A DNA stretch of 64,000 nt from an uncultured Oscillospiraceae bacterium (GTDB lineage Bacteria; Bacillota; Clostridia; Oscillospirales; Acutalibacteraceae): NCBI GenBank assembly GCA_949289045.1, contig CASEMN010000004.1:124001-188000 (forward strand). The letters run 5' to 3'. This document shows, one piece after another, positions 1-64,000 of this stretch. Within the stretch, counting starts at the first letter, position 1; each line of letters starts with the position of its first letter. The notes beneath the pieces are model-generated. The model worked only from the letters and a program-made list of their open reading frames with translations, made no database searches and was not told the origin of the DNA. A program made the translations under genes and the position numbers.

Positions 1-1
1 T

Positions 2-325
2 CTGCTCCATAAAAAATCAAAGGATTTTCTTATACCGGTTATTTTAGATAATCCTGATTTGAGAAAAATAGTTTTCGGCGAGCTTAACACCTATAAATAC
101 AGCATTGTGTTTATTCTCAAAAGGCTTGTGAAAACGGGAAACACCGATATTATAAAAGAGGTTCTCGATTTGCTTTCTGAAAACCCATACCGTGACGACA
201 GCGCAAAGGATTATTCTGACAGATGGTCCCTTTCGTTTATAATAAGAGAAACCCTTGCCGCTCCCGATGATTACCTTAATCTCAGCGAAGAAAACAGAAA
301 GCTTATTGAAGGATATCTCAAATAA
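2..325 (+). CDS. C-terminal part of an unrecognised helical protein (5' end outside window)
   Basis: The frame is open from the first bases of the window, so the start lies upstream and only about 107 C-terminal residues are visible. The peptide is mostly predicted helix, rich in Leu, Lys, Asp and Glu, with no Cys, no membrane segment and no catalytic motif. Its style (pairs of amphipathic helices) recalls HEAT-like or other helical repeats, but I do not recognise the family. It ends just before a strong bidirectional terminator that separates it from the convergent LicD-type gene. Real coding is supported by the unbroken frame and the terminator placement; function is unknown. Confidence 0.6.
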   Translation: MLHKKSKDFLIPVILDNPDLRKIVFGELNTYKYSIVFILKRLVKTGNTDIIKEVLDLLSENPYRDDSAKDYSDRWSLSFIIRETLAAPDDYLNLSEENRKLIEGYLK

Positions 326-331
326 AAACAC

Positions 332-380
332 AAAACGCACAGGGTGCTCGATTATAACGGCAAACTGTGCGTTTTAATTT
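332..380. terminator. Bidirectional intrinsic terminator
   Basis: AAAACGCACAG (332-342) pairs perfectly with CTGTGCGTTTT (365-375). It is flanked by T-rich sequence to the right and A-rich sequence to the left, so it can end transcripts from both converging genes. Confidence 0.8.
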
Positions 381-394
381 TTATTATTTCTCTT

Positions 395-1213
395 TTACTC
401 CTCTACCCACCATGCAGTGAAGCTGTGGTCGGAAATTCGTTTATCCTCAGGGGGAAGAGTCATATAATCGCCGAAAAGTCTTGTAAGATAAGCGTCATAG
501 GTTCCGGGAGCATAGAACTCCTCTCCCTCAAAGGGAAGAAGCACTTTATCTTCAAATCCTGCTTTAGGCACAACATTGTTCTGTCCCTGACAGAAAGCGA
601 TAACTCCGATATAGGGAGATTCCTCATAAGGATATGTCTGCGCCTCTTTTTCCAGCTGCTTAATGAGCTTTTTCTTATTGCAGGGCTTATAAATAAGCGC
701 CGCCATATTCTTCGCCATACGAACAGGATTCTTGCTGAATGTAAACTTCTTCATGGCACGCTTTAACTTGCGTATCTTCTTCTGCAAGCTTGCAACGTGC
801 TCATCACGCTTGTTTTCATCTCCGGGAAGTCCGTCAAGGGGAAATACGTCTATCCAAACACCTATACGGTAACCCTTGGGCATAAGCTTTGCTATTCCGC
901 TTGTTCTGGTATCCGTAAGCTTCAAAAATGGGAAGGGATACAAATCGTAATTATCAGCGTTTACCATTCTTATGGTGGGCGAAACCGGATCAGTTTCAAG
1001 AAGCTTTTGAAGTCTGATATAATCCGGACGCGGCATTACAACGTCGATATCGTCATCCCAAGGTATAAATCCCTGATGTCTTACGGCACCTATAAGGGTT
1101 CCCGCATATAAATAATATCTGAGATTGTGCTTTTCACAGTAGTTGTGGAAATTTTTCATAATTTCAAGCTCAAGGTTTTTGACCTCATCGCCTGTCAAAT
1201 ATTTTTTTGCCAC
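395..1213 (-). CDS. LicD family phosphotransferase
   Basis: About 272 residues. The motif GTLIGAVRHQGFIPWDDDID near the N-terminus is the nucleotidyltransferase-fold signature of the LicD/fukutin family, with the metal-binding DDDID. Characterised members transfer phosphocholine or similar phospho-groups onto teichoic acids or surface glycans at the cytoplasmic face. I chose the GTG at 1213 because a GGAGG box sits 8 bases upstream and the protein then begins MAKKYLTGDE, as LicD proteins usually do. A TTG at 1243 would add 10 residues without a ribosome site. No membrane segment is seen. The gene is monocistronic between two terminators. The acceptor substrate cannot be told from the sequence. 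Confidence 0.85.
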   Translation of the reverse strand: MAKKYLTGDEVKNLELEIMKNFHNYCEKHNLRYYLYAGTLIGAVRHQGFIPWDDDIDVVMPRPDYIRLQKLLETDPVSPTIRMVNADNYDLYPFPFLKLTDTRTSGIAKLMPKGYRIGVWIDVFPLDGLPGDENKRDEHVASLQKKIRKLKRAMKKFTFSKNPVRMAKNMAALIYKPCNKKKLIKQLEKEAQTYPYEESPYIGVIAFCQGQNNVVPKAGFEDKVLLPFEGEEFYAPGTYDAYLTRLFGDYMTLPPEDKRISDHSFTAWWVEE

Positions 1214-1262
1214 TCTGCCGTCCTCCAGTCGTATTTTATTCAAATACAGATTTATCGCTGTG

Positions 1263-1268
1263 ATTATA
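1263..1268 (-). promoter_or_regulatory. Probable -10 box of the LicD-type gene
   Basis: TATAAT on the minus strand, about 50 bases before the GTG start. No convincing -35 was found at 16-18 bp, so the site is tentative. Confidence 0.4.
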
Positions 1269-1304
1269 CACCATTTTACAAAAAATTAAAAGTGCTATGT
1301 AAAA

Positions 1305-1343
1305 ATGATATGCGCTCCGAAAGCAAGACACTCTCGGAGCGCA
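1305..1343 (-). terminator. Terminator of the LacZ gene
   Basis: TGCGCTCCGA (1311-1320) pairs with TCGGAGCGCA (1334-1343). On the minus strand the stem is followed by a T-rich run, so it ends the LacZ transcript before the LicD promoter. Confidence 0.75.
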
Positions 1344-1367
1344 TAAGGTTATCAGCCTAAATATTAA

Positions 1368-4553
<3,186 letters not shown>

Positions 4554-4692
4554 TTAAATAGCTGCTTTATGGATATTTTATATATTTTATCATATATGAT
4601 TTTCTTTTACCATAGGACTAAGATTTTATTAAACGAATATACAAATATAAGATGTGCATTTTGTAGAATTTTGACGTCTTCTATTGTGCAAG

Positions 4693-4720
4693 TTGACATT
4701 TTTTAGTTTTGTGATATACT
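4693..4720 (+). promoter_or_regulatory. SigA promoter of the ricin-lectin gene
   Basis: TTGACA (4693-4698), 16-bp spacer, TATACT (4715-4720) preceded by TG for an extended -10. A TTGTGCAA motif lies directly upstream (4685-4692). Confidence 0.85.
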
Positions 4721-4764
4721 TAATATTGCGGTATGTAAAATAAGTTCATATAAGGAGAATTATT

Positions 4765-5463
4765 ATGCCGAAGACTGTAAAAACTGAAAAGAATCTGTTT
4801 AACGAAGAAAAACTCTATAAAATTTCAAATGTTCTCAGCGGAAAATTCTTAACCGCAGACGAAGAAGGAGAACTGTTTATCGCATCCGCAAGAAAAGACG
4901 ACAGCCAGAAATGGAAATTCATTAAGGAAAAAGATGCTTACATACTCGTTTCTGCTATGAGCGGTAAGGTTGCCGACGTTATTCTTGCAGGAACCGTAAA
5001 CGGCGCAAGACTTCATATGTGGGAAAAGACAGGCGAAGATAACCAGCTTTGGACAGCAGAAAAAGTAAGCGCCGGAGTTTACAAGCTTAAATCACTTAAA
5101 TCAGGAAAGTGCATAGATGTTGTAGATATTTCCGACGAAGACGGAACTCCTCTTCAGATTTGGGATGACCTGAGCGGAGACAACCAGATGTGGAAAATAG
5201 CTGCTGTGCCCGTTTCAAAAAAAGCAGCCGCTAAAACAGAGCCCAAAAAAGCAGAAGCTCCAAAGGCAGAAGCTGCTAAAGCGGAAGTCAAAAAGACAGA
5301 ACAGGTAAAGACAGCTGCTCCGAAAACAGCCGCTAAAAAGGAAGCTCCTGTAAAAACTACCGCTCCCAAAACTGAAACAAAAAAACCTGAACCCGCAAAA
5401 GCTCCCGCTTCAAAAACAGCTCCAAAAGCCACTAAAGCCACAGCTAAAAGCAAAAAGAAATAA
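4765..5463 (+). CDS. Cytoplasmic ricin-type beta-trefoil lectin with Lys/Ala/Pro-rich tail
   Basis: 232 residues. Residues about 12-150 form a beta-trefoil of the RicinB-lectin type, shown by three QxW-type repeats: SQKWKF, NQLWTA and NQMWKI. Residues about 155-232 are a low-complexity tail of Lys, Ala, Pro, Thr and Glu with repeated AxKxEA/PKT motifs, resembling histone-H1-like or surface-anchor tails. There is no signal peptide, sortase motif or membrane segment, so the sequence places it in the cytoplasm. Ricin-fold domains normally bind sugars and are usually attached to secreted enzymes; a stand-alone intracellular version is unusual. An AAGGAG box precedes the ATG. The gene is monocistronic with its own strong promoter and terminator. 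Function unknown; sugar or nucleic-acid binding are guesses. Confidence 0.8.
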   Translation: MPKTVKTEKNLFNEEKLYKISNVLSGKFLTADEEGELFIASARKDDSQKWKFIKEKDAYILVSAMSGKVADVILAGTVNGARLHMWEKTGEDNQLWTAEKVSAGVYKLKSLKSGKCIDVVDISDEDGTPLQIWDDLSGDNQMWKIAAVPVSKKAAAKTEPKKAEAPKAEAAKAEVKKTEQVKTAAPKTAAKKEAPVKTTAPKTETKKPEPAKAPASKTAPKATKATAKSKKK

Positions 5464-5478
5464 AAACTTCATACCGTA

Positions 5479-5515
5479 AAAAATCCGCCCTTTTTAGAGC
5501 GGATTTTTCATTTTT
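5479..5515 (+). terminator. Terminator of the ricin-lectin gene
   Basis: AAAAATCCGC (5479-5488) pairs with GCGGATTTTT (5499-5508), followed by a T-rich run. Confidence 0.85.
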
Positions 5516-5598
5516 CAATTTCTTAGAATAAAAGTCGGCAATATACACAAAAACATCAGCAAAATCGTCAAATTTGTTACAAAAATGATAATTAACTC

Positions 5599-5626
5599 TT
5601 GAAAAATTTTAATTATTTAGTATAAT
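5599..5626 (+). promoter_or_regulatory. SigA promoter of the TM2-DUF2752 pair
   Basis: TTGAAA (5599-5604), 16-bp spacer, TATAAT (5621-5626), about 30 bases before the AGGAGG box of the first gene. Confidence 0.8.
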
Positions 5627-5658
5627 TAGCTTACAATTATATTTTTTAGGAGGAAAAT

Positions 5659-5994
5659 ATGGAACAGCAAAGAATTGACATGTACATTATGACAAATCAG
5701 AAGTATTTCCCGGAGGAAAAAATACTCTACTTAAAGGATAAGCTTCGCACAATGGATGAGGAAAAGTTTTCTCTTATGTCTACAGTTGAATTGAAAGATC
5801 CAATGATACTGCTCCTTATTTCCATATTCTTGGGTTATTTAGGCATTGACCGCTTTATGTTAGGCGACACCGGAATGGGCATTCTCAAACTTCTTACCGG
5901 TGGTTGCTGTGGCATCCTTACAATAATCGATTGGTTCTCGATTTCTAAGAAAGCAAAGGAGTATAATTTTAATAAAGTTATGTCTCTCATTTGA
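5659..5994 (+). CDS. TM2 domain membrane protein
   Basis: 111 residues. An N-terminal cytoplasmic helix of about 45 residues is followed by a TM2 domain: hydrophobic helix (ILLLISIFLGYLGIDRF), a short DxF/GD turn, then a second helix (GGCCGILTIIDWF). The LGIDRFMLGD turn is the family signature. TM2 proteins are small two-helix membrane proteins of unknown biochemical role. A TAGGAGGAAA box precedes the ATG. The stop overlaps the TTG start of the next gene (TTGA), so the two are probably translationally coupled and may form one complex. Confidence 0.85.
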   Translation: MEQQRIDMYIMTNQKYFPEEKILYLKDKLRTMDEEKFSLMSTVELKDPMILLLISIFLGYLGIDRFMLGDTGMGILKLLTGGCCGILTIIDWFSISKKAKEYNFNKVMSLI

Positions 5995-6341
5995 GTTATA
6001 AAAGTAAAACATTATTCATAGTCCATTTAAAGCGTATTATTTTGTTTTTAGCAATTTGGGAAGTATATATCCTTTTAGGATTACCTTGTCCGGTTTTATC
6101 GATATTGGGTATACCTTGTCCTACATGCGGAGTTACAAGAGCATTATTTTCTTTGCTACAATGTGATTTAAAATCATATCTGCATTATCAGCCCATGGCA
6201 GTATTTTTATTGATTGCGATTTTATTGCTTTTCCACTATAAAATCATAAAATATAAAAAGTTTGTCATTAGCTATGTTGGTATTGTTCTTTTTATTAACA
6301 CTGCATTGTATATTGTTAAAATTTATAATTTGATGTTTTAA
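5991..6341 (+). CDS. DUF2752 membrane protein
   Basis: 116 residues with three to four hydrophobic helices. The conserved CPxCGxTRA motif (GIPCPTCGVTRA, about residues 40-51) marks the DUF2752 family of unknown function. The only usable start is a TTG at 5991 that overlaps the TGA of the TM2 gene by four bases. No separate ribosome site is present, so translation should depend on the upstream gene. TM2 and DUF2752 genes occur together in other bacteria, which suggests a shared membrane role. The two Cys residues could bind metal or form a disulfide; that is inference. Confidence 0.8.
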   Translation: MSYKSKTLFIVHLKRIILFLAIWEVYILLGLPCPVLSILGIPCPTCGVTRALFSLLQCDLKSYLHYQPMAVFLLIAILLLFHYKIIKYKKFVISYVGIVLFINTALYIVKIYNLMF

Positions 6342-6374
6342 TGGATTGATTTTACCAAAACAAGTATGTAAAAA

Positions 6375-6409
6375 ATCCGCCCGTGATTTTCCACAGGGCG
6401 GATCTTTTT
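6375..6409 (+). terminator. Terminator of the TM2-DUF2752 pair
   Basis: ATCCGCCC (6375-6382) pairs with GGGCGGAT (6396-6403), extended by GTG/CAC inside the loop, then a T-run. The stem resembles the terminator at 5479-5515. Confidence 0.8.
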
Positions 6410-6464
6410 GTTGAAAATTTAATTTAGTTTAACTAACGTATCCTCTTTGCATACATAATATCGA

Positions 6465-9041
6465 TTATATATTCTCATCTCTAATGGAGTCGAGGATATT
6501 TTCCTTTTTGAGGCGGTTTGCCGCATAGAGCATTGATATAAACGTTACGGCGAAAACTCCTGCTACTGCGCTGATAATAGAAGCCCATGGTATAACAAAC
6601 GAAGCTTCAATACCCTGAGATATAGCCATATGAATAAGTACGCATACAACCGCTGAAATTGGAAGTCCTATAATCAGCGATTTAATACCACTCATGAGAC
6701 TTTCAAGCGAAAGTATCTTCACTACGCCTCTGTCGGTCATACCCACAGATTTAAGCATAGCAAACTCTTTTCTGCGGAGAATTATTCCCGTTGAAACCGT
6801 ATTGAATATATTTGCAACGGCAATAAGTGCAATAAGGGTTATAAAGCCATAAGCGAAAACCATAATGACAGTCACCATATCACGGTCGCTCTTTACGTTT
6901 TCATATATATTGGTTACAGAATGTCCCACGCCGTCTGCACTGCCGTTACCTAACAGATAATTTTCCAAAGAAGCGGGATTATCTGAGGTAAACAACAGAT
7001 CTACCGAATAACCGGAAATTCCGTTGAGGCCGAGAGCTTCAATTGCGGAAACAGGGTAATATAACTCACATACAACATTGGAAGTACTGTAAAAAAGATC
7101 CATGGGCTCACCTGTAACAGCGCCGATATAAAAGCTTTTTTCTATACCGTCAGGTGCATCTGACATATAGCAGTATCCGCTTATATAATCGGGATTTTTC
7201 TCAAAAAGCGGATAGCTTTCATACTTTCCCGTAGAGCTGTTCTTTTTTCCTCTCGACTGAGCATGGAGTATCCCCTTAGGATTCTCGTAATCCTTAAGCT
7301 CATGGGGATCAGCTCCCGCTTTTTTCGCATAACTGTCAAATTCCTCGTCGCTTACAAATACAATGGCCGGATATACAAAAGTTTCGTCCTCAGGATTTTT
7401 ATAGCTTCCGTTGTTGCTCTGCTCATTAATATAAAAGCCCATTTCAATCAGATAACTGTCGGCGTAACCCTTATCCAATGTATCCTCAGCCATTTTCCGA
7501 GAATTGGTAAAGTAGGTTATTCCGTCGGAGGTCTCATTTTTATATGGAGCGCATAATACATCCGCATTTCCGTTGAGCATCAAATCCCCCGCCGAAGTAA
7601 TAAGGTTTACCGAAAACGCCCCCGACGAAATAATCAGAATAACGCTCATGGCAAGGGAAGCTGTAATAGTTCTGTACTTCTTTTTATCCCTTTTCATGTA
7701 CTTCTGAGCCAACAAACCATCAAAGCCGAATATCTTACTTAAAAACTTTGAGGTCTTAATTTCTCTGTGTTTGCCTGTTTTTATATCCTTGTTCTGCCTT
7801 ATAGCTTCTATTGCCGTAACACTTGCACAGCGTTTTGAGGGAATATAAGCCGAAATAAGAACCGTAATAAAAGCTATGATTGCTGCGGCAATAACCGAAA
7901 GCGGTGAAAAATCCATAACCATTTTTACGCTTTCAGCGCCTACATCCATAAACCCAAATTTGTCGCCTATGAAATAGAGAGCTACACCTATTCCTCCAAG
8001 TCCGCAGAGAATACCTATGGGTATTCCGATAAGGCTCAAGAACACAGCCTCACGGAAAACCATAGATTTCATCTGTCTTTTTGTAGCTCCGATAGAAGAG
8101 AGCAAACCGAACTGCTTTGTTCTTGAACTTACGGAAATTGCAAATGCATTATAAATAAGAGCAACAGACGCAAAAATTATTATTGCTATCAAAATAGCTG
8201 CAAGGGAATAAAGCACCAAATTGAAATTATCGTTATTATAAGCGCCCTGAGCCATAAGTAAGTTTGTATTTTCATATATTTTTACCTTTCCAACCATTTG
8301 ATTGTAAAAGTCAATGGCATTATTTGCAGAATCCATGGTGTAATAAAAATCCATAGGAGCGTTCTGCACATTCTGATTCTTTACGATGGCTGTATATCCC
8401 GGAGCACTGTAGGGCTCATAACTACAGTCGCTTTTGCTTGCACGTTCATAAAATCCGCAGACCATATAGGTTTTTGTAAAATTCTTTTCTATATATTCAG
8501 GAGCTTCATTCTCATGCCTGATAAATGAATCGTCCTGCCATAAGTAATATCCATCCGAAACCCTCTTGCCTACCTGAAGAGTTATCTGCTGACCGATTTC
8601 AAGCCTTACTCCGCCGTTTGAGCTGAGATGGTCGGGGATGAGAATTTCACTGTCGTTTTTGGGAAGATGTCCGGAAATCACGTTTACGGGCATCTTTTTG
8701 AGAAACTCTTCATCGGGCTCCATAAGAAAGAGATAGGGCTTCGCTTCATTTTCTATACCTTTAAATTCAGCATATCCTATGCTTTTGCTGGTAAAACTGT
8801 TTTCGAGATGTTCGTTTTTCTTGTACTTATCTATCTCTTCCTGGGTTACGGATACAATCTTGCCGTGAAAAAATCCCTCAGTTGCACCATATGAATTGTA
8901 CAGATAAGTCTGTAAGCTGACTATGAGAGTTGTAATAGCCGTAAACATAGCAGCAGAAATTATGATCCCCGCAATGGTCACAAGAGTTCTTGTTCTGTTT
9001 TCCTTTAAGGTCTTAAGGGTAAGCTTTGAAAAGATGTTCAT
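6465..9041 (-). CDS. ABC transporter permease, FtsX/MacB type with two FtsX domains
   Basis: 858 residues. One N-terminal membrane helix (about 20-42) is followed by a large extracellular region (about 45-275), three helices (about 280-405), a cytoplasmic loop, another helix near 460, a second large extracellular region (about 485-740) and three C-terminal helices. This is the duplicated FtsX architecture of MacB/SalY-like exporters and mechanotransmission ABC systems. The start overlaps the stop of the ATPase gene by four bases. Together with the adjacent two-component genes it resembles modules that detect and expel cell-envelope-active peptides. It is longer than the BceB permeases (about 650 residues) and differs in topology, so peptide resistance is inferred, not shown. 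Confidence 0.9.
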   Translation of the reverse strand: MNIFSKLTLKTLKENRTRTLVTIAGIIISAAMFTAITTLIVSLQTYLYNSYGATEGFFHGKIVSVTQEEIDKYKKNEHLENSFTSKSIGYAEFKGIENEAKPYLFLMEPDEEFLKKMPVNVISGHLPKNDSEILIPDHLSSNGGVRLEIGQQITLQVGKRVSDGYYLWQDDSFIRHENEAPEYIEKNFTKTYMVCGFYERASKSDCSYEPYSAPGYTAIVKNQNVQNAPMDFYYTMDSANNAIDFYNQMVGKVKIYENTNLLMAQGAYNNDNFNLVLYSLAAILIAIIIFASVALIYNAFAISVSSRTKQFGLLSSIGATKRQMKSMVFREAVFLSLIGIPIGILCGLGGIGVALYFIGDKFGFMDVGAESVKMVMDFSPLSVIAAAIIAFITVLISAYIPSKRCASVTAIEAIRQNKDIKTGKHREIKTSKFLSKIFGFDGLLAQKYMKRDKKKYRTITASLAMSVILIISSGAFSVNLITSAGDLMLNGNADVLCAPYKNETSDGITYFTNSRKMAEDTLDKGYADSYLIEMGFYINEQSNNGSYKNPEDETFVYPAIVFVSDEEFDSYAKKAGADPHELKDYENPKGILHAQSRGKKNSSTGKYESYPLFEKNPDYISGYCYMSDAPDGIEKSFYIGAVTGEPMDLFYSTSNVVCELYYPVSAIEALGLNGISGYSVDLLFTSDNPASLENYLLGNGSADGVGHSVTNIYENVKSDRDMVTVIMVFAYGFITLIALIAVANIFNTVSTGIILRRKEFAMLKSVGMTDRGVVKILSLESLMSGIKSLIIGLPISAVVCVLIHMAISQGIEASFVIPWASIISAVAGVFAVTFISMLYAANRLKKENILDSIRDENI

Positions 9042-9721
9042 GCCCTTATCACCTCGTCCCTTGCGATTCTGCCGTCTTCAATTGAGATAATTCTATCTGC
9101 CTGAAGAGCAATGCTTTCGTCATGGGTAATTACAATAAGAGTCTGATTGTATTTTTTATTGGAGAGCTTTAAAAGCTCCACTATTTCACGGCTGTTCTTT
9201 GAATCGAGGTTTCCTGTAGGCTCGTCGGCAAGAACTACCGCCGGAGCAGTCATCAGTGCTCTGCCGATTGATACTCTCTGCTGCTGTCCTCCCGAAAGCT
9301 CGTTTGGCAGATGCTTTTCTCTTCCCTTTAAATCAAGGGTATCCATAAGCTCCCTTAAACGCTTTTCGTCTACCTTTCTTCCATCCATAAGAACGGGCAG
9401 AGTTATATTTTCTCTGACATTTAGAACTGGGATAAGATTATAGAACTGATAGATAAGCCCCACCTGTCTGCGGCGGAAAACCGCAAGCTGCTCGTCATTC
9501 TGACTGTATACATCGCAGCCGTCCATATATACTTTGCCAGATGTGGGTTTATCAACTCCGCCGATAATATGAAGTAGAGTTGACTTACCGGAACCGGAAG
9601 GGCCGATTATAGCTACAAACTCTCCTTTTGAAACGCTGAAGGATACATTATCAAGGGCTCTGACTTCGTTTTCGCCCTTGCCGTAAACCTTACACAGATT
9701 TTCTACTTTTAAAATTTCCAT
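9038..9721 (-). CDS. ABC transporter ATP-binding protein (MacB/LolD family)
   Basis: 227 residues, the normal size for this family. Walker A GPSGSGKST (about 40-48), Q-loop in IYQFYNL, signature LSGGQQQR (about 142-149), Walker B VVLADEPTG and the switch His in ITHD are all intact. It should hydrolyse ATP at the inner membrane face to drive the permease encoded directly after it, with a 4-base overlap. An AGGAGGTG box precedes the ATG. The gene starts a separate transcript with its own promoter and four repeat boxes upstream, which suggests control by the response regulator encoded next door. Confidence 0.95.
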   Translation of the reverse strand: MEILKVENLCKVYGKGENEVRALDNVSFSVSKGEFVAIIGPSGSGKSTLLHIIGGVDKPTSGKVYMDGCDVYSQNDEQLAVFRRRQVGLIYQFYNLIPVLNVRENITLPVLMDGRKVDEKRLRELMDTLDLKGREKHLPNELSGGQQQRVSIGRALMTAPAVVLADEPTGNLDSKNSREIVELLKLSNKKYNQTLIVITHDESIALQADRIISIEDGRIARDEVIRA

Positions 9722-9744
9722 AGTACACCTCCTGCTTTGATGCT

Positions 9745-9805
9745 ATTATAATACCCTTTTAAGGTGACACTAAAGTGACTTTAAAGTGACTAAATAGTCA
9801 CTTTA
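9745..9805 (-). promoter_or_regulatory. Promoter and four-box operator of the ABC exporter genes
   Basis: Minus-strand TATAAT lies at 9745-9750. Immediately upstream, GTGAC occurs at 9764-9768, 9775-9779 and 9786-9790, exactly 11 bp apart. An inverted copy (GTCAC) lies at 9797-9801, also in register. The last two boxes form a perfect dyad, TAAAGTGACTA (9782-9792) and TAGTCACTTTA (9795-9805). The boxes cover the -35 position, which has no good consensus. This fits activation by an OmpR-family dimer; the regulator at 10892-11563 is the obvious candidate. Confidence 0.75.
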
Positions 9806-9814
9806 GCCACAAAA

Positions 9815-9870
9815 TAAGAAAATCCCTGTTTCTCCAAAACAGATAAAATCTGCAATATGAAAAACAGGGA
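9815..9870 (-). terminator. Terminator after the histidine kinase gene
   Basis: TCCCTGTTT (9823-9831) pairs with AAACAGGGA (9862-9870), enclosing a smaller hairpin CAGAT/ATCTG (9840-9852). On the minus strand a T-rich run follows. It separates the regulatory genes from the exporter genes. Confidence 0.65.
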
Positions 9871-9884
9871 ATAACCATATTTAA

Positions 9885-10889
9885 TCATACGACGCTGCGG
9901 TAAAAACGAAATACAAATTGCGCTCCGCCATTCCTTCCGTTTGACGCAGTAAGGGTTCCATCCTGTGAAATAGTGATTGTCCTTGCAAGGGCAAGACCTA
10001 TACCGGCACTTTGTGACGAAGCATTTTCACCTTTATAAAATCTCTCAAAAATATGAGGTAAATCTTTTTTTGAAATTCCGCTGCCTGTGTCGGAAACGGA
10101 AATTTCAGTATAAAGAGGATTTTCAGCTACTTTAACAGTCACCTTTCCCCCATCGGGAGTGTGTTCCGTACAGTTTTTAATTACATTGCCCACAGCTTCC
10201 GCAGTCCATTTTAAATCGGCTTCGAGAGTTTCATCAGAGCACACAACCTCAAGAGACTGCCCCTTTATATCCATTGAAATTAAAAACGGCTCACAGGATT
10301 TATTTATAAGCTTTCTTGCAGATATTTTTTCTTTAAAAAACTCTACAGTTCCCGCATCTATGGCCGAAAGTTTCAAAAGTGACGAAATAAGCCACTGCAT
10401 ACGCTCAATGAGCAGCGTCTGACTGTTTAAGAGTTCTTTACGCTTTTCTTTAGTTGTATTGTCGGAAGCTGCAAGAGAGGAAATCAGTCCCATGGAAGTA
10501 AGAGGCGTTTTAAGCTGGTGGGATATATCGGCAATAAGCTCTGATAAATCTTCCTTATCCTTTTTAAGGGCATCGGCCTGCTCACGGAGCCTGACAGTCA
10601 TTTTATATACTTCCGAAGCTAAAACCGAGAGCTCTCCCTCACAGTATTCCTCCATTTCCATTTTCTCGTTATGGAAAAGTATACCGTCTATTTTTTCACT
10701 GAGTTTTTCAATTTCTTTTATACGCCTTACAGTTAAGACAAAATATACTCCGCTTATAACTAAAGCCACACTAAAGGAGATAACGGCGGACATCACTCCG
10801 CCTATAAAGCCCAAAGCTCCGGTTAAAAGAGTAAGACAGAAACATAAAATAAAAGCTTTTCTCACTCCGGTATCTCTGAGAATTTTCAT
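9885..10889 (-). CDS. Sensor histidine kinase, intramembrane-sensing type
   Basis: 334 residues. Two N-terminal membrane helices (about 12-30 and 33-54) are joined by almost no external loop, as in BceS-type intramembrane-sensing kinases, which are of similar length. The phosphorylated His is in SHQLKTPLTS (H124). The ATPase part shows N box NVIKNCTEHTP, G1 DTGSGI, F box IFERFYK and G2 AGIGLALA. It should autophosphorylate and pass phosphate to the regulator encoded immediately upstream (2-base gap). Such kinases usually do not sense ligand themselves but read out the state of a partner ABC transporter, here the adjacent exporter; that partnership is inferred from position and architecture. 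Confidence 0.93.
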   Translation of the reverse strand: MKILRDTGVRKAFILCFCLTLLTGALGFIGGVMSAVISFSVALVISGVYFVLTVRRIKEIEKLSEKIDGILFHNEKMEMEEYCEGELSVLASEVYKMTVRLREQADALKKDKEDLSELIADISHQLKTPLTSMGLISSLAASDNTTKEKRKELLNSQTLLIERMQWLISSLLKLSAIDAGTVEFFKEKISARKLINKSCEPFLISMDIKGQSLEVVCSDETLEADLKWTAEAVGNVIKNCTEHTPDGGKVTVKVAENPLYTEISVSDTGSGISKKDLPHIFERFYKGENASSQSAGIGLALARTITISQDGTLTASNGRNGGAQFVFRFYRSVV

Positions 10890-10891
10890 TT

Positions 10892-11563
10892 TCAGTCACC
10901 TGCCTTATACCCAAGTCCACGCACTGTCTTTATAACTTTAGGATTCTGGGGGTCGTCCTCTATTTTTTCACGAAGGCGCTTTATATACACGGTAAGGGTG
11001 TTATCGGTGACGTATTCGCCTGAAAGGCTCCAGATTTCGTCCATTAATTTCTCACGGGTCAAAACTACTCCCATATTTGAAAACAGCACAAGGAGAAGCT
11101 TATACTCTAAAGCTGAAAGGAAAATTTCCTCTCCGTTTTTTGTGACATTGGCCTTTGCACAGTCGAGCCTTACGCCTTCATATTCTATAAATTTATTGTC
11201 ATTGCCGCTTCGTCTCAAAACGCTTTTTATTCTGGAAACCAGCTCCCGCGGTCTGAAAGGCTTTGATATATAATCATCCGCCCCCATATCGAGACCCGTC
11301 ACAACGGAATATTCGTCATCCCAGGCAGTTAAAAATATCACCGCAGCAGAACTAAACTTCTTAGCGGCGGAACAAACGGAATATCCGCTGCCGTCGGGAA
11401 GTGAAATATCAGCAAGGATAAGATCGTATTTCTGAGTTTCTATTTTTTGGAGTGCTTTAGTGCAGTCAGGGGCAAAATCAACGTCAAAGCCCTCATTTTT
11501 AAGAAAAAGGCATAAATTTTCCCCTATACTGCTGTCATCCTCCACAACCAAGAGCCGTGCCAT
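10892..11563 (-). CDS. Response regulator, OmpR/PhoB family
   Basis: 223 residues. Receiver domain 1-115 has the acidic pair EDD near residue 8, phospho-acceptor D52 in LADISLPDG, switch Thr in FLTAWDDE and Lys101 in ISKPFRP. Residues about 125-223 form a winged helix ending in KTVRGLGYKAGD. It should bind tandem DNA boxes about 10-11 bp apart as a phosphorylated dimer; exactly such boxes precede the ABC genes. An AAGGAGGT box precedes the ATG. It is the first gene of a pair with the kinase. Confidence 0.95.
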   Translation of the reverse strand: MARLLVVEDDSSIGENLCLFLKNEGFDVDFAPDCTKALQKIETQKYDLILADISLPDGSGYSVCSAAKKFSSAAVIFLTAWDDEYSVVTGLDMGADDYISKPFRPRELVSRIKSVLRRSGNDNKFIEYEGVRLDCAKANVTKNGEEIFLSALEYKLLLVLFSNMGVVLTREKLMDEIWSLSGEYVTDNTLTVYIKRLREKIEDDPQNPKVIKTVRGLGYKAGD

Positions 11564-11617
11564 ACCGCGACCTCCTTAAACTCAAGCTATGGTCATTTTA
11601 CCACATCCTGAAGCCGA

Positions 11618-11652
11618 AATAAAGAAAAACACAGCCCCAAAGGACTGTGTTT
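11618..11652 (-). terminator. Terminator of the hrcA-dnaJ operon
   Basis: AAACACAG (11627-11634) pairs with CTGTGTTT (11645-11652). On the minus strand a T-rich run follows (11618-11629). It lies just after the dnaJ stop. Confidence 0.8.
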
Positions 11653-11671
11653 CTATATTATCTATTTAATT

Positions 11672-12817
11672 TTAGCCTTTAAATCCATCTTTAAGCTTAT
11701 CGAAAATACCCTTTTTATCCTTGCCGTGAGCTTCTGTTGCAGCTGCATTTGAATCGAATTTACGAAGCAGCTCCTTTTGCTCCTCAGTAAGGTGTTTCGG
11801 AACTTCAACAGTTATATGCACAAGCTGATCGCCTCTGCCTCTGCCGTTGATGTACTGGATACCCTTGCCTTTAAGACGGAAAACGTCTCCAGGCTGAGTT
11901 CCCGCATTTACAGTGTATTTAACCTGTCCGTCAAGAGTGGGAACCTTGATTTCTGCGCCTAATGCAACCTGTGCAAAGGAAAGGGTTACATTACAGATAA
12001 CATCGTATCCGTCACGCTCAAAGAATGGGTGAGGTCTTACATTTATGCCGATTCTCAGATCGCCTGCGGGACCGCCGTTTATGCCTCTGTTACCCTCGCC
12101 TCTGAGAGTTACAATCTGTCTGTCATCAATACCTGCGGGGATATTTACATTGACCTTGTAGGGCTTCTGCACTCTGCCGACGCCATGGCATTTATGACAG
12201 GGATTATTTATAACTGTTCCCTTACCGCCGCACTTGGGACACGGACGTGAAGAGGAAAACACACCGAAAGGTGTACGCTGCTGGGTTGTAACCTGTCCAC
12301 GGCCGTTACACTGGGGACAGGTCTGAGGTGAGCTGCCCTTTTCGGCTCCGCTTCCCGAACAGTCGGGGCAGACCTCTATTCTTGAAACCTCAATAACCTT
12401 TGAACAGCCCTTTGCTGCCTCTTCAAAAGAAAGGGTTACATTTGCGTTTATGTCGCCGCCTCTCTGGGGTGCGTTGGGGTTCTGCTGTCTGCCTCCCCCG
12501 AAACCGCCGCCGAAGAAGCTGCTGAATATATCGCCTATGTCAAAATCGAAACCGCCCGCTCCGCCGGGGCCGCCTGCGCCGTAATTGGGGTCAACACCTG
12601 CATGGCCGAACTGGTCATAGCGCTGACGCTTTTCCTTATCGGAAAGCACCTCATAGGCTTCGTTTGCCTCTTTGAACTTTGCCTCGGCTTCTTTATCGCC
12701 GGGGTTCAGGTCGGGGTGGTATTTTTTTGCCATTTGACGGTAGGCTTTTTTAATTTCATCGTCTGAAGCTCCCTTGGAAACTCCGAGGACCTCATAATAA
12801 TCTCGCTTATCGGACAA
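11672..12817 (-). CDS. dnaJ: Chaperone protein DnaJ
   Basis: 381 residues, full length. J domain with HPD at 34-36, Gly/Phe-rich linker (about 78-115), four zinc-binding repeats ([32 protein letters not shown]), then the substrate-binding C-terminal domains. It stimulates DnaK ATPase and delivers unfolded protein. The start is a TTG at 12817 with GGAG 8-10 bases upstream. It is the last gene of the CIRCE-controlled operon, and a stable hairpin precedes it in the dnaK-dnaJ gap. Confidence 0.97.
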
Positions 12818-12863
12818 TTTATACGCTCCTTTCGGGAAGCAGGAATAAGTATATTACAGACCC

Positions 12864-12891
12864 GAAAGCGGGGCAGTCAAGTCCCGCTTTC
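12864..12891 (-). other. Stable hairpin in the dnaK-dnaJ gap
   Basis: GAAAGCGGG (12864-12872) pairs with CCCGCTTTC (12883-12891), plus one G-T pair. No T-run follows on the minus strand, so it does not look like a classical terminator. It may protect or mark a processed dnaK mRNA end. Confidence 0.6.
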
Positions 12892-12906
12892 TATGGTAAA
12901 GATCAA

Positions 12907-14751
12907 TTACTCGTTTGTAACGTCGGTGTAGTCAACGTTGATTGAACCATCGTCGTTCTGTGTGCCTGCCTGCTGTGCTCCGGCTGCCCCCTGTGCGCCC
13001 TGAGCGCCTGCTGCGGCGGCATTTGCCTTATAAAGCTTCTCTGAAATCTCATAGAATTTCTTTGTAAGGTCTTCCTGAGTGGACTTAATCTTTTCAATGT
13101 CGCTGCCCTTGAGTGCCTCTTTAAGAGCGTCTACCTTTGTCTGAAGCTCTGACTTATCAGCTGCATCAAACTTGTCGCCCTCTTCGGAGAGGATCTTCTC
13201 GCACTGGTAGATCATCTGATCTGCGTTGTTGCGGGTGTCAACCTCTTCACGGCGCTGCTTATCTTCCTGAGCAAATTTCTCTGCATCCTTAACAGCCTTG
13301 TCGATATCCTCCTTGGACATGTTGCTGGAGGATGTGATGGAGATTGACTGCTCCTTGCCTGTGCCAAGATCCTTAGCGGAAACATGAACGATACCGTTGG
13401 CATCTATATCGAATGTAACTTCGATCTGTGGAACGCCTCTTCTTGCGGGAAGGATACCCTCAAGACGGAAGTCGCCGAGGAGCTTGTTATCTCTTGCAAA
13501 CTCACGCTCACCCTGGAGAACACGAACGTCAACAGATGTCTGATTGTCTTCAGCAGTTGAGAAAACCTGGCTCTTCTTTGTGGGGATTGTGGTGTTTCTC
13601 TCGATGATCTTTGTATTGATTCCGCCCATGGTTTCAATACCAAGTGAAAGGGGAGTAACGTCAAGAAGAAGAAGACCTTTAACCTCTCCGCCGAGAACGC
13701 CGCCCTGGATTGCTGCACCAACTGCAACGCACTCATCGGGGTTGATTCCCTTGAAGGGCTCTTTGCCGATAAACTTCTTGATAGCTTCCTGAACAGCGGG
13801 GATTCTTGAAGAACCACCAACCATAAGAACCTTATCGATTTCGCCTGCACTGAGTCCTGAGTCGCTCATTGCCTGACGTACCGGTCCCATTGTAGCTTCA
13901 ACAAGGTCTGCTGTCATCTCGTTGAACTTTGCTCTTGTAAGAGTTGTTTCAAGATGCTTGGGGCCTGTTGCATCAGCTGTGATGAAGGGAAGGCTGATTG
14001 TTGAGGTTGTTACGCCTGAAAGCTCAATCTTTGCCTTTTCTGCTGCCTCTTTAAGACGCTGCATAGCCATTTTATCGCTGCGAAGGTCGATGCCCTGCTC
14101 TTTCTTGAACTCATCTGCAAGCCAGTCGATAATACGCTGGTCGAAGTCATCACCGCCGAGACGGTTGTTACCTGCTGTTGCAAGAACTTCCTGAACACCG
14201 TCGCCCATTTCGATAATGGAAACATCGAATGTACCGCCGCCAAGGTCATATACCATAACCTTCTGGTCGTTTTCCTTATCGATACCGTAAGCGAGAGCAG
14301 CTGCTGTAGGCTCGTTGATGATTCTCTTTACATCAAGACCTGCAATCTTACCGGCATCCTTTGTAGCCTGACGCTGTGAGTCTGTGAAGTATGCGGGAAC
14401 TGTGATAACAGCCTCTGTAACTGTTTCGCCAAGATATTCCTCAGCATCTCTCTTAAGCTTCTGAAGAATCATAGCGGAAATTTCCTGGGGTGTGAACTTC
14501 TTGTCATCGATTGTAACTGTGTAGTTTGAACCCATATGACGCTTAATTGAAGAGATTGTACGCTCAGGGTTTGTAATAGCCTGACGCTTTGCAACCTGAC
14601 CTACCATTCTCTCACCGGTTTTACCGAAAGCAACAACTGAGGGAGTTGTTCTTGCGCCCTCTGCGTTTGCGATAACAACAGGCTCGCCGCCTTCAATAAC
14701 TGCTACACATGAATTTGTTGTACCAAGGTCAATACCTATAACTTTTGCCAT
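12907..14751 (-). CDS. dnaK: Chaperone protein DnaK (Hsp70)
   Basis: 614 residues, the usual size for Firmicutes. It begins [14 protein letters not shown], has the ATPase motifs [13 protein letters not shown] and [11 protein letters not shown], the linker [19 protein letters not shown], and a C-terminal lid ending in an Ala/Gly-rich tail and NVDYTDV. It binds unfolded peptides in an ATP cycle with DnaJ and GrpE. AGGAGGAT precedes the ATG. Third gene of the HrcA-controlled operon. Confidence 0.98.
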
Positions 14752-14806
14752 AATAAACCATCCTCCTGTGAATGTTTGAATTTATTTTAATTTGGTGGTT
14801 GTCGTT

Positions 14807-15340
14807 TTAGTTTGCTACCTGTACGGTTGCGTGGCGAACTACCTTGTCGCCGATTTTATAGCCCTTTGCAAAAACCTGAGCTACTGTGTTTTCAGGGAGC
14901 TCTTCATCCTCTATATGCATAACAGCGTTGTGCATATTGGGGTCAAATTCGTCTCCCTTTTCTCCGAAAGGTTCAACTCCCAGTTTTTTAAGGACATTGT
15001 CAAACTGCTGGAATATCATTTTTATTCCCTTTTTGTAGTCCTCATCGGGAGCATCCTCATTCATTGCCGCTCTCTCGAAATTGTCGAGTACGGGAAGAAT
15101 TTCCGAAATTACATCTGCCTTTGAATCTGAATAAGCAGCTTCCTTTTCACGCTGTGAACGTTTGCGGTAGTTGTCGTATTCAGCCATTGTTCTAAGAAGC
15201 TGATCCTTTGTTCTGTCAAGCTCTTCTTTAAGTTCCTTGCAGGGATCTTTAACCTCTTCGGCAGTTTCTTTCGCAGTCTTGGTTACTTTCTCTTCTGCGA
15301 CTTCGTTTTCGGGGATATTGTCTTTTTTATTTTTACTCAT
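14807..15340 (-). CDS. grpE: Nucleotide exchange factor GrpE
   Basis: 177 residues. An acidic, Lys/Glu-rich N-terminus is followed by a long coiled-coil helix (about 35-85, with AEYDNYRKRSQREKE) and a C-terminal beta domain including GDKVVRHATVQVA. It releases ADP from DnaK. It lies 15 bases after hrcA and 55 bases before dnaK. Confidence 0.97.
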   Translation of the reverse strand: MSKNKKDNIPENEVAEEKVTKTAKETAEEVKDPCKELKEELDRTKDQLLRTMAEYDNYRKRSQREKEAAYSDSKADVISEILPVLDNFERAAMNEDAPDEDYKKGIKMIFQQFDNVLKKLGVEPFGEKGDEFDPNMHNAVMHIEDEELPENTVAQVFAKGYKIGDKVVRHATVQVAN

Positions 15341-15355
15341 CGCCCTTTTCCTTTC

Positions 15356-16381
15356 TCAGTCTTCAAGCGCCTCTGACAAAAACTTGCCCACAAGCGCCGT
15401 AATATATTCAAGGTTTGAAATTACCCTCTCATAATTCATTCTTACAGGTCCTATGATTCCTAATGAACCGCCTGTATTTTCACCTATATTGTACCTTGCT
15501 ACAACGAAGCTTGAATTTTCAAGCTCCTTATAGGAATTTTCTCTTCCTATAAGCACCCTGAGTCCTTCTTTCGGAAGAGCAACGTTTGCAATAGGATGAG
15601 ATTTCTGGAGAAATCCCAGAAGCTGTGCGGCGTCCATATCCAGTTCCCTGTGATTTAAAAGATTCGTTTCGCCTTCAAGGATTATATCGCTCTGTGAGGC
15701 ATCACGTGCAAGTTCCGCAAGGGTTATAAGAAGCGGCGTCATTGCAAGAGCATTTTCTCCCAAGGAGGCTGCCAGAGTCTGAATTGTCGCCATACTTATT
15801 TCACATACCGGAACAGAGAGAAAAGCCGAACCTACAATGTGATAAAAGCTTTCTACCATCGCCGGAGTAAGTGCTGTTTCAGTTCTGCAAAGCCTGCTTT
15901 TAAGAACTCCCGTTGAAGTAAGGAGCACAAGCATCGCCTTTCGGCTTCCCATGGGAACAAGCTCCACCCTGCTGATTGTCGCCTGCTCATCTGCCGGAGT
16001 AGTGGAAACCGCTGCATAGTTTGTCATCTCTGCAAGAAGCTCTCCCGCCTGTTCGAGAACTGTCTCCGGATCAACCCATCTGTTTTTAAGGGTTGCATCC
16101 ATAAGCCTTTTATCCTCTTCGTCAGGCTGCCGTCTTTCCATCAGGTTATCAATGTAATAACGGTAAGCTTTTTCAGTGGGCACCCTGCCTGCCGACGTAT
16201 GGGGCTGATCAAGATATCCCATAGATGCAAGCTCCGCCATTTCGTTACGAACCGTAGCCGACGAAACCGAAAGCTCCGGATGTCCGGCAAGAGCCTTTGA
16301 ACCAACCGGCTCCCCTGTGGCAATATACTGTTCCACAATTGCGGAAAGTATCTTTTGCTTTCTTTCGCTCAAATCTGCCAT
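15356..16381 (-). CDS. hrcA: Heat-inducible transcription repressor HrcA
   Basis: 341 residues. N-terminal winged helix (about 1-75; SSATVRNEMAELASMGYLDQPHTSAGR is its recognition region), followed by the GAF-like dimer domain. It represses this operon by binding the CIRCE dyad, found intact in the leader. AGGTGATG precedes the ATG. First gene of the operon. Confidence 0.97.
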   Translation of the reverse strand: MADLSERKQKILSAIVEQYIATGEPVGSKALAGHPELSVSSATVRNEMAELASMGYLDQPHTSAGRVPTEKAYRYYIDNLMERRQPDEEDKRLMDATLKNRWVDPETVLEQAGELLAEMTNYAAVSTTPADEQATISRVELVPMGSRKAMLVLLTSTGVLKSRLCRTETALTPAMVESFYHIVGSAFLSVPVCEISMATIQTLAASLGENALAMTPLLITLAELARDASQSDIILEGETNLLNHRELDMDAAQLLGFLQKSHPIANVALPKEGLRVLIGRENSYKELENSSFVVARYNIGENTGGSLGIIGPVRMNYERVISNLEYITALVGKFLSEALED

Positions 16382-16424
16382 AACATCACCTGCTTTCCAT
16401 GAGAGATTTGAACGTTTTTGGAAA

Positions 16425-16451
16425 TTAGCACTCTTAACACCTGAGTGCTAA
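16425..16451 (-). promoter_or_regulatory. CIRCE operator
   Basis: TTAGCACTC (16425-16433), 9 bases, GAGTGCTAA (16443-16451): a perfect match to the HrcA-binding consensus. It sits between the promoter and hrcA, so bound HrcA should block transcription of the whole operon. Confidence 0.97.
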
Positions 16452-16462
16452 TTCTGTAATAT

Positions 16463-16491
16463 ACTATACAACTCCTTTCCCATTTAGTCAA
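16463..16491 (-). promoter_or_regulatory. SigA promoter of the heat-shock operon
   Basis: Minus strand TTGACT (16486-16491), 17-bp spacer, TATAGT (16463-16468). The start point would fall right at the CIRCE dyad. Confidence 0.88.
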
Positions 16492-16594
16492 TATTTCAAT
16501 TGTGAACACTTTGTAAAACCTTTTTGCCGCGTTGTTCACAAATAATAGGAAGTTTGTAAAATCTTACATCCAAAACTATTTTTCTTACCCTTGG

Positions 16595-16623
16595 CATAAA
16601 AAAGGACGCTTCAAAAGCGTCCT
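16595..16623 (-). terminator. Terminator of the XRE/membrane-protein pair
   Basis: AGGACGCTT (16603-16611) pairs with AAGCGTCCT (16615-16623), followed on the minus strand by seven T residues. Confidence 0.88.
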
Positions 16624-16649
16624 GAATGTTCCGATTAATTCATTTTTAC

Positions 16650-17045
16650 TTACATCTTTTTCTCAATCATATTGCTGACCACAATTAATACAATGGGCTG
16701 AAAAGCTATGATAGCACCACAGACAATCGCCGGAACAATATAATCAAGACAAATAAACACAACTGTCGCAAATCCCAGCAGAACAACCGTTATCATATTT
16801 GTGATGTTTCCGGCTTTTTCTTTTATTTCAATATTGCGTTCATCCATAACATCAATTTTATAATCGGAATCTTTTTTCATCATTTTATTATGCAAAAGCT
16901 GGGTATGGGAAACGGAAAAAACCGCAGCGAACAACACAGCAAGCCCAATATCCACCATTTTTGAAAAATCGCTTAGAAAAATTATCAGCACCAGTATAAG
17001 AGAAACAGCATAGCCAAAATACCAAATCAAATTTTTGTTTTTCAT
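16650..17045 (-). CDS. Small four-helix membrane protein paired with an XRE regulator
   Basis: 131 residues. Two hydrophobic helices (about 8-24 and 30-48), a polar segment with MDERNIEIKEKAGN, then two more helices (about 80-100 and 104-125). The MDERN...KEKAG segment recalls DUF2178-like small membrane proteins. Its start overlaps the stop of the regulator gene by four bases (ATGA), so the pair is translationally coupled. This arrangement is common and suggests the regulator controls the membrane protein, but the function of either is unknown. Confidence 0.75.
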   Translation of the reverse strand: MKNKNLIWYFGYAVSLILVLIIFLSDFSKMVDIGLAVLFAAVFSVSHTQLLHNKMMKKDSDYKIDVMDERNIEIKEKAGNITNMITVVLLGFATVVFICLDYIVPAIVCGAIIAFQPIVLIVVSNMIEKKM

Positions 17046-17245
17046 TCTTCTTCCTCCTCGTAAATAAATATCTCTTCAATGCTCATATCAAAAAATCTTG
17101 CAATTTTAAAAGCCAATAGAATAGATGGATTATATCGTCCGTTTTCTAAAGATCCAATGGTTTGGCGTGATACTTCTAATGCATTTGCCAAATCTTCCTG
17201 TTTAATCCCTCTTTGCTTTCGCAGTTCTTCTAATCTGTTTTTCAT
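17042..17245 (-). CDS. XRE/Cro-type transcriptional regulator
   Basis: 67 residues, almost entirely one helix-turn-helix domain: LRKQRGIKQEDLANALEVSRQTIGSLE with the typical NPSILLAFKIARFF continuation. This size and sequence match the YozG/short HTH_3 group. A cluster of five Glu ends the protein. An AAGGAGG box precedes the ATG and a consensus promoter lies upstream, with AAAGT-rich repeats between promoter and start that may be its own operator. Confidence 0.9.
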   Translation of the reverse strand: MKNRLEELRKQRGIKQEDLANALEVSRQTIGSLENGRYNPSILLAFKIARFFDMSIEEIFIYEEEEE

Positions 17246-17286
17246 ATGAGCCTCCTTTCTTATGGAAAGTTTACTTTACATTTCTT

Positions 17287-17314
17287 ATTATACACATACA
17301 TCCGAAAATGTCAA
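17287..17314 (-). promoter_or_regulatory. SigA promoter of the XRE/membrane-protein pair
   Basis: Minus strand TTGACA (17309-17314), 16-bp spacer, TATAAT (17287-17292). Confidence 0.88.
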
Positions 17315-17383
17315 GCAAGCTTTCCATTGCTGAAAATTTTAGCTAATTTATTTACGAGAATCTGTGCGAGATGTCCTTTTAAA

Positions 17384-17412
17384 AAATTAAGGACGCTTTA
17401 AAAAGCGTCCTT
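17384..17412. terminator. Terminator after the aldo-keto reductase gene
   Basis: AAGGACGCTTT (17389-17399) pairs with its complement at 17402-17412. A-rich and T-rich flanks make it usable from both directions. Its stem is nearly the same as the terminator at 16603-16623. Confidence 0.8.
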
Positions 17413-17438
17413 AAAATTCAAACTTTAATTTTCATAAA

Positions 17439-18428
17439 TCAGTAGCAGATATCGTCAATGATTTTAAGCTCTTCGTCCGAAAGCCCTGCTCCCTCAATTG
17501 ACTTTAAATTTTCTCTTATCTGTTCGGGCTTTGAGCTTCCCACAAGGACACTGCAAACTGCATCTCTTCTGAGAACCCATTTAAGAGCCATTGCCGCAAG
17601 GGATTCTCCCCTTTCCTTTGCCAGCTCATTGAGGGCTTTGATTTTGCCAAGCTTTTCATCGGTCAGATTCTCCGCTTTCAAAAAGCGTCCGTCAGTTTTC
17701 ATGCGGCTGTCCTCTGGGATACCGTTTATATATCTGTCAGTGAGAAGTCCCTGAGCAAGAGGACTGAAAGCAATTATGCCCTTATGCTGTTCTTCTGCAA
17801 AATTCAGAAGTCCGTTTTGCTCAATGGTTCTGTCGAAAATAGAGTATCTGTTCTGATTAATAATATAAGGGCACTTATAGTCCTCTAAAATCTTCATGGC
17901 TTTAAGGGCTGTTTCACCGTTATAATTTGAAATTCCCGCATAAAGCGTCTTTCCGCTGTGTACAGCCTGAGCCAAAGCTGACATGCTCTCTTCAAGAGGG
18001 GTTTCAGGGTCCATTCTGTGATGATAGAAAATATCCACATATTCGAGGCCCATTCTTTTAAGGCTCTGGTCAAGGCTTGCCAGCATATACTTGCGGCTGC
18101 CAAAATCACCATAGGGTCCCGGCCACATGAGATATCCTGCCTTTGTGCTGATTATCATTTCATCTCGGTATGGCATAAGGTCGCTTTTAAGTATTCTGCC
18201 AAAGTTTTCCTCAGCCGCTCCCGGATAAGGTCCGTAGTTATTGGCAAGGTCAAAATGGGTGATGCCAAGATCAAAAGCAGTGAAGCACATTTGCTTCATA
18301 TTGTCAAAATTTCCGTTGGAACCAAAATTATGCCAAAGTCCCAGGGAAACTGCCGGAAGCTTTAACCCACTTCTTCCGCAGCGGTTGTATTTCATATTGT
18401 CATATCTTGACTGATTTGCAATATACAT
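17439..18428 (-). CDS. Aldo-keto reductase, AKR14/YghZ-like (glyceraldehyde 3-phosphate reductase type)
   Basis: 329 residues. The N-terminal stretch SGLKLPAVSLGLWHNFG, the Asp-Tyr pair in HFDLANNYG, the catalytic Lys in STKAGY, and FYHHRMDPETPLEE follow the E. coli YghZ (Gpr) pattern closely, as does the NADPH-binding end LVGSSKPEQIREN. Family members reduce aldehydes such as L-glyceraldehyde 3-phosphate or methylglyoxal with NADPH in the cytoplasm. GGAGG precedes the ATG. It follows the GtrA-like gene by 20 bases in one operon; no functional link between them is evident. Confidence 0.9.
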   Translation of the reverse strand: MYIANQSRYDNMKYNRCGRSGLKLPAVSLGLWHNFGSNGNFDNMKQMCFTAFDLGITHFDLANNYGPYPGAAEENFGRILKSDLMPYRDEMIISTKAGYLMWPGPYGDFGSRKYMLASLDQSLKRMGLEYVDIFYHHRMDPETPLEESMSALAQAVHSGKTLYAGISNYNGETALKAMKILEDYKCPYIINQNRYSIFDRTIEQNGLLNFAEEQHKGIIAFSPLAQGLLTDRYINGIPEDSRMKTDGRFLKAENLTDEKLGKIKALNELAKERGESLAAMALKWVLRRDAVCSVLVGSSKPEQIRENLKSIEGAGLSDEELKIIDDICY

Positions 18429-18448
18429 ATGGGTATTTCCTCCGCCGA

Positions 18449-18964
18449 TTACTTATTGTCGTTGTCTGAATCAATTTGAGCTGAATTTTTTCTTTCCTCT
18501 TCCTGAGCCTGCTTCAATGCGCTGGCATTGGTGTTCATGGACTTTCTGTAAACCACAAACCTACAGTAAAGGTACTCGGTGACAAGGTTTATTATCATTG
18601 TACCGGCCAAAACAAGATATTCCTGCACCCCTGCATTTGTTAAGGCATCTCCCCACCAAATTGAAAGAGGAGTAAATACGCAGTAGAACAGCGCCACTTT
18701 AAGCATGGCAACCGGTATATTTGACGCCGATTTGAAAGTAAATTTTCTATTGAATGTAAAATTATACAGTACCGACAAAACAAGGGCTGTGAAATAACAG
18801 AACTTATATTCAAGGTCAAAAATCTCATTTAAAAGGGTAAAAGTTACAGTCTGTATTATTCCTGCTCCTGCGGAAAAGAAAATGAATTTTACTACCTGTA
18901 TAGCAGTTTGCTTCGGGGTAAGCTTCGTTTTTCCTGACTTATTTTTATTCTCGCCGTTTGACAT
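18449..18964 (-). CDS. GtrA-like membrane protein
   Basis: 171 residues. Four membrane helices fill about residues 25-140, with the GtrA motifs FFSAGAGIIQT and NFTFNRKFTFK near helix 2. A charged C-terminal tail (EEERKNSAQIDSDND) follows. GtrA proteins are thought to flip lipid-linked sugars for wall or O-antigen glycosylation. I chose the ATG at 18964 because AGGAGGAG lies 6-8 bases upstream; the frame is open 30 residues further without a ribosome site. Confidence 0.88.
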   Translation of the reverse strand: MSNGENKNKSGKTKLTPKQTAIQVVKFIFFSAGAGIIQTVTFTLLNEIFDLEYKFCYFTALVLSVLYNFTFNRKFTFKSASNIPVAMLKVALFYCVFTPLSIWWGDALTNAGVQEYLVLAGTMIINLVTEYLYCRFVVYRKSMNTNASALKQAQEEERKNSAQIDSDNDNK

Positions 18965-19081
18965 ATTTCTCCTCCTAATTTTATATTTACTTTTTAATTT
19001 TACCATACTGAAATAACGAACACAAACCAAAAAAACATTTGAATTTTTATTCAAATTATTATCGCTTTTTAAATTAATTAC

Positions 19082-19090
19082 TGATATAAT
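19082..19090 (+). promoter_or_regulatory. Extended -10 promoter of the lipid kinase gene
   Basis: TGATATAAT with no clear -35. It lies about 47 bases before the ATG. Confidence 0.6.
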
Positions 19091-19137
19091 AAAAAAGATA
19101 TACGCAATTTATATACAATAAACATAAGGAGTTGTCC

Positions 19138-20103
19138 ATGGAACCAAAAGAAACGCTAAAAAAACTCCTGCTGATTATTAACCCTAAAGCAGGAAGAATG
19201 AAATCAAAACAAAAACTTTTTCAGATAGCAAACGAATTTTGCTCTTTAGGATATCAGGTAACCCTTCAGCCTACAACAAAGCCCGGAGATGCAACGGAAA
19301 TCGTAAAAAATTACGGTGAAAATTTTGATTTGCTTGCATGCTGCGGCGGCGACGGCACCCTTAATGAAGTTACGGCGGGAATTATGGAGCTTGATAATCC
19401 ACCGCCGGTTGGATACATACCTACAGGAACTACAAACGACCTTGCCGAAACTCTCGGTTTAGCTTCTACAATTGAAGAAAATGTCAGAATTGCCGCTACG
19501 GGCGTACCTTATAAAATCGACTCCGGCGTTTTTAACGGAAGAGTTTTCAACTATGTTGCCGCTTTCGGAGTTTTCTCTGACGCAGCTTATTCAACTACAC
19601 AAACTCTTAAAAACCTTTTTGGCCATGCTTCTTATTTCCTTTTCGGAGCAAAAAGCTTCGCCAAAATGCGCAGTTACAATTTAAAAATCGAAACTCCTGA
19701 AGAAACCTATGAAGGAGAGTTCCTTTTCGGAAATATAGTAAGCTCTATATCTGTAGGAGGTATTTTAAAGCTTGACCCAAATCTCGTAAAGCTTGACGAC
19801 GGACTTTTTGAAGTTTTCCTCATAAGAAAGCCAAAATCCACCGCCGCATTTTTAAACCTTGCCATCAGAGCTCTAAGAGGAGATTTAAGCAACGAAAACA
19901 TTATTTTCACCCACGCTTCCAGTGTAAAAATAACGGGTCCCGCTGATATGGACTGGGCTCTTGACGGAGAATATCAAAAGGGAAGCGAAACAGTATTTAT
20001 TGAAAATAGAAAGCAAGCCCTTACTATTATCCGCCCCGCCGAAAATAAAGAAAGTGAAGCCGAGCACTCCGACGAAAAGGTGCCGGAAATGGCAATAAAA
20101 TAA
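19138..20103 (+). CDS. Diacylglycerol kinase family lipid kinase (YegS/DgkB type)
   Basis: 321 residues. The DAGK catalytic motif CCGGDGTLNEV (about 83-93) follows a beta strand with INPKAG near the N-terminus, and PTGTTNDLA forms the nucleotide loop. The C-terminal beta domain carries DGLFEVFLI and the DGE motif (WALDGE). Family members phosphorylate diacylglycerol or related lipids at the membrane, or sphingoid-like lipids. The ATG at 19138 is chosen because AAGGAG ends 6 bases before it; a TTG at 19132 is too close to that box. Monocistronic with an extended -10 promoter and a strong terminator. Confidence 0.92.
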   Translation: MEPKETLKKLLLIINPKAGRMKSKQKLFQIANEFCSLGYQVTLQPTTKPGDATEIVKNYGENFDLLACCGGDGTLNEVTAGIMELDNPPPVGYIPTGTTNDLAETLGLASTIEENVRIAATGVPYKIDSGVFNGRVFNYVAAFGVFSDAAYSTTQTLKNLFGHASYFLFGAKSFAKMRSYNLKIETPEETYEGEFLFGNIVSSISVGGILKLDPNLVKLDDGLFEVFLIRKPKSTAAFLNLAIRALRGDLSNENIIFTHASSVKITGPADMDWALDGEYQKGSETVFIENRKQALTIIRPAENKESEAEHSDEKVPEMAIK

Positions 20104-20141
20104 TTTTTATCGAAACCTTACTTTAAATTTTATATTAGCAA

Positions 20142-20170
20142 AAAAGACCGGTGAAATTCACCGGTCTTTT
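20142..20170. terminator. Bidirectional terminator between lipid kinase and rpmA
   Basis: A 14-bp perfect stem: 20142-20155 pairs with 20157-20170, core GACCGGTGAA/TTCACCGGTC, with A and T flanks on either side. Confidence 0.9.
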
Positions 20171-20199
20171 TAAATACGTATAAACTTAATTTGCAGTAA

Positions 20200-20484
20200 T
20201 TACTGCTCAACAGCATAAACGCTGACCTTCTTGCGGTCTTTGCCCATACGCTCAAACTTTACCTTTCCGTCGATAAGTGCGAAAAGAGAATCGTCTGAAC
20301 CTCTGCCCACGTTGTTGCCGGGATGGATGTGTGTTCCGCGCTGCTTTACAAGGATGTTGCCAGCAAGAACGAACTGACCGTCAGCACGCTTAACACCAAG
20401 GCGCTTAGACTCTGAATCACGGCCGTTACGGGTTGAACCCATTCCCTTTTTATGAGCAAAAAGCTGAATGTTTATTTTAAGCAT
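20200..20484 (-). CDS. rpmA: 50S ribosomal protein L27 with cleavable N-terminal extension
   Basis: 94 residues from the ATG at 20484, which has GGAGGTG upstream. It begins [18 protein letters not shown]. In Firmicutes the Prp protease removes residues up to the FA/HKKG junction so that the peptidyl-transferase-centre tail of L27 is exposed; the motif here, IQLFA before HKKG, fits. The rest ([17 protein letters not shown]-like [24 protein letters not shown]) is standard L27. The start overlaps the prp stop by 8 bases. Confidence 0.97.
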
Positions 20485-20809
20485 TTTGTACACCTCCGTA
20501 TTTGACTTTGACATTTTTCGGATAATCTTCTTCGAGGCTTTTTAAATGAAGCTCCAGTCCGTCAGTTAAGGTTTTAGCTTTTAAAGCCTCGGTTTTCGTT
20601 CTGAAAACCAGCCTTAAAAATCCGTCTCTTACCTCAACTTCAGGGTTAAGCTTTAACACATCGGTTATTGTATTAGCTGTAAGGTACACTGCGGAAGAAA
20701 CAGCTGCACAGACTATATCAGTCCCCGCTTCGCTCATTCCCGAATGACCTTTAACACAAAAACCTGCCGTAATCTTATCGGAACCCTTAAAAAACTCGAC
20801 GATTATCAT
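20477..20809 (-). CDS. prp: Ribosomal-processing cysteine protease Prp
   Basis: 110 residues. The catalytic His is in VKGHSGM (about 21) and the Cys in DIVCAAVS (about 34), the two residues that define Prp (DUF464). It cleaves the N-terminal extension from L27. It is encoded between rplU and rpmA, the conserved arrangement, and is 3 bases from rplU. Confidence 0.95.
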
Positions 20810-20812
20810 AGG

Positions 20813-21124
20813 TTACGCATTGATGGCTGAAATTTCAACCTTAGTGTAAGGCTGTCTGTGGCCCATCTTGCGCTTTTCGTTCTTCTTTGACTTGTAAGTG
20901 AAAACGGTGATCTTCTTACCCTTACCGTTCTTCACTGCCTTAGCGGTAACAGTTGCGCCCTCAACATAGGGTGCGCCAACCTTGATGCCGTCCTCGGCGC
21001 CCACTGCGATAACCTTGTCAAAGGTGATCTCGGAGCCTGCTTCAACGTCAAGCTTCTCGATGAAAACTGTGTTGCCAGCTTCAACCTTGTACTGCTTGCC
21101 GCCGGTTTCGATAATTGCGTACAT
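20813..21124 (-). CDS. rplU: 50S ribosomal protein L21
   Basis: 103 residues, full length. It starts [17 protein letters not shown] and ends [18 protein letters not shown], both diagnostic of L21. First gene of the rplU-prp-rpmA operon, preceded by a consensus promoter and an approximately 90-base leader. Confidence 0.98.
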
Positions 21125-21212
21125 TTGACTAACCTGCCTTATTATAGACTCGCTACCTCCGGGCGGGAAAACCGCTTTTTGTGCATAAAAACACAGCCCG
21201 GGATATGCGGCA
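21125..21212 (-). ncRNA. rplU leader, possible L21 autoregulatory element
   Basis: The leader between promoter and rplU is about 90 bases and GC-rich, with complementary blocks (CCCGGG and CCCGCCCGG segments, and GCGG/CCGC). L21 leaders of this size and position are a known Firmicutes cis-element. I did not confirm the consensus fold, so the assignment rests mainly on position. Confidence 0.45.
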
Positions 21213-21218
21213 AAGCTG

Positions 21219-21247
21219 ATTATACCATTGTATTGAGCTTATGTCAA
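21219..21247 (-). promoter_or_regulatory. SigA promoter of rplU-prp-rpmA
   Basis: Minus strand TTGACA (21242-21247), 17-bp spacer, TATAAT (21219-21224): full consensus. The -35 overlaps the end of the PspC-domain gene. Confidence 0.93.
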
Positions 21248-21498
21248 CCGTTAAATTGATCGTTATTGTCGGCGCCGGGATGATAACCGGAATTATCTAC
21301 CAGAGGCTCTTCGGGAATTACAAGCATAAGGATTACATAGAGGATAATTCCGGGAAAAGCAGTAGTAAAAAGAGAAAGGACTATATAAATAATTCTTATA
21401 ATGGTAGGGTCAATGCCGAAAAACTTGCCAAGGCCTCCGCAGACGCCTGCAAGCATTTTTGCATCACGGGATCTGTAAAGTTTCTTTTCTGTATTCAT
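21244..21498 (-). CDS. PspC domain membrane protein
   Basis: 84 residues. KKLYRSRDAKMLAGVCGGLGKFFGIDP followed by one or two hydrophobic helices (about 33-65) is the PspC domain. PspC proteins take part in envelope-stress sensing at the inner membrane. The tail is polar and Asn/Asp-rich. It follows folD by 23 bases. Stand-alone short PspC proteins are common in Clostridia, and no pspA is visible nearby. Confidence 0.92.
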   Translation of the reverse strand: MNTEKKLYRSRDAKMLAGVCGGLGKFFGIDPTIIRIIYIVLSLFTTAFPGIILYVILMLVIPEEPLVDNSGYHPGADNNDQFNG

Positions 21499-21521
21499 TG
21501 TTGACTCCTTGATTTATGTAT

Positions 21522-22382
21522 TTATTTAAGTTTATTGGCGTTCTGGATTTTAGCTGCTGTAAGGGTATTCTCCATAAGCATTGCTATTGTCATGGGACCT
21601 ACTCCGCCGGGAACCGGAGTAATTGCGCCTGCTGTTTTTTCAGCGGATTCAAAATCAACGTCTCCGCAGAGCTTTCCGTTCTCATCACGGTTCATTCCTA
21701 CATCTATTACAACTGCGCCGGGCTTTATCATATCACCTGTGATGAACTTTGCACGTCCAACAGCAGCCACAAGTATATCAGCCTGCTTTGTGATTTCAGA
21801 AAGGTTTACGGTTTTTGAGTGGCAAATTGTCACAGTAGCGTTTTTATGGAGAAGCAGCATGGCCATGGGCTTACCCACAATATTGCTTCTGCCCACTACG
21901 ACACAGTTTTTGCCCTCAGGGTCAACGCCTGCTGATTTAATAAGCTCCATGACACCGGCAGGAGTGCAGGGAAGAAAAGCGTAATCGCCTATCATGATCT
22001 TGCCAACATTTACCGGATGGAAAGCGTCAACGTCCTTTATGGGATCGATTGCATTTATAACAATATCGGAATTAAGATGGGACGGCAGAGGAAGCTGGCA
22101 GAGAATTCCGCTTATTTCCTTTTTGCCGTTAAGCTCTTTTACAAGGTTTAAAAGTTCTTCCTGTGTTGTCTCAGCAGGAAGAGCGTATTTTTCAGAATAC
22201 ATTCCTGTTTCGGCACAGGCTTTCTCCTTATTTCTTACATAAACCTGTGAAGCTGAATCATCGCCCACAATTATAACTGCAAGACCGGGAGTAACTCCTT
22301 TCTCTTTAAGAGCCGCAACTTCATCGGCAACTCTTGCCTTTACCTGGGCGGAAACCTTCTTTCCGTCAATTATCTGTGCCAT
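21522..22382 (-). CDS. folD: Bifunctional methylenetetrahydrofolate dehydrogenase/cyclohydrolase
   Basis: 286 residues. Key motifs are [13 protein letters not shown] (catalytic Lys/Tyr region), [29 protein letters not shown] (NADP binding) and the C-terminal [10 protein letters not shown]. It interconverts methylene-, methenyl- and formyl-tetrahydrofolate in the cytoplasm. I chose the ATG at 22382 because GAGGAGG lies upstream and FolD normally begins MAQIIDGK. The start lies inside the end of lgt (17-base overlap). Confidence 0.97.
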
Positions 22383-23412
22383 TTTCTTTTTCCTCCTCTT
22401 TGCTGTATCCCGATTCATCACTCTGAACAGACACTCCAGCATTGGGCATAAAGGGAGCTGTTTCGCCTTTCTTTACCATCTCAACCCTTTTGCCGTCTTT
22501 GTCAAAGTAATAATCTACGCCCTCAATGGGTTTCGGACTCTTCTTATATTTTCTCAGAAGCACTATAAGAGCTATTGCACATACCAAAGCCAAAACTCCG
22601 GAAAGCACCTGAGATACTCTCAGAGTAGTACCGGCAATATAAAGGCTGTCGGTTCTCATACCTTCAACTACCATTCTTTCAAGACCGTACCAAACTCCGT
22701 ATGTGAGCATAATCTGACCGCTGAATTTGCGGTGGTGCTCACATATGTAGTAGAGCACAAAGAAACCGAGGATACACCAGATTGATTCATAAAGGAAAGT
22801 GGGATGCACAGGCACATTGGGATCCATTGTAATACCGTTGGCGGCAAATTCACCCTGATGACTGTTAATATAATCAACAACCTTTTCGCTGGTCATTCCC
22901 CAGGGAAGAGTGGTATTTGTACCGAAGGCTTCCTGATTCATAAAGTTGCCCCAGCGTCCTATACCCTGTCCTATAAGGAAGCTCATTGCAGCCATATCTG
23001 CAAGATTGAAGAAATTGAGCTTATTGAAGCGGCAGACGATAAAGGCAACGATTATGGCTCCTATGAGTCCGCCGTAAATGGCAAGTCCGCCGTGCCAGAT
23101 TTTAAATATTTCCGACGGGTGTGCAGCGTAATAATCCCACTCAAAGACAACGTAATAAAGTCTTGCGCCGATTATTCCGCCGAAAGTGCCGAAAATGAGT
23201 ATATCAAGCATTTTGTCAATGCTCATTTTCCACTTAAAAGCCATACGTCCGCCGAAAAGCACTGCAAGGGCAAAGCCAAAGGCGATTATCACGCCGTAAA
23301 ATTTAATTGATACCTCAGTGCCTACAAAGGGAAGTGTAAATTCAGCCGCGACCGACGGAATATCAAAGCTCCAGCCGAGACCCGGAAAATACACTGTTGT
23401 AAAATCACTCAT
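22366..23412 (-). CDS. lgt: Prolipoprotein diacylglyceryl transferase
   Basis: 348 residues with about seven membrane helices. The Lgt signature [17 protein letters not shown] (about 145-161) contains the essential Arg, Asn and Glu, and [13 protein letters not shown] holds another catalytic region. It transfers diacylglycerol to the lipobox Cys of prolipoproteins. The protein is longer than usual (typically 260-290) because of a charged cytoplasmic tail of about 70 residues rich in Glu, Lys and Asp. Confidence 0.96.
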
Positions 23413-23452
23413 AAATTATCTCCCTGCTGATTTATTATTTATGTACCCCCGG

Positions 23453-24730
23453 TCAATTATTGGGAAGAATGACCGAAAGGGAGTAAAGGGACGGATCAAA
23501 GCTCTCTGAAAGGACTTTTTCCACATCCTCTTTTTTCATATCACGAAGTATACGCACAGTGTCAAAAATTGAGCTGCCAAGAAAATGAGCTGCCACAAAT
23601 CCATTTGCAAGCTCATCTATATCATTAAAGCCCATTATCTCTCTGCCGTACATTTTGCGTCTTACAGTTTCAAAATCCTCGTCGCTTATTCCCTTTTCTT
23701 TAAGTGAAGCGATTTCGGCTTTAATTTCCTCTGCTACCTCTTTGGGATTTGCCGACTCTCCGGAGAACAGGCTTGCAGAATAGCCATAGCCTGCGAAATA
23801 CTCGGTTCCGAAAGAGGAGTTAATAAGTCCTTTATCAAAAAGACGCTTATATAAAGGTGAAGTTTTACCTGCGATTATCTGAAGCAGCACCGACATTTTG
23901 AGCCTGTGGTCAAGGGGACGCTGCATTTCGGGATAATTTTCCTTGCTGCCAAGCATAAACAGCGGAACGGAAACGGCAAGTTTCTGCTCGATATAATCAG
24001 CTGCCACCTCATAGGGCTCGTCGTGAGGCATTTTTTCAACTGTTACATCCTCACTCTTTTTGAGCATCTTATCGGCAGTTTTAAGAACCTGCTCAGGTGT
24101 GATATTTCCCACAACTGCAAGAACCATGTTTTTAAGATTATAAAAGGTATTATAGCAGCGGTAGAGCATATCCGCATCAATCTGAGCAATTGACTCCTGA
24201 GTTCCGGCAATATCGATTCTTACAGGATGATTTTTATACATGGCTCTGAGGCAGTTAAATTCAACCTGCCAGCTGGGCTCGTCCTGATACATCCTTATTT
24301 CCTGACCGATTATGCCCTGCTCTTTATCCACTGTTTCCTTTGTGAAATAAGGTGACTGAACAAAGTCCAGAAGAATTTCAAGGGATGCGTCAAAATCTCC
24401 CGAACAGGAGAACAGATAGCAGGTCTGGTCAAAGGAAGTATAAGCGTTTGCACTGGCTCCGGTCTTTGCATATCTTGCAAAAGCGTCCAGCTCCTCGCTT
24501 TCAAAAAGCTTATGCTCCAAAAAGTGAGCGGTTCCCTCAGGAATCTCTACAAAATCCTTTTCGTCGCTTCTCTTAAAGCCTGTATCCGTAGAGCCGTAAC
24601 GTGTTCCGAAAACTGCATATGCCGAAGAATAGTTCTCCTTTGGCATTACATAAATCTGAAGTCCTGTGGGGTGCTTTATTGAATAATAGGTTTCACCCAG
24701 TTTTTCTGATGTTATTTTTTCAATATTCAT
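23453..24730 (-). CDS. M16 family zinc metallopeptidase, YmfH-like
   Basis: 425 residues. The inverted zinc motif HFLEH is intact (GTAHFLEHKLF, about 70-74), with a downstream Glu in the EQGIIGQEI helix. This makes it the catalytic half of a two-subunit M16 peptidase. It overlaps the preceding gene by four bases. Homologues in Bacillus (YmfF/YmfH) are associated with modification of elongation factor P; whether that holds here is inferred from the paired arrangement. Confidence 0.92.
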   Translation of the reverse strand: MNIEKITSEKLGETYYSIKHPTGLQIYVMPKENYSSAYAVFGTRYGSTDTGFKRSDEKDFVEIPEGTAHFLEHKLFESEELDAFARYAKTGASANAYTSFDQTCYLFSCSGDFDASLEILLDFVQSPYFTKETVDKEQGIIGQEIRMYQDEPSWQVEFNCLRAMYKNHPVRIDIAGTQESIAQIDADMLYRCYNTFYNLKNMVLAVVGNITPEQVLKTADKMLKKSEDVTVEKMPHDEPYEVAADYIEQKLAVSVPLFMLGSKENYPEMQRPLDHRLKMSVLLQIIAGKTSPLYKRLFDKGLINSSFGTEYFAGYGYSASLFSGESANPKEVAEEIKAEIASLKEKGISDEDFETVRRKMYGREIMGFNDIDELANGFVAAHFLGSSIFDTVRILRDMKKEDVEKVLSESFDPSLYSLSVILPNN

Positions 24731-26007
24731 TCTTCTGCCTCCCCGGTTCCTTCAAGCATATACACTGTGTCAAGTGTAACTTTATTTGCACAGTTTACTA
24801 CATCCTCACGGGTTACTTCCCTTATCTGAGCGGCAAGATCACCGGGAGTGAGAATTTTCTCTCTGAGCATCTGGTTCATGCACCAGTAATCGTAATCCTC
24901 CGGAGTATCGCCGAATCCGTCAAGGGCATCGGCACAGGCCTTTTTGGAGGCTTCCAGCTCATCATCCTCAAACTGATTGTTCTTTACAATCTCAAACTGC
25001 TCCTTTATGGCAGAAAGAGCTTTATCTTTATTTTCGGTTTCAATTCCGCTCTGTATGAGTAAAATTCCTTTATCACTGTTGAGTCTTGCGGAGCAGTAAT
25101 AGCAAAGGCTCATCTTTTCACGGACATTTGTAAATAATCTCGAATAAGGTCCGCCGCCGAAAACGTCGCACATAATCGAAAATGCTGCACGTTTCTGTGG
25201 ATCATAATCCACTCTCATACCCATTACAAGCTTGCCCTGATTTATAGGCATCTGCTCGGTTACTTCACGAACCTTTTCTGCACTTCTTACAATCTGTGTA
25301 GGAGGAAGCACTGCTTCTGAGCGGTCAACGCCCTCAAGTCGGCGGCTTATTCCGGCGGAAATTTTATCTGCATCGGCTGTACCTACAACGTTAATCTGTA
25401 CAACAGCTTTTTTGAGAAGATTCTGCCATGCTTCATAGAGAGAATCAGGTGTTATTGAAGCTACATCCTCAGCAGTACCAAGGCGGTTAATTCCATAAGC
25501 CTCATTTTCACACATAATCTCTTCACAGCGCTGCTTTGCATAGCTTCGTTTATCGTTAAGCTCGCTTTCGATTTTTTCGAGCATAAGACGCTTTTCCTGT
25601 CCTACATCATGGGGAAGGAATGAACCGTCAACTATATTTGGCTCGAAAATCATATCAAGGAGCAAGTCCATGCAGTTTTCCGTAATGCTTTCATCAGTAA
25701 GTGAAAAGCGGTCGTCAATAGCTGTAAGGCTCAGTCTTAAAACCTGTGCTTCACCTATCTTTGTAACGCTTGCGGAAATAGTAGCTCCGTAAAGATAAGC
25801 AAGACGGCTGCTAAGCTTTGTCATATCGGGATACTTCTTACATGAGCGGTGAAGAAAATAGACAAGCACAGCATATACGCTGGCTGTTTCCTTTTTAAGG
25901 GGAAGAGCCATATTTACGGATATTTTGGCTGTTTTAAATCTCTGAGTAGGCGCCGCACAGAGCCTTACCCCCGGCGCTATCTGACGCATACTTATTATAT
26001 TTTCCAT
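24727..26007 (-). CDS. M16 family peptidase-like protein, YmfF-like, inactive subunit
   Basis: About 426 residues. The M16 fold is recognisable (LPLKKETASVYAVLVYFLHRSC..., VGTADADKISAGI, GGGPYSRLFTNVREK with the Arg/Tyr pair of the C-terminal domain) but the HxxEH zinc site is missing, so it is likely the non-catalytic partner of the following YmfH-like subunit. I chose the ATG at 26007, with AGGG upstream; a GTG at 26088 would add 27 residues. The Arg-rich stretch it adds is not typical of the family. Confidence 0.87.
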   Translation of the reverse strand: MENIISMRQIAPGVRLCAAPTQRFKTAKISVNMALPLKKETASVYAVLVYFLHRSCKKYPDMTKLSSRLAYLYGATISASVTKIGEAQVLRLSLTAIDDRFSLTDESITENCMDLLLDMIFEPNIVDGSFLPHDVGQEKRLMLEKIESELNDKRSYAKQRCEEIMCENEAYGINRLGTAEDVASITPDSLYEAWQNLLKKAVVQINVVGTADADKISAGISRRLEGVDRSEAVLPPTQIVRSAEKVREVTEQMPINQGKLVMGMRVDYDPQKRAAFSIMCDVFGGGPYSRLFTNVREKMSLCYYCSARLNSDKGILLIQSGIETENKDKALSAIKEQFEIVKNNQFEDDELEASKKACADALDGFGDTPEDYDYWCMNQMLREKILTPGDLAAQIREVTREDVVNCANKVTLDTVYMLEGTGEAEE

Positions 26008-26239
26008 TACAATTACCCTGCGATACTTAAATGCACAAAGAGCTGTCAAAATTCTTCGTGCTGTATCGTTCCTTTCGGTAAAATTCACACTTTTTCTGCC
26101 GAACGCAAAAACGGACGCAGAAATTTATTATATTATTTTATCACTTAAATAAAGGTTTTTCCACACTATTATAAAGTATTGTAGACCCTGTTAAAAAGCC
26201 CTTTGATTTTTCGTTTAATATCACCATATTTAACTGCCG

Positions 26240-29200
26240 TTATACTGCACCGCCTATTGAGAGCTTTATTTCATGGCGTTTTCCGTCAAGGGGAATTACC
26301 GCTTCACGGGGATTTCCAGCTTCTTTTACAGCTTCAATTTCAATCTGTGTCGTTTCGCAGACCATTCTTATTTTATATCCCTCACCGTTTCCGAAAACAT
26401 TGGGTTTTACGACGATTTTATTTTTTACACGCTTAATCCCCAAAAATTCCAGTGCGGCAGTATAAAGCCATCCTGCGGAACCTGTATAAAGACTCCATCC
26501 TCCTCTGCCCTGCGCCGCCGGATTCGATGAAATATCCCCTGCAAGAAAATAGGGTTCAAGGCGGTAAGCTTCGGCAATTTCGCTTCTCTGGCATCTCGCA
26601 GCAGGATTTATCATCTCAAAAAGGCGATAAGCTCCTCTTATATCCCCCAGTCTTAAAAGAGCCATACAAAGCCAAACTGCACCATGGGTATACTGTCCAC
26701 CGTTCTCTCTTATTCCCTCCGGATAAGCAGCAACATAGCCCGGCTGCTGTCCGTTTCCTGTAAAGGGATTTTCAAAAAGCTTTATTATCTCGTTTTCACT
26801 GTCTGCAAGGATATCCACAGCGTTTTTGACCGCAGATTCTACCCGCTCACCATTTGGCATACCCGAAAATACCGCAAAGGACTGTGGGAGGGAATCAATC
26901 ATACATTCTCCTGTGCCCGTACCCATAGAGTCTCCGTTATCATAAAATGCACGAAGATACCATTTTCCGTTCCAGCAGTGCTCATCCACAGCTTTTTTAA
27001 GTTTTCCCGCTTCTTCTGAAAGAATCTGACAAACTTTTTCATCCCCCAGTTCAAAGGCAACAGGTATAAACTTTTCCATAACCATTGCCGCAAACATGGA
27101 AAGCCACACGCTTTCGCCCTTGCCGCCTGTTCCCACACGGTTATATCCGTCATTCCAGTCGCCGTTTCCTATTAAAATAAGCTCATGGGAACCGAGCTTT
27201 AAAGCCCTTTCAATTGCTCTGAGACAGTGCCCGTAAACGGTGCCTTTTTCGTTTGAAACTTCAGCTCTTATATACCTTTCGTTTTCTCCCTCTTTAAGTT
27301 CTTCACTGCATAGAAATGCTATCTTCTTTTCCAAAAATGAAGTATCTCCTGTTGCCTCAAAGTATTTTGCCGCAGCGTAGGGAAGCCACAGCAAATCATC
27401 CGAGCACCTTGTGCGGACTCCCCTTGTGCCTCCTGAATTTTGAGGCAGTCTGTGCCACCAGTGGAGTACATCCCCCTCCTGAAACTGAACGGCACAGCAG
27501 CGGTATATCTGACGGAGAGTTATTTGAGGTTTAGTTAAAAGCAAGGCAAGGGAATCCTGAAGCTGATCACGGAATCCCCATGCACCGGAGCACTGATAAA
27601 ATCCCGTTCTGCCCATTAATCGGCAGTTTGAAATCTGCATGGGAAGCCATGTGTTTACCATTACGTCAAAAGCTTTATCCCCTGTGCCAACAGAGAGAAA
27701 ACCCTCTCCGCTTTCACCGGTAATATCGGCAGTGGTTATTGTTTCGGCGCTCTTTTCTTCTGCTCCGCAGGACAAAATAAACTTTACTTTATCCTCTCTT
27801 CCCGGAGGCAAAATGAGTTTCTTACCCACAGCTCCGCAGGGGTCTGTGGACACTTTTTGCACGTCCCTTAAACTTAAATCAAAGAATTCATTTCGGTTTC
27901 CCGCAAGACAGATGCTGTCCTTTCCGGCGGTGAGATATGCCGTCGTTCTGATACATTCATTTAATGGATTTCTGAAAAAAAGTCCGTCTTTCCCTTTCTC
28001 GAATTTTACGGCACTTTTAAAATCAGCAGTTCTGCCCATGGAAGGTTCGATATAATAATAAATTTCTCCGCTGAATTCATCACTGCCTGTGTTTTCACAG
28101 AACACCTTAACATATTTTGCAAAGCCTCTGGGTGCCACAGACACTTCCACGGCAAATTTTACGTTTTTATATTTTGACATATACACTGCTTTTTTCGGCA
28201 TATACCGCACACAGGATTCTCTCATAATATCATACATTTTTCCGTCCGCTTTAAGAAAAAGCTTTTCACCGCTGAAATCCCCCAAAGGATTATTGCACCA
28301 TGAAGTAAGCTTATTTTCCCCGGCATTGACTGCCCAGGTAAAACCGAGAGAAGTGTTTGTAACAAGTGTTCCGAAAGACGGATTCGCAAGACAGAGACTC
28401 CATGGGACAACAGGCTTTCCTGTTACGGTAAATGAGTTTTCACAAAAATATCCGTTCTTCACCTCCAGCTCCTTTTCATCTTCAAAGGGTACCCTTTCAA
28501 GGGATGGAAGCAAAGAGGATGCAAAAGATTTCTGCGGTCTGCCGATACGTTCTGCACTGCGTTTCGGAACAATAAATTTTGCCGCTCTTTTAAGGAGATT
28601 CAGAACCTCTGTCGGAGTTTTTTCTCCGTCAATAAGACGCACTCCTCCGCGGCAGGAAAGAATATTTTCAAACCCTGCGTCACGGATGAATTTTTCCGTC
28701 CTTTGAAGAGTTTCGCCCTTTCTGCCTATACATACGGCTGCTATTTCCACGAACAGTGAACAGGTGTAAAGGCTTTTGCAGATTTTAAGGTAAGGAAGAA
28801 GTCTCTCTTCATCGGAGCCATAAAGCTCAATATAAATAATCGGATAATCTCCCGAAATACCAGTCTGCCACATTTCACTGCGCTTTAATGTGTTTTCCTG
28901 TGCCGCCTGTTCATATTCTTTTGAATATCCTGCATTCCAGAGAAGATGGGGAAGCACCTGCAAAGCCAGAACTCCTTCGATACTGCCTGAAACAAAAGGC
29001 GACGCCGCTCCTTTTTCACGGGATACATTTTCTTTTCGCAGTGCGGTAAAAAATCTTTTTGCCTCCTGCTCCTCTTCTGCAGCACACATTGCAGCTTTAA
29101 TCGTAACTTTTCCGTGGGATGGCACCTCCACAGGTACGCTCATGGCACAGCAAACGTCGCCTATGGCGCAGGAAGAGGTGAATTTTTCAGGATCCGGCGG

Positions 29201-32200
29201 AAGTGATTTATTGCCAAGAGGTCTTTTCAGCACCTTTTCCCTTGAAGTTTCAAAGGAAAATTTTTCCTGTCCCAAAAGGCCGGCGGCAAGGTAGAGGAGC
29301 TGTCCGCTTTCACGGCTGCGTTTTCTGAAAACAAGCACACCTGAATCCTCACGATAATGAGCTGTAGTAAAGAGCTTTGCAAAGGCCGGATGAGAACGCA
29401 CCTCACTGTGAGGAGCCAATACAGGTTCAAAGTAAATTACCACTTCACCTTTAAGCTTATGCCTGCCGGAATTTTTCACCGTATAGCTTCTTATTTCTCC
29501 CGGTATCAATTTGTGCACATAGGTTTCCGCTGTAAGCTCCGTTTCACCTTTAACGGAGACAAACTTTGCATAGGTGCTGCTGAATTCACCGGAAAAGCTC
29601 TGAGGATTTTCATATCCGGGAGCATATGTGAAGCTCTGAGCACTGTCTCCCTGACAGAAAAAGGCGAGTACTCCAGACGGTGCATTTCGTAAATCTTCAC
29701 TTCTCATTGTAACATCGGCACCGGTATATAATGAAAAACCGTTTCCGCAAGAGGTTACAACGCTCGTCCAGTCTCCGTTTGTATAAAGAGCTACATCGGG
29801 GCTGTCGGGATTCGGCTCAGAGAAAAATCCCGTAGCTTCGTGAATGGTATCGGGCTTTACGGGAGGATTATCCTTTTGGACGTCCTCAAAAACAGTGGAT
29901 GCATCGGAAATCTTTTCTTCAAGGAGCGATTTTGCACTTTCCATTTTTTCATCCTCCATAAATCTTTTCTGCATTATGCCGTCAAAAAGAGCATTTGCAC
30001 AGCTTAAAATACTCATTCCCACATGATGCGCCATAAAGCTTCGCACCACTGCCATACCTCTTGAATCTGTTCTCGAGAGAGTGAAATCCACTGCCTCATA
30101 AAATCCACAGCTGCCGCAAAGCCCCAGTTCTTCAAGTTTTAGTAGGTTTTCCATTGCTCCCTGTGTATCAAAGGGAAGAACCAAAAATGTGGAGTAAGGT
30201 GATATAACAGTTTCTTTATCGGTGCTTCGCTTAAGGGCAAGATTTTCCGCTCCGTGGGCTTTGTACTGATAATTGAGTCCGCTGTCAAAAGCGTAATATC
30301 CGCTTTCGCTCATGCCAAAGGGAACCCCGGCCTTTTCAGCCTGCTTTTTCTGCATTTTAAGACAGAACCCCAGCGCCTCTTCAATAAGCGAATTGCGGTA
30401 CACAGGCAAAAGTATATGGGGCATATAATATTCAAACATTGTGCCAGTCCAGGAAACGGGGCCGGAATATCTGCCGCACCTGAGCGCCGTTCTGTTTAAA
30501 GCTCCCCAGTGCTTTTCGGGAGCCTGACCTGTGGCTACGGCAAAATAGCTGGTCATTCTCGCTTCACTCATAAGCAGATCATAACAGGAAGGTGTCAAAG
30601 CGTTATCCTCAATACTGAAACCGATATGAAAAAGATTTTTCCTTTCATTATATAAAAAGGACAAATCCGTTTCGTCTATTATTTTCTGGAGCCGCTCTGC
30701 AAGTTCTCCGAGAGGCTGGAGCTCACCTTTAAGCTTTAAAAGTCCTGATTTAAGGGAAGTGATACAGCAGAGAAAATTTCCGCTGTCAACGCTTGAAACA
30801 TATACCGGTTCAATAGGCTCTAAAGTCTGGGTGCTGTACCAGTTAAATAAATTCCCCCTGTATTTCGGAAGCTTTTCTACGCTGTCAAGGATATTTTTTA
30901 ATCTTTTGTAAAGTCCCTCGCTGTCAATAAAGCCCATATCCTTTGCCGCAAGGAGACTTAGCATCATCATGCCTATATTGGTGGGAGAAGTCCTCCTTGC
31001 AACGGCAAATACAGGCGAGTGCTGTACGTTATCGGGAGGAAGAAAATGCTCGCTTTCTCCTGCATATTTTTCATAATACTTCCACATTGCCGCACAGTAG
31101 GAAATAATCTTTTCCCTTTCACGGGGAGTGAGTTCCTTTTTAGAGGTTTTAACTTTTCTTTCGGAAATCGGTTCATAAATAACGGGAGCAAGAAAGAAAA
31201 ACAAACCGGCAAGCTTACCGATAATCCCCGGCGTTAAAAGAAGAATCAAAGCAAAAATGAGAGAGGGCAAAAATCTTTTTATGCTTTTTGCACCGTTTTT
31301 TTCGCTGTCCGCAGCAGTTACCCACTGCAAAAGATGACGTCTTGATACAAAGGTTCTCCAAAGGGCTTTTACGGCTGCATCTGCGGCAACAAATGCGTTT
31401 TGCGGAATAAGGATACAGGAAACCAAAGCACGCATTAAACCCATACGGATTTCCGAAGACCCTACGGAGCATCTTTTATGGGTAAAAACAGAAAAGCCTT
31501 TTTTCCACACTGCCTGAATCGCAGAAAAAATTTCTCCGGAACATACGGAAAGAAAAGCTGCCGCAATAAGCAAGGCTCCCAAAAGAGGAGAAAAAAAGCC
31601 GGCAGCAAAAATCAGAACAGAGGCAAAAAGAGGAATAAGGCTTCTTCTGAGATTATCGAAGAGCTTATATTTTGAAAGTGCATTAAGGGGATTTTTATAC
31701 CTTTCCCCTTTAAGAAACGTGTTTTTAAAAATCCAGATAATATTCTGCCAGTCGCCTCTTATCCACCTGTGGCTGCGGCTTAAATATGACTGCACTGTTG
31801 CGGGAAAAGAGTCCGTCACCCACGCACCAGGTACGAGGGCTGCACGAAGAAATCCCCCTTCCAAAATATCGTGGCTGAGGACCTGCTCTTTGGGAAAGGC
31901 TTTCGGCATAAGCTGATAAAAAGCGTCTGCATCAATAAGCCCTTTACCTGAAAAAATCCCCTCTCCGAACATGTTCATATAAAATTCCCATGTACCGGCA
32001 TCATAGGATGAAACTCCCGCCGCTCCTGCCATAACAAGAGAAAAACGGCTTTTTTCAGCCGACGAAAGCTCCGCAGCGGCACTGGGTACAAAAATACCGT
32101 AGCCTTTTTCCACTTTTCCACCGGAAATCTCACATTTATTTAAAGGATGCATTGCCGCTCCCACAAGCCTCAAAAGAGTATTCATGGGCATTTTTGTATC

Positions 32201-33493
32201 GGCATCGAGCATCATAAGATATTTTGTATTCTGAAGATTTTCCGTATCTCCGAACAGCCTAAGCTCCTCTGGCTTTTCTCCCCTCATTGCCTTTATAAGA
32301 GCTTCAACGGCTCCCCTTTTACGCTCTTTTCCGCAAAAACAGTCCTCGCTGGGAGAATATTCTCTCCGGCGCACTGCAAGAAAAAATCCTCCCCCGTATT
32401 TTTTGTTAAGAGCTTCTATAACTCTTTTGCATCCCTTTAAAATCGCCTCATCCTCTGGCATTTCCTCATGGTCACTGCTTCTGTAATCTCCGAGGACACA
32501 AAAGCTCACATCGCCTTTTCCGTTGCTTATTTTCATCTCTCTGAGGTTTTTATAAAGGTCTCTTCTCCCCTTTTCGTCAGAGGGCATCAAAACAGAAACT
32601 GCCGCAACGGTTTTTCCCTCCTTTGGTACAGCGTCTATTTCAAGGGAGGGAAGCGTTCTTTTTCGGGAAAACCTTCCGTAAATATTCCACACTATGTTTT
32701 TAATGACTTCCCATAAAGGGAAAAATAAACACAGACCAACAAATAAGTTCCTTGTAAAATATCCGGCTAAAACAGAAATGATGACTGACAAAACAGGTGG
32801 ACACACGAGGGCAAAAATACCCCATGAAAAATTTTGATCCTGGGGCACAATGTACTTACCTATGTGTTCCTCGTGTTTCTTAGCTTGACTTATAGCTTTT
32901 ACTGCAAATTCAGTTTCCGAAACTCCGCTTTTTTTGCTCTGCTCCCCTATCCATTTGCGGTACAACGCTTTTGTTTCTCCTGTACACTGTGAATAAACTC
33001 CTGCCGGGTCACGGAGAAGAATTTTCTCCGTTTCGCATATATGGCACATTATTTCTTCAAAATCAATTTCTTCGAGGCTTCTTAAACCCTTTATATAATC
33101 CGCCGCTGCTTCACTTTCGTTGGACATTGAAAAAAGCACAATATACGCACACTCTGCCATGAGCCTTACAAGAGTACATTCATCAGCGGAAAAGCCCTTA
33201 TCGGAAAGTTCTGCAATAAAGTTTTCCTGAGAAAGGCAGCCGTACTTTTCCACACTTTTTTCAATTTCTGTGTAAATAATGGGCACGCCGTTTTTACAGG
33301 GCAGCTTTGGCGCATTTTTTAAATTTTCTATGCACTCCTTTCCCATTGTTGCAAGGATATAATAGTTATCCGTAAGCAGACCGTAATTTTTATTTTTAAT
33401 CTTCTGAATACAGTTTGTCCTTATATCTTTTAAAGCAGATCTTACTGCTTTTTCTATTCTTTTCGGTTTTTCAAAATTTGCTTTAACACTCAT
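26240..33493 (-). CDS. Giant membrane glucan synthase/phosphorylase, GT84-GH94 (cyclic beta-1,2-glucan synthase-like)
   Basis: 2417 residues. The N-terminal third has membrane helices (about 225-265 and several between 605 and 780) around a glycosyltransferase domain with LMMLDADTKMP (about 431) and WIRGDWQN (about 577). A glycoamylase-like domain follows (MSESGYYAFD about 1062; YSTFLVLPFDTQG). The C-terminal half holds two beta-sandwich regions and an (alpha/alpha)6 GH94 phosphorylase-like domain with HWWHRLPQNSGGTRGVRTRC and the catalytic Asp in GNGDWNDG (about 2111). This is the order of NdvB-type enzymes, which polymerise, cyclise and trim beta-1,2-glucan from UDP-glucose. It is shorter than the proteobacterial enzymes (about 2800). 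Monocistronic. The exact product is inferred from family. Confidence 0.9.
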   Translation of the reverse strand: MSVKANFEKPKRIEKAVRSALKDIRTNCIQKIKNKNYGLLTDNYYILATMGKECIENLKNAPKLPCKNGVPIIYTEIEKSVEKYGCLSQENFIAELSDKGFSADECTLVRLMAECAYIVLFSMSNESEAAADYIKGLRSLEEIDFEEIMCHICETEKILLRDPAGVYSQCTGETKALYRKWIGEQSKKSGVSETEFAVKAISQAKKHEEHIGKYIVPQDQNFSWGIFALVCPPVLSVIISVLAGYFTRNLFVGLCLFFPLWEVIKNIVWNIYGRFSRKRTLPSLEIDAVPKEGKTVAAVSVLMPSDEKGRRDLYKNLREMKISNGKGDVSFCVLGDYRSSDHEEMPEDEAILKGCKRVIEALNKKYGGGFFLAVRRREYSPSEDCFCGKERKRGAVEALIKAMRGEKPEELRLFGDTENLQNTKYLMMLDADTKMPMNTLLRLVGAAMHPLNKCEISGGKVEKGYGIFVPSAAAELSSAEKSRFSLVMAGAAGVSSYDAGTWEFYMNMFGEGIFSGKGLIDADAFYQLMPKAFPKEQVLSHDILEGGFLRAALVPGAWVTDSFPATVQSYLSRSHRWIRGDWQNIIWIFKNTFLKGERYKNPLNALSKYKLFDNLRRSLIPLFASVLIFAAGFFSPLLGALLIAAAFLSVCSGEIFSAIQAVWKKGFSVFTHKRCSVGSSEIRMGLMRALVSCILIPQNAFVAADAAVKALWRTFVSRRHLLQWVTAADSEKNGAKSIKRFLPSLIFALILLLTPGIIGKLAGLFFFLAPVIYEPISERKVKTSKKELTPREREKIISYCAAMWKYYEKYAGESEHFLPPDNVQHSPVFAVARRTSPTNIGMMMLSLLAAKDMGFIDSEGLYKRLKNILDSVEKLPKYRGNLFNWYSTQTLEPIEPVYVSSVDSGNFLCCITSLKSGLLKLKGELQPLGELAERLQKIIDETDLSFLYNERKNLFHIGFSIEDNALTPSCYDLLMSEARMTSYFAVATGQAPEKHWGALNRTALRCGRYSGPVSWTGTMFEYYMPHILLPVYRNSLIEEALGFCLKMQKKQAEKAGVPFGMSESGYYAFDSGLNYQYKAHGAENLALKRSTDKETVISPYSTFLVLPFDTQGAMENLLKLEELGLCGSCGFYEAVDFTLSRTDSRGMAVVRSFMAHHVGMSILSCANALFDGIMQKRFMEDEKMESAKSLLEEKISDASTVFEDVQKDNPPVKPDTIHEATGFFSEPNPDSPDVALYTNGDWTSVVTSCGNGFSLYTGADVTMRSEDLRNAPSGVLAFFCQGDSAQSFTYAPGYENPQSFSGEFSSTYAKFVSVKGETELTAETYVHKLIPGEIRSYTVKNSGRHKLKGEVVIYFEPVLAPHSEVRSHPAFAKLFTTAHYREDSGVLVFRKRSRESGQLLYLAAGLLGQEKFSFETSREKVLKRPLGNKSLPPDPEKFTSSCAIGDVCCAMSVPVEVPSHGKVTIKAAMCAAEEEQEAKRFFTALRKENVSREKGAASPFVSGSIEGVLALQVLPHLLWNAGYSKEYEQAAQENTLKRSEMWQTGISGDYPIIYIELYGSDEERLLPYLKICKSLYTCSLFVEIAAVCIGRKGETLQRTEKFIRDAGFENILSCRGGVRLIDGEKTPTEVLNLLKRAAKFIVPKRSAERIGRPQKSFASSLLPSLERVPFEDEKELEVKNGYFCENSFTVTGKPVVPWSLCLANPSFGTLVTNTSLGFTWAVNAGENKLTSWCNNPLGDFSGEKLFLKADGKMYDIMRESCVRYMPKKAVYMSKYKNVKFAVEVSVAPRGFAKYVKVFCENTGSDEFSGEIYYYIEPSMGRTADFKSAVKFEKGKDGLFFRNPLNECIRTTAYLTAGKDSICLAGNRNEFFDLSLRDVQKVSTDPCGAVGKKLILPPGREDKVKFILSCGAEEKSAETITTADITGESGEGFLSVGTGDKAFDVMVNTWLPMQISNCRLMGRTGFYQCSGAWGFRDQLQDSLALLLTKPQITLRQIYRCCAVQFQEGDVLHWWHRLPQNSGGTRGVRTRCSDDLLWLPYAAAKYFEATGDTSFLEKKIAFLCSEELKEGENERYIRAEVSNEKGTVYGHCLRAIERALKLGSHELILIGNGDWNDGYNRVGTGGKGESVWLSMFAAMVMEKFIPVAFELGDEKVCQILSEEAGKLKKAVDEHCWNGKWYLRAFYDNGDSMGTGTGECMIDSLPQSFAVFSGMPNGERVESAVKNAVDILADSENEIIKLFENPFTGNGQQPGYVAAYPEGIRENGGQYTHGAVWLCMALLRLGDIRGAYRLFEMINPAARCQRSEIAEAYRLEPYFLAGDISSNPAAQGRGGWSLYTGSAGWLYTAALEFLGIKRVKNKIVVKPNVFGNGEGYKIRMVCETTQIEIEAVKEAGNPREAVIPLDGKRHEIKLSIGGAV

Positions 33494-33617
33494 GTTTCCC
33501 GCTCCCTAAAAATCAGTTATTCCTATATTTCCCATAATTTAATAAAAAATGCCTGAAAAATAAGAAAGTAATTTTAATGGTTTCTTTTATTATTGAGTGC
33601 CAACACATATAAATTTG

Positions 33618-33626
33618 TGATATAAT
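33618..33626 (+). promoter_or_regulatory. Extended -10 promoter of the yhaM-like gene
   Basis: TGATATAAT with only a weak -35 (TGCCAA, 33598-33603, 17-bp spacer if measured to TATAAT). It lies about 35 bases before the ATG. Confidence 0.6.
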
Positions 33627-33660
33627 ATCCACCGTACAATTTTGAAAGGCGGCTGAGCTG

Positions 33661-34629
33661 ATGAATTTTCTGAAAAACGAAAAGACCGGAACTGTTGAGG
33701 GCTTTTGCCTTATTAAATCATGCGACGTTAAAAAAACTGCCAAGGGTCTTCCATATCTCGACCTTATTGTGGCGGATTCGGACGGCGAAATTTCTGCAAA
33801 ATACTGGGACTATAACCCGGAACTTCAAGGCACTTACACTCCCAATGAACTTATAAAAATCAGAGGCACAATTTCTCCCTTCAACGGAGCGGATCAGCTC
33901 AGAATTGAAAGAATACGCAAATGCACTCCATCCGATAACATACGCATTGAGGACTTTGTTCCAAGCGCAGACTATGCTCCGGAAGTCATGTTCGAAGAAC
34001 TGAGCAGCATTGCCTCATCTTTTTATGACGAAACATACAGAAAGATAACGTTGGAAATCCTCTCCCAGAACAAGGAAAAGCTTCTCTACTGGCCCGCTGC
34101 ATTTAAGCTTCATCACGCTATCAGAAGCGGTCTTTTGATGCACACCCTCTCCATGGTGCGTCTTGCACAGGAAGCCTGCAAAATATATGATTACGTAAAC
34201 AGCGATCTGCTTCTTGCGGGAGCAATTCTCCACGACATAGGCAAAATAGGCGAATTTGAAGTTCCTGAAACAGGTCTTGCATCAGGATATACCGTTGACG
34301 GAACACTTATAGGCCATCTTGTAAGAGGAGCAATGCTCATAGAAAAGACCGCCGAAAAGCTGGGAGCTGATATGGAAAAGGCCATGATGCTCGAACATAT
34401 GGTACTCTCTCACCACGGTGAGCCTGAATTCGGTGCAGCAGTACGTCCCATGTTCATTGAAGCGGAACTGCTTTCCATGATAGATACACTGGACGCTAAA
34501 ATGTTTGAGATGGCTCAGGCTGTTTCTCTCGCTCCCGAAAAGGATTTCAGCCAACGCCAGTGGGCTCTCGACAACAGAAAGTTTTATAATCCCGGCGGAG
34601 ATATCCGACCGAAGGCAAAGCTGTTTTAA
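33661..34629 (+). CDS. 3'-5' exoribonuclease, YhaM family (OB fold plus HD domain)
   Basis: 322 residues. Residues about 8-95 are an OB-fold nucleic-acid binding domain (VKKTAKGLPYLDLIVADSDG). Residues about 150-290 form an HD phosphohydrolase domain with HHAIRSGLLMHTLSM, ILHDIGKIGE and LEHMVLSHHGEPEFG, giving the metal-binding His and Asp residues. YhaM enzymes degrade single-stranded RNA or DNA from the 3' end with Mn or Co ions. The length fits the family. AAAGGCGG precedes the ATG. Confidence 0.93.
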   Translation: MNFLKNEKTGTVEGFCLIKSCDVKKTAKGLPYLDLIVADSDGEISAKYWDYNPELQGTYTPNELIKIRGTISPFNGADQLRIERIRKCTPSDNIRIEDFVPSADYAPEVMFEELSSIASSFYDETYRKITLEILSQNKEKLLYWPAAFKLHHAIRSGLLMHTLSMVRLAQEACKIYDYVNSDLLLAGAILHDIGKIGEFEVPETGLASGYTVDGTLIGHLVRGAMLIEKTAEKLGADMEKAMMLEHMVLSHHGEPEFGAAVRPMFIEAELLSMIDTLDAKMFEMAQAVSLAPEKDFSQRQWALDNRKFYNPGGDIRPKAKLF

Positions 34630-34649
34630 TTGAGAAACAAAGCAAAAAC

Positions 34650-34680
34650 GCCGCAGAGACTTTTCTCTGCGGCTTCATTA
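34650..34680 (+). terminator. Terminator of the yhaM-like gene
   Basis: GCCGCAGAGA (34650-34659) pairs with TCTCTGCGGC (34664-34673), followed by a modest T-rich tail. Confidence 0.7.
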
Positions 34681-34710
34681 TTATCTATATTAACATCAAA
34701 CTGATTTTGG

Positions 34711-34740
34711 CAAAAAAATAAGAGCCTTTATTCAAGGCTC
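34711..34740 (-). terminator. Terminator of the 41-codon gene transcript
   Basis: GAGCCTT (34722-34728) pairs with AAGGCTC (34734-34740). On the minus strand TTATTTTTTT follows, a strong termination signal. Confidence 0.85.
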
Positions 34741-34820
34741 CCCCGATTTTTACTTCTTTGATACGCCCTTGCAGCTTTTGCTGCAATGACAAATCGGTGA
34801 CCGGCTAAGCCGAATCAGCT
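34741..34820 (-). ncRNA. Structured RNA segment downstream of the 41-codon gene
   Basis: About 80 bases lie between the stop of the small gene and its terminator. CCGATTT (34743-34749) can pair with AAATCGG (34791-34797), enclosing a perfect hairpin TTGCAGC/GCTGCAA (34769-34786). A further hairpin CGGC-TAA-GCCG lies at 34802-34812. It could be a structured 3' untranslated region, a processed small RNA, or a repeated intergenic element; nothing in the sequence decides between these. Confidence 0.5.
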
Positions 34821-34821
34821 C

Positions 34822-34947
34822 TTATTTTCCGACTACTCCGTTAAGTGCGATAGCTGTAAGGAAAGATTTCCAACTAAGCTTTTTCTCGCTGAGGAATTCG
34901 TCGAGAAGCTCTCTTTCGAACTCGTAATTCTTGAATGTCATATTCAT
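34822..34947 (-). CDS. 41-residue small protein of unknown function
   Basis: The minus-strand frame runs from ATG (34945-34947) to TAA (34822-34824) and encodes 41 residues beginning MNMTFKNYEFERELLDEF and ending FLTAIALNGVVGK. It has a good ribosome site (GAAAGGAG 8 bases upstream), a promoter with 17-bp spacing, a dyad operator and a strong terminator, which together argue that it is expressed. The N-terminal half is acidic and amphipathic; the C-terminal half is more hydrophobic with a conserved-looking Trp. It is too short to be a membrane anchor with confidence. I do not recognise a family. Regulatory peptide, small-protein partner or bacteriocin-like precursor are all open. Confidence 0.7.
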   Translation of the reverse strand: MNMTFKNYEFERELLDEFLSEKKLSWKSFLTAIALNGVVGK

Positions 34948-34976
34948 CTTCACTCCTTTCGTTCTTTGTTGTGCTT

Positions 34977-35045
34977 ATACTACCACATATTATGCAAAAC
35001 GTCAAGACTTTTTGCATAACAGATTGTCTATTTAGTTGTGCAAAA
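34977..35045 (-). promoter_or_regulatory. Promoter and dyad operator of the 41-codon gene
   Basis: Minus strand TTGACG (35000-35005), 17-bp spacer, TAGTAT (34977-34982). A perfect dyad flanks the -35: TTATGCAAAA (34990-34999) and TTTTGCATAA (35010-35019). A third copy of the half-site, TTGTGCAAAA, lies at 35036-35045. A dimeric regulator bound here would cover the -35, which suggests repression or tight activation. Confidence 0.75.
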
Positions 35046-35261
35046 TGACGAAAGATGCAGTGGAAAATCACGTATGACAGATTACCTCAAGAGTAAAAAA
35101 GCGTTAATGTTTTTTGTAGTAATTGCACAAATCACTCGTTTTTGTTCATAAATCAGTAATTTTTTTAAAATCAATTCTGCCTTTTTCGACAACTGACAGT
35201 TTAAAAAGTTTGTTAAGTTTATATCACGTTTTTCCCGTTTTAAGCATAAAATAAGCCCCAA
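35046..35261. other. AT-rich spacer without a recognised gene
   Basis: Part of the 364-base gene-free stretch 34948-35311. Its left end holds the operator described above and its right end a terminator. Between them the DNA is AT-rich, with no open frame preceded by a ribosome site and no strong hairpin. Confidence 0.5.
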
Positions 35262-35300
35262 AATTATAAAGACGAGCTGCTTTTATAAACAGTCCGTCTT
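35262..35300 (-). terminator. Terminator of the DUF6472-like gene
   Basis: AAGACG (35269-35274) pairs with CGTCTT (35295-35300), with CTG/CAG continuing the stem after a 2x2 internal loop; a T-rich run follows on the minus strand. Confidence 0.65.
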
Positions 35301-35311
35301 GCAAAATTACA

Positions 35312-35485
35312 TTAGTTTTGCTTTTTTACAATATCGTATTCGCCGTTATAAGGTCTAAAATAGCGGCATTTATCTCCACCTGAATACATAAAGCGTGCAT
35401 ATTCGTCTTCATCAAGCTCAAGAGAACAGTAGTATTCGTCGTTTTCAGAATCGTATTCATTATACCAGCAGTTTTCGCATTCCAT
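35312..35485 (-). CDS. Small cysteine protein, DUF6472-like
   Basis: 57 residues from the ATG at 35485, which has GGGGGA upstream; an open frame extends 31 residues further but without a ribosome site. It begins MECENCWYNEYD and carries four Cys (ECENC, YYCSL, DKCRYF), many Asp, Glu and Tyr, and ends YDIVKKQN. The spacing of Cys suggests a small metal-binding fold. I recall this pattern as DUF6472, a short Clostridia family of unknown function; a search would confirm. Confidence 0.7.
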   Translation of the reverse strand: MECENCWYNEYDSENDEYYCSLELDEDEYARFMYSGGDKCRYFRPYNGEYDIVKKQN

Positions 35486-35633
35486 AAATCTTCCCCCATT
35501 TTTACTACTGTAAAGATTATATATCCATTGAATTGAATAATCAATGAAAGAAGCCCTGTAAATTTGCAGTTTATTCATTCTGAGCTTTTAACTAAATGCA
35601 TTTGCCGAACAGAAAACATTATTAAATTTAACT

Positions 35634-35694
35634 AAACAAATACTATAAATATAGTATAGTATTTGTTTGACAAAAAATCGCTCACTAATATAAA
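35634..35694 (+). promoter_or_regulatory. Promoter with upstream 13-bp inverted repeat for the GH30 gene
   Basis: TTGACA (35667-35672), 16-bp spacer, TATAAA (35689-35694). Overlapping the -35 is a perfect inverted repeat, AAACAAATACTAT (35634-35646) and ATAGTATTTGTTT (35656-35668), with a 9-base centre. It looks like an operator for a carbohydrate-responsive regulator. Confidence 0.75.
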
Positions 35695-35722
35695 ATAAGT
35701 GTTAGAAAGGAGTGGTTTGAGT

Positions 35723-37258
35723 ATGCTTATTCTTAAAAGGTTTATCGCACTAATTATGACCCTAATAACCCTGCTTATTGCTTATGCACAGGGAACGGCT
35801 TTTTCAGCAGATATTGATTTATCACTGATTAACGGCATTCGGCAGGAAGGAGATGCCAGTTCTATGACTATTAAAGTCAACCAGAAAATAAGGTATCAGA
35901 CCGTTAACGGCTGGGGAACCTCCGCCTGTTGGTGGAGCCAGATGATTGACGACGATGAGACAAGGGAAGATATTGCTAAGCTTCTCTTCTCAGAAGAAGG
36001 ATTGGGACTTAATATCTACCGTTATAATATAGGCGGCGGCTACGACCCCAACGTAGAAAGAGTAACCGATCCATGGCGCCTTACGGAAAGCTTTTATTAC
36101 TACAATGAGGAAACAGGGAAATACGAATATGACTTCACAAGAGACGCAAACGCTCAGAAAATGCTTGAAAAAGCGCTTTCCTACGGCTGCGTTGATACAG
36201 TTATACTCTTTGCCAACTCCCCCCATTATTCCATGACAGTAACCGGACAATCCTCCGGCGGAACAGAGGAATATACTTCAAACTTGAAAAAAGAGTGTTA
36301 TGACGATTACGTTGACTACCTGCTGACTATCACCGAATATTTTATCAGCAAAGGTGTACCCGTTAAATATATTTCTCCTATAAATGAACCTCAGTGGAGC
36401 TGGGGCGGCGACTGGGTAGGTCAGGAAGGCTGCCACTATGAGCCTGATGAAATTGTAGAGCTTATGCATCTTTTGGCTGAGGGAATCACAGAAAGAGGAC
36501 TCGACGTTAAAATCTGCGGTCCCGAAAGCGGCGAAATGAGTGAAAACACCCAGAACTATTTTAAATCCCTTCTCAGCGACAACGTTATTGCAGATAAGAT
36601 TGGTACACTTTCCTACCACAGCTATTGGTCCGATGACGATATGCTGGGCAGACAGTCATTCAGCCGCTGGCTAAAGACAAACTGCTACGGCTATGATATT
36701 TCCATGAGCGAATGGTGTGAGCTTCCGTGCGTAAGCAGAACCGATTCTATGGAAGCCGCATTAAAAATGGGACGCATAATATCCCAGGATATGAAATATA
36801 CCGGCGTAAATTCATGGAGTTCATGGGTTGCCGTAAACAATCACGGAACGGAGATCCCGGCAAACGGCGATTACAGCGACGGTCTTATTTCCGCCTCCTC
36901 TGATTTCAGCAACTATTATCTGACAACAAGATATTATGCAATGGCTCATTACACAAAATATGTACCCATCGGCTCAGTTGTATTATCGTCAAATTCTAAC
37001 ATTTTCCCAATTAAAATGAACAGCGACGGTCTCGTTACAAGCGACGTTAACTATTCCGCCTATAAAACTCCTCAGGGAGAAATAGTTATAGTTATAGTAA
37101 ACGAGGGCGATGCCAGAAGCTTCAGCTTTGACACTGCCGGAAGCACAATGACAGTAATTCAAAGCGACAACGAGAAAAAGCTTCAGGAAGTCTATTCAGG
37201 AAAACTCACTTCAATTGAACTTCCTGCTCAGAGCATTGCAACAGTAATAATTAAATAA
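35723..37258 (+). CDS. Secreted glycoside hydrolase, GH30-like
   Basis: 511 residues from the ATG at 35723 (AAGGAG 11 bases upstream; a TTG at 35717 is the alternative). A signal peptide of about 25-30 residues (LKRFIALIMTLITLLIAYAQGTAFS, written here in part as ALIMTLITLLIAYA) precedes the mature protein. The TIM barrel starts at VNGWGTSACWW; the acid/base Glu is in SPINEPQW (about 223) and the nucleophile Glu in MSEWCELP (about 329). A C-terminal beta-sandwich ends the protein. This is the layout of GH30 enzymes such as endo-beta-1,6-galactanases. No dockerin or carbohydrate-binding module is visible. The substrate is not determined by sequence. Confidence 0.87.
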   Translation: MLILKRFIALIMTLITLLIAYAQGTAFSADIDLSLINGIRQEGDASSMTIKVNQKIRYQTVNGWGTSACWWSQMIDDDETREDIAKLLFSEEGLGLNIYRYNIGGGYDPNVERVTDPWRLTESFYYYNEETGKYEYDFTRDANAQKMLEKALSYGCVDTVILFANSPHYSMTVTGQSSGGTEEYTSNLKKECYDDYVDYLLTITEYFISKGVPVKYISPINEPQWSWGGDWVGQEGCHYEPDEIVELMHLLAEGITERGLDVKICGPESGEMSENTQNYFKSLLSDNVIADKIGTLSYHSYWSDDDMLGRQSFSRWLKTNCYGYDISMSEWCELPCVSRTDSMEAALKMGRIISQDMKYTGVNSWSSWVAVNNHGTEIPANGDYSDGLISASSDFSNYYLTTRYYAMAHYTKYVPIGSVVLSSNSNIFPIKMNSDGLVTSDVNYSAYKTPQGEIVIVIVNEGDARSFSFDTAGSTMTVIQSDNEKKLQEVYSGKLTSIELPAQSIATVIIK

Positions 37259-37300
37259 TACATATTAATAGCTTTAAAATTGATTTCCTTAAAACATCAG

Positions 37301-37330
37301 AAAAGACGCAGTTTAAAAACTGCGTCTTTT
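37301..37330. terminator. Bidirectional terminator of GH30 and the 38-codon gene
   Basis: A 14-bp stem: AAAAGACGCAGTTT (37301-37314) pairs with AAACTGCGTCTTTT (37317-37330). Confidence 0.88.
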
Positions 37331-37347
37331 CGTAACTGCCTTAATAA

Positions 37348-37464
37348 TCAGTTAAGGTCTATTTTAACTTCCTTGCGCCTGTTGGCCACGGCAAACAAAA
37401 CAGCCAGTGCTGAAGCTGCTGCCGAAGCAAGTAATACAATTATTCGTACAAAAAGCCTCAACAT
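37348..37464 (-). CDS. 38-residue single-span membrane peptide
   Basis: The minus-strand frame from ATG (37462-37464) to TGA (37348-37350) encodes 38 residues: a short basic start (MLRLFVR), one hydrophobic helix of about 22 residues rich in Ala, Leu and Val, then a charged end RRKEVKIDLN. A full-consensus promoter lies about 50 bases upstream and the bidirectional terminator just downstream. The ribosome site is only moderate (GGAAG). No family recognised. A plus-strand frame across the same bases has no ribosome site and was rejected. Confidence 0.55.
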   Translation of the reverse strand: MLRLFVRIIVLLASAAASALAVLFAVANRRKEVKIDLN

Positions 37465-37509
37465 AATATCACTTCCATTTATTTTCTTTTCGGCAACTTC
37501 CGTATAAGT

Positions 37510-37538
37510 ATTATATACCTTACGTTAAAAGATGGCAA
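37510..37538 (-). promoter_or_regulatory. SigA promoter of the 38-codon gene
   Basis: Minus strand TTGCCA (37533-37538), 17-bp spacer, TATAAT (37510-37515). CCTTAC and GTAAGG flank the spacer as an imperfect dyad (37518-37544). Confidence 0.78.
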
Positions 37539-37602
37539 GTAAGGTTTTTTAAGGTTTTTTTGACTAATTTTGAAAAAACTTTAAAAAATTTGAAAAAAAG
37601 GG

Positions 37603-37631
37603 TTGCATTTTGAAAATCGATGTGATATAAT
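37603..37631 (+). promoter_or_regulatory. SigA promoter of the orphan 5S rRNA gene
   Basis: TTGCAT (37603-37608), 17-bp spacer, TATAAT (37626-37631) with a TG extension. The start point would be about 40 bases before the mature 5S end. Confidence 0.78.
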
Positions 37632-37676
37632 TCATTTCGTCGCTGAGAGAGACGCCAACAAAACAACGTTTCTTCA

Positions 37677-37800
<124 letters not shown>

Positions 37801-37813
37801 ACTTGACAAAGGC

Positions 37814-37842
37814 ATCTGCCCAATAGGGTGGGTGTTTTTTTA
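37814..37842 (+). terminator. Terminator of the 5S rRNA gene
   Basis: ATCTGCCC (37814-37821) pairs with GGGTGGGT (37826-37833) including G-U pairs, followed by seven T. Confidence 0.75.
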
Positions 37843-37909
37843 TTTTCATTTTTTTGCTTTATGATGGCAATTGTAAAATAAATTTTTCTGTCCGCAAAAC
37901 ATAAGAAAT

Positions 37910-37955
37910 CCCTCATATGGTATTTTAAAAATTTTACCATATGAGGGTTATTTTT
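37910..37955. terminator. Terminator of the metal exporter gene
   Basis: CCCTCATATGGTA (37910-37922) pairs perfectly with TACCATATGAGGG (37935-37947). Confidence 0.85.
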
Positions 37956-38850
37956 ATTCAGCAGGATTTACATGGACCATACAATGTATACATTCAGGAT
38001 ACTTCTCTTCAATTACGCTGTGTACCCGCTCCGCAATTTCATGGGAAGCTTTAAGACTCAGGTTCGCATCTGCCGATATTTCCATATCTACATAAAGTTT
38101 GGAGCCGAAGAGTCTTGTCTTTAAGTCATCTACATCTATAACTCCCTGGACATTCAACGCTGAATTAAGTATAGCTTCCTGAGTTTCACTGTCACAGCTA
38201 TGGTCCACCATTTTATTAATTCCGTCTTTGAAAATATCATATGCTGCCTTTATTATGCAAAGGCTTATTATAACGCTTGCAATGAAATCCATAACAGGGA
38301 ATCCTATTCTCGCAAAAAGAATACCGGCAAATGAACCCACTGAGGAAAGGGCATCCGAACGGTGGTGCCATGCGTCTGCCATTAATGCGCCGGAATTGAG
38401 TTTTTTGGCGGCAGCTCTCGTATACCAAAACATCCACTCTTTTACAGCAATTGATACTACGGCGGCAATTAATGAAATCAGCCCTGGAATCTCCAGCGTC
38501 TGATAATTTCCGGATAGAATTTTACCCATACCCGAAACTCCAATGCCGACTCCTACAATTCCAAGGAGCACCGCCAGAATTATAGAGGCAACGCACTCCA
38601 AACGTTCATGTCCGTAAGGGTGTCCTTTATCCGCCTTTTTTTCCGACATTTTAACCCCTGCTATTACCACAAAAGTGCTGAACACATCAGAAGCTGAGTG
38701 AATAGCATCGGAAACCATAGCACTTGATTTGCCGAGTATACCCGCTAAAAGCTTTGCTGCAGACAGAATCACATTCACAATTATGCTCACAACAGAAACG
38801 TGAATGGCTAAATTTTTCGTTGATCCTTTTACTGACTTTTTCTCATACAT
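37954..38850 (-). CDS. Cation diffusion facilitator metal exporter
   Basis: 298 residues. Six membrane helices (about 15-210) carry the two metal-site motifs: SDAIHSASD (helix 2, about 47-55) and DAWHHRSDALSS (helix 5, about 160-171), plus the HPYGHERLE loop. The C-terminal cytoplasmic domain (about 215-298) holds further His and Asp. CDF proteins exchange divalent metal for protons. The leader is a NiCo (czcD) riboswitch, so the likely cargo is cobalt, nickel or iron(II), not determinable from the protein alone. AGGAGG precedes the ATG. Confidence 0.93.
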   Translation of the reverse strand: MYEKKSVKGSTKNLAIHVSVVSIIVNVILSAAKLLAGILGKSSAMVSDAIHSASDVFSTFVVIAGVKMSEKKADKGHPYGHERLECVASIILAVLLGIVGVGIGVSGMGKILSGNYQTLEIPGLISLIAAVVSIAVKEWMFWYTRAAAKKLNSGALMADAWHHRSDALSSVGSFAGILFARIGFPVMDFIASVIISLCIIKAAYDIFKDGINKMVDHSCDSETQEAILNSALNVQGVIDVDDLKTRLFGSKLYVDMEISADANLSLKASHEIAERVHSVIEEKYPECIHCMVHVNPAE

Positions 38851-38928
38851 AAGTTTTCCTCCTTAATAACATTAAAATACAGGAAAACTCTAATAGCACT
38901 TGCTTTGTTCTATGAGAATTTCGGATAT

Positions 38929-39052
38929 AAAAAAACACCCATAGAACAATAGTAGTAGCTACTGTCCCACAGATGAAAAAATCTGTTGTTACATAAAGTA
39001 ACCCGGCTTCATGAAATTACAATTAAATTTCATTGCCTGTTCAGTTTGTACT
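38929..39052 (-). promoter_or_regulatory. NiCo (czcD) riboswitch with overlapping terminator
   Basis: Read on the minus strand, the leader contains ACTGAACAGGCAATGA, then AAGCCGGG, then CAACAGAT...ATCTGTGGGACAGT, matching in order the conserved blocks of the NiCo riboswitch, including the GCAGGCAA-like and GGGACAGU junction segments. The aptamer core is 38961-39045. The 3' strand GGGACAGTAG is also able to pair with CTATTGTTCT downstream, forming a terminator followed by a T-run (38929-38935). Metal binding should hold the aptamer and prevent termination, switching the exporter on. Confidence 0.92.
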
Positions 39053-39098
39053 GTAGATATGTTGTTTAATACAACGTGCAGTGCAAAGAGTTTGGTAC

Positions 39099-39127
39099 AT
39101 TATATGTTTATTTTTTAATTTTGTCAA
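39099..39127 (-). promoter_or_regulatory. SigA promoter of the riboswitch and metal exporter
   Basis: Minus strand TTGACA (39122-39127), 17-bp spacer, TATAAT (39099-39104). The leader is about 240 bases. To its right, up to gltX at 39303, the DNA is AT-rich, and I see no T-box or other leader for gltX. Confidence 0.92.
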
Positions 39128-39302
39128 ACCTTTTTTATAAACGATGTTGTTGCTTGCAACTACCCTCTGATTTTCTGCATCTTAAAAATAAACATTTAAT
39201 AAGTCTTAACCTTCTTTGGCGTTTTTACGTTTTTCCTATTGATTGATTGATGATTTTCTGCGATAATAAAATGTATATATTTTCCGTAAGGAGGAATAGA
39301 GC

Positions 39303-40967
39303 ATGAATGATTTTGAAAAACTTGCCAATCTGCTTTTTAGCGATATAGATAAAACACCCCAATATTACGAACAATTATATCCCCAACGTCCCCTTAAAGA
39401 AGGTGCCAGAGTTTCACGCTTTGCACCGAGTCCTACGGGATTTCTGCATATCGGCGGACTTTTCGCCGCAATGGTTGCAAAGCTCAATGCATCAACAACA
39501 AATGGCGTTTTCTTTTTGAGAATTGAGGACACCGATAAAAAAAGAGAAATCACCGACGGTGTTTCCGAAATCATAAAAGGTCTTGAAGCTTTCGGCGTAA
39601 CTCCCGACGAGGGCGTTATGGGCTTCGAGAAAGAGGAAGGTAATTACGGTCCATATCAGCAGAGCCACCGCAGAGAAATCTACCGCTGCTTCGCAAAGGA
39701 TCTTGTTTTAAAAGGACTTGCTTACCCCTGCTTCTGCTCTGAGGAGGAGCTCAATGCTTTGAGAGAAAAGCAGGAGGCTGAGAGCGTAAACAAAGGCTAT
39801 TACGGAAAATGGGCACACTGCCGCAATCTTTCCTATGAGGAGCAGGAAAAGCTTATAAAAGAGTGTAAACCCTATGTGCTTCGCCTGCGTTCACCGGGAA
39901 ATGAAGAACACAAGATTTCCTTTGATGACCTTGTAAAGGGCAAAATCGAAATGCCTGAAAACATCATGGACGTCGTTCTTCTTAAAACCGACGGAATCCC
40001 CACATACCACTTTGCCCATGCAGTGGACGATCACCTTATGAGAACAACTCATGTTATCAGAGGCGACGAGTGGATTGCATCCGTTCCCCTGCACATTCAG
40101 CTTTTCAAATGCTGCGGCTTCAAAGTTCCTAAATACGCTCATATCGCTCCCATTATGAAGGAGGAGAACGGCGGAAAGAGAAAGCTTTCAAAGCGTAAGG
40201 ATCCCGAAGCTGCCGTAACCTACTATTCACAGGAGGGCTATCCCAAGGAGAGCGTTATAGAGTATCTTCTCACTTTGGCTAACTCAAACTTTGAAGACTG
40301 GCGCAAGACAAATAAAACAGCTCCCCAGAGTGCATTCCCCTTTAATCTTAAAAAGATGAGCGCAAGCGGCGCACTTTTCGACCTTGCAAAGCTCAATGAC
40401 GTAAGTAAAAATGTAATTTCAGTTATGTCCGCCGAGGAGGTTTACACCCTTGTAACTGACTGGGCTAAGGAATACAACGAAAAGCTTTATGCTCTTCTTA
40501 CAAGAGATCCGGAATTTTCAACTAAGCTTTTCTCAATTGACAGAGGCACTGCAAAGCCCAGAAAGGACATAGCAAAGTGGAGCGAAATTGAAAGCTACTG
40601 CGAATATTTCTTTGACGAGCTTTACACTGCCGATTACACAATGCCCGAAAACGTTTCAAATGAAGAAGCCGCGGCAATACTAAAAAAGTATCTTGAGGTA
40701 TATTCTCACTCTCAGGACAAAGACGGCTGGTTTGATACAGTAAAGAGCATCTGCGAGTCTTTGGGATACACCCCCAATGTCAAGGAATACAAAAAGAACC
40801 CCGAAGCTTACAAGGGTCATGTAGGCGATGTTTCTTCCGTTATAAGAATTGCGGTAACTTCAAGAAGAAACACCCCTGACCTTTATGCAATAATGCAGCT
40901 TTTAGGCGAAGAAAAAGTAAGAGAAAGAATTGCCGCAGCAATTAAGGCCTGCGACGGAGAGGAGTAA
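39303..40967 (+). CDS. gltX: Glutamate-tRNA ligase
   Basis: 554 residues. Class I signature [11 protein letters not shown] (HIGH motif, about 43-53) and KLSKRKD (KMSKS motif) are intact. It is longer than typical GltX (about 480-490) because of an N-terminal extension of about 40 residues (before FAPSPTG) and a longer C-terminal part. The enzyme charges tRNA-Glu. AGGAGG precedes the ATG. It lies 5 bases before glnS, forming one operon. Because a GlnRS is next to it, this GluRS may be discriminating; that is inference. Confidence 0.95.
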
Positions 40968-40972
40968 GAGCA

Positions 40973-42637
40973 ATGGAAGAGATTATAAAAGAAAATACAT
41001 CTAATTTTATACATGACTTTATAGACGAAGATCTTAAAAATGGAGTTTACACAAAAGTACAGACCCGTTTCCCTCCGGAGCCCAACGGATATCTTCATAT
41101 CGGTCATGCAAAGGCAATATGCATAAACTTTGCCACAGCCGCAAAATACGGCGGAACATGCAACCTGCGTCTTGATGACACAAACCCCACAAAGGAAGAC
41201 GTTGAATATGTTGAAAGCATAAAAGAGGACATCAAATGGCTCGGTTTCAACTGGGACAACCTCTATTTCGCATCTGATTACTTTGATTTTATCCATGAAT
41301 GTGCCATAAAGCTCATTGAGCTTGACAAAGCCTATGTGGACGAGCTTTCCGCTGACGAAATAAGAGAGTACAGAGGAACTCTTACAGAGCCCGGAAAGGA
41401 AAGTCCCTATAGAAACCGTCCCAAAGAGGAAAGCCTCGACCTGTTTAAGAGAATGACAGCAGGCGAATTCCCCAACGGAGCTATGGTTCTCCGTGCAAAA
41501 ATCGACATGGCTTCCCCCAACCTCAATATGCGTGACCCGGTAATTTACCGTATCGCTCATGTTCATCATCACAGAACCGGAGACAAATGGTGCGTATATC
41601 CCATGTACGACTTTGCACATCCCCTTTCCGACGCTAAAGAGGGCGTAACCCATTCACTTTGCTCCCTTGAATTTGAGAACCACCGTCCCCTTTATGACTG
41701 GTTCCTCAGAGAGCTTAATATCCCCACCCCTCCCCGTCAGATTGAGTTTGCAAGACTTAACCTCAACTACTGCCTTACAAGCAAGCGCAAATGCTTGAAG
41801 CTTGTTACAGATAACATTCTTGCCGGCTGGGATGACCCGAGAATGGCAACTCTCTGCGGAATGAGAAGAAGAGGATATCCTGCCGCCGCTATCCGTGATT
41901 TCTGCGACAGAATCGGCGTAAGCAAGGCTTACTCTGTTGTTGACTACGGCCTTCTTGAAGCCTGCGTAAGAGATAATCTTAACGCTAACGCTCCCAGAGC
42001 CATGGCTGTTTTAAGACCTCTTAAAGTTATAATCGACAATTATCCCGAAGATAAAACAGAAAAAATCACCGTTCAGGTTCATCCGGACAAACCTGAGCTT
42101 GGTACAAGAGAGATGACCTTCTCCCGTGAAATCTATGTGGAGCAGGAAGACTTTATGGCAGAGCCTGTAAAGAAGTATTTCCGTCTCTTCCCCGGCAACG
42201 AGGTAAGACTTAAAGGCGCATACTTTGTAAAATGCGAAAGCTATGAAACCGATGAAAACAGAAACGTTACCTGCCTTCACTGCACATACGACCCCCTTTC
42301 AAAGGGTGGTGAATCTCCCGACGGCCGAAAGGTCAAGGGAACTCTTCACTGGGTAAGCGCCGCAGACTGCGTAAAGGCAGAGGTCCGTCTCTATGACAGA
42401 CTCTTTAACGCTGAAAATCCCTCTGATGAATCAAAAGGTTCCTTTACAGAAAATCTTAACCCCGACTCCCTTACAATTCTTGAAGATTGCCTTATCGAAG
42501 GCGGACTCAAAGACGCTAAACCCGGAGATACTTTCCAGTTCATGCGTCAGGGATATTACTGCGTAGATAAAGACTCAACTCCCGATAATCTCGTTTTCAA
42601 CCGCACCGTTGCACTTAATTCCTCTTGGAAAAAATAA
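40973..42637 (+). CDS. glnS: Glutamine-tRNA ligase
   Basis: 554 residues, normal for Gln[20 protein letters not shown] is the GlnRS-specific HIGH region, with [16 protein letters not shown] and the KMSKS-like LTSKRKCLK. The C-terminal anticodon-binding beta-barrels are present ([11 protein letters not shown] onward). It charges tRNA-Gln directly. Many Firmicutes lack GlnRS and use GatCAB instead, so this gene is a useful lineage marker. An AGAGGAGGAG-like site in the end of gltX precedes the ATG. Confidence 0.96.
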
Positions 42638-42679
42638 GTATGACTATAAACCCTTATAAATGGTTCAGAGGTGTTTTTT

Positions 42680-43249
42680 ATGAAAACTTCGTATAAAGCT
42701 CTTTCTGTAGTTTTGGGGGCGACAGCTTTCTTGTCTTCTTTTACTACTCCTTTATTTGTTGTAGTCACCAGTCCGATATCAGGCAGCACAGCCACCGTTA
42801 AATTTAATTTAAAACAGATAATAGATATGCTTTCTATAAACGGCACAGATAGATTTATCAATAACTTGTTTTACAATTCTGCATATGCCAATTTCTGCCC
42901 TAAATTTCTTACAGCATTTATTTTCTTCTGGTCAGCGGTAATATGCTCACTTTTAATAATTATATTTTCAATCGTAAAAAACAAGTATATATATAACATT
43001 GTCTGTTCTGCATATGGACTCATTTCTCTTCTGATTTCCGCCATAGCAATTTCCAGCATCTCTTCCCAGGCCGTTGCAGGAAACAGCGAAATCGGCAAAA
43101 ATCTCCTTGATATTTTTGACCAGTTCTTAAATATACAATCTATTAACTGCGGCACTGCTTTTTTCTTTATGGGGCTTTGCTTTATCGTTGTTTTTACTAT
43201 TTCCGGCAGCCTGGCCATAGTAAATAAACCACAAAATAATAATAAATGA
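42680..43249 (+). CDS. Unrecognised four-helix membrane protein
   Basis: 189 residues. Hydrophobic helices at about 7-30, 70-95, 102-122 and 160-182; a predicted external loop lies between the first two. No motif recognised. I chose the ATG at 42680 with AGAGGTG upstream; a GTG three codons earlier overlaps that site. It follows glnS by 42 bases and may be read through from it. It ends at a strong bidirectional terminator. Confidence 0.65.
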   Translation: MKTSYKALSVVLGATAFLSSFTTPLFVVVTSPISGSTATVKFNLKQIIDMLSINGTDRFINNLFYNSAYANFCPKFLTAFIFFWSAVICSLLIIIFSIVKNKYIYNIVCSAYGLISLLISAIAISSISSQAVAGNSEIGKNLLDIFDQFLNIQSINCGTAFFFMGLCFIVVFTISGSLAIVNKPQNNNK

Positions 43250-43250
43250 A

Positions 43251-43287
43251 AAAACGTCCTGTCAAAAAAGACAGGACGTTTTTTTAT
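43251..43287. terminator. Bidirectional terminator
   Basis: AAAACGTCCTGTC (43251-43263) pairs with GACAGGACGTTTT (43270-43282), with a long T-run to the right and A-run to the left. Confidence 0.9.
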
Positions 43288-43303
43288 AATCATTCAACTA
43301 ATT

Positions 43304-44011
43304 TCAGTCGGAAATTTTTCTGACAATAGCGATAGGTGTCTGCTCTGAGGACTGACCCAAAGGATTGTCGTCAAAAATCTGCTTGCACATATCAACAGTA
43401 ATATTTTTAGAAACGCCGAGAACTTCTCTTCCGAGATCGTTGGCATCCATAACCGCAACCTCACAGCCGGTATAGTCACTTAATTCCTGAGCAACCTTTT
43501 CAGGATGAAGAGGAGCAAGCTTTGCATAGTGGTTGTAAGGCGGTAACGTACAGTCACAGGGGCCGTCAATAGCTCTTGCCTTTGTTCCTACAATTTTATA
43601 GAAAACTCCTCTTACTCCGAAAGGCTTAGTAACAGCTGAACAGGCAGCGGCAAAAAGAATTTTCGGAGCTCCTACGTCACGAAGGGCAAGCTCCATTGTC
43701 CAAGGACTTCCCAAACCTATTCCATAGGGTGATTTGTAAACAAATTTGCAAAGGAAATTAGCAAGCTTTGAAGGCTGAATATCATCAATATCAAAAGCTC
43801 TGCCCTGGCTTATAGCCACTATTTTTTCACTTATAAAAATCATGTCGCCTTCGCTGATGTAAGGCTTAACATACTTGTCCATAATTTCAGTAAGGCTATC
43901 GCCTTTTACAACAACATGAGTCTTTACAGGATATCTCGCATAGGTTCCGTAATCTTTAGTTGTAATTTCAAGCTTTTTATTCTGATTAGGTTTAAGTTCG
44001 TTTATGTCCAT
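43304..44011 (-). CDS. CofE-like F420-0:gamma-glutamyl ligase family protein
   Basis: 235 residues. The middle contains ISEGDMIFISEKIVAISQGR, split here as GDMIFISEKIVAISQGR, the conserved core of the CofE/F420 ligase fold, and a later DANDLGREVLG. CofE adds glutamate to coenzyme F420. Clostridia of this type are not known to make F420 and no other cof gene is near, so this member probably has a different substrate. Monocistronic between two terminators. Confidence 0.8.
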   Translation of the reverse strand: MDINELKPNQNKKLEITTKDYGTYARYPVKTHVVVKGDSLTEIMDKYVKPYISEGDMIFISEKIVAISQGRAFDIDDIQPSKLANFLCKFVYKSPYGIGLGSPWTMELALRDVGAPKILFAAACSAVTKPFGVRGVFYKIVGTKARAIDGPCDCTLPPYNHYAKLAPLHPEKVAQELSDYTGCEVAVMDANDLGREVLGVSKNITVDMCKQIFDDNPLGQSSEQTPIAIVRKISD

Positions 44012-44132
44012 TACAGTTACCTCTCATTAAAGCAATATTTCATATTTACAGCAACATTTTAAACCATAACGGAAAAAATTTCAATCCCATATATACACAC
44101 CCTCGATAAATGTCAAAACAGACAGTAAATAT

Positions 44133-44177
44133 AATATTGCCCGCAGAAGGTAATTTTATCCTTTTGCGGGCAATATT
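44133..44177 (-). terminator. Terminator of the SOS-box sigma-like pair
   Basis: AATATTGCCCGCA (44134-44146 region) pairs with TGCGGGCAATATT (44165-44177), overlapping the last bases of the coding region. Confidence 0.7.
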
Positions 44178-44488
44178 TAATAGTTTTCTACATTCATCTG
44201 CATTGCATATTTCATTGACCGTTCAATTCTTGTCTTTGCTCTGCCTATAGCCCTTGAGACGCTCGATTTGTTTATTCCAAGCTCCAAAGCAATTTCAGGC
44301 ATTGTAAGACCGCCGTAAAAATAAAGAGATACACACTGTCTTTGTCGCTCAGTAAGCTCAGAGGCAATAACTTTACCTACAAGATTCGCAGCAGATTGTA
44401 TTTTTTTAGAATTGCTTTCTTCTGATATCAAATCGCAGAAAGCAGGATACTTTTGCCACTGATCCTCCAGGCCTATGCTTGTACGCAT
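44177..44488 (-). CDS. Sigma-70 region 4-like DNA-binding protein
   Basis: 103 residues. The C-terminal half is a sigma region 4 helix-turn-helix: ELTERQRQCVSLYFYGGLTMPEIALELGINKSSVSRAI (shown in parts LTERQRQC and GINKSSVSRAIGRAK). The N-terminal half has no sigma region 2, so it cannot be a complete sigma factor by itself. Similar short proteins occur in phage and mobile regions as late regulators, and elsewhere as partial sigma factors. It follows the 67-residue gene by 6 bases, both under a LexA-type box. AAGGGG precedes the ATG. It may act with the first gene product as a split regulator; that is inference. Confidence 0.8.
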   Translation of the reverse strand: MRTSIGLEDQWQKYPAFCDLISEESNSKKIQSAANLVGKVIASELTERQRQCVSLYFYGGLTMPEIALELGINKSSVSRAIGRAKTRIERSMKYAMQMNVENY

Positions 44489-44494
44489 ATTCTG

Positions 44495-44698
44495 TTACCC
44501 CTTTTCATAGTAATTTACAAGGTAGTCGCCGGTATCTTTAAGATCACGGGCAATTGAATAAAGCTTCAAAATATCGCCCCGCATACGGTAAAGCTCCAAA
44601 CCGCTGACATATCCAAGGCGCTCTCTAAGCAAATCTATCTGCTTTTTAACTGCCTCCGCCTGTTTAAGATATTCCTCACCCATTTCAAAAAGTGTCAT
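44495..44698 (-). CDS. Small coiled-coil protein upstream of the sigma-like gene
   Basis: 67 residues, almost all helical: FEMGEEYLKQAEAVKKQIDLL with heptad spacing, then a second helix (GDILKLYSIARDLKDTGDYL). No membrane segment or Cys. AAAAGGAGG precedes the ATG. I do not recognise a family. Being the first gene of a two-gene, SOS-box-controlled transcript, it could hold, inhibit or complete the sigma-like protein encoded next. Confidence 0.75.
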   Translation of the reverse strand: MTLFEMGEEYLKQAEAVKKQIDLLRERLGYVSGLELYRMRGDILKLYSIARDLKDTGDYLVNYYEKG

Positions 44699-44735
44699 AG
44701 CTACCTCCTTTTAGTACGGCTCCCGCCGTTCTTCT

Positions 44736-44762
44736 CGAACAAACGTTCGATTACAAATTATA
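44736..44762 (-). promoter_or_regulatory. LexA (SOS) box over the promoter of the sigma-like pair
   Basis: CGAACAAACGTTCG (44736-44749) is a perfect dyad and matches the Gram-positive LexA consensus CGAACRNRYGTTYC at all but the last base. Minus-strand TATAAT lies at 44757-44762, so the box covers the transcription start. No strong -35 is seen. Confidence 0.85.
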
Positions 44763-44954
44763 CAATACACACTTTTTAAAACAGTTTCAAGGAAAAAATT
44801 TTAAAAGCTTTGGCACAGTCCCAATAATGGGACTTTGTTATAATTCTTTTTGCAATTGCGTTCTTTCCTCAAAATATATTTCTGATGAATTTAACAAAAA
44901 AGATTACAAAAGATTTACAATTTTAAATCCCCCATAAATTTTCGTTACTGTTTA
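44763..44954. other. Intergenic region with an inverted repeat, between divergent genes
   Basis: Part of the 348-base gap 44699-45046. It holds AGTCCCA-N4-TGGGACT (44817-44834) followed by TATAAT (44839-44844), which may be an operator with a weak plus-strand promoter. The rest is AT-rich without an open frame that has a ribosome site. Confidence 0.5.
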
Positions 44955-44983
44955 TTGACAGTTTTCCACAAATAGCGTATACT
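44955..44983 (+). promoter_or_regulatory. SigA promoter of the radical SAM gene
   Basis: TTGACA (44955-44960), 17-bp spacer, TATACT (44978-44983). A leader hairpin (AGTGCC near 44995 with GGCGCT near 45015) follows before the AGGAGG box. Confidence 0.88.
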
Positions 44984-45046
44984 TACTTTCGTTGAGTGCC
45001 CCATTCTATGGTGGCGCTGTTTATTTTAGTAGGAGGCTAAGAAATT

Positions 45047-46426
45047 ATGAGATCCTTAAAGGAAAGTGCATCGGCATTTGCAATTAAGCAGGCGCTAAAG
45101 TACGCGAGGAAAGACCCTGATAAAAACCTTATGAAAATTTTGGAGCTTGTTGAAGCTGCGGACAGACGTAAGGTTAACCGTGTTACCTACGCAAGCCTTC
45201 ACAAAACCCTTAATGACCCCAACAACAACTGGACAGTTTTCTTCAAAAACATTCTCAGAGATATTGATCCTGAAATTATTGAGAAACTCGTTCCGGTACT
45301 TCTCAACATTGCCATGAACAGCTATGATCTTAGAACTGCGGCAATAGAAAAATATAAATGCAATATTCCATGGGCAGTGCTTATGGATCCCACCGCAGCT
45401 TGCAACCTTCAGTGCACAGGCTGTTGGGCAGCTGAATACGGCAAAGGCTCAAATCTGAGCTATGAGGTTCTTTCAAGAATCGTTAACGAAGGTAAACAGC
45501 TTGGTACATTTATGTACATATTCTCCGGCGGTGAGCCCCTCGTTCGTAAGGATGACATCATTAAGCTTTGCGAAGCTAACCCTGACTGTGCATTCCTTGC
45601 ATTTACAAACGGAACACTTGTTGATGAAGCTTTCGTAAAAGAGCTTAAGAGAGTCGGCAACTTTGTTCTTGCTTTCAGCATTGAGGGCTACGAAGACGCA
45701 ACAGATATGCGCCGCGGTAAGGGTACATATCAGAAGGTTATTCACGCAATGTCCCTTCTTAAAGAGGCTGGAGTTCCCTTCGGTTACTCAGCTTGCTATC
45801 ACTCAAAGAACGTTGAAGAGGTTTGCTCTTCTGAGTATATCGACTTCCTTATTGACAAAGGATGCCTCTTCGCTTGGTACTTCACATACATGCCCGTCGG
45901 TAAAGACGCAGTTGTTGACCTTGTTGCAACAGCTGACCAGCGTAAGAGAGCTTACGAGCTTATCCGTAAGGCAAGAAACGAAAAGCCCATATTCCTTATG
46001 GACTTCTGGAATGACGGCGAATACGTTCAGGGCTGCATAGCCGGCGGACGCCATTATCTCCACATCAACGCAAACGGCGACGTTGAGCCCTGTGCATTCG
46101 TTCACTACTCAAACGTCAACATCAAGGACTGCTCTCTCATCGAGGCTCTTCAGTCACCCCTCTTCATGGAGTACTATAAGGGTCAGCCCTGGAACAATAA
46201 CCACCTTCGTCCCTGCCCCGTTCTTGATAACCCAGAGGCAATCAAGGGTGCTGTTGAGCGTTCCGGCGCACATTCAACAGAGATGCTCGCTCCCGAAAGC
46301 GTTGATGACCTTATCGCAAAGACAAAGCCCTTTGCTCTTAAGTGGGCTCCCGTTGCAGACGCTATCTGGGCAGACACAGATATCGAAAAGCACAACAACC
46401 CCACAACAATGTATCAGAACAAATAA
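45047..46426 (+). CDS. Radical SAM protein with SPASM-like C-terminus
   Basis: 459 residues. An N-terminal helical region of about 110 residues precedes the radical SAM motif CNLQCTGCW (CX3CX2C, about 125-132), then the SAM-binding GGEPL motif. Additional Cys at QGCIAGG, EPCAF and RPCPV suggest a second iron-sulfur site of SPASM type. Such proteins modify peptides, activate enzymes or act on lipids; none of these can be chosen from the sequence. Monocistronic, with its own strong promoter, leader hairpin and terminator, and a high-expression look (AGGAGG box). Confidence 0.88.
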   Translation: MRSLKESASAFAIKQALKYARKDPDKNLMKILELVEAADRRKVNRVTYASLHKTLNDPNNNWTVFFKNILRDIDPEIIEKLVPVLLNIAMNSYDLRTAAIEKYKCNIPWAVLMDPTAACNLQCTGCWAAEYGKGSNLSYEVLSRIVNEGKQLGTFMYIFSGGEPLVRKDDIIKLCEANPDCAFLAFTNGTLVDEAFVKELKRVGNFVLAFSIEGYEDATDMRRGKGTYQKVIHAMSLLKEAGVPFGYSACYHSKNVEEVCSSEYIDFLIDKGCLFAWYFTYMPVGKDAVVDLVATADQRKRAYELIRKARNEKPIFLMDFWNDGEYVQGCIAGGRHYLHINANGDVEPCAFVHYSNVNIKDCSLIEALQSPLFMEYYKGQPWNNNHLRPCPVLDNPEAIKGAVERSGAHSTEMLAPESVDDLIAKTKPFALKWAPVADAIWADTDIEKHNNPTTMYQNK

Positions 46427-46445
46427 AAATACTGATTGCACTTTT

Positions 46446-46478
46446 AAAAGCCTGACCGTTTTGGTCAGGCTTTTTTAT
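46446..46478 (+). terminator. Terminator of the radical SAM gene
   Basis: AAAAGCCTGACC (46446-46457) pairs with GGTCAGGCTTTT (46463-46474), followed by more T. Confidence 0.9.
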
Positions 46479-46488
46479 TAGTCTTGAA

Positions 46489-48039
46489 TCAGTTGTCGGG
46501 CTCTGCATCGGAAAACATTACATCGTCATATGTTAAAGTCATTGAGGATTGGGCCTCACTAAACACATATCCATTCTTACCCGCCGCACAATAGTCTGAG
46601 GCAGTGTACACCGGATACTGCAAAAGACTCATCTGATGATGATAATTAACCCAAGGAGATATGAGGTATCCTGTATTAAGCTGATTAAATTCATAAGAAA
46701 CATAACAGCGCTTATTTTCCCCGTCACTAGGCATTGAAAAATCAAGATAAGTATCTAATGACATACCGAAAAAAGTTGCGGTTTCCTTTTTGCTTACTTC
46801 GTAATACTCAGCAGCATATGTCCTGCCTCCCTCATCATACATTACACGCCCCGTAAAGTCTGATGTAAGCGAAAAAGCATTTTCGGATATTCCGCTGTGA
46901 CCTGGATACCACACCTGAAGTGCTTCAGTTCCTAAAAATCCTGGATCTACTTTCCAGTATAAATGATGAAATGCTTTCCAGCGCACTGTATCTCCGGGCA
47001 ATCGAACCAAAACATGTGTAATAACCAGCTCTTTGACATCATACACCGTATCCCTGTTTATATAAAGAGTGTTTCCTTCCTTTTTTGTCTCTACAACTTC
47101 ATGTCCTCTGTTAATAGGCATTTCTTCTGATTCTGATACCAAAGCTATAGCACCATCGCAGGCTTTTATATCTTCTTCACTCAAATCATCGAGTACGTTT
47201 TCGGGGAAGCCAAGCCCAAGAAGATGTGCTTTAATATCCTCTACCTCACTGTGCTCATTCTCAGACACCGGAGTCCAGTCCATTGGAAAACTCCTGAAAA
47301 ATATAAAACCACATGAGACAGAAACCGCAATGGCAGCCGTCAAAATGGCCACAAGCCATTTATCGGAAATTTTGACTGGTTTAGTTTTAATAGCATATCC
47401 GGATGCATAAAGTGCTTTCGCTATTTTGCAAAGACTCCGGATAATTAAAATATACACAATTACAAGAATTGAAAAGCCTATAATTGTAATAGTAGCTCCC
47501 GTAACACCTAAAACCATTATTGAAAGATACCAAATTATAAGGGCGATCATACTGCTTACCTTCGCTTTGATGCCGGCTTTTTCCTGAAGAGTTTTCAAAC
47601 CCAATGCAAAGAAAATAAGAAGTACAACAAAAAGAACATAATAATTAATAAAGCAAAACGTCCGTCCGAAAAGTGAATCTGAAAACTCAGCGCCATGCAC
47701 AGTTGAAAATACTCCCAATAGAAAGATTTCTGCTATGTTTTGAACAATGGAAACAATCCAGCTGTATTTAAACCAGGTATTTTCATTTTTCAATGTACGC
47801 AAACCTATAAGCAGTAATGTGCTGCCTGCAACTGAAAAAAAGTAATTCAAAAAGTATAAGTTAATAGTAAACGTGGAAAAGGCTAATCCGGTAATAATAA
47901 AATTCATGGCTCTTCTGCATGGAATTACCTTTTTAAGGATTTTTTCCGGAGGAATTTCCGGCAAAGCCTCAAGAATCTCTTTCTCAAACTCTTTTTCTTT
48001 CATTACTTCATCCGGATTAAAAAAATTCTGATCACTCAT
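46489..48039 (-). CDS. Membrane protein paired with an ECF sigma factor
   Basis: 516 residues from the ATG at 48039, which has GGAGGTG upstream and overlaps the sigma gene stop by 8 bases. A cytoplasmic N-terminus of about 45 residues (EKEFEKEILEALPEIPPEKILKK in part) is followed by about six membrane helices to residue 230, then one more helix near 255 and a large extracellular region to the end. No classical anti-sigma domain (such as a zinc finger) is visible. Position and coupling suggest it regulates the sigma factor, perhaps through the cytoplasmic N-terminus; that is inference. Confidence 0.72.
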   Translation of the reverse strand: MSDQNFFNPDEVMKEKEFEKEILEALPEIPPEKILKKVIPCRRAMNFIITGLAFSTFTINLYFLNYFFSVAGSTLLLIGLRTLKNENTWFKYSWIVSIVQNIAEIFLLGVFSTVHGAEFSDSLFGRTFCFINYYVLFVVLLIFFALGLKTLQEKAGIKAKVSSMIALIIWYLSIMVLGVTGATITIIGFSILVIVYILIIRSLCKIAKALYASGYAIKTKPVKISDKWLVAILTAAIAVSVSCGFIFFRSFPMDWTPVSENEHSEVEDIKAHLLGLGFPENVLDDLSEEDIKACDGAIALVSESEEMPINRGHEVVETKKEGNTLYINRDTVYDVKELVITHVLVRLPGDTVRWKAFHHLYWKVDPGFLGTEALQVWYPGHSGISENAFSLTSDFTGRVMYDEGGRTYAAEYYEVSKKETATFFGMSLDTYLDFSMPSDGENKRCYVSYEFNQLNTGYLISPWVNYHHQMSLLQYPVYTASDYCAAGKNGYVFSEAQSSMTLTYDDVMFSDAEPDN

Positions 48040-48577
48040 TCTCTTCACCTCCAAGACGCTTTCGCAGCCTTTTTTTAATACGGTAAAGCCTGCCTTCAAC
48101 CGCACGAACGGTCATACTAAGTTCCGATGCTATCTGCTCGGTTGACTGTAAGTAGTAATATTTTCTGTAAAAAAGTTCTGTATCCATTGACGAGAGCTGT
48201 TTTAAAGCCGCAAGCAAAGATTCTCGACGTTCGTTCATAATCACCGTTTCCTCCGGAGTAGGCTCATTTGACGGCATATGCTCTTCAAATTTTTCAACTG
48301 AATCGCTGAATTTATTTCGGCGGGTAAAATTCAGCGCCGCATTTCTGGAAACAGCGGTAATCCAGCCTTTAAAGCTCCCTTTTTCCTCGTTATAACAGTC
48401 TATCCTTTCCCATACCCGCAAGATAATTTCGGAAACACATTCCTCCCTATCCTGCTCATCGGTTAAAATAGGCGAAACAACATACCGCACAAGGGAGCCG
48501 TAGGAGCTTAAAAGTTCTTTTGCGCCTTCTTGATTTCGCTGACGAAGCAAACTGATTATCTCTTCTTCATTCAACAC
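48032..48577 (-). CDS. RNA polymerase ECF sigma factor
   Basis: 181 residues. Region 2 contains DREECVSEIILRVWERID and the DNA-melting GSFKGWITAVSRNAALNFTRR segment; region 4 contains SSTMDTELFYRKYY-like LSSMDTELFYRKYYY and the helix-turn-helix SELSMTVRAVEGRLYRIKKRL. It should direct RNA polymerase to envelope- or stress-type promoters. GTG start at 48577 with GGAGAGGAG upstream. It is coupled to the following membrane protein gene. Confidence 0.93.
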   Translation of the reverse strand: MLNEEEIISLLRQRNQEGAKELLSSYGSLVRYVVSPILTDEQDREECVSEIILRVWERIDCYNEEKGSFKGWITAVSRNAALNFTRRNKFSDSVEKFEEHMPSNEPTPEETVIMNERRESLLAALKQLSSMDTELFYRKYYYLQSTEQIASELSMTVRAVEGRLYRIKKRLRKRLGGEENE

Positions 48578-48662
48578 TATCGACTCCTCTCCTCAAAATC
48601 CCTGTCATTAAATGATACACATAAAAAATGAAAATCCCACGCTGAATTTAATTGATTATAAA

Positions 48663-48693
48663 AAACGGACGCAGAGAAATTCTGCGTCCGTTT
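48663..48693 (-). terminator. Terminator of the sigI-rsgI operon
   Basis: AAACGGACGCAGA (48663-48675) pairs perfectly with TCTGCGTCCGTTT (48681-48693); a T-rich run follows on the minus strand. Confidence 0.88.
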
Positions 48694-48716
48694 AAACTCA
48701 ACCACGTAAAATAAGA

Positions 48717-50273
48717 CTATTGAACTTCAAATGACCCCGAAACATCAGGCGAGAATCCGCCGGAGTCTTTGATAGTAAAATCATATTCCCCTTTCTGGAA
48801 AACGCCTTCCACTATCACTTCAATGTCATCGTCATCCCAATCAATTTCATTTACTTTATAAGGTTTGCCTGTGCTGTCAACTACAGTAACTACCGGTCTG
48901 CCGCTCCATTCAATTTTATCCAAAAGCTTTATTTCCAATTCACCGTTTTCGGCATCAAACTTCACTTCTTTAAGTTGCGGGGTGACATTGCTTCCCGGCA
49001 AAGCTTTGCATATTTCATAAATCACAATATCTTTTCGCTCATCGTCAGTAATACCTGTTATCTGCACGGAAAAAATATCTCCGGGAGAAATTTCATCTGT
49101 GTATATAAGCCAATAGTCATCTTCCATTATAAAATCATCAGCCGTAAATACATCTCCGTCGGAGTTTCTCAAGGTAATAACCGTATTTTTTGATGAATAT
49201 ATATCCTTGTTATCGTATACAAACTTTAATCCGCTTTCAAAGCAGAGAACCTCTGAGGAAGAGCCGTTAAGCAGAGCGGAAGCCTCGAAACCTCTTCTTG
49301 CAAGAAAAGCACCTGTAAATATCATGGGCGTACCGTCAAAATTGAAAGCCTCAATTTTGACATAATAAATTTTGCCTTCTTCAATTGAATCAATTTCTAC
49401 ATTCCATTCGTCATCGCTTTGACTGTGCATATGACACGTAAGTTCATTTCCTTCGCTGTCCATAACGGTAATTTTCTCTTTTCCCGTATACAGTAAATCT
49501 GAAGAAAACTCAATTTCGGCAATACTGTCGCCTTTATATTCTATTTCTCTTACTCCTAAAGTATCGCTGGAACCGTTCCACTGGGAAAGCTCATAAACTT
49601 CCGCCAGACTCATTCCCAAATTTACCCCGGCATCTACAGTCTCACGCATATGGTTAGCTTCTTCAAGAGTTGTACGCCGTGTACGTACAACCGGCTCTAT
49701 ATCACGCTCCGTCAAAACGTTTGCCGTAATTTCAAGAAGCTCTTTTTCAATCTGTTCAGCCTGTACTGTATCGTCATCGGCAACTATTATACTTACCTGT
49801 TTGTTTCCGCCGGCAAAATACCCGTCGTCCACTGCCTGGTTTATTATTTGAGCAAGCTCATCGCTTAATCTGCTGGTGTTGTTAAGTTTTGAAACAAGCT
49901 CCGTACCGTCATTATTTATACCGTCGATACCTATAATTTTTCTGTTCTTGTTTACGGAAATTCTTATAGCGGGATTAATAGAAACTTCAACATATGTGGT
50001 TACGGTATTAATATTGCTGTAAAAAAGCTGTATGCCTACGGCTATTCCAAGGCAAGCAATCACTGCTGCAGCTATTGCCATAATTCTCTTAAAGGAGAAA
50101 TTCTTTACCTTACCGGATCTTTCTTCTGTATTTGTTTTTTCAGCCTTTACCGGCTCATAATCGAGTTCCATTCCGCATTGCCAACCGTCCTGCGTCGGCA
50201 CATCCATAAATTCGCCTTCATCGTTGAGAACAGTGGAAATATCGTCGTTAATTTCAACTATTAAAATTTTCAT
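48717..50273 (-). CDS. rsgI: Anti-sigma factor RsgI-like with three-repeat ectodomain
   Basis: About 518 residues from the ATG at 50273 (AAGGAG 9-10 bases upstream). The short cytoplasmic N-terminus (about 1-60) is the sigma-binding part, followed by one membrane helix (about 62-83) and the RsgI-specific periplasmic-side motif YVEVSINPAIRISVNKNRKI. In place of the carbohydrate-binding modules known in Clostridium thermocellum, the C-terminus (about 240-518) shows three related beta-rich repeats (IEYKGDSIAEIEF..., TVITLRNSDGDVF..., PVVTVVDSTGKPY...) of Ig-like style. It should hold SigI at the membrane until a signal is sensed outside. The ligand is unknown. Confidence 0.9.
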   Translation of the reverse strand: MKILIVEINDDISTVLNDEGEFMDVPTQDGWQCGMELDYEPVKAEKTNTEERSGKVKNFSFKRIMAIAAAVIACLGIAVGIQLFYSNINTVTTYVEVSINPAIRISVNKNRKIIGIDGINNDGTELVSKLNNTSRLSDELAQIINQAVDDGYFAGGNKQVSIIVADDDTVQAEQIEKELLEITANVLTERDIEPVVRTRRTTLEEANHMRETVDAGVNLGMSLAEVYELSQWNGSSDTLGVREIEYKGDSIAEIEFSSDLLYTGKEKITVMDSEGNELTCHMHSQSDDEWNVEIDSIEEGKIYYVKIEAFNFDGTPMIFTGAFLARRGFEASALLNGSSSEVLCFESGLKFVYDNKDIYSSKNTVITLRNSDGDVFTADDFIMEDDYWLIYTDEISPGDIFSVQITGITDDERKDIVIYEICKALPGSNVTPQLKEVKFDAENGELEIKLLDKIEWSGRPVVTVVDSTGKPYKVNEIDWDDDDIEVIVEGVFQKGEYDFTIKDSGGFSPDVSGSFEVQ

Positions 50274-50290
50274 GATTTTCCACTCCTTTC

Positions 50291-50968
50291 TCAATTTAAC
50301 CTTACATATTCCTGCATATACGGAAAATCACCTGTATGAATAATAATAGCGGCAACAATATATCTTCTGTGGTCCTCTATAAGCTTGCGCTTAATACCGG
50401 TTTTTCGAGTAAGCTCGATAACAGGCAGTCTCTTCTCGTTTTTAAATGTTTCAAGAAGTTTTTCATTGCTTATCATTTCATAAATCACTGTTTTACAGGC
50501 ATTTTTTGTAGTTTCCTGCTTTGGTGATGCTTTTGAAAGCTGGTTTACTGAAATAGACCACTTTTGAAGTTCAGCGGTAAAAGCAGCCATTTCTTCCCGT
50601 CTCTCTTCATTCTCCAAATTTATTCTGTAAACAAGCGTTGATGTAGTTTGCACCATGCCTGTATCTTCTTCCTGTGAACCGTCAAGAATCGGATCTTCTT
50701 TGACAGCCGTCTCTTTTCTTATAAGATCTACTACTCTTCGCCTAATAATTGTTTTTGCCAGGGATAGAAACGACCCCTTCTCTTCACTGTATATATTAAC
50801 GGCCTGAGTGAAAGCGATGAATCCTGTTTGCAGCGCATCGTCTCCTCCTGCCGGGCAAACTGAAAGAACAGCGGAAAGGACAAAGGGTCGGTATTCGGTT
50901 AAAAGAGCTTCAAGTTCTTCATGTGAGCGTTTTGCCGAAAGAACACGTTTTTCAAGCGCATCAGCCAT
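50291..50968 (-). CDS. sigI: RNA polymerase sigma factor SigI
   Basis: 225 residues. Region 2-like FIAFTQAVNIYSEEKGSFLSLAKTIIRRRVVDLIRKE (seen as FIAFTQAVNIYSEEKGSF and IIRRRVVDLIRKE) is typical of SigI, and the C-terminal SigI-C helix-turn-helix includes LTRKTGIKRKLIEDHRRYIVA. It pairs with RsgI encoded 17 bases downstream. In other Clostridia SigI factors switch on polysaccharide-degrading enzymes. It is autoregulated in known cases, and a candidate SigI-type promoter lies upstream. Confidence 0.93.
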   Translation of the reverse strand: MADALEKRVLSAKRSHEELEALLTEYRPFVLSAVLSVCPAGGDDALQTGFIAFTQAVNIYSEEKGSFLSLAKTIIRRRVVDLIRKETAVKEDPILDGSQEEDTGMVQTTSTLVYRINLENEERREEMAAFTAELQKWSISVNQLSKASPKQETTKNACKTVIYEMISNEKLLETFKNEKRLPVIELTRKTGIKRKLIEDHRRYIVAAIIIHTGDFPYMQEYVRLN

Positions 50969-51357
50969 ATTTGTCCTCCTTAAAATTTACTTAATCATAA
51001 CAATTATATCGCATTTAAAAAATTTTTTAAATAGCAGAGGACAAAATTTAATAAAGAACTATTTTCATTTACTCCTTATATTTAATAATTCGAATTTACA
51101 ATATAAATTTTAGGGGGCAGCAAAAGAATTGTAATTTAAAAATTTTTCCCTAAAAACTGTTTAATACAAATATCCATTTGCCCGCTTCTATTTTTCTTAT
51201 AGGTCAATACAATTTCTCGTATGTGTTATTTACCAAAAAACTGCCGTAATATTTATAATTAATTACAAAATTTTCGTTAATCGCATTATTTTTCACAAAA
51301 CTTTTTTGTATCTTTGGATTTATTTGTTCTGTTTTTGTAGATTTTGATTTGTAGGTA
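50969..51357. other. AT-rich intergenic region between divergent sigI and hydrogenase operons
   Basis: Part of the 472-base gap 50969-51440. It contains the candidate SigI promoter at 51089-51118 and, at its right end, the hydrogenase promoter. I see no small gene with a ribosome site and no strong hairpin in the rest. Confidence 0.5.
51089..51118 (-). promoter_or_regulatory. Candidate SigI-type promoter of sigI-rsgI
   Basis: Minus strand GCCCCC (51113-51118) and CGAA (51089-51092), about 120 bases before sigI. Published SigI promoters have a CCCCC-like -35 and CGAA -10; here they are 20 bases apart, slightly long if the -10 is read as four bases. Confidence 0.4.
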
Positions 51358-51366
51358 TGATATAAT
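51358..51366 (+). promoter_or_regulatory. Extended -10 promoter of the hydrogenase operon
   Basis: TGATATAAT with no good -35, about 75 bases before the first start codon. Confidence 0.6.
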
Positions 51367-51440
51367 GTTTGAAACGTTTTGTATTTTTATTTGTTAAAAA
51401 TATAACAATTGCAAAAAGGTTGAAGGAGGAAATTTTTACA

Positions 51441-51938
51441 ATGCTCAAAAAAATCAGCAAAATCCCCTTTAAAGGCACCCCTGAGCAGGAAGCAAAGCTT
51501 CGTAAGGTTATTGAGGAATGTAAGCATGACAAAAGTCTGCTTATGCATGTTATGCAGCAAGCCCAGCAGATTTACGACTATCTCCCCTTTGAAGTGCAGG
51601 TAATGATAGCCGACGGCATGGATATTCCTTTGGAAAAAGTTTACGGAGTTTCTACATTTTACGCTCAGTTTGCCCTTTCTCCAAAAGGCAAATACAAAGT
51701 TTCGGTTTGTCTCGGAACAGCGTGCTATGTTAAAGGCTCTCAGGAAATTCTCGACAGAATTTGCGAAAGACTTGAGGTAGAGCCCGACGAATGTACTCCG
51801 GATGGTGTATTTTCAGTTGAAGCCTGCCGCTGCATAGGTGCCTGCGGACTGGCTCCGGTTATGATGGTAAACGACGAGGTTTACGGAAAAATCACCGCCG
51901 AAGACGTTGACGGAATACTGGATAAATATATGGAATAA
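51441..51938 (+). CDS. [FeFe]-hydrogenase subunit with thioredoxin-like [2Fe-2S] domain (NuoE/HydC type)
   Basis: 165 residues from the ATG at 51441 (AAGGAGGAAA upstream; the frame is open 24 residues earlier without a site). An N-terminal helical bundle (about 15-80) precedes the [2Fe-2S] thioredoxin-like domain with Cys in CLGTACYVKG and ACRCIGACGLAP. Homologous to NuoE of complex I and HydC of the trimeric hydrogenase; it carries electrons between the flavin subunit and the other centres. First gene of the operon; the next gene begins after one base. Confidence 0.95.
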   Translation: MLKKISKIPFKGTPEQEAKLRKVIEECKHDKSLLMHVMQQAQQIYDYLPFEVQVMIADGMDIPLEKVYGVSTFYAQFALSPKGKYKVSVCLGTACYVKGSQEILDRICERLEVEPDECTPDGVFSVEACRCIGACGLAPVMMVNDEVYGKITAEDVDGILDKYME

Positions 51939-51939
51939 C

Positions 51940-52497
51940 ATGAGGGAAATATCACTTAACATTCTGGATATCGCCCAAAACTCCATTTCTGCAAAAGCGA
52001 CACTCATTGAAATTGAGCTCTCCGAGCAAAGCAATATTCTCACCGTAAAAATTGCTGACAACGGCAAAGGTATGTCACCTGAGCAGCTCGAGCAAGTGCG
52101 TGACCCGTTCTTCACCACACGTACTACAAGAAAAGTGGGGATGGGTATTCCCCTTTTCAAAATGGCGGCGGAAATGACAGGCGGCTCTTTCGATATTAAA
52201 TCCACTTTAGGAAAGGGCACAACAGTTACGGCGGTTTTCAGAACTGACAGCATTGATTTTACCCCAGTAGGAGATATGGCAGCTACCATGTGCAGCCTTA
52301 TCTCTATGAACACAGAAATAGATTTTGTATATCGCAGAATAAACGGAGAAAGAGAATTTACTCTTGATACACGTCAGATGCGAGAGATTTTGGGAGAGGT
52401 TTCCCTTTCGTCTCCGGAAGTCACAGAGTTTATAAACGACTTCATCTGCGAGAACACCAGAGAAATAACCGGAGGTGCAGAAAATGAAAACCCTTGA
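51940..52497 (+). CDS. GHKL-type ATP-binding protein in the hydrogenase operon
   Basis: 185 residues. HATPase motifs are intact: N box DIAQNSISA, G1 DNGKGM, a following DPFFTTR and the G2-like VGMGIPL. There is no His-phosphorylation domain, membrane segment or receiver, so it resembles the ATPase half of a histidine kinase or an anti-sigma kinase. It lies between two electron-transfer genes and overlaps the next by 14 bases. Similar genes are known in clostridial hydrogenase operons; their role is unclear. It may regulate the operon or assist cofactor assembly. Confidence 0.85.
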   Translation: MREISLNILDIAQNSISAKATLIEIELSEQSNILTVKIADNGKGMSPEQLEQVRDPFFTTRTTRKVGMGIPLFKMAAEMTGGSFDIKSTLGKGTTVTAVFRTDSIDFTPVGDMAATMCSLISMNTEIDFVYRRINGEREFTLDTRQMREILGEVSLSSPEVTEFINDFICENTREITGGAENENP

Positions 52498-52855
52498 AGA
52501 ACTTATGGCAATAAGGGATAAAACCCGACAAAATATGACAGCCCGTGAAGGTACGGGAGAAGTAACAAGAGTAGTTGTAGGTATGGCTACCTGCGGAATC
52601 GCAGCGGGAGCACGCCCTGTACTTAACGCTTTTTCACAGGAGATTGCAAGACGCAAGCTTGCCCATGTTACTGTTTCACAGACAGGATGCATAGGCATGT
52701 GCCAGTACGAACCCATTGTAGAGGTCTTTGTTCCCGGACAGGAAAAGGTCACATATATAAAGATGACCCCTGAAAAGGCGGCAAGGGTAGTTGCCGACCA
52801 CATAGTAAACGGAAACGTTGTTACAGAATATACAGTAGGCACTGTTGATAAATAA
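52484..52855 (+). CDS. Small [2Fe-2S] ferredoxin-like hydrogenase subunit (HndB type)
   Basis: 123 residues from the ATG at 52484 (GGAGG upstream). The thioredoxin-like ferredoxin fold is shown by GMATCGIAAGA and QTGCIGMCQYEP. Only three Cys are visible where four would normally ligate the cluster, the second position being Ala, so its cluster may be unusual or absent. It is encoded just before the flavin subunit, as in HndABCD-type enzymes. Confidence 0.88.
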   Translation: MKTLEELMAIRDKTRQNMTAREGTGEVTRVVVGMATCGIAAGARPVLNAFSQEIARRKLAHVTVSQTGCIGMCQYEPIVEVFVPGQEKVTYIKMTPEKAARVVADHIVNGNVVTEYTVGTVDK

Positions 52856-52867
52856 GGAGGAAAGTCA

Positions 52868-54661
52868 ATGTATCGTTCCCATGTTCTCGTTTGCGGCGGT
52901 ACCGGCTGTACTTCATCAAACAGCGCCGCAATTATTGAAGCCCTCGAAAAGGAAATCGAGGCAAAAGGTCTTTCGGACGAAATAAAGGTCATCCGTACAG
53001 GATGCTTCGGTCTGTGTGCTTTAGGCCCCATTATGATAGTTTATCCTGAGGGATGCTTCTACAGCCAGGTTCAGGTTGAGGACGTTCCCGAAATCGTCGA
53101 GGAGCACCTGCTTAAAGGCCGTATGGTCAAAAGGCTTCTCTATGATGAAACAGTACATTCCGGCGACGCTATAAAGTCCCTTAATGAAACTAATTTCTAC
53201 AAAAAGCAAAAGCGTGTTGCTCTTCGCAACTGCGGAGTTATCGACCCGGAAAACATCGATGAATATATCGCCTACGACGGATATCAGGCACTTGCAAAAT
53301 GCCTGATGGAATACACTCCTGAACAGGTCATCGACATTGTAAAACGTTCAGGCCTTAGAGGAAGAGGCGGCGGAGGATTCCCCACAGGCAGAAAGTGGGA
53401 GCTTGCTGCCATGAACAAGGCAGATCAAAAATATGTAGTCTGCAACGCCGACGAGGGCGACCCCGGCGCATTCATGGACCGCTCCGTACTGGAGGGCGAC
53501 CCCCACTGCATAGTTGAAGCTATGGCCATCTGCGGATATGCCGTAGGAGCAACAGAAGGTTATGTATATGTCCGTGCTGAGTATCCCATCGCCGTTAGAA
53601 GACTTCAGAAAGCTATTGAAGATGCCAGAGGCTACGGCCTTTTGGGAAAAGATCTCTTCGGTTCAGGATTCGACTTTGATCTTCATATCCGTCTTGGTGC
53701 AGGCGCTTTCGTCTGCGGCGAGGAAACAGCTCTTATGACCTCTATTGAAGGTAACCGCGGCGAGCCCCGTCCCCGTCCTCCCTATCCCGCAGTAAAAGGT
53801 CTTTTCGGAAAACCCACAACAGAAAATAACGTTGAAACCTTTGCAAATATTCCACAGATCATCCTCAAAGGACCTGAGTATTTCAGCTCCATGGGTACTG
53901 AGAAATCAAAAGGCACAAAGGTTTTTGCTCTGGGCGGAAAAATCAACAACACAGGTCTTGTCGAAATCCCCATGGGTACAACCCTCAGAGAGATTATTGA
54001 AGAAATCGGCGGCGGAATCCCCAACGGCAAAAAGTTCAAAGCTGCTCAGACTGGCGGACCCTCCGGCGGATGTATTCCCGCTGACCTTATAGATACCCCC
54101 ATCGACTACGACAACCTTACGGCAATCGGCTGTATGATGGGTTCAGGCGGACTTATTGTCATGGACGAAGATAACTGCATGGTTGACATTGCAAAATTCT
54201 TCCTTGACTTTACCGTTGACGAGTCCTGCGGAAAGTGCTCACCCTGCCGCATAGGTACAAAGCGTATGCGTGAGATTCTCGAAAAAATCACCAGCGGCAA
54301 GGGAACCCTTGAGGATATAGATAAGCTGGAAGAGCTTGCCCACTATATCAAGGAAAACTCACTTTGCGGACTTGGACAGACCGCTCCTAACCCCGTTCTT
54401 TCCACGCTGAAATTCTTCCGTGATGAGTACATCGCCCACGTTGTAGATAAACGCTGCCCCGCTGGCGTATGTAAAGCTCTTCTCAACTACTACATTGATC
54501 CGGATAAGTGCATCGGCTGCGGACTTTGTGCAAGAGCCTGCCCTGTAGGTGCGATTTCCGGAACCATTAAGAGCCCCCACGTTATAGACGTTATGAAGTG
54601 TATCAAGTGCGGCGCCTGCATGGATAAGTGTAAGAAGATTAAAGCTATCAGCAAGAGATAA
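52868..54661 (+). CDS. NADH-binding flavoprotein subunit of bifurcating hydrogenase (NuoF/HydB type)
   Basis: 597 residues. The N-terminal thioredoxin-like [2Fe-2S] domain (CGGTGCTSS..., FGLCALGP) is followed by the FMN/NADH domain with RGRGGGGFPTGRKWE and DEGDPGAFMDRSVLEGDP, an SLBB domain, the [4Fe-4S] motif SCGKCSPCRIGTKRM, and a C-terminal pair of ferredoxin clusters (DKCIGCGLCARACP, KCIKCGACMDKCK). This is the domain order of HydB/HndC. It oxidises NADH (or NADPH) and is the flavin site of electron bifurcation. AAGGAGG precedes the ATG. Confidence 0.96.
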   Translation: MYRSHVLVCGGTGCTSSNSAAIIEALEKEIEAKGLSDEIKVIRTGCFGLCALGPIMIVYPEGCFYSQVQVEDVPEIVEEHLLKGRMVKRLLYDETVHSGDAIKSLNETNFYKKQKRVALRNCGVIDPENIDEYIAYDGYQALAKCLMEYTPEQVIDIVKRSGLRGRGGGGFPTGRKWELAAMNKADQKYVVCNADEGDPGAFMDRSVLEGDPHCIVEAMAICGYAVGATEGYVYVRAEYPIAVRRLQKAIEDARGYGLLGKDLFGSGFDFDLHIRLGAGAFVCGEETALMTSIEGNRGEPRPRPPYPAVKGLFGKPTTENNVETFANIPQIILKGPEYFSSMGTEKSKGTKVFALGGKINNTGLVEIPMGTTLREIIEEIGGGIPNGKKFKAAQTGGPSGGCIPADLIDTPIDYDNLTAIGCMMGSGGLIVMDEDNCMVDIAKFFLDFTVDESCGKCSPCRIGTKRMREILEKITSGKGTLEDIDKLEELAHYIKENSLCGLGQTAPNPVLSTLKFFRDEYIAHVVDKRCPAGVCKALLNYYIDPDKCIGCGLCARACPVGAISGTIKSPHVIDVMKCIKCGACMDKCKKIKAISKR

Positions 54662-54679
54662 GAAAGGGAGTGTGCCAAT

Positions 54680-56422
54680 ATGTCTATGGTAAATATTAAA
54701 ATTAACGGCATGCCCCTGTGTGTGCCGGCTGGAATTTCCATTCTTGAAGCCGCAAGATATGCGGGAATTGAAATTCCTACACTGTGCTACCTTAAAAAGA
54801 TAAACGAAATCGGCGCTTGCCGCATATGCATGGTTGAGGTTAAAGGTGCAAGAAGCCTTGTAACCGCCTGCGTTTATCCCGTAAATGAGGGAATGGAGAT
54901 TTTCACTAACACAGAGCGTGTGAGAAAATCCCGTAAAATCACATTGGAGCTCATCCTCTCCACCCATGACCGCAAATGCCTTTCATGTGTAAGAAGCGGC
55001 AACTGCGAGCTTCAGAAGCTCTGCAAGGAATTCGGTGTTGATGATGAAACCCGTTTTGAGGGTGAAAATCCCCACTATGAGTTTGACGATTCCGCCGCTC
55101 ACATGATCAGAGACAACAATAAATGCATCCTCTGCCGCCGCTGTGTAGCAGCCTGCGACGCACAGAAAGTTTCTGTTATTGGCGCAAATGCAAGAGGCTT
55201 TGATACTCACATCAGTTCTGCATTCGACAAAGACCTTGCAGATGTTTCCTGCGTTTCCTGCGGTCAGTGTATAGTAAACTGTCCCACAGGCGCTCTTAGA
55301 GAAAAGGATGACACAGACAAGGTACTTGCAGCCATCAACGACCCCGAAAAATTCGTGGTTGTTCAAACTGCTCCCTCAATCAGAGTTACTCTCGGAGAAT
55401 GCTTCGATATGCATATCGGCTCAAACGTTGAGGGCAAAATGGTGGCAGCTCTTCGCCGTTTAGGCTTCGACAGAGTATTTGACACCGACTTTGCCGCCGA
55501 CCTCACCATTATGGAAGAGGCAAACGAGTTTATTGAGAGAGTTAAAAACGGCGGCGTTCTGCCCATGATCACCTCCTGCTCTCCCGGATGGATCAAATAC
55601 TGCGAACACTATTATCCTGAGCTTATCCCCCACCTTTCAACCTGCAAATCTCCTCAGCAGATGTTCGGTGCCACAATAAAGACATGGTACGCACAGAAGA
55701 TGGGTATGGATCCAAAGGATATAGTAGTTGTTGGCATTATGCCCTGTACAGCAAAGAAATTTGAGACAGGCAGGGAGAACCAGAACGCTTCCGGATACCC
55801 TGACGTTGACTACGCCCTCACCACAAGAGAGCTTGGCAGAATGATTGAAAGCGCCGGAATTTACTTTAAGAAGCTTCCTGACGAAAAGTTTGATTCTCCC
55901 TTAGGCGATGCAACAGGCGCTGCGGTTATATTCGGTGCAACAGGCGGCGTTATGGAGGCAGCTCTCAGAACTGCCAGCGAAATGCTTACAGGCCGTGAGC
56001 TTGACAGCGTTGAATTCACCGAGGTACGAGGAACTGCCGACATCAAAGAGGCAACCTACAACATCGGAGGAATGGATGTAAACGTCTGCGCTGCAAGCGG
56101 CATAGCAAACGCCCACGAGATCATGGAACGCATAAAGAACGGCACTGCAAATTATCACTTCATAGAGATAATGGGATGCCCCGGCGGATGCGTAAACGGC
56201 GGCGGCCAGCCCATACAGCACGCAGTTGTACGTAACTTCATAGACCTCAAAGGACTCAGAGCAGCTGCGCTTTATGACGAAGATAAAAAGCTGCCCATAC
56301 GCAAGTCCCATGAAAACCCTGCAATCAAAGCAGTTTATGAGGAATTCTTCGGCGAACCCGGAAGCCACAAGGCTCACGAGATTCTCCACACCTCCTACAC
56401 ACCCAGACCCAAGTATAAATAA
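54680..56422 (+). CDS. [FeFe]-hydrogenase catalytic subunit (HydA type)
   Basis: 580 residues. N-terminal [2Fe-2S] domain (PTLCYLKKINEIGACRICMV), a His-Cys cluster motif (HDRKCLSCVRSGNCEL), two [4Fe-4S] motifs (CILCRRCVAACD, CVSCGQCIVNCP), then the H-cluster domain with TSCSPGW, MPCTAKK and MGCPGGCVNGGGQP. The first H-cluster motif has Ser in place of the second Cys of the common TSCCPGW, a change seen in the trimeric, bifurcating group. It makes H2 from reduced ferredoxin and NADH. Maturation genes hydE, hydF and hydG are not in the window. AAAGGGAG precedes the ATG. Confidence 0.96.
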   Translation: MSMVNIKINGMPLCVPAGISILEAARYAGIEIPTLCYLKKINEIGACRICMVEVKGARSLVTACVYPVNEGMEIFTNTERVRKSRKITLELILSTHDRKCLSCVRSGNCELQKLCKEFGVDDETRFEGENPHYEFDDSAAHMIRDNNKCILCRRCVAACDAQKVSVIGANARGFDTHISSAFDKDLADVSCVSCGQCIVNCPTGALREKDDTDKVLAAINDPEKFVVVQTAPSIRVTLGECFDMHIGSNVEGKMVAALRRLGFDRVFDTDFAADLTIMEEANEFIERVKNGGVLPMITSCSPGWIKYCEHYYPELIPHLSTCKSPQQMFGATIKTWYAQKMGMDPKDIVVVGIMPCTAKKFETGRENQNASGYPDVDYALTTRELGRMIESAGIYFKKLPDEKFDSPLGDATGAAVIFGATGGVMEAALRTASEMLTGRELDSVEFTEVRGTADIKEATYNIGGMDVNVCAASGIANAHEIMERIKNGTANYHFIEIMGCPGGCVNGGGQPIQHAVVRNFIDLKGLRAAALYDEDKKLPIRKSHENPAIKAVYEEFFGEPGSHKAHEILHTSYTPRPKYK

Positions 56423-56525
56423 TTTTTGGTTTTTGCCAAAATAAAATTATCCCTCCGTTTTTCTTCACTTATATGCTTTTCCGGCATATGATAAAAGTGT
56501 GAATGAATTTAACGGGGGGATTTTT

Positions 56526-57635
56526 TTGAGCGAAAAGAATATAACATTTTTTCTGGGTGCCAATACGCCAAAAGGCTTTGTAAGTGAATTTTCTCAGCTT
56601 TACAATCCCTTTGACTCCTGGAGCGCATACATACTTAAAGGCGGACCGGGAACAGGAAAATCAGGGATAATGAAAAGAGTTGCGGCAAAGGCTGAGGAGC
56701 TGGGCTTGTATCACGAAAACATTATCTGCTCCTCTGACCCTGACTCCTTTGACGCAGTTATAATACCGGAAATAAAATTTTCAATAGCCGACGGAACTTC
56801 ACCTCATACCATCGAACCGAAATTTCCCGGAGCAGTTGAGGAGATTGTAAACCTCGGAGATTGCTGGAACGGCGAAATGCTAAGAGCGAGAGCAGATAAA
56901 ATCAGAGAAACTACCCTTACCTGCAGTGAGCTGCACCGGCGCAGCGTAAGGTTTTTAAACGCCGCCGCTTCTCTTCAAAACGATACGGTTAGGCTTCTGC
57001 AAAACTCAGCAGACAAGGGAAAAATAGAAAATTATGCTGCCAGGTTTGCCGCAAGAGAATTCGGAACGCCAAAGGGAAGAATAGGAACGGAAAAACGGCG
57101 TTATTTATCGGCTCCGACTCCTAAGGGAATATACACATGCTTTGAAACTGTTGAAGCCCTTGCAGAAAAGATTGTGGTCATCGACGACACCTACTGTGCC
57201 GTCTCTCCCCTGCTTTTGGAAATTCTGCGCAGCCGTGCTCTTTCCTTAGGGTTAGACGTTATAACCTGCCTTAATCCTTTTTCCGGGGAAAACGAAATCG
57301 TACATCTGATTGTGCCCGAAAAAAATCTTGCAGTTTTCACCTCTTCTCCATTGCACCAAAGCACATTTACACCTTACCGCAGAATAAACTCCAAACGTTT
57401 TTTGCAGACAGATGAAATTGCAAGATACCGCAGCAGAATTTCTTTTAATTCCAAAGCTTCCGCAGAGCTTTTGGGAGAAGCAGTATCACTTCTCACAACC
57501 GCCAAAAAGGCTCACGACCTTTTGGAAAGCTACTATGTTCCGGCCATGAACTTCGGAAAAATTGACAGAAAGGCAGACGCTGTAATCAGAGCACTGAACC
57601 TCCGAGCTGCCATGCACTTTTCCGGGGAAAACTGA
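56526..57635 (+). CDS. P-loop ATPase-like protein (PRK06851 type)
   Basis: 369 residues from a TTG at 56526, chosen because GGGGGG lies 6-7 bases upstream; a GTG 27 bases earlier has no ribosome site. Walker A GGPGTGKSG is near residue 39. The second half repeats a P-loop-like region without an intact motif, followed by a helical end. I recall this as a conserved Clostridia/Bacilli protein of unknown function (PRK06851). No signal peptide. Its link to the hydrogenase operon 100 bases upstream is uncertain. Confidence 0.75.
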   Translation: MSEKNITFFLGANTPKGFVSEFSQLYNPFDSWSAYILKGGPGTGKSGIMKRVAAKAEELGLYHENIICSSDPDSFDAVIIPEIKFSIADGTSPHTIEPKFPGAVEEIVNLGDCWNGEMLRARADKIRETTLTCSELHRRSVRFLNAAASLQNDTVRLLQNSADKGKIENYAARFAAREFGTPKGRIGTEKRRYLSAPTPKGIYTCFETVEALAEKIVVIDDTYCAVSPLLLEILRSRALSLGLDVITCLNPFSGENEIVHLIVPEKNLAVFTSSPLHQSTFTPYRRINSKRFLQTDEIARYRSRISFNSKASAELLGEAVSLLTTAKKAHDLLESYYVPAMNFGKIDRKADAVIRALNLRAAMHFSGEN

Positions 57636-57722
57636 AAATAAATTAAATTTTCCACTATCTTTTATAAAAAGTGAAAAGCTCCCATAAAACTTATTCATGC
57701 AAAAATCAAGACCGCCCAAAAA

Positions 57723-57762
57723 GGAGACACTTCGTAAGGAAGCGTCTCCCTTTAAATTTATT
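57723..57762 (+). terminator. Terminator after the P-loop gene
   Basis: GGAGAC (57723-57728) pairs with GTCTCC (57744-57749) and CTTC with GAAG inside, one mismatch, then a T-rich run. Confidence 0.75.
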
Positions 57763-57801
57763 TAACTAGGCAGAATATATGGCAGCTTGCCGAGAGTAGT
57801 G

Positions 57802-57831
57802 TTGATGCTAATTATGATTATGTGCTATACT
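57802..57831 (+). promoter_or_regulatory. Promoter of the acetyltransferase gene
   Basis: TTGATG (57802-57807), 18-bp spacer, TATACT (57826-57831). Confidence 0.65.
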
Positions 57832-57869
57832 TACAATACGATAAATGGGAATTTTTATGAGGGGGATAT

Positions 57870-58319
57870 ATGACTGAAATTTATTGTATGACCCAAATCC
57901 ATAAATATTGGAATGAAACTATTTGTTTGGCTGAAAAATGCTCGTGGAAAGCGGGCCCTTATTTGGCTCAAAAGATGAAAAACAATGACTTTAATACATG
58001 GGAAAGAGTGTTTGTGGCTTGTGTAAATGGAAAAGTGGCAGGATTCTGCACATTGGCTGAAAAGGATGAGCTGCCAAAAGCATATCAGTTTACACCATTT
58101 ATAGGATTTGTTTTTGTTGATGAACCATACCGTGGTAATAGACTATCGGAGTTGATGATTCAAAGCGCAATTTTATATGCTCGTGAGCTAGGATATGAAA
58201 AAGTATATATCATGAGCGAAAAAATAGGGCTATATGAAAAATATGGTTTTGAAAAATTGGGTGATTATAAAACAATATTTGGCTCAATTGATCAGCTATT
58301 TGTTAAGTCAACAATATGA
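57870..58319 (+). CDS. GNAT family N-acetyltransferase
   Basis: 149 residues. The acetyl-CoA-binding motif appears as FVDEPYRGNRLSELMIQSAI (about 89-108), followed by LYEKYGFEKLGDY, the classic GNAT C-terminal motif B. It transfers an acetyl group to an unknown small molecule or protein. The gene is monocistronic, AT-richer than its neighbours and flanked by tandem hairpins, which may mean it was acquired. GGGGGA precedes the ATG. Confidence 0.88.
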   Translation: MTEIYCMTQIHKYWNETICLAEKCSWKAGPYLAQKMKNNDFNTWERVFVACVNGKVAGFCTLAEKDELPKAYQFTPFIGFVFVDEPYRGNRLSELMIQSAILYARELGYEKVYIMSEKIGLYEKYGFEKLGDYKTIFGSIDQLFVKSTI

Positions 58320-58396
58320 TAATTAGATATTTGGCTTAGAGGTTAGCGTATGAGATCACTTTCAAAACGACTGTGTCCACAGGTTTAGCGAGCATC

Positions 58397-58459
58397 GGAT
58401 TGTGACACCACAATCCAAAGTAGAAGTCCGCACACTGAAAAGGGTGCGGACTTCTACTT
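58397..58459. repeat. Two tandem perfect hairpins
   Basis: GGATTGTG (58397-58404) pairs with CACAATCC (58409-58416). Immediately after, AAGTAGAAGTCCGCAC (58418-58433) pairs perfectly with its complement at 58444-58459. Neither is followed by a T-run. They may be terminators for the converging genes, or the end of a vanished mobile element. Confidence 0.65.
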
Positions 58460-58524
58460 ATCCATATATTCTCTATGTAACTTCCTTACGGAGGGTGCCC
58501 CAACGGACGGTCTTTTTGACTTTA

Positions 58525-61500
58525 TTATTTAACCGGAACCAAAACTGTCTTGAATTTAAGCTCCATATCCTTTTTGATAATGAACTCATCGGCCGGATTA
58601 GGTCCGCAGCTGTTAGAACCGGCGCCTCTCATAAAGCCGTCAACGCTCAGGAACACTGTGTTTTCATCCTTTATGTCCTCACGATGTCCCGCATTCTGGA
58701 GAAGCTTACGGGTATACTCATGAACGCTGAAATTAAAGGGCTTATCAGCGGCATAAACCGCAATTCCCACACCGTTTTCGTCAGTGAGCTTTACATAAGA
58801 GGTCATGCCGTGGTTTCCGTTATCCTGAGGCTTGATATAATCCTCATTCATATCCTCAATTTTTGCGCTGTATACGCCCAAGGAAGACTGTGCACGGAAA
58901 TCAGGCAGATTTTCTTTTTCGCCTAAGCCGTAATACTCGGCATTTCTCAAATCTGACGCAAGCTCTACTGTGAAACCAAAGCGTGGGGGCTCCTTATGCA
59001 GCTTCTTGCTGGAAAGCATCTCCTGGCTAATTTCTATTGCGCCGTCACCGGATATAGTATAATCCAGCTTAATAGAACAGAGTTCTTTTTTCTTAACAAC
59101 TATACTTTGAACGGTTCTTACGATTATGTTGCTGCCGCTTCCCTTTAATTCAAAGAGCACGCAGGCAGTTTCATATTTGTCGAGACCGTTTTTATTCCAT
59201 TGCGTAGCAATATTTCTGTCGTTATCTATAGGCGCTCTGTAAAGAGACGGCATAACACCCTTTACTCCTGCCGCAGGAACAGTATTCAGCAGCTCTTTAC
59301 CGTTAACAATATAGCTCGTCATAAGACCGGTTTCCTTTGAAAAGCTTACTTCTCCGCCGTCAAAGGAAATTACAGCCTGCTTAAGTTTCTCTTTAACATC
59401 CGGTCTTATATCGGATTTGCTTGCACCATAGACAAATTTTCCGCTTTCAAGGATAATCTGCTCAGCAGCTATTTCAAAATCATTTTCATCGGTGTAGATG
59501 AAATTTATCTGCCAGTCGTTATTTTTATCGGTTTCACTGTGGGGTGACTTTATAACCTGAGAGGCACAGGGAGCAATATCAAGCTTCAGCTGACCGCTTT
59601 CGGTTTTAATTCCGTTTTTGAGAAGCTCCCAGCCTATATTGATGTAACCTGAGGAACGGAAACGGTTTGTGTTTGTAAATCGATATCCTTCGGCAGTCTT
59701 CTCAGCCTTTACAGGTCTGTAAAGAGCTTTCATTTCATAAGCTCCCGTATGAGGTGTGCGATCGGGATAGAAAAGTCCGTCAACGCAGAAGTTGCCGTCA
59801 TGGATGAATTCGCCGTGATCTCCGCCGTAGGTATAGCGGTATTTTGCACCCTCTTCGGTATGGATAGCCGCATGGTCAGCCCATTCCCAGATACATCCGC
59901 CCATCATTTTATCGTCGGAATAGAACATATCCATATAGTCGGAAAGACCGCCGGGGCCAACACCCATGGCATGGGCATATTCGCACAGGAAGAAGGGCTT
60001 GCCGTTATGTACGTCTTTCTTTCCACGCTCTCTGATTTTTTTCATGGCATCGACACTGGTATACATTTCAGAATGGACATCATAAGCGTGTCTTTTGGTT
60101 CTGCATACTCCTTCATAATGCACGGGAATTTCAGGACAAACCTCTTTGAGCATATGATAGCACGCATCCTGATTTTTCCAGCCGCCGGACTCATTACCAA
60201 GAGACCACATTGTAACACAGGGATGGTTCCTGTCACGCATATACATGAATTTTACACGATCAAGATAATGACCGGTCCACATCTTGCTATTACTTATAAG
60301 ATTCGGTCTGTATATCTTTGCATAGCATCCATGAGTTTCAATATCAGCTTCATCAATAACATAAAGTCCGTATATATCACAGAGTGTAAGGAACATAGGG
60401 TCAGGAGGATAATGTGAGGTGCGAACCGCATTTACATTAAACTCCTTCATAAGCTTAACATCACGAAGCAATTCTTCGGGGGTCATGACATATCCCCCGT
60501 GAGGAGTTGTATCGTGGTGGTTTACACCTTTCATCTTGATTTTGGCGTCGTTGAATAAAAAGACTTCCCCGTCAATCTTTATGGTGCGGAAACCTACAAT
60601 ACTGCGGACAACCTCTTTTTCCTCGCCGTCTTTCGTAAGAGTAAGGTAAAGAGTGTAAACATTGGGGATTTCGGCGCTCCATTTATTTACCTGAAGATTT
60701 TCAAAGGTATATCTTACTTTTTCGGCGGCATTATATACTCCCTTTGCCACTTCTTTTCCGTCGCTGTCAAGAAGCACCGCTTCAATTCCATAGCCGGAAG
60801 TGCTGCCCTTAATATCTACCTCTCCCATAAGATTGAAGCCGTTCTCCGTCTCCTGGGTCTTTACCTGATAGTCGTAAATATATGTCTTATCAAGAACCTG
60901 AATATAGACATCACGGAAAATTCCGTTTTCACGGAACATATCCTGACACTCAAGGTAAGTGCCGTTTGACCATTTATGGACAACTGCTACAAGCTCATTC
61001 TCGCCTCTTTTGAGCATGGGCTTTATATCAAATTCGGCAGTATTATGAGCGCCCTCGCTATAGCCTGCGAATTCGCCGTTTACATAAACGTCAAGAGATG
61101 ATATTGCTCCTAAAAAGGTAAGGATATACTCTTTGTTCTGTCTGTCATCAATATCAAAGGTTTTATAATAAACACCTACGGGCACATCCTCAGGGAACTT
61201 AGGCGGTCTGCATTTGAAAGGATAACGTGAATTAAGATAAAAAGGCGGCTCATAGCCCGTTCTCTGCCAAGTTGAGGGAACATCGATTTCGTCCATATCA
61301 TCTATACCGGTTACAAAAACCTCCGGCATATCAGAAACCTTTTCAAAATATTTAAACTGCCACTTTCCGGAAAGGAATATAATTTTATCGCTGTTTTCAC
61401 GTTCGTGAAGATACTCCGTTTTTTCAAGAGCAGCCCGGCTTCCGAAAGGTATAAAATATGCCCTCGGCTCCATTTTTCCGATGTTATAGGCCGTTACATC

Positions 61501-61533
61501 TTTGTAACGGGTGTGATCAATTGTGTACTTCAT
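58525..61533 (-). CDS. Beta-galactosidase, glycoside hydrolase family 2 (second copy)
   Basis: 1002 residues with the full GH2 layout. Jelly roll with SGKWQFKYF and VPSTWQRTGY, Ig-like domains, TIM barrel with acid/base Glu in MWSLGNESGG (about 447) and nucleophile Glu in FLCEYAHAMG (about 518), and a C-terminal Bgal_small domain. No signal peptide. It shares motif order with the first LacZ but is clearly a different sequence. It is monocistronic; no sugar transporter is adjacent. Substrate is a beta-galactoside by family. Confidence 0.94.
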   Translation of the reverse strand: MKYTIDHTRYKDVTAYNIGKMEPRAYFIPFGSRAALEKTEYLHERENSDKIIFLSGKWQFKYFEKVSDMPEVFVTGIDDMDEIDVPSTWQRTGYEPPFYLNSRYPFKCRPPKFPEDVPVGVYYKTFDIDDRQNKEYILTFLGAISSLDVYVNGEFAGYSEGAHNTAEFDIKPMLKRGENELVAVVHKWSNGTYLECQDMFRENGIFRDVYIQVLDKTYIYDYQVKTQETENGFNLMGEVDIKGSTSGYGIEAVLLDSDGKEVAKGVYNAAEKVRYTFENLQVNKWSAEIPNVYTLYLTLTKDGEEKEVVRSIVGFRTIKIDGEVFLFNDAKIKMKGVNHHDTTPHGGYVMTPEELLRDVKLMKEFNVNAVRTSHYPPDPMFLTLCDIYGLYVIDEADIETHGCYAKIYRPNLISNSKMWTGHYLDRVKFMYMRDRNHPCVTMWSLGNESGGWKNQDACYHMLKEVCPEIPVHYEGVCRTKRHAYDVHSEMYTSVDAMKKIRERGKKDVHNGKPFFLCEYAHAMGVGPGGLSDYMDMFYSDDKMMGGCIWEWADHAAIHTEEGAKYRYTYGGDHGEFIHDGNFCVDGLFYPDRTPHTGAYEMKALYRPVKAEKTAEGYRFTNTNRFRSSGYINIGWELLKNGIKTESGQLKLDIAPCASQVIKSPHSETDKNNDWQINFIYTDENDFEIAAEQIILESGKFVYGASKSDIRPDVKEKLKQAVISFDGGEVSFSKETGLMTSYIVNGKELLNTVPAAGVKGVMPSLYRAPIDNDRNIATQWNKNGLDKYETACVLFELKGSGSNIIVRTVQSIVVKKKELCSIKLDYTISGDGAIEISQEMLSSKKLHKEPPRFGFTVELASDLRNAEYYGLGEKENLPDFRAQSSLGVYSAKIEDMNEDYIKPQDNGNHGMTSYVKLTDENGVGIAVYAADKPFNFSVHEYTRKLLQNAGHREDIKDENTVFLSVDGFMRGAGSNSCGPNPADEFIIKKDMELKFKTVLVPVK

Positions 61534-61614
61534 AACCCTACTCCTCCATCATATCCTTATGTAAAATTTTAACATAATCAGAAAGCCGCTTCAATTAAAT
61601 AAAAAAAACGCATA

Positions 61615-61661
61615 TAAAAAATTTAGAAAGCCTTTTGTGCATTAATCACAAAAGGCTTTCT
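61615..61661. terminator. Terminator of the YdjH-like gene
   Basis: AGAAAGCCTTTTGTG (61625-61639) pairs perfectly with CACAAAAGGCTTTCT (61647-61661), with a T-rich run on the minus strand. Confidence 0.85.
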
Positions 61662-61711
61662 GGTAAATTAAAAAGCAAAACTCTTTTTTCCTACCGGAAA
61701 TAATATTAACT

Positions 61712-62635
61712 TTAAAAGCCTCTTGTTGAACCTCTGTGGCTCGCTCCGCTTGAAGAGACATGGCTGCTGCCAATGGAAACATTTATTCTGCTTCCTCCGC
61801 CGCCGGATGATCTGTTATTATTGTTCCGGTCATTATCATCGCTGATTCTCTGCTGTGTAACATGTCTGTCAACAAGGGTATCAGTCATCAGCGTCATATG
61901 CACAGATGACTTTGCACGGAACGGATACTGATATCCTCCCAGCTTCATTTTATACTTGGACGCAACCAGCAAGCAGACTATACCTCCGGCAATAAGACCT
62001 ACAACAATGGCTGCAATGATTACCGATGTCGTATCCGGTGGTTGACTCTCCTTTTCCGGTTCCGGGGAAACTACAGCTTCCTGATCATTCGGATACACTT
62101 CAGTATATTGTCCATATCCGTAATATTCATTATTTCCGTCATCCGGATTTATGCTGGCATTATAAAGCCCCTGCACATCCATAAGAAAATACTCGACAGC
62201 CTTTTCATACTGTCCCTTTGAAGCGTAAGGACTCATAAAATCTAAAGCATTTTCAACGTTTGTATCACTGAAAAAATTCGTTCCTGATCCTCTTAGGGAA
62301 ATATGTATTTTGCGGTCTCCCATGTTTATGAGAAGCAGTATGCCATTTCTCTCTTCTCCTAAACCATATCCGTTATAATCGAAATAATCGTCACTGTAGG
62401 CTTCTGAAGTTTTTCCCTGAGTATCATTTGTTGTAACTATAACTATATCCACACCGGTAAGGGAAATAGTTTCCTCTACTTTTGCTTCAATAGAAGCTTT
62501 CTGACTCTCGGTGAAAAGTCCAGCAGAATCAACCACACTCGGATTCTTCGCATAAGCAGTAATGCTTAAAGTCAAAAACAATGTAATGACTGTCAAAACT
62601 GCAAAAAGCTTTTTGGAGGTTTTAAATCTATTCAT
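61712..62635 (-). CDS. TPM domain membrane protein (YdjH/YgcG type)
   Basis: 307 residues. Signal peptide (about 1-30, ending SITAYA), a TPM domain (about 33-170, VVDSAGLFTESQKASIEAKV at its start), a membrane helix (about 205-228) and a Ser/Gly-rich cytoplasmic tail that ends SSSGASHRGSTRGF. TPM domains have been linked to photosystem repair in plants and to membrane stress in bacteria. Last gene of an operon with a zinc-ribbon protein and an SPFH-type protein, an order like Bacillus ydjG-ydjH-ydjI. Confidence 0.85.
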   Translation of the reverse strand: MNRFKTSKKLFAVLTVITLFLTLSITAYAKNPSVVDSAGLFTESQKASIEAKVEETISLTGVDIVIVTTNDTQGKTSEAYSDDYFDYNGYGLGEERNGILLLINMGDRKIHISLRGSGTNFFSDTNVENALDFMSPYASKGQYEKAVEYFLMDVQGLYNASINPDDGNNEYYGYGQYTEVYPNDQEAVVSPEPEKESQPPDTTSVIIAAIVVGLIAGGIVCLLVASKYKMKLGGYQYPFRAKSSVHMTLMTDTLVDRHVTQQRISDDNDRNNNNRSSGGGGSRINVSIGSSHVSSSGASHRGSTRGF

Positions 62636-62636
62636 A

Positions 62637-63758
62637 TCAAATTACCCCTCCAAAATTCAAGATAAACAAAGCTACCGGAACGAACACCGCAGCAAATAAT
62701 ATTGCAAGCTTCGAACGACTCAGCGGCAGTTTTCCGCAGGTCGTTCCTGTCTGTCCGTTCATGGCATAGAAATAATCCTTTCCGCCGTTTTTAAATGTCA
62801 TCAGCCACACCGGAACAAGAGCATATCGCCAATCTATATTCATGCTTGCGCTTTTTTCAGTTACAAACACACTGTCATAACCGGAAATTTTATCTCGCAG
62901 AATCTGTGCGGAATAATCTACTACTTCTTCTTTTACCTGTCCCTCTATTTCTTCTGACTCGATATCTCTTTTTTCTGCCTCAAAGCCTGAGAGGTACGCC
63001 ATATTGAAATCCTTAACATCAGAATAGTCAAAGGGCTGAACATTTTCTGCCAAAACTTTATTTGCCTTGCTTAAAGCGTTTTTGCTTATATCTTTAAATT
63101 TAATATCTCCGCCTCTTGCAACAGAGTATGTACTGGTCTCTGTATATCTTGTGTTGCCGCTGCGCCAGGAACGCACCTTTTTGGCACTTGCGTTTATTTG
63201 AGCCTTTGCGTCACAATCAGCCACCCAGTAAGGGAAATATACTCCTGAAATCTTCGCAAGCTGTTTTTTTGAAAAGAAATTCTTAGGCACAAACCACTTC
63301 TTTTTAAGCCACTGAAAAAAGCGTTCTTCAGCCTCATCCTGATCTATGGCAAAGGGAATTATGCAATCAGGTTTAAATTCGCCCTCAAGTCTGCCGGAAA
63401 TCAACACGGGATTATGGCAGAAACAGCAATGGGACGCTGCGGTTGTGGAACTGACTATAACTTCCGCACCGCAGCTGGGGCAGGTATAAACATATCCCTG
63501 AAAATCGTCGCTATCATTTTGAGTCTCGCTTTCAGTCTCCTGTGCGCTCTCGGTGCTCTCGGTGCTCTCGGTGCTTTCGGTATCTTCGGCACTTTCTGTG
63601 CTTTCTGCTTTTTGTTCTTCACTCTTTGCCTGACCGGCTTTTACAAGCTCCTCTTCCGTAAAATACGAAAGGCAGTATTCGCAGTGAAATTTTTGGCTTT
63701 CCGCATCAAATATCAGCCCGCCGTCACAGTTGGGACATTTATAAGTAACAACTGCCAT
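62637..63758 (-). CDS. Zinc-ribbon protein of the YdjG type
   Basis: 373 residues. An N-terminal TFIIB-like zinc ribbon (CPNCDGGLIF...CEYC, about 8-28), a variable Thr/Glu/Ser-rich linker (about 50-85), a second zinc-binding pair (CPSCGAEV, CCFCHNP), then a mixed domain and a C-terminal membrane helix (about 350-370). Bacillus YdjG has a similar layout. It probably works with the TPM protein, one base away, and the SPFH-type protein encoded upstream, at the membrane. Stop and the next start are separated by one base. Confidence 0.82.
   Translation of the reverse strand: MAVVTYKCPNCDGGLIFDAESQKFHCEYCLSYFTEEELVKAGQAKSEEQKAESTESAEDTESTESTESTESAQETESETQNDSDDFQGYVYTCPSCGAEVIVSSTTAASHCCFCHNPVLISGRLEGEFKPDCIIPFAIDQDEAEERFFQWLKKKWFVPKNFFSKKQLAKISGVYFPYWVADCDAKAQINASAKKVRSWRSGNTRYTETSTYSVARGGDIKFKDISKNALSKANKVLAENVQPFDYSDVKDFNMAYLSGFEAEKRDIESEEIEGQVKEEVVDYSAQILRDKISGYDSVFVTEKSASMNIDWRYALVPVWLMTFKNGGKDYFYAMNGQTGTTCGKLPLSRSKLAILFAAVFVPVALFILNFGGVI
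63541..63607 (-). repeat. 9-bp tandem repeat coding for Thr-Glu-Ser units
   Basis: On the plus strand CTCTCGGTG repeats about three times exactly, with diverged copies on each side; on the minus strand it codes TES/AES/AQE tripeptides in the linker of the YdjG-like protein. Its length probably varies between strains. Confidence 0.75.
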
Positions 63759-63788
63759 TATGTATCACACCCTCCTAATACCTCTTTC

Positions 63789-64000
63789 TTACTGCATGGG
63801 TTTGCCGCATTCAGGGCAGAATTTAGGAGTTGGATCTTCCGGGTCGGGTTCATAGCCGCAGGAAGCACACTTTACTTTTGCAGGCTTTGGTTTACCGCAG
63901 TTAGAACAGAATTTTCCTGTATTGTCGTTTCCGCAGGAGCACTTCCAGGTATCGACAACCGGCTTGGGTTTTCCGCAATTTGAACAGAATTTTCCCGTAT
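63789..64000 (-). CDS. Zinc-ribbon C-terminus of an SPFH-type protein (5' part outside window)
   Basis: Only about 70 C-terminal residues are visible. They contain tandem zinc ribbons, FCSNCGKPKP (twice), WKCSCG, KCASCG and FCPECGKPMQ at the end. Together with the following YdjG- and YdjH-like genes this matches the C-terminus of YdjI-like SPFH (stomatin-like) proteins, but the SPFH domain itself lies beyond the window, so the family is inferred from context. Confidence 0.7.
   Translation of the reverse strand, partial: TGKFCSNCGKPKPVVDTWKCSCGNDNTGKFCSNCGKPKPAKVKCASCGYEPDPEDPTPKFCPECGKPMQ

Follow-up and report, generated by a model that had tools for sequence, protein, structure and literature searches.

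A microprotein gene of Oscillospiraceae-type gut Clostridia and a candidate operator found also before YabE-like wall-enzyme genes

Two-helix hairpins are common, and in Bacillus they include Sda and the Spo0E-like proteins, helical-hairpin regulators of about 40-85 residues that have a controlled promoter and act by protein binding. Bacillus also has the WalRK regulon, which counts yocH among its members and controls wall enzymes with 3D domains; WalR sites are direct repeats of the form TGTWAH-N5-TGTWAH. Among dual-function RNAs, VcdRP of Vibrio encodes a protein of 29 aa (PMC8672173). YabE and SpsB have been described as stationary-phase survival proteins, and the YabE-type proteins have been proposed as the firmicute counterpart of the actinobacterial resuscitation-promoting factors (PMC1084345). 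The gene described here brings to light a family of proteins so short that routine annotation passes them over, carried by many uncultured gut Clostridia. Two testable motifs come with it, one a regulatory site in common with the YabE/Sps wall enzymes, the other an RNA element that goes with the microprotein.

The microprotein gene and its family

The window, that is, the whole 64,000-nucleotide stretch of DNA that was analysed, holds an open reading frame of 41 codons (34822..34947, minus strand) that runs from an ATG at 34947 to a TAA stop at 34822-34824. The ribosome binding site AAAGGAG (34953..34959, minus strand), read from the sequence, lies 5 nt upstream of this ATG and is retained in a genome of the same genus (G001) and in the microprotein family. 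An initial annotation had claimed a minus-strand gene at this position, complete with ribosome site and other expression signals, and in these respects it was borne out. Its start codon probably needs correcting; because G001 carries ACG in place of the ATG at 34947, the true start is probably the ATG at 34941, which would give a protein of 39 aa. The G001 orthologue, found from the window sequence alone (73% identity, E 1.8e-15), has an intact frame, and most codon differences between the two copies are synonymous, with pS 0.77 (17.5/22.8 synonymous sites) against pN 0.12 (11.5/94 non-synonymous sites). For 101 pairs of close relatives within the family, the pooled values are pS 0.55 and pN 0.15. 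Intact frames and synonymous variation in relatives had been named in advance as marks of a real gene; both were observed, the former in G001 and in at least 73 loci. These sequence comparisons establish the frame as a genuine monocistronic gene under selection, whose expression is predicted. No copy was found in G002, the third genome of the genus and a MAG.

The window and G001 share the gene order HD-domain gene, microprotein gene, DUF6472 gene and GH30 gene. The adjoining HD-domain gene lies on the plus strand and is convergent, and the DUF6472 small protein is encoded at 35315-35485 (minus strand). Across the family, no conserved neighbourhood of the microprotein gene was found. Elsewhere in the window, a 2417-residue protein resembling GH94 cyclic glucan synthases is encoded at 26240-33493 (minus strand).

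Several weak matches in other genera proved to be short frames sharing the promoter layout. A profile built from nine microprotein sequences recovered members, at E 2e-4 or better, in 26 of the 250 genomes searched from the window's family. The promoter pattern TGCACAA-N16-TTGTGCA-N6-CTTGA, scanned over 84,980 species genomes, returned 90 stretches, 80 of which were fetched; a family member is clearly encoded just downstream in 73 of these 80, a count for which starts and ribosome sites were picked mechanically and then inspected by eye. The two independent routes thus agree, the profile leading to members with the promoter and the promoter pattern leading to members. Nearly all of these loci belong to MAGs that bear the label Oscillospiraceae, Ruminococcaceae or Clostridia, with herbivore guts as the source of many, and the genomes behind the family as a whole are likewise mostly MAGs. 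The 90 distinct peptides gathered (34-55 aa) put the size of the family at no fewer than 90 members. The commonest residues across them read E..L[IL]xEI.x.EKxF[ST][WF]KK[LF]xK[IA][IL]ELxAL. The window protein has the core LxxEI..K.[FL][ST][WF]KK[LF]..xIEL in a frame of the 34-55 aa range, and scores E 7e-20 with profile A2 and 2e-12 with profile A4, its own sequence being part of both alignments. Copy number is usually one per genome, with two copies in G011 and tandem pairs in G323, L210 and L228; tandem copies lie at 3561-3900 in L210, 4653-5130 in L228 and 1853-2220 in L144. In a profile search of an order-wide sample, only weak matches within long frames, none of them convincing, were obtained outside the window's family.

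That the protein has no recognised family, as first suggested, holds for Pfam, NCBIfam, PHROG, PADLOC and the PDB, all of which lack a match. No family recurred convincingly when 47 or 70 members were scanned singly against Pfam, NCBIfam, PHROG and PADLOC; a profile search of the PDB gave a best E of 0.31; and neither the family nor the operator motif was found in the literature. In Rfam, the locus and its relatives gave nothing above the gathering score except tRNA and 5S. A phage-borne gene is not indicated, the promoter/operator pattern having 0 exact matches among IMG/VR viral contigs. On sequence evidence the microprotein is thus a member of an undescribed, unnamed family of about 40 residues in Oscillospiraceae-type gut Clostridia.

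AlphaFold models of 70 members place helices at residues 5-20 and 26-40 in a helical hairpin (pLDDT 87.8, pTM 0.60), and a fold search of the PDB with the hairpin model gave nothing significant, with no match at E below 6. By eye, neither a signal peptide nor a membrane helix is evident. Net charge is 0 for the window protein and averages +1.4 over the family. As modelled, the microprotein is a soluble protein predicted to fold as a helical hairpin.

Promoter, operators and the YabE-like genes

Upstream of the gene lies a SigA-type promoter, TTGACG-17-TAGTAT, with a TG before the -10 that makes it an extended -10 promoter (34977..35005, minus strand). It aligns with 34 homologous promoters whose consensus is TTGACA/TATAAT. 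A search by consensus only found 2 promoters where 1.6 were expected in shuffled sequence, which is not above chance; since consensus matches are no commoner than in shuffled sequence, the case for the promoter rests on conservation. The 17-bp-spaced promoter of the initial annotation is present, its significance coming from that conservation and not from consensus alone. The dyad operator proposed with it fared only in part. An inverted repeat, TTATGCAAAA..TTTTGCATAA, does exist around the -35 (34990..35019, minus strand), with 14-nt arms that are 93% complementary, but it is not the main conserved operator, as it is kept only partly in G001 and is absent from other genera. The left half of this dyad doubles as an arm of another operator, one whose conservation extends across genera. 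At two loci of two other genera (L039 and L045), argG promoters carry TGCAAAAA..CTTGA..TTTTGCATAAT, a sequence that resembles the window's dyad and may be overlapped by an ArgR-type box.

With their -35 boxes in register, the 34 promoters share TT.GTCATWTTGCACAAA..(N14)..TTTGTGCAAAATGNCTTGACA, and at many loci the left element is a full 17-bp palindrome, TTGTGCA-N3-TGCACAA. An operator matrix derived solely from 24 YabE sites was run over 74 microprotein promoters. Counted from the first T of the -35, its peaks fall at -39 (z 7.5), -6 (z 5.1) and -116/-117 (z 2.7). In the window, these correspond to three minus-strand operators, whose distances from the transcription start are estimated from the -35 box, as is the -63 given below. 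The middle operator, TTCGTCATTTTGCACAA (35036..35052), is centred at about -74; it is the strongest matrix peak and is evident in the alignment. The proximal operator, TTATGCAAAAAGTCTTG (35003..35019), abuts and overlaps the -35 with its centre at about -41, and the window's version is a weaker copy. The distal operator, TTGTGCAATTACTACAA (35114..35130), is centred at about -151, and in the window lies at -117 from the -35 box. Combined with a good -35 box, the -74 pattern is essentially specific to microprotein genes. The main conserved operator is therefore the 17-bp palindrome at three fixed places (about -41, -74 and -151). The arms resemble relaxed DnaA boxes (TTWTNCACA), but their position 5 is nearly always G and together they make up a palindrome of 17 bp, so this assignment is not favoured.

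Elsewhere in these genomes, TTGTGCA-N3-TGCACAA leads to YabE-like genes. The palindrome stands 18 nt before TTTGACA in 48 of 150 family genomes, against 5 with a reversed control, and about 25 of 30 palindrome loci checked encode secreted proteins of the DUF348/G5/3D or 3D-only type. At YabE promoters, the matrix site lies at -28 from the -35 box (about -63). The window genome's own DUF348-G5-3D gene, on another contig, is preceded by TTGTGCAATATAGACAA-N18-TTTGACA. By these sequence matches, then, the same bacteria set the candidate regulatory site of the microprotein before genes for YabE/Sps-type secreted wall enzymes. Because the microprotein occurs in only about a tenth of the family's genomes and the yabE site is commoner, the microprotein is best seen as an accessory part.

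Several further sites were recorded. No regulator gene lies directly beside yabE in G000 or G017, and in G004 a response regulator and a kinase are encoded about 1.4 kb downstream of yabE. At locus L272 (genome G089), an exact palindrome stands 28 nt before the TTTGACA of a prepilin-peptidase-like gene, possibly a further regulon member with its site about one helical turn further out. Within the window, a promoter with TTGTGCAAGTTGACA (4684-4725, plus strand) precedes a lysine-rich, ricin-like repeat protein (from 4766), with half an operator beside the -35 at a different spacing. In G078 (L274, L276, L277), an intergenic element, AAAACCGGGGTTTTT..TTGTGCAA.GTGAACAAATGTTCGATA, is repeated near several genes and carries an operator-like palindrome.

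The 3' end of the transcript and rival readings

Downstream of the stop codon is a structured 3'UTR (34743..34821, minus strand) with the hairpin TTGCAGC-AAAA-GCTGCAA at 34769-34786, followed by an intrinsic terminator, GGGAGCC..GGCTCTTATTTTTTT (34712..34742, minus strand), a stem-loop with the T-run initially annotated. The terminator is identical in G001 and the 3'UTR nearly so, with paired changes in the G001 hairpin; fold z, terminator included, is -4.4 for the window and -3.0 for G001. In about half of the members (43 of 75 3'UTRs), a hairpin is followed by UUUACAUAUA, with TTNCATATA-like motifs. These hairpins end at a TT[AC]CATATA-like sequence on stems that differ widely among members, and the hairpin score at the motif register reaches z 12.5 over shuffles and drops on either side. 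A strict descriptor of the element found 34 instances in the 3'UTRs of microprotein genes but only 3 elsewhere in 1.17 Mb, one of which follows the second gene of a tandem pair. The hairpin-UUUACAUAUA tail is absent from the window and G001 3'UTRs, so that, with 43 of 75 carrying it, the element does not define the whole family.

Such an element could mean that the transcript is a dual-function RNA, yielding both the microprotein and a regulatory 3'UTR RNA that binds a protein or pairs with mRNAs. The recurrence of the motif on many different stems, sometimes with C-rich loops, and its near confinement to microprotein transcripts are consistent with this. Against it stand the missing tail in the window gene and its sibling, the clear protein-level selection on the ORF, and pairing of the 3'UTR to yabE leaders that is not above shuffles in most genomes (mean z about -0.9, with z below -2 in only two genomes); we consider the dual-function reading unlikely. 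The element might instead only set mRNA stability, processing or termination, leaving the protein as the sole functional product. That it follows each ORF even in tandem copies, as in L228, and so travels with the ORF agrees with such a role, although an element of this kind would be expected on other mRNAs too, where almost none was seen; this account is doubtful, if a little less so.

The remaining readings concern the frame itself. A short ORF, a structured region and a terminator would also suit a leader peptide or an attenuator acting on a gene downstream, but the adjoining HD-domain gene is convergent, downstream genes differ in relatives, and the sequence contains no run of one regulatory codon, which leaves this reading scarcely credible. 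Hardly better is a type I toxin or secreted signalling peptide, which we hold to be very improbable: small size and an own promoter and terminator would fit, whereas charged amphipathic helices lacking a membrane segment or signal sequence would not, and an operator in common with yabE would not be expected. As for a chance ORF beneath a real non-coding RNA gene, the high conservation of the 3'UTR and promoter between the window species and G001 could be cited for it; the excess of pS (0.77) over pN (0.12), the frames intact in 73 loci or more and the residues conserved across genera exclude it for practical purposes.

A proposed role and its relation to known systems

We infer a dimeric regulator, the sign of its control and a protein target for the microprotein as follows. 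The regulator would switch the microprotein and the YabE/Sps wall-enzyme genes together, presumably during wall remodelling or on the resumption of growth. Activation is slightly favoured over repression because spacings of 33, 22 and 11 bp put the centres at -41, -63 and -74 close to a single face of the helix, as for activators; core promoters near consensus and a proximal site overlapping the -35 would also suit a repressor. The microprotein itself would stay cytoplasmic, where its conserved LxxEI..K.F[ST]WKKLxKxIEL face would bind a protein; the likeliest purpose would be feedback on the signalling step by which the wall enzyme is controlled. On this view it may regulate by binding protein inside the cell, as part of a cell-wall regulon, and the RNA that encodes it may have a dual function. 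Taken whole, the reading of a real hairpin gene of about 40 residues with a YabE/Sps-shared operator, a dimeric regulator and feedback by protein binding seems to us evenly balanced between right and wrong. Counting against it are the unconserved neighbourhood, the lack of a regulator gene next to yabE in G000 and G017, the small share of genomes that carry the microprotein, and a hairpin fold that is common and drew no match in the fold search. Its extension, in which a dual-function transcript of hairpin microprotein and small structured RNA supplies the feedback in a cell-wall regulon not yet described from Oscillospiraceae-type gut Clostridia, is speculative and rather improbable. To our knowledge, little is known of how the firmicute counterparts of the resuscitation-promoting factors are controlled, and a precise operator at fixed positions could serve directly as bait for the regulator.

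The microprotein resembles Sda and the Spo0E-like proteins in being a small predicted helical hairpin from a single gene with a controlled promoter, and would resemble them further if it binds a protein, but it has no sequence match in the Pfam and PDB searches. A sporulation link through Spo0A is not supported, as Spo0A is present in 26 of 30 carriers and 28 of 30 non-carriers, and is thus neither required nor enriched and is absent from some carriers. Membership among the type I toxins is likewise at odds with the charged amphipathic sequence and the hairpin model, those toxins being membrane-spanning hydrophobic peptides paired with an antisense RNA. In combining a short ORF with a conserved RNA element on the same small transcript, the gene resembles VcdRP and other dual-function RNAs; VcdRP differs in its Vibrio host, 29-aa protein and control, and the RNA role is only a candidate for the microprotein transcript. 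As in the WalRK regulon, 3D-domain wall enzymes appear to be under control, although the sites here are inverted repeats, TTGTGCA-N3-TGCACAA, and do not match the direct repeats of WalR. Finally, while YabE and SpsB are secreted wall enzymes of 400 residues that are not homologous to the microprotein, their genes have the 17-bp candidate operator in common with it.
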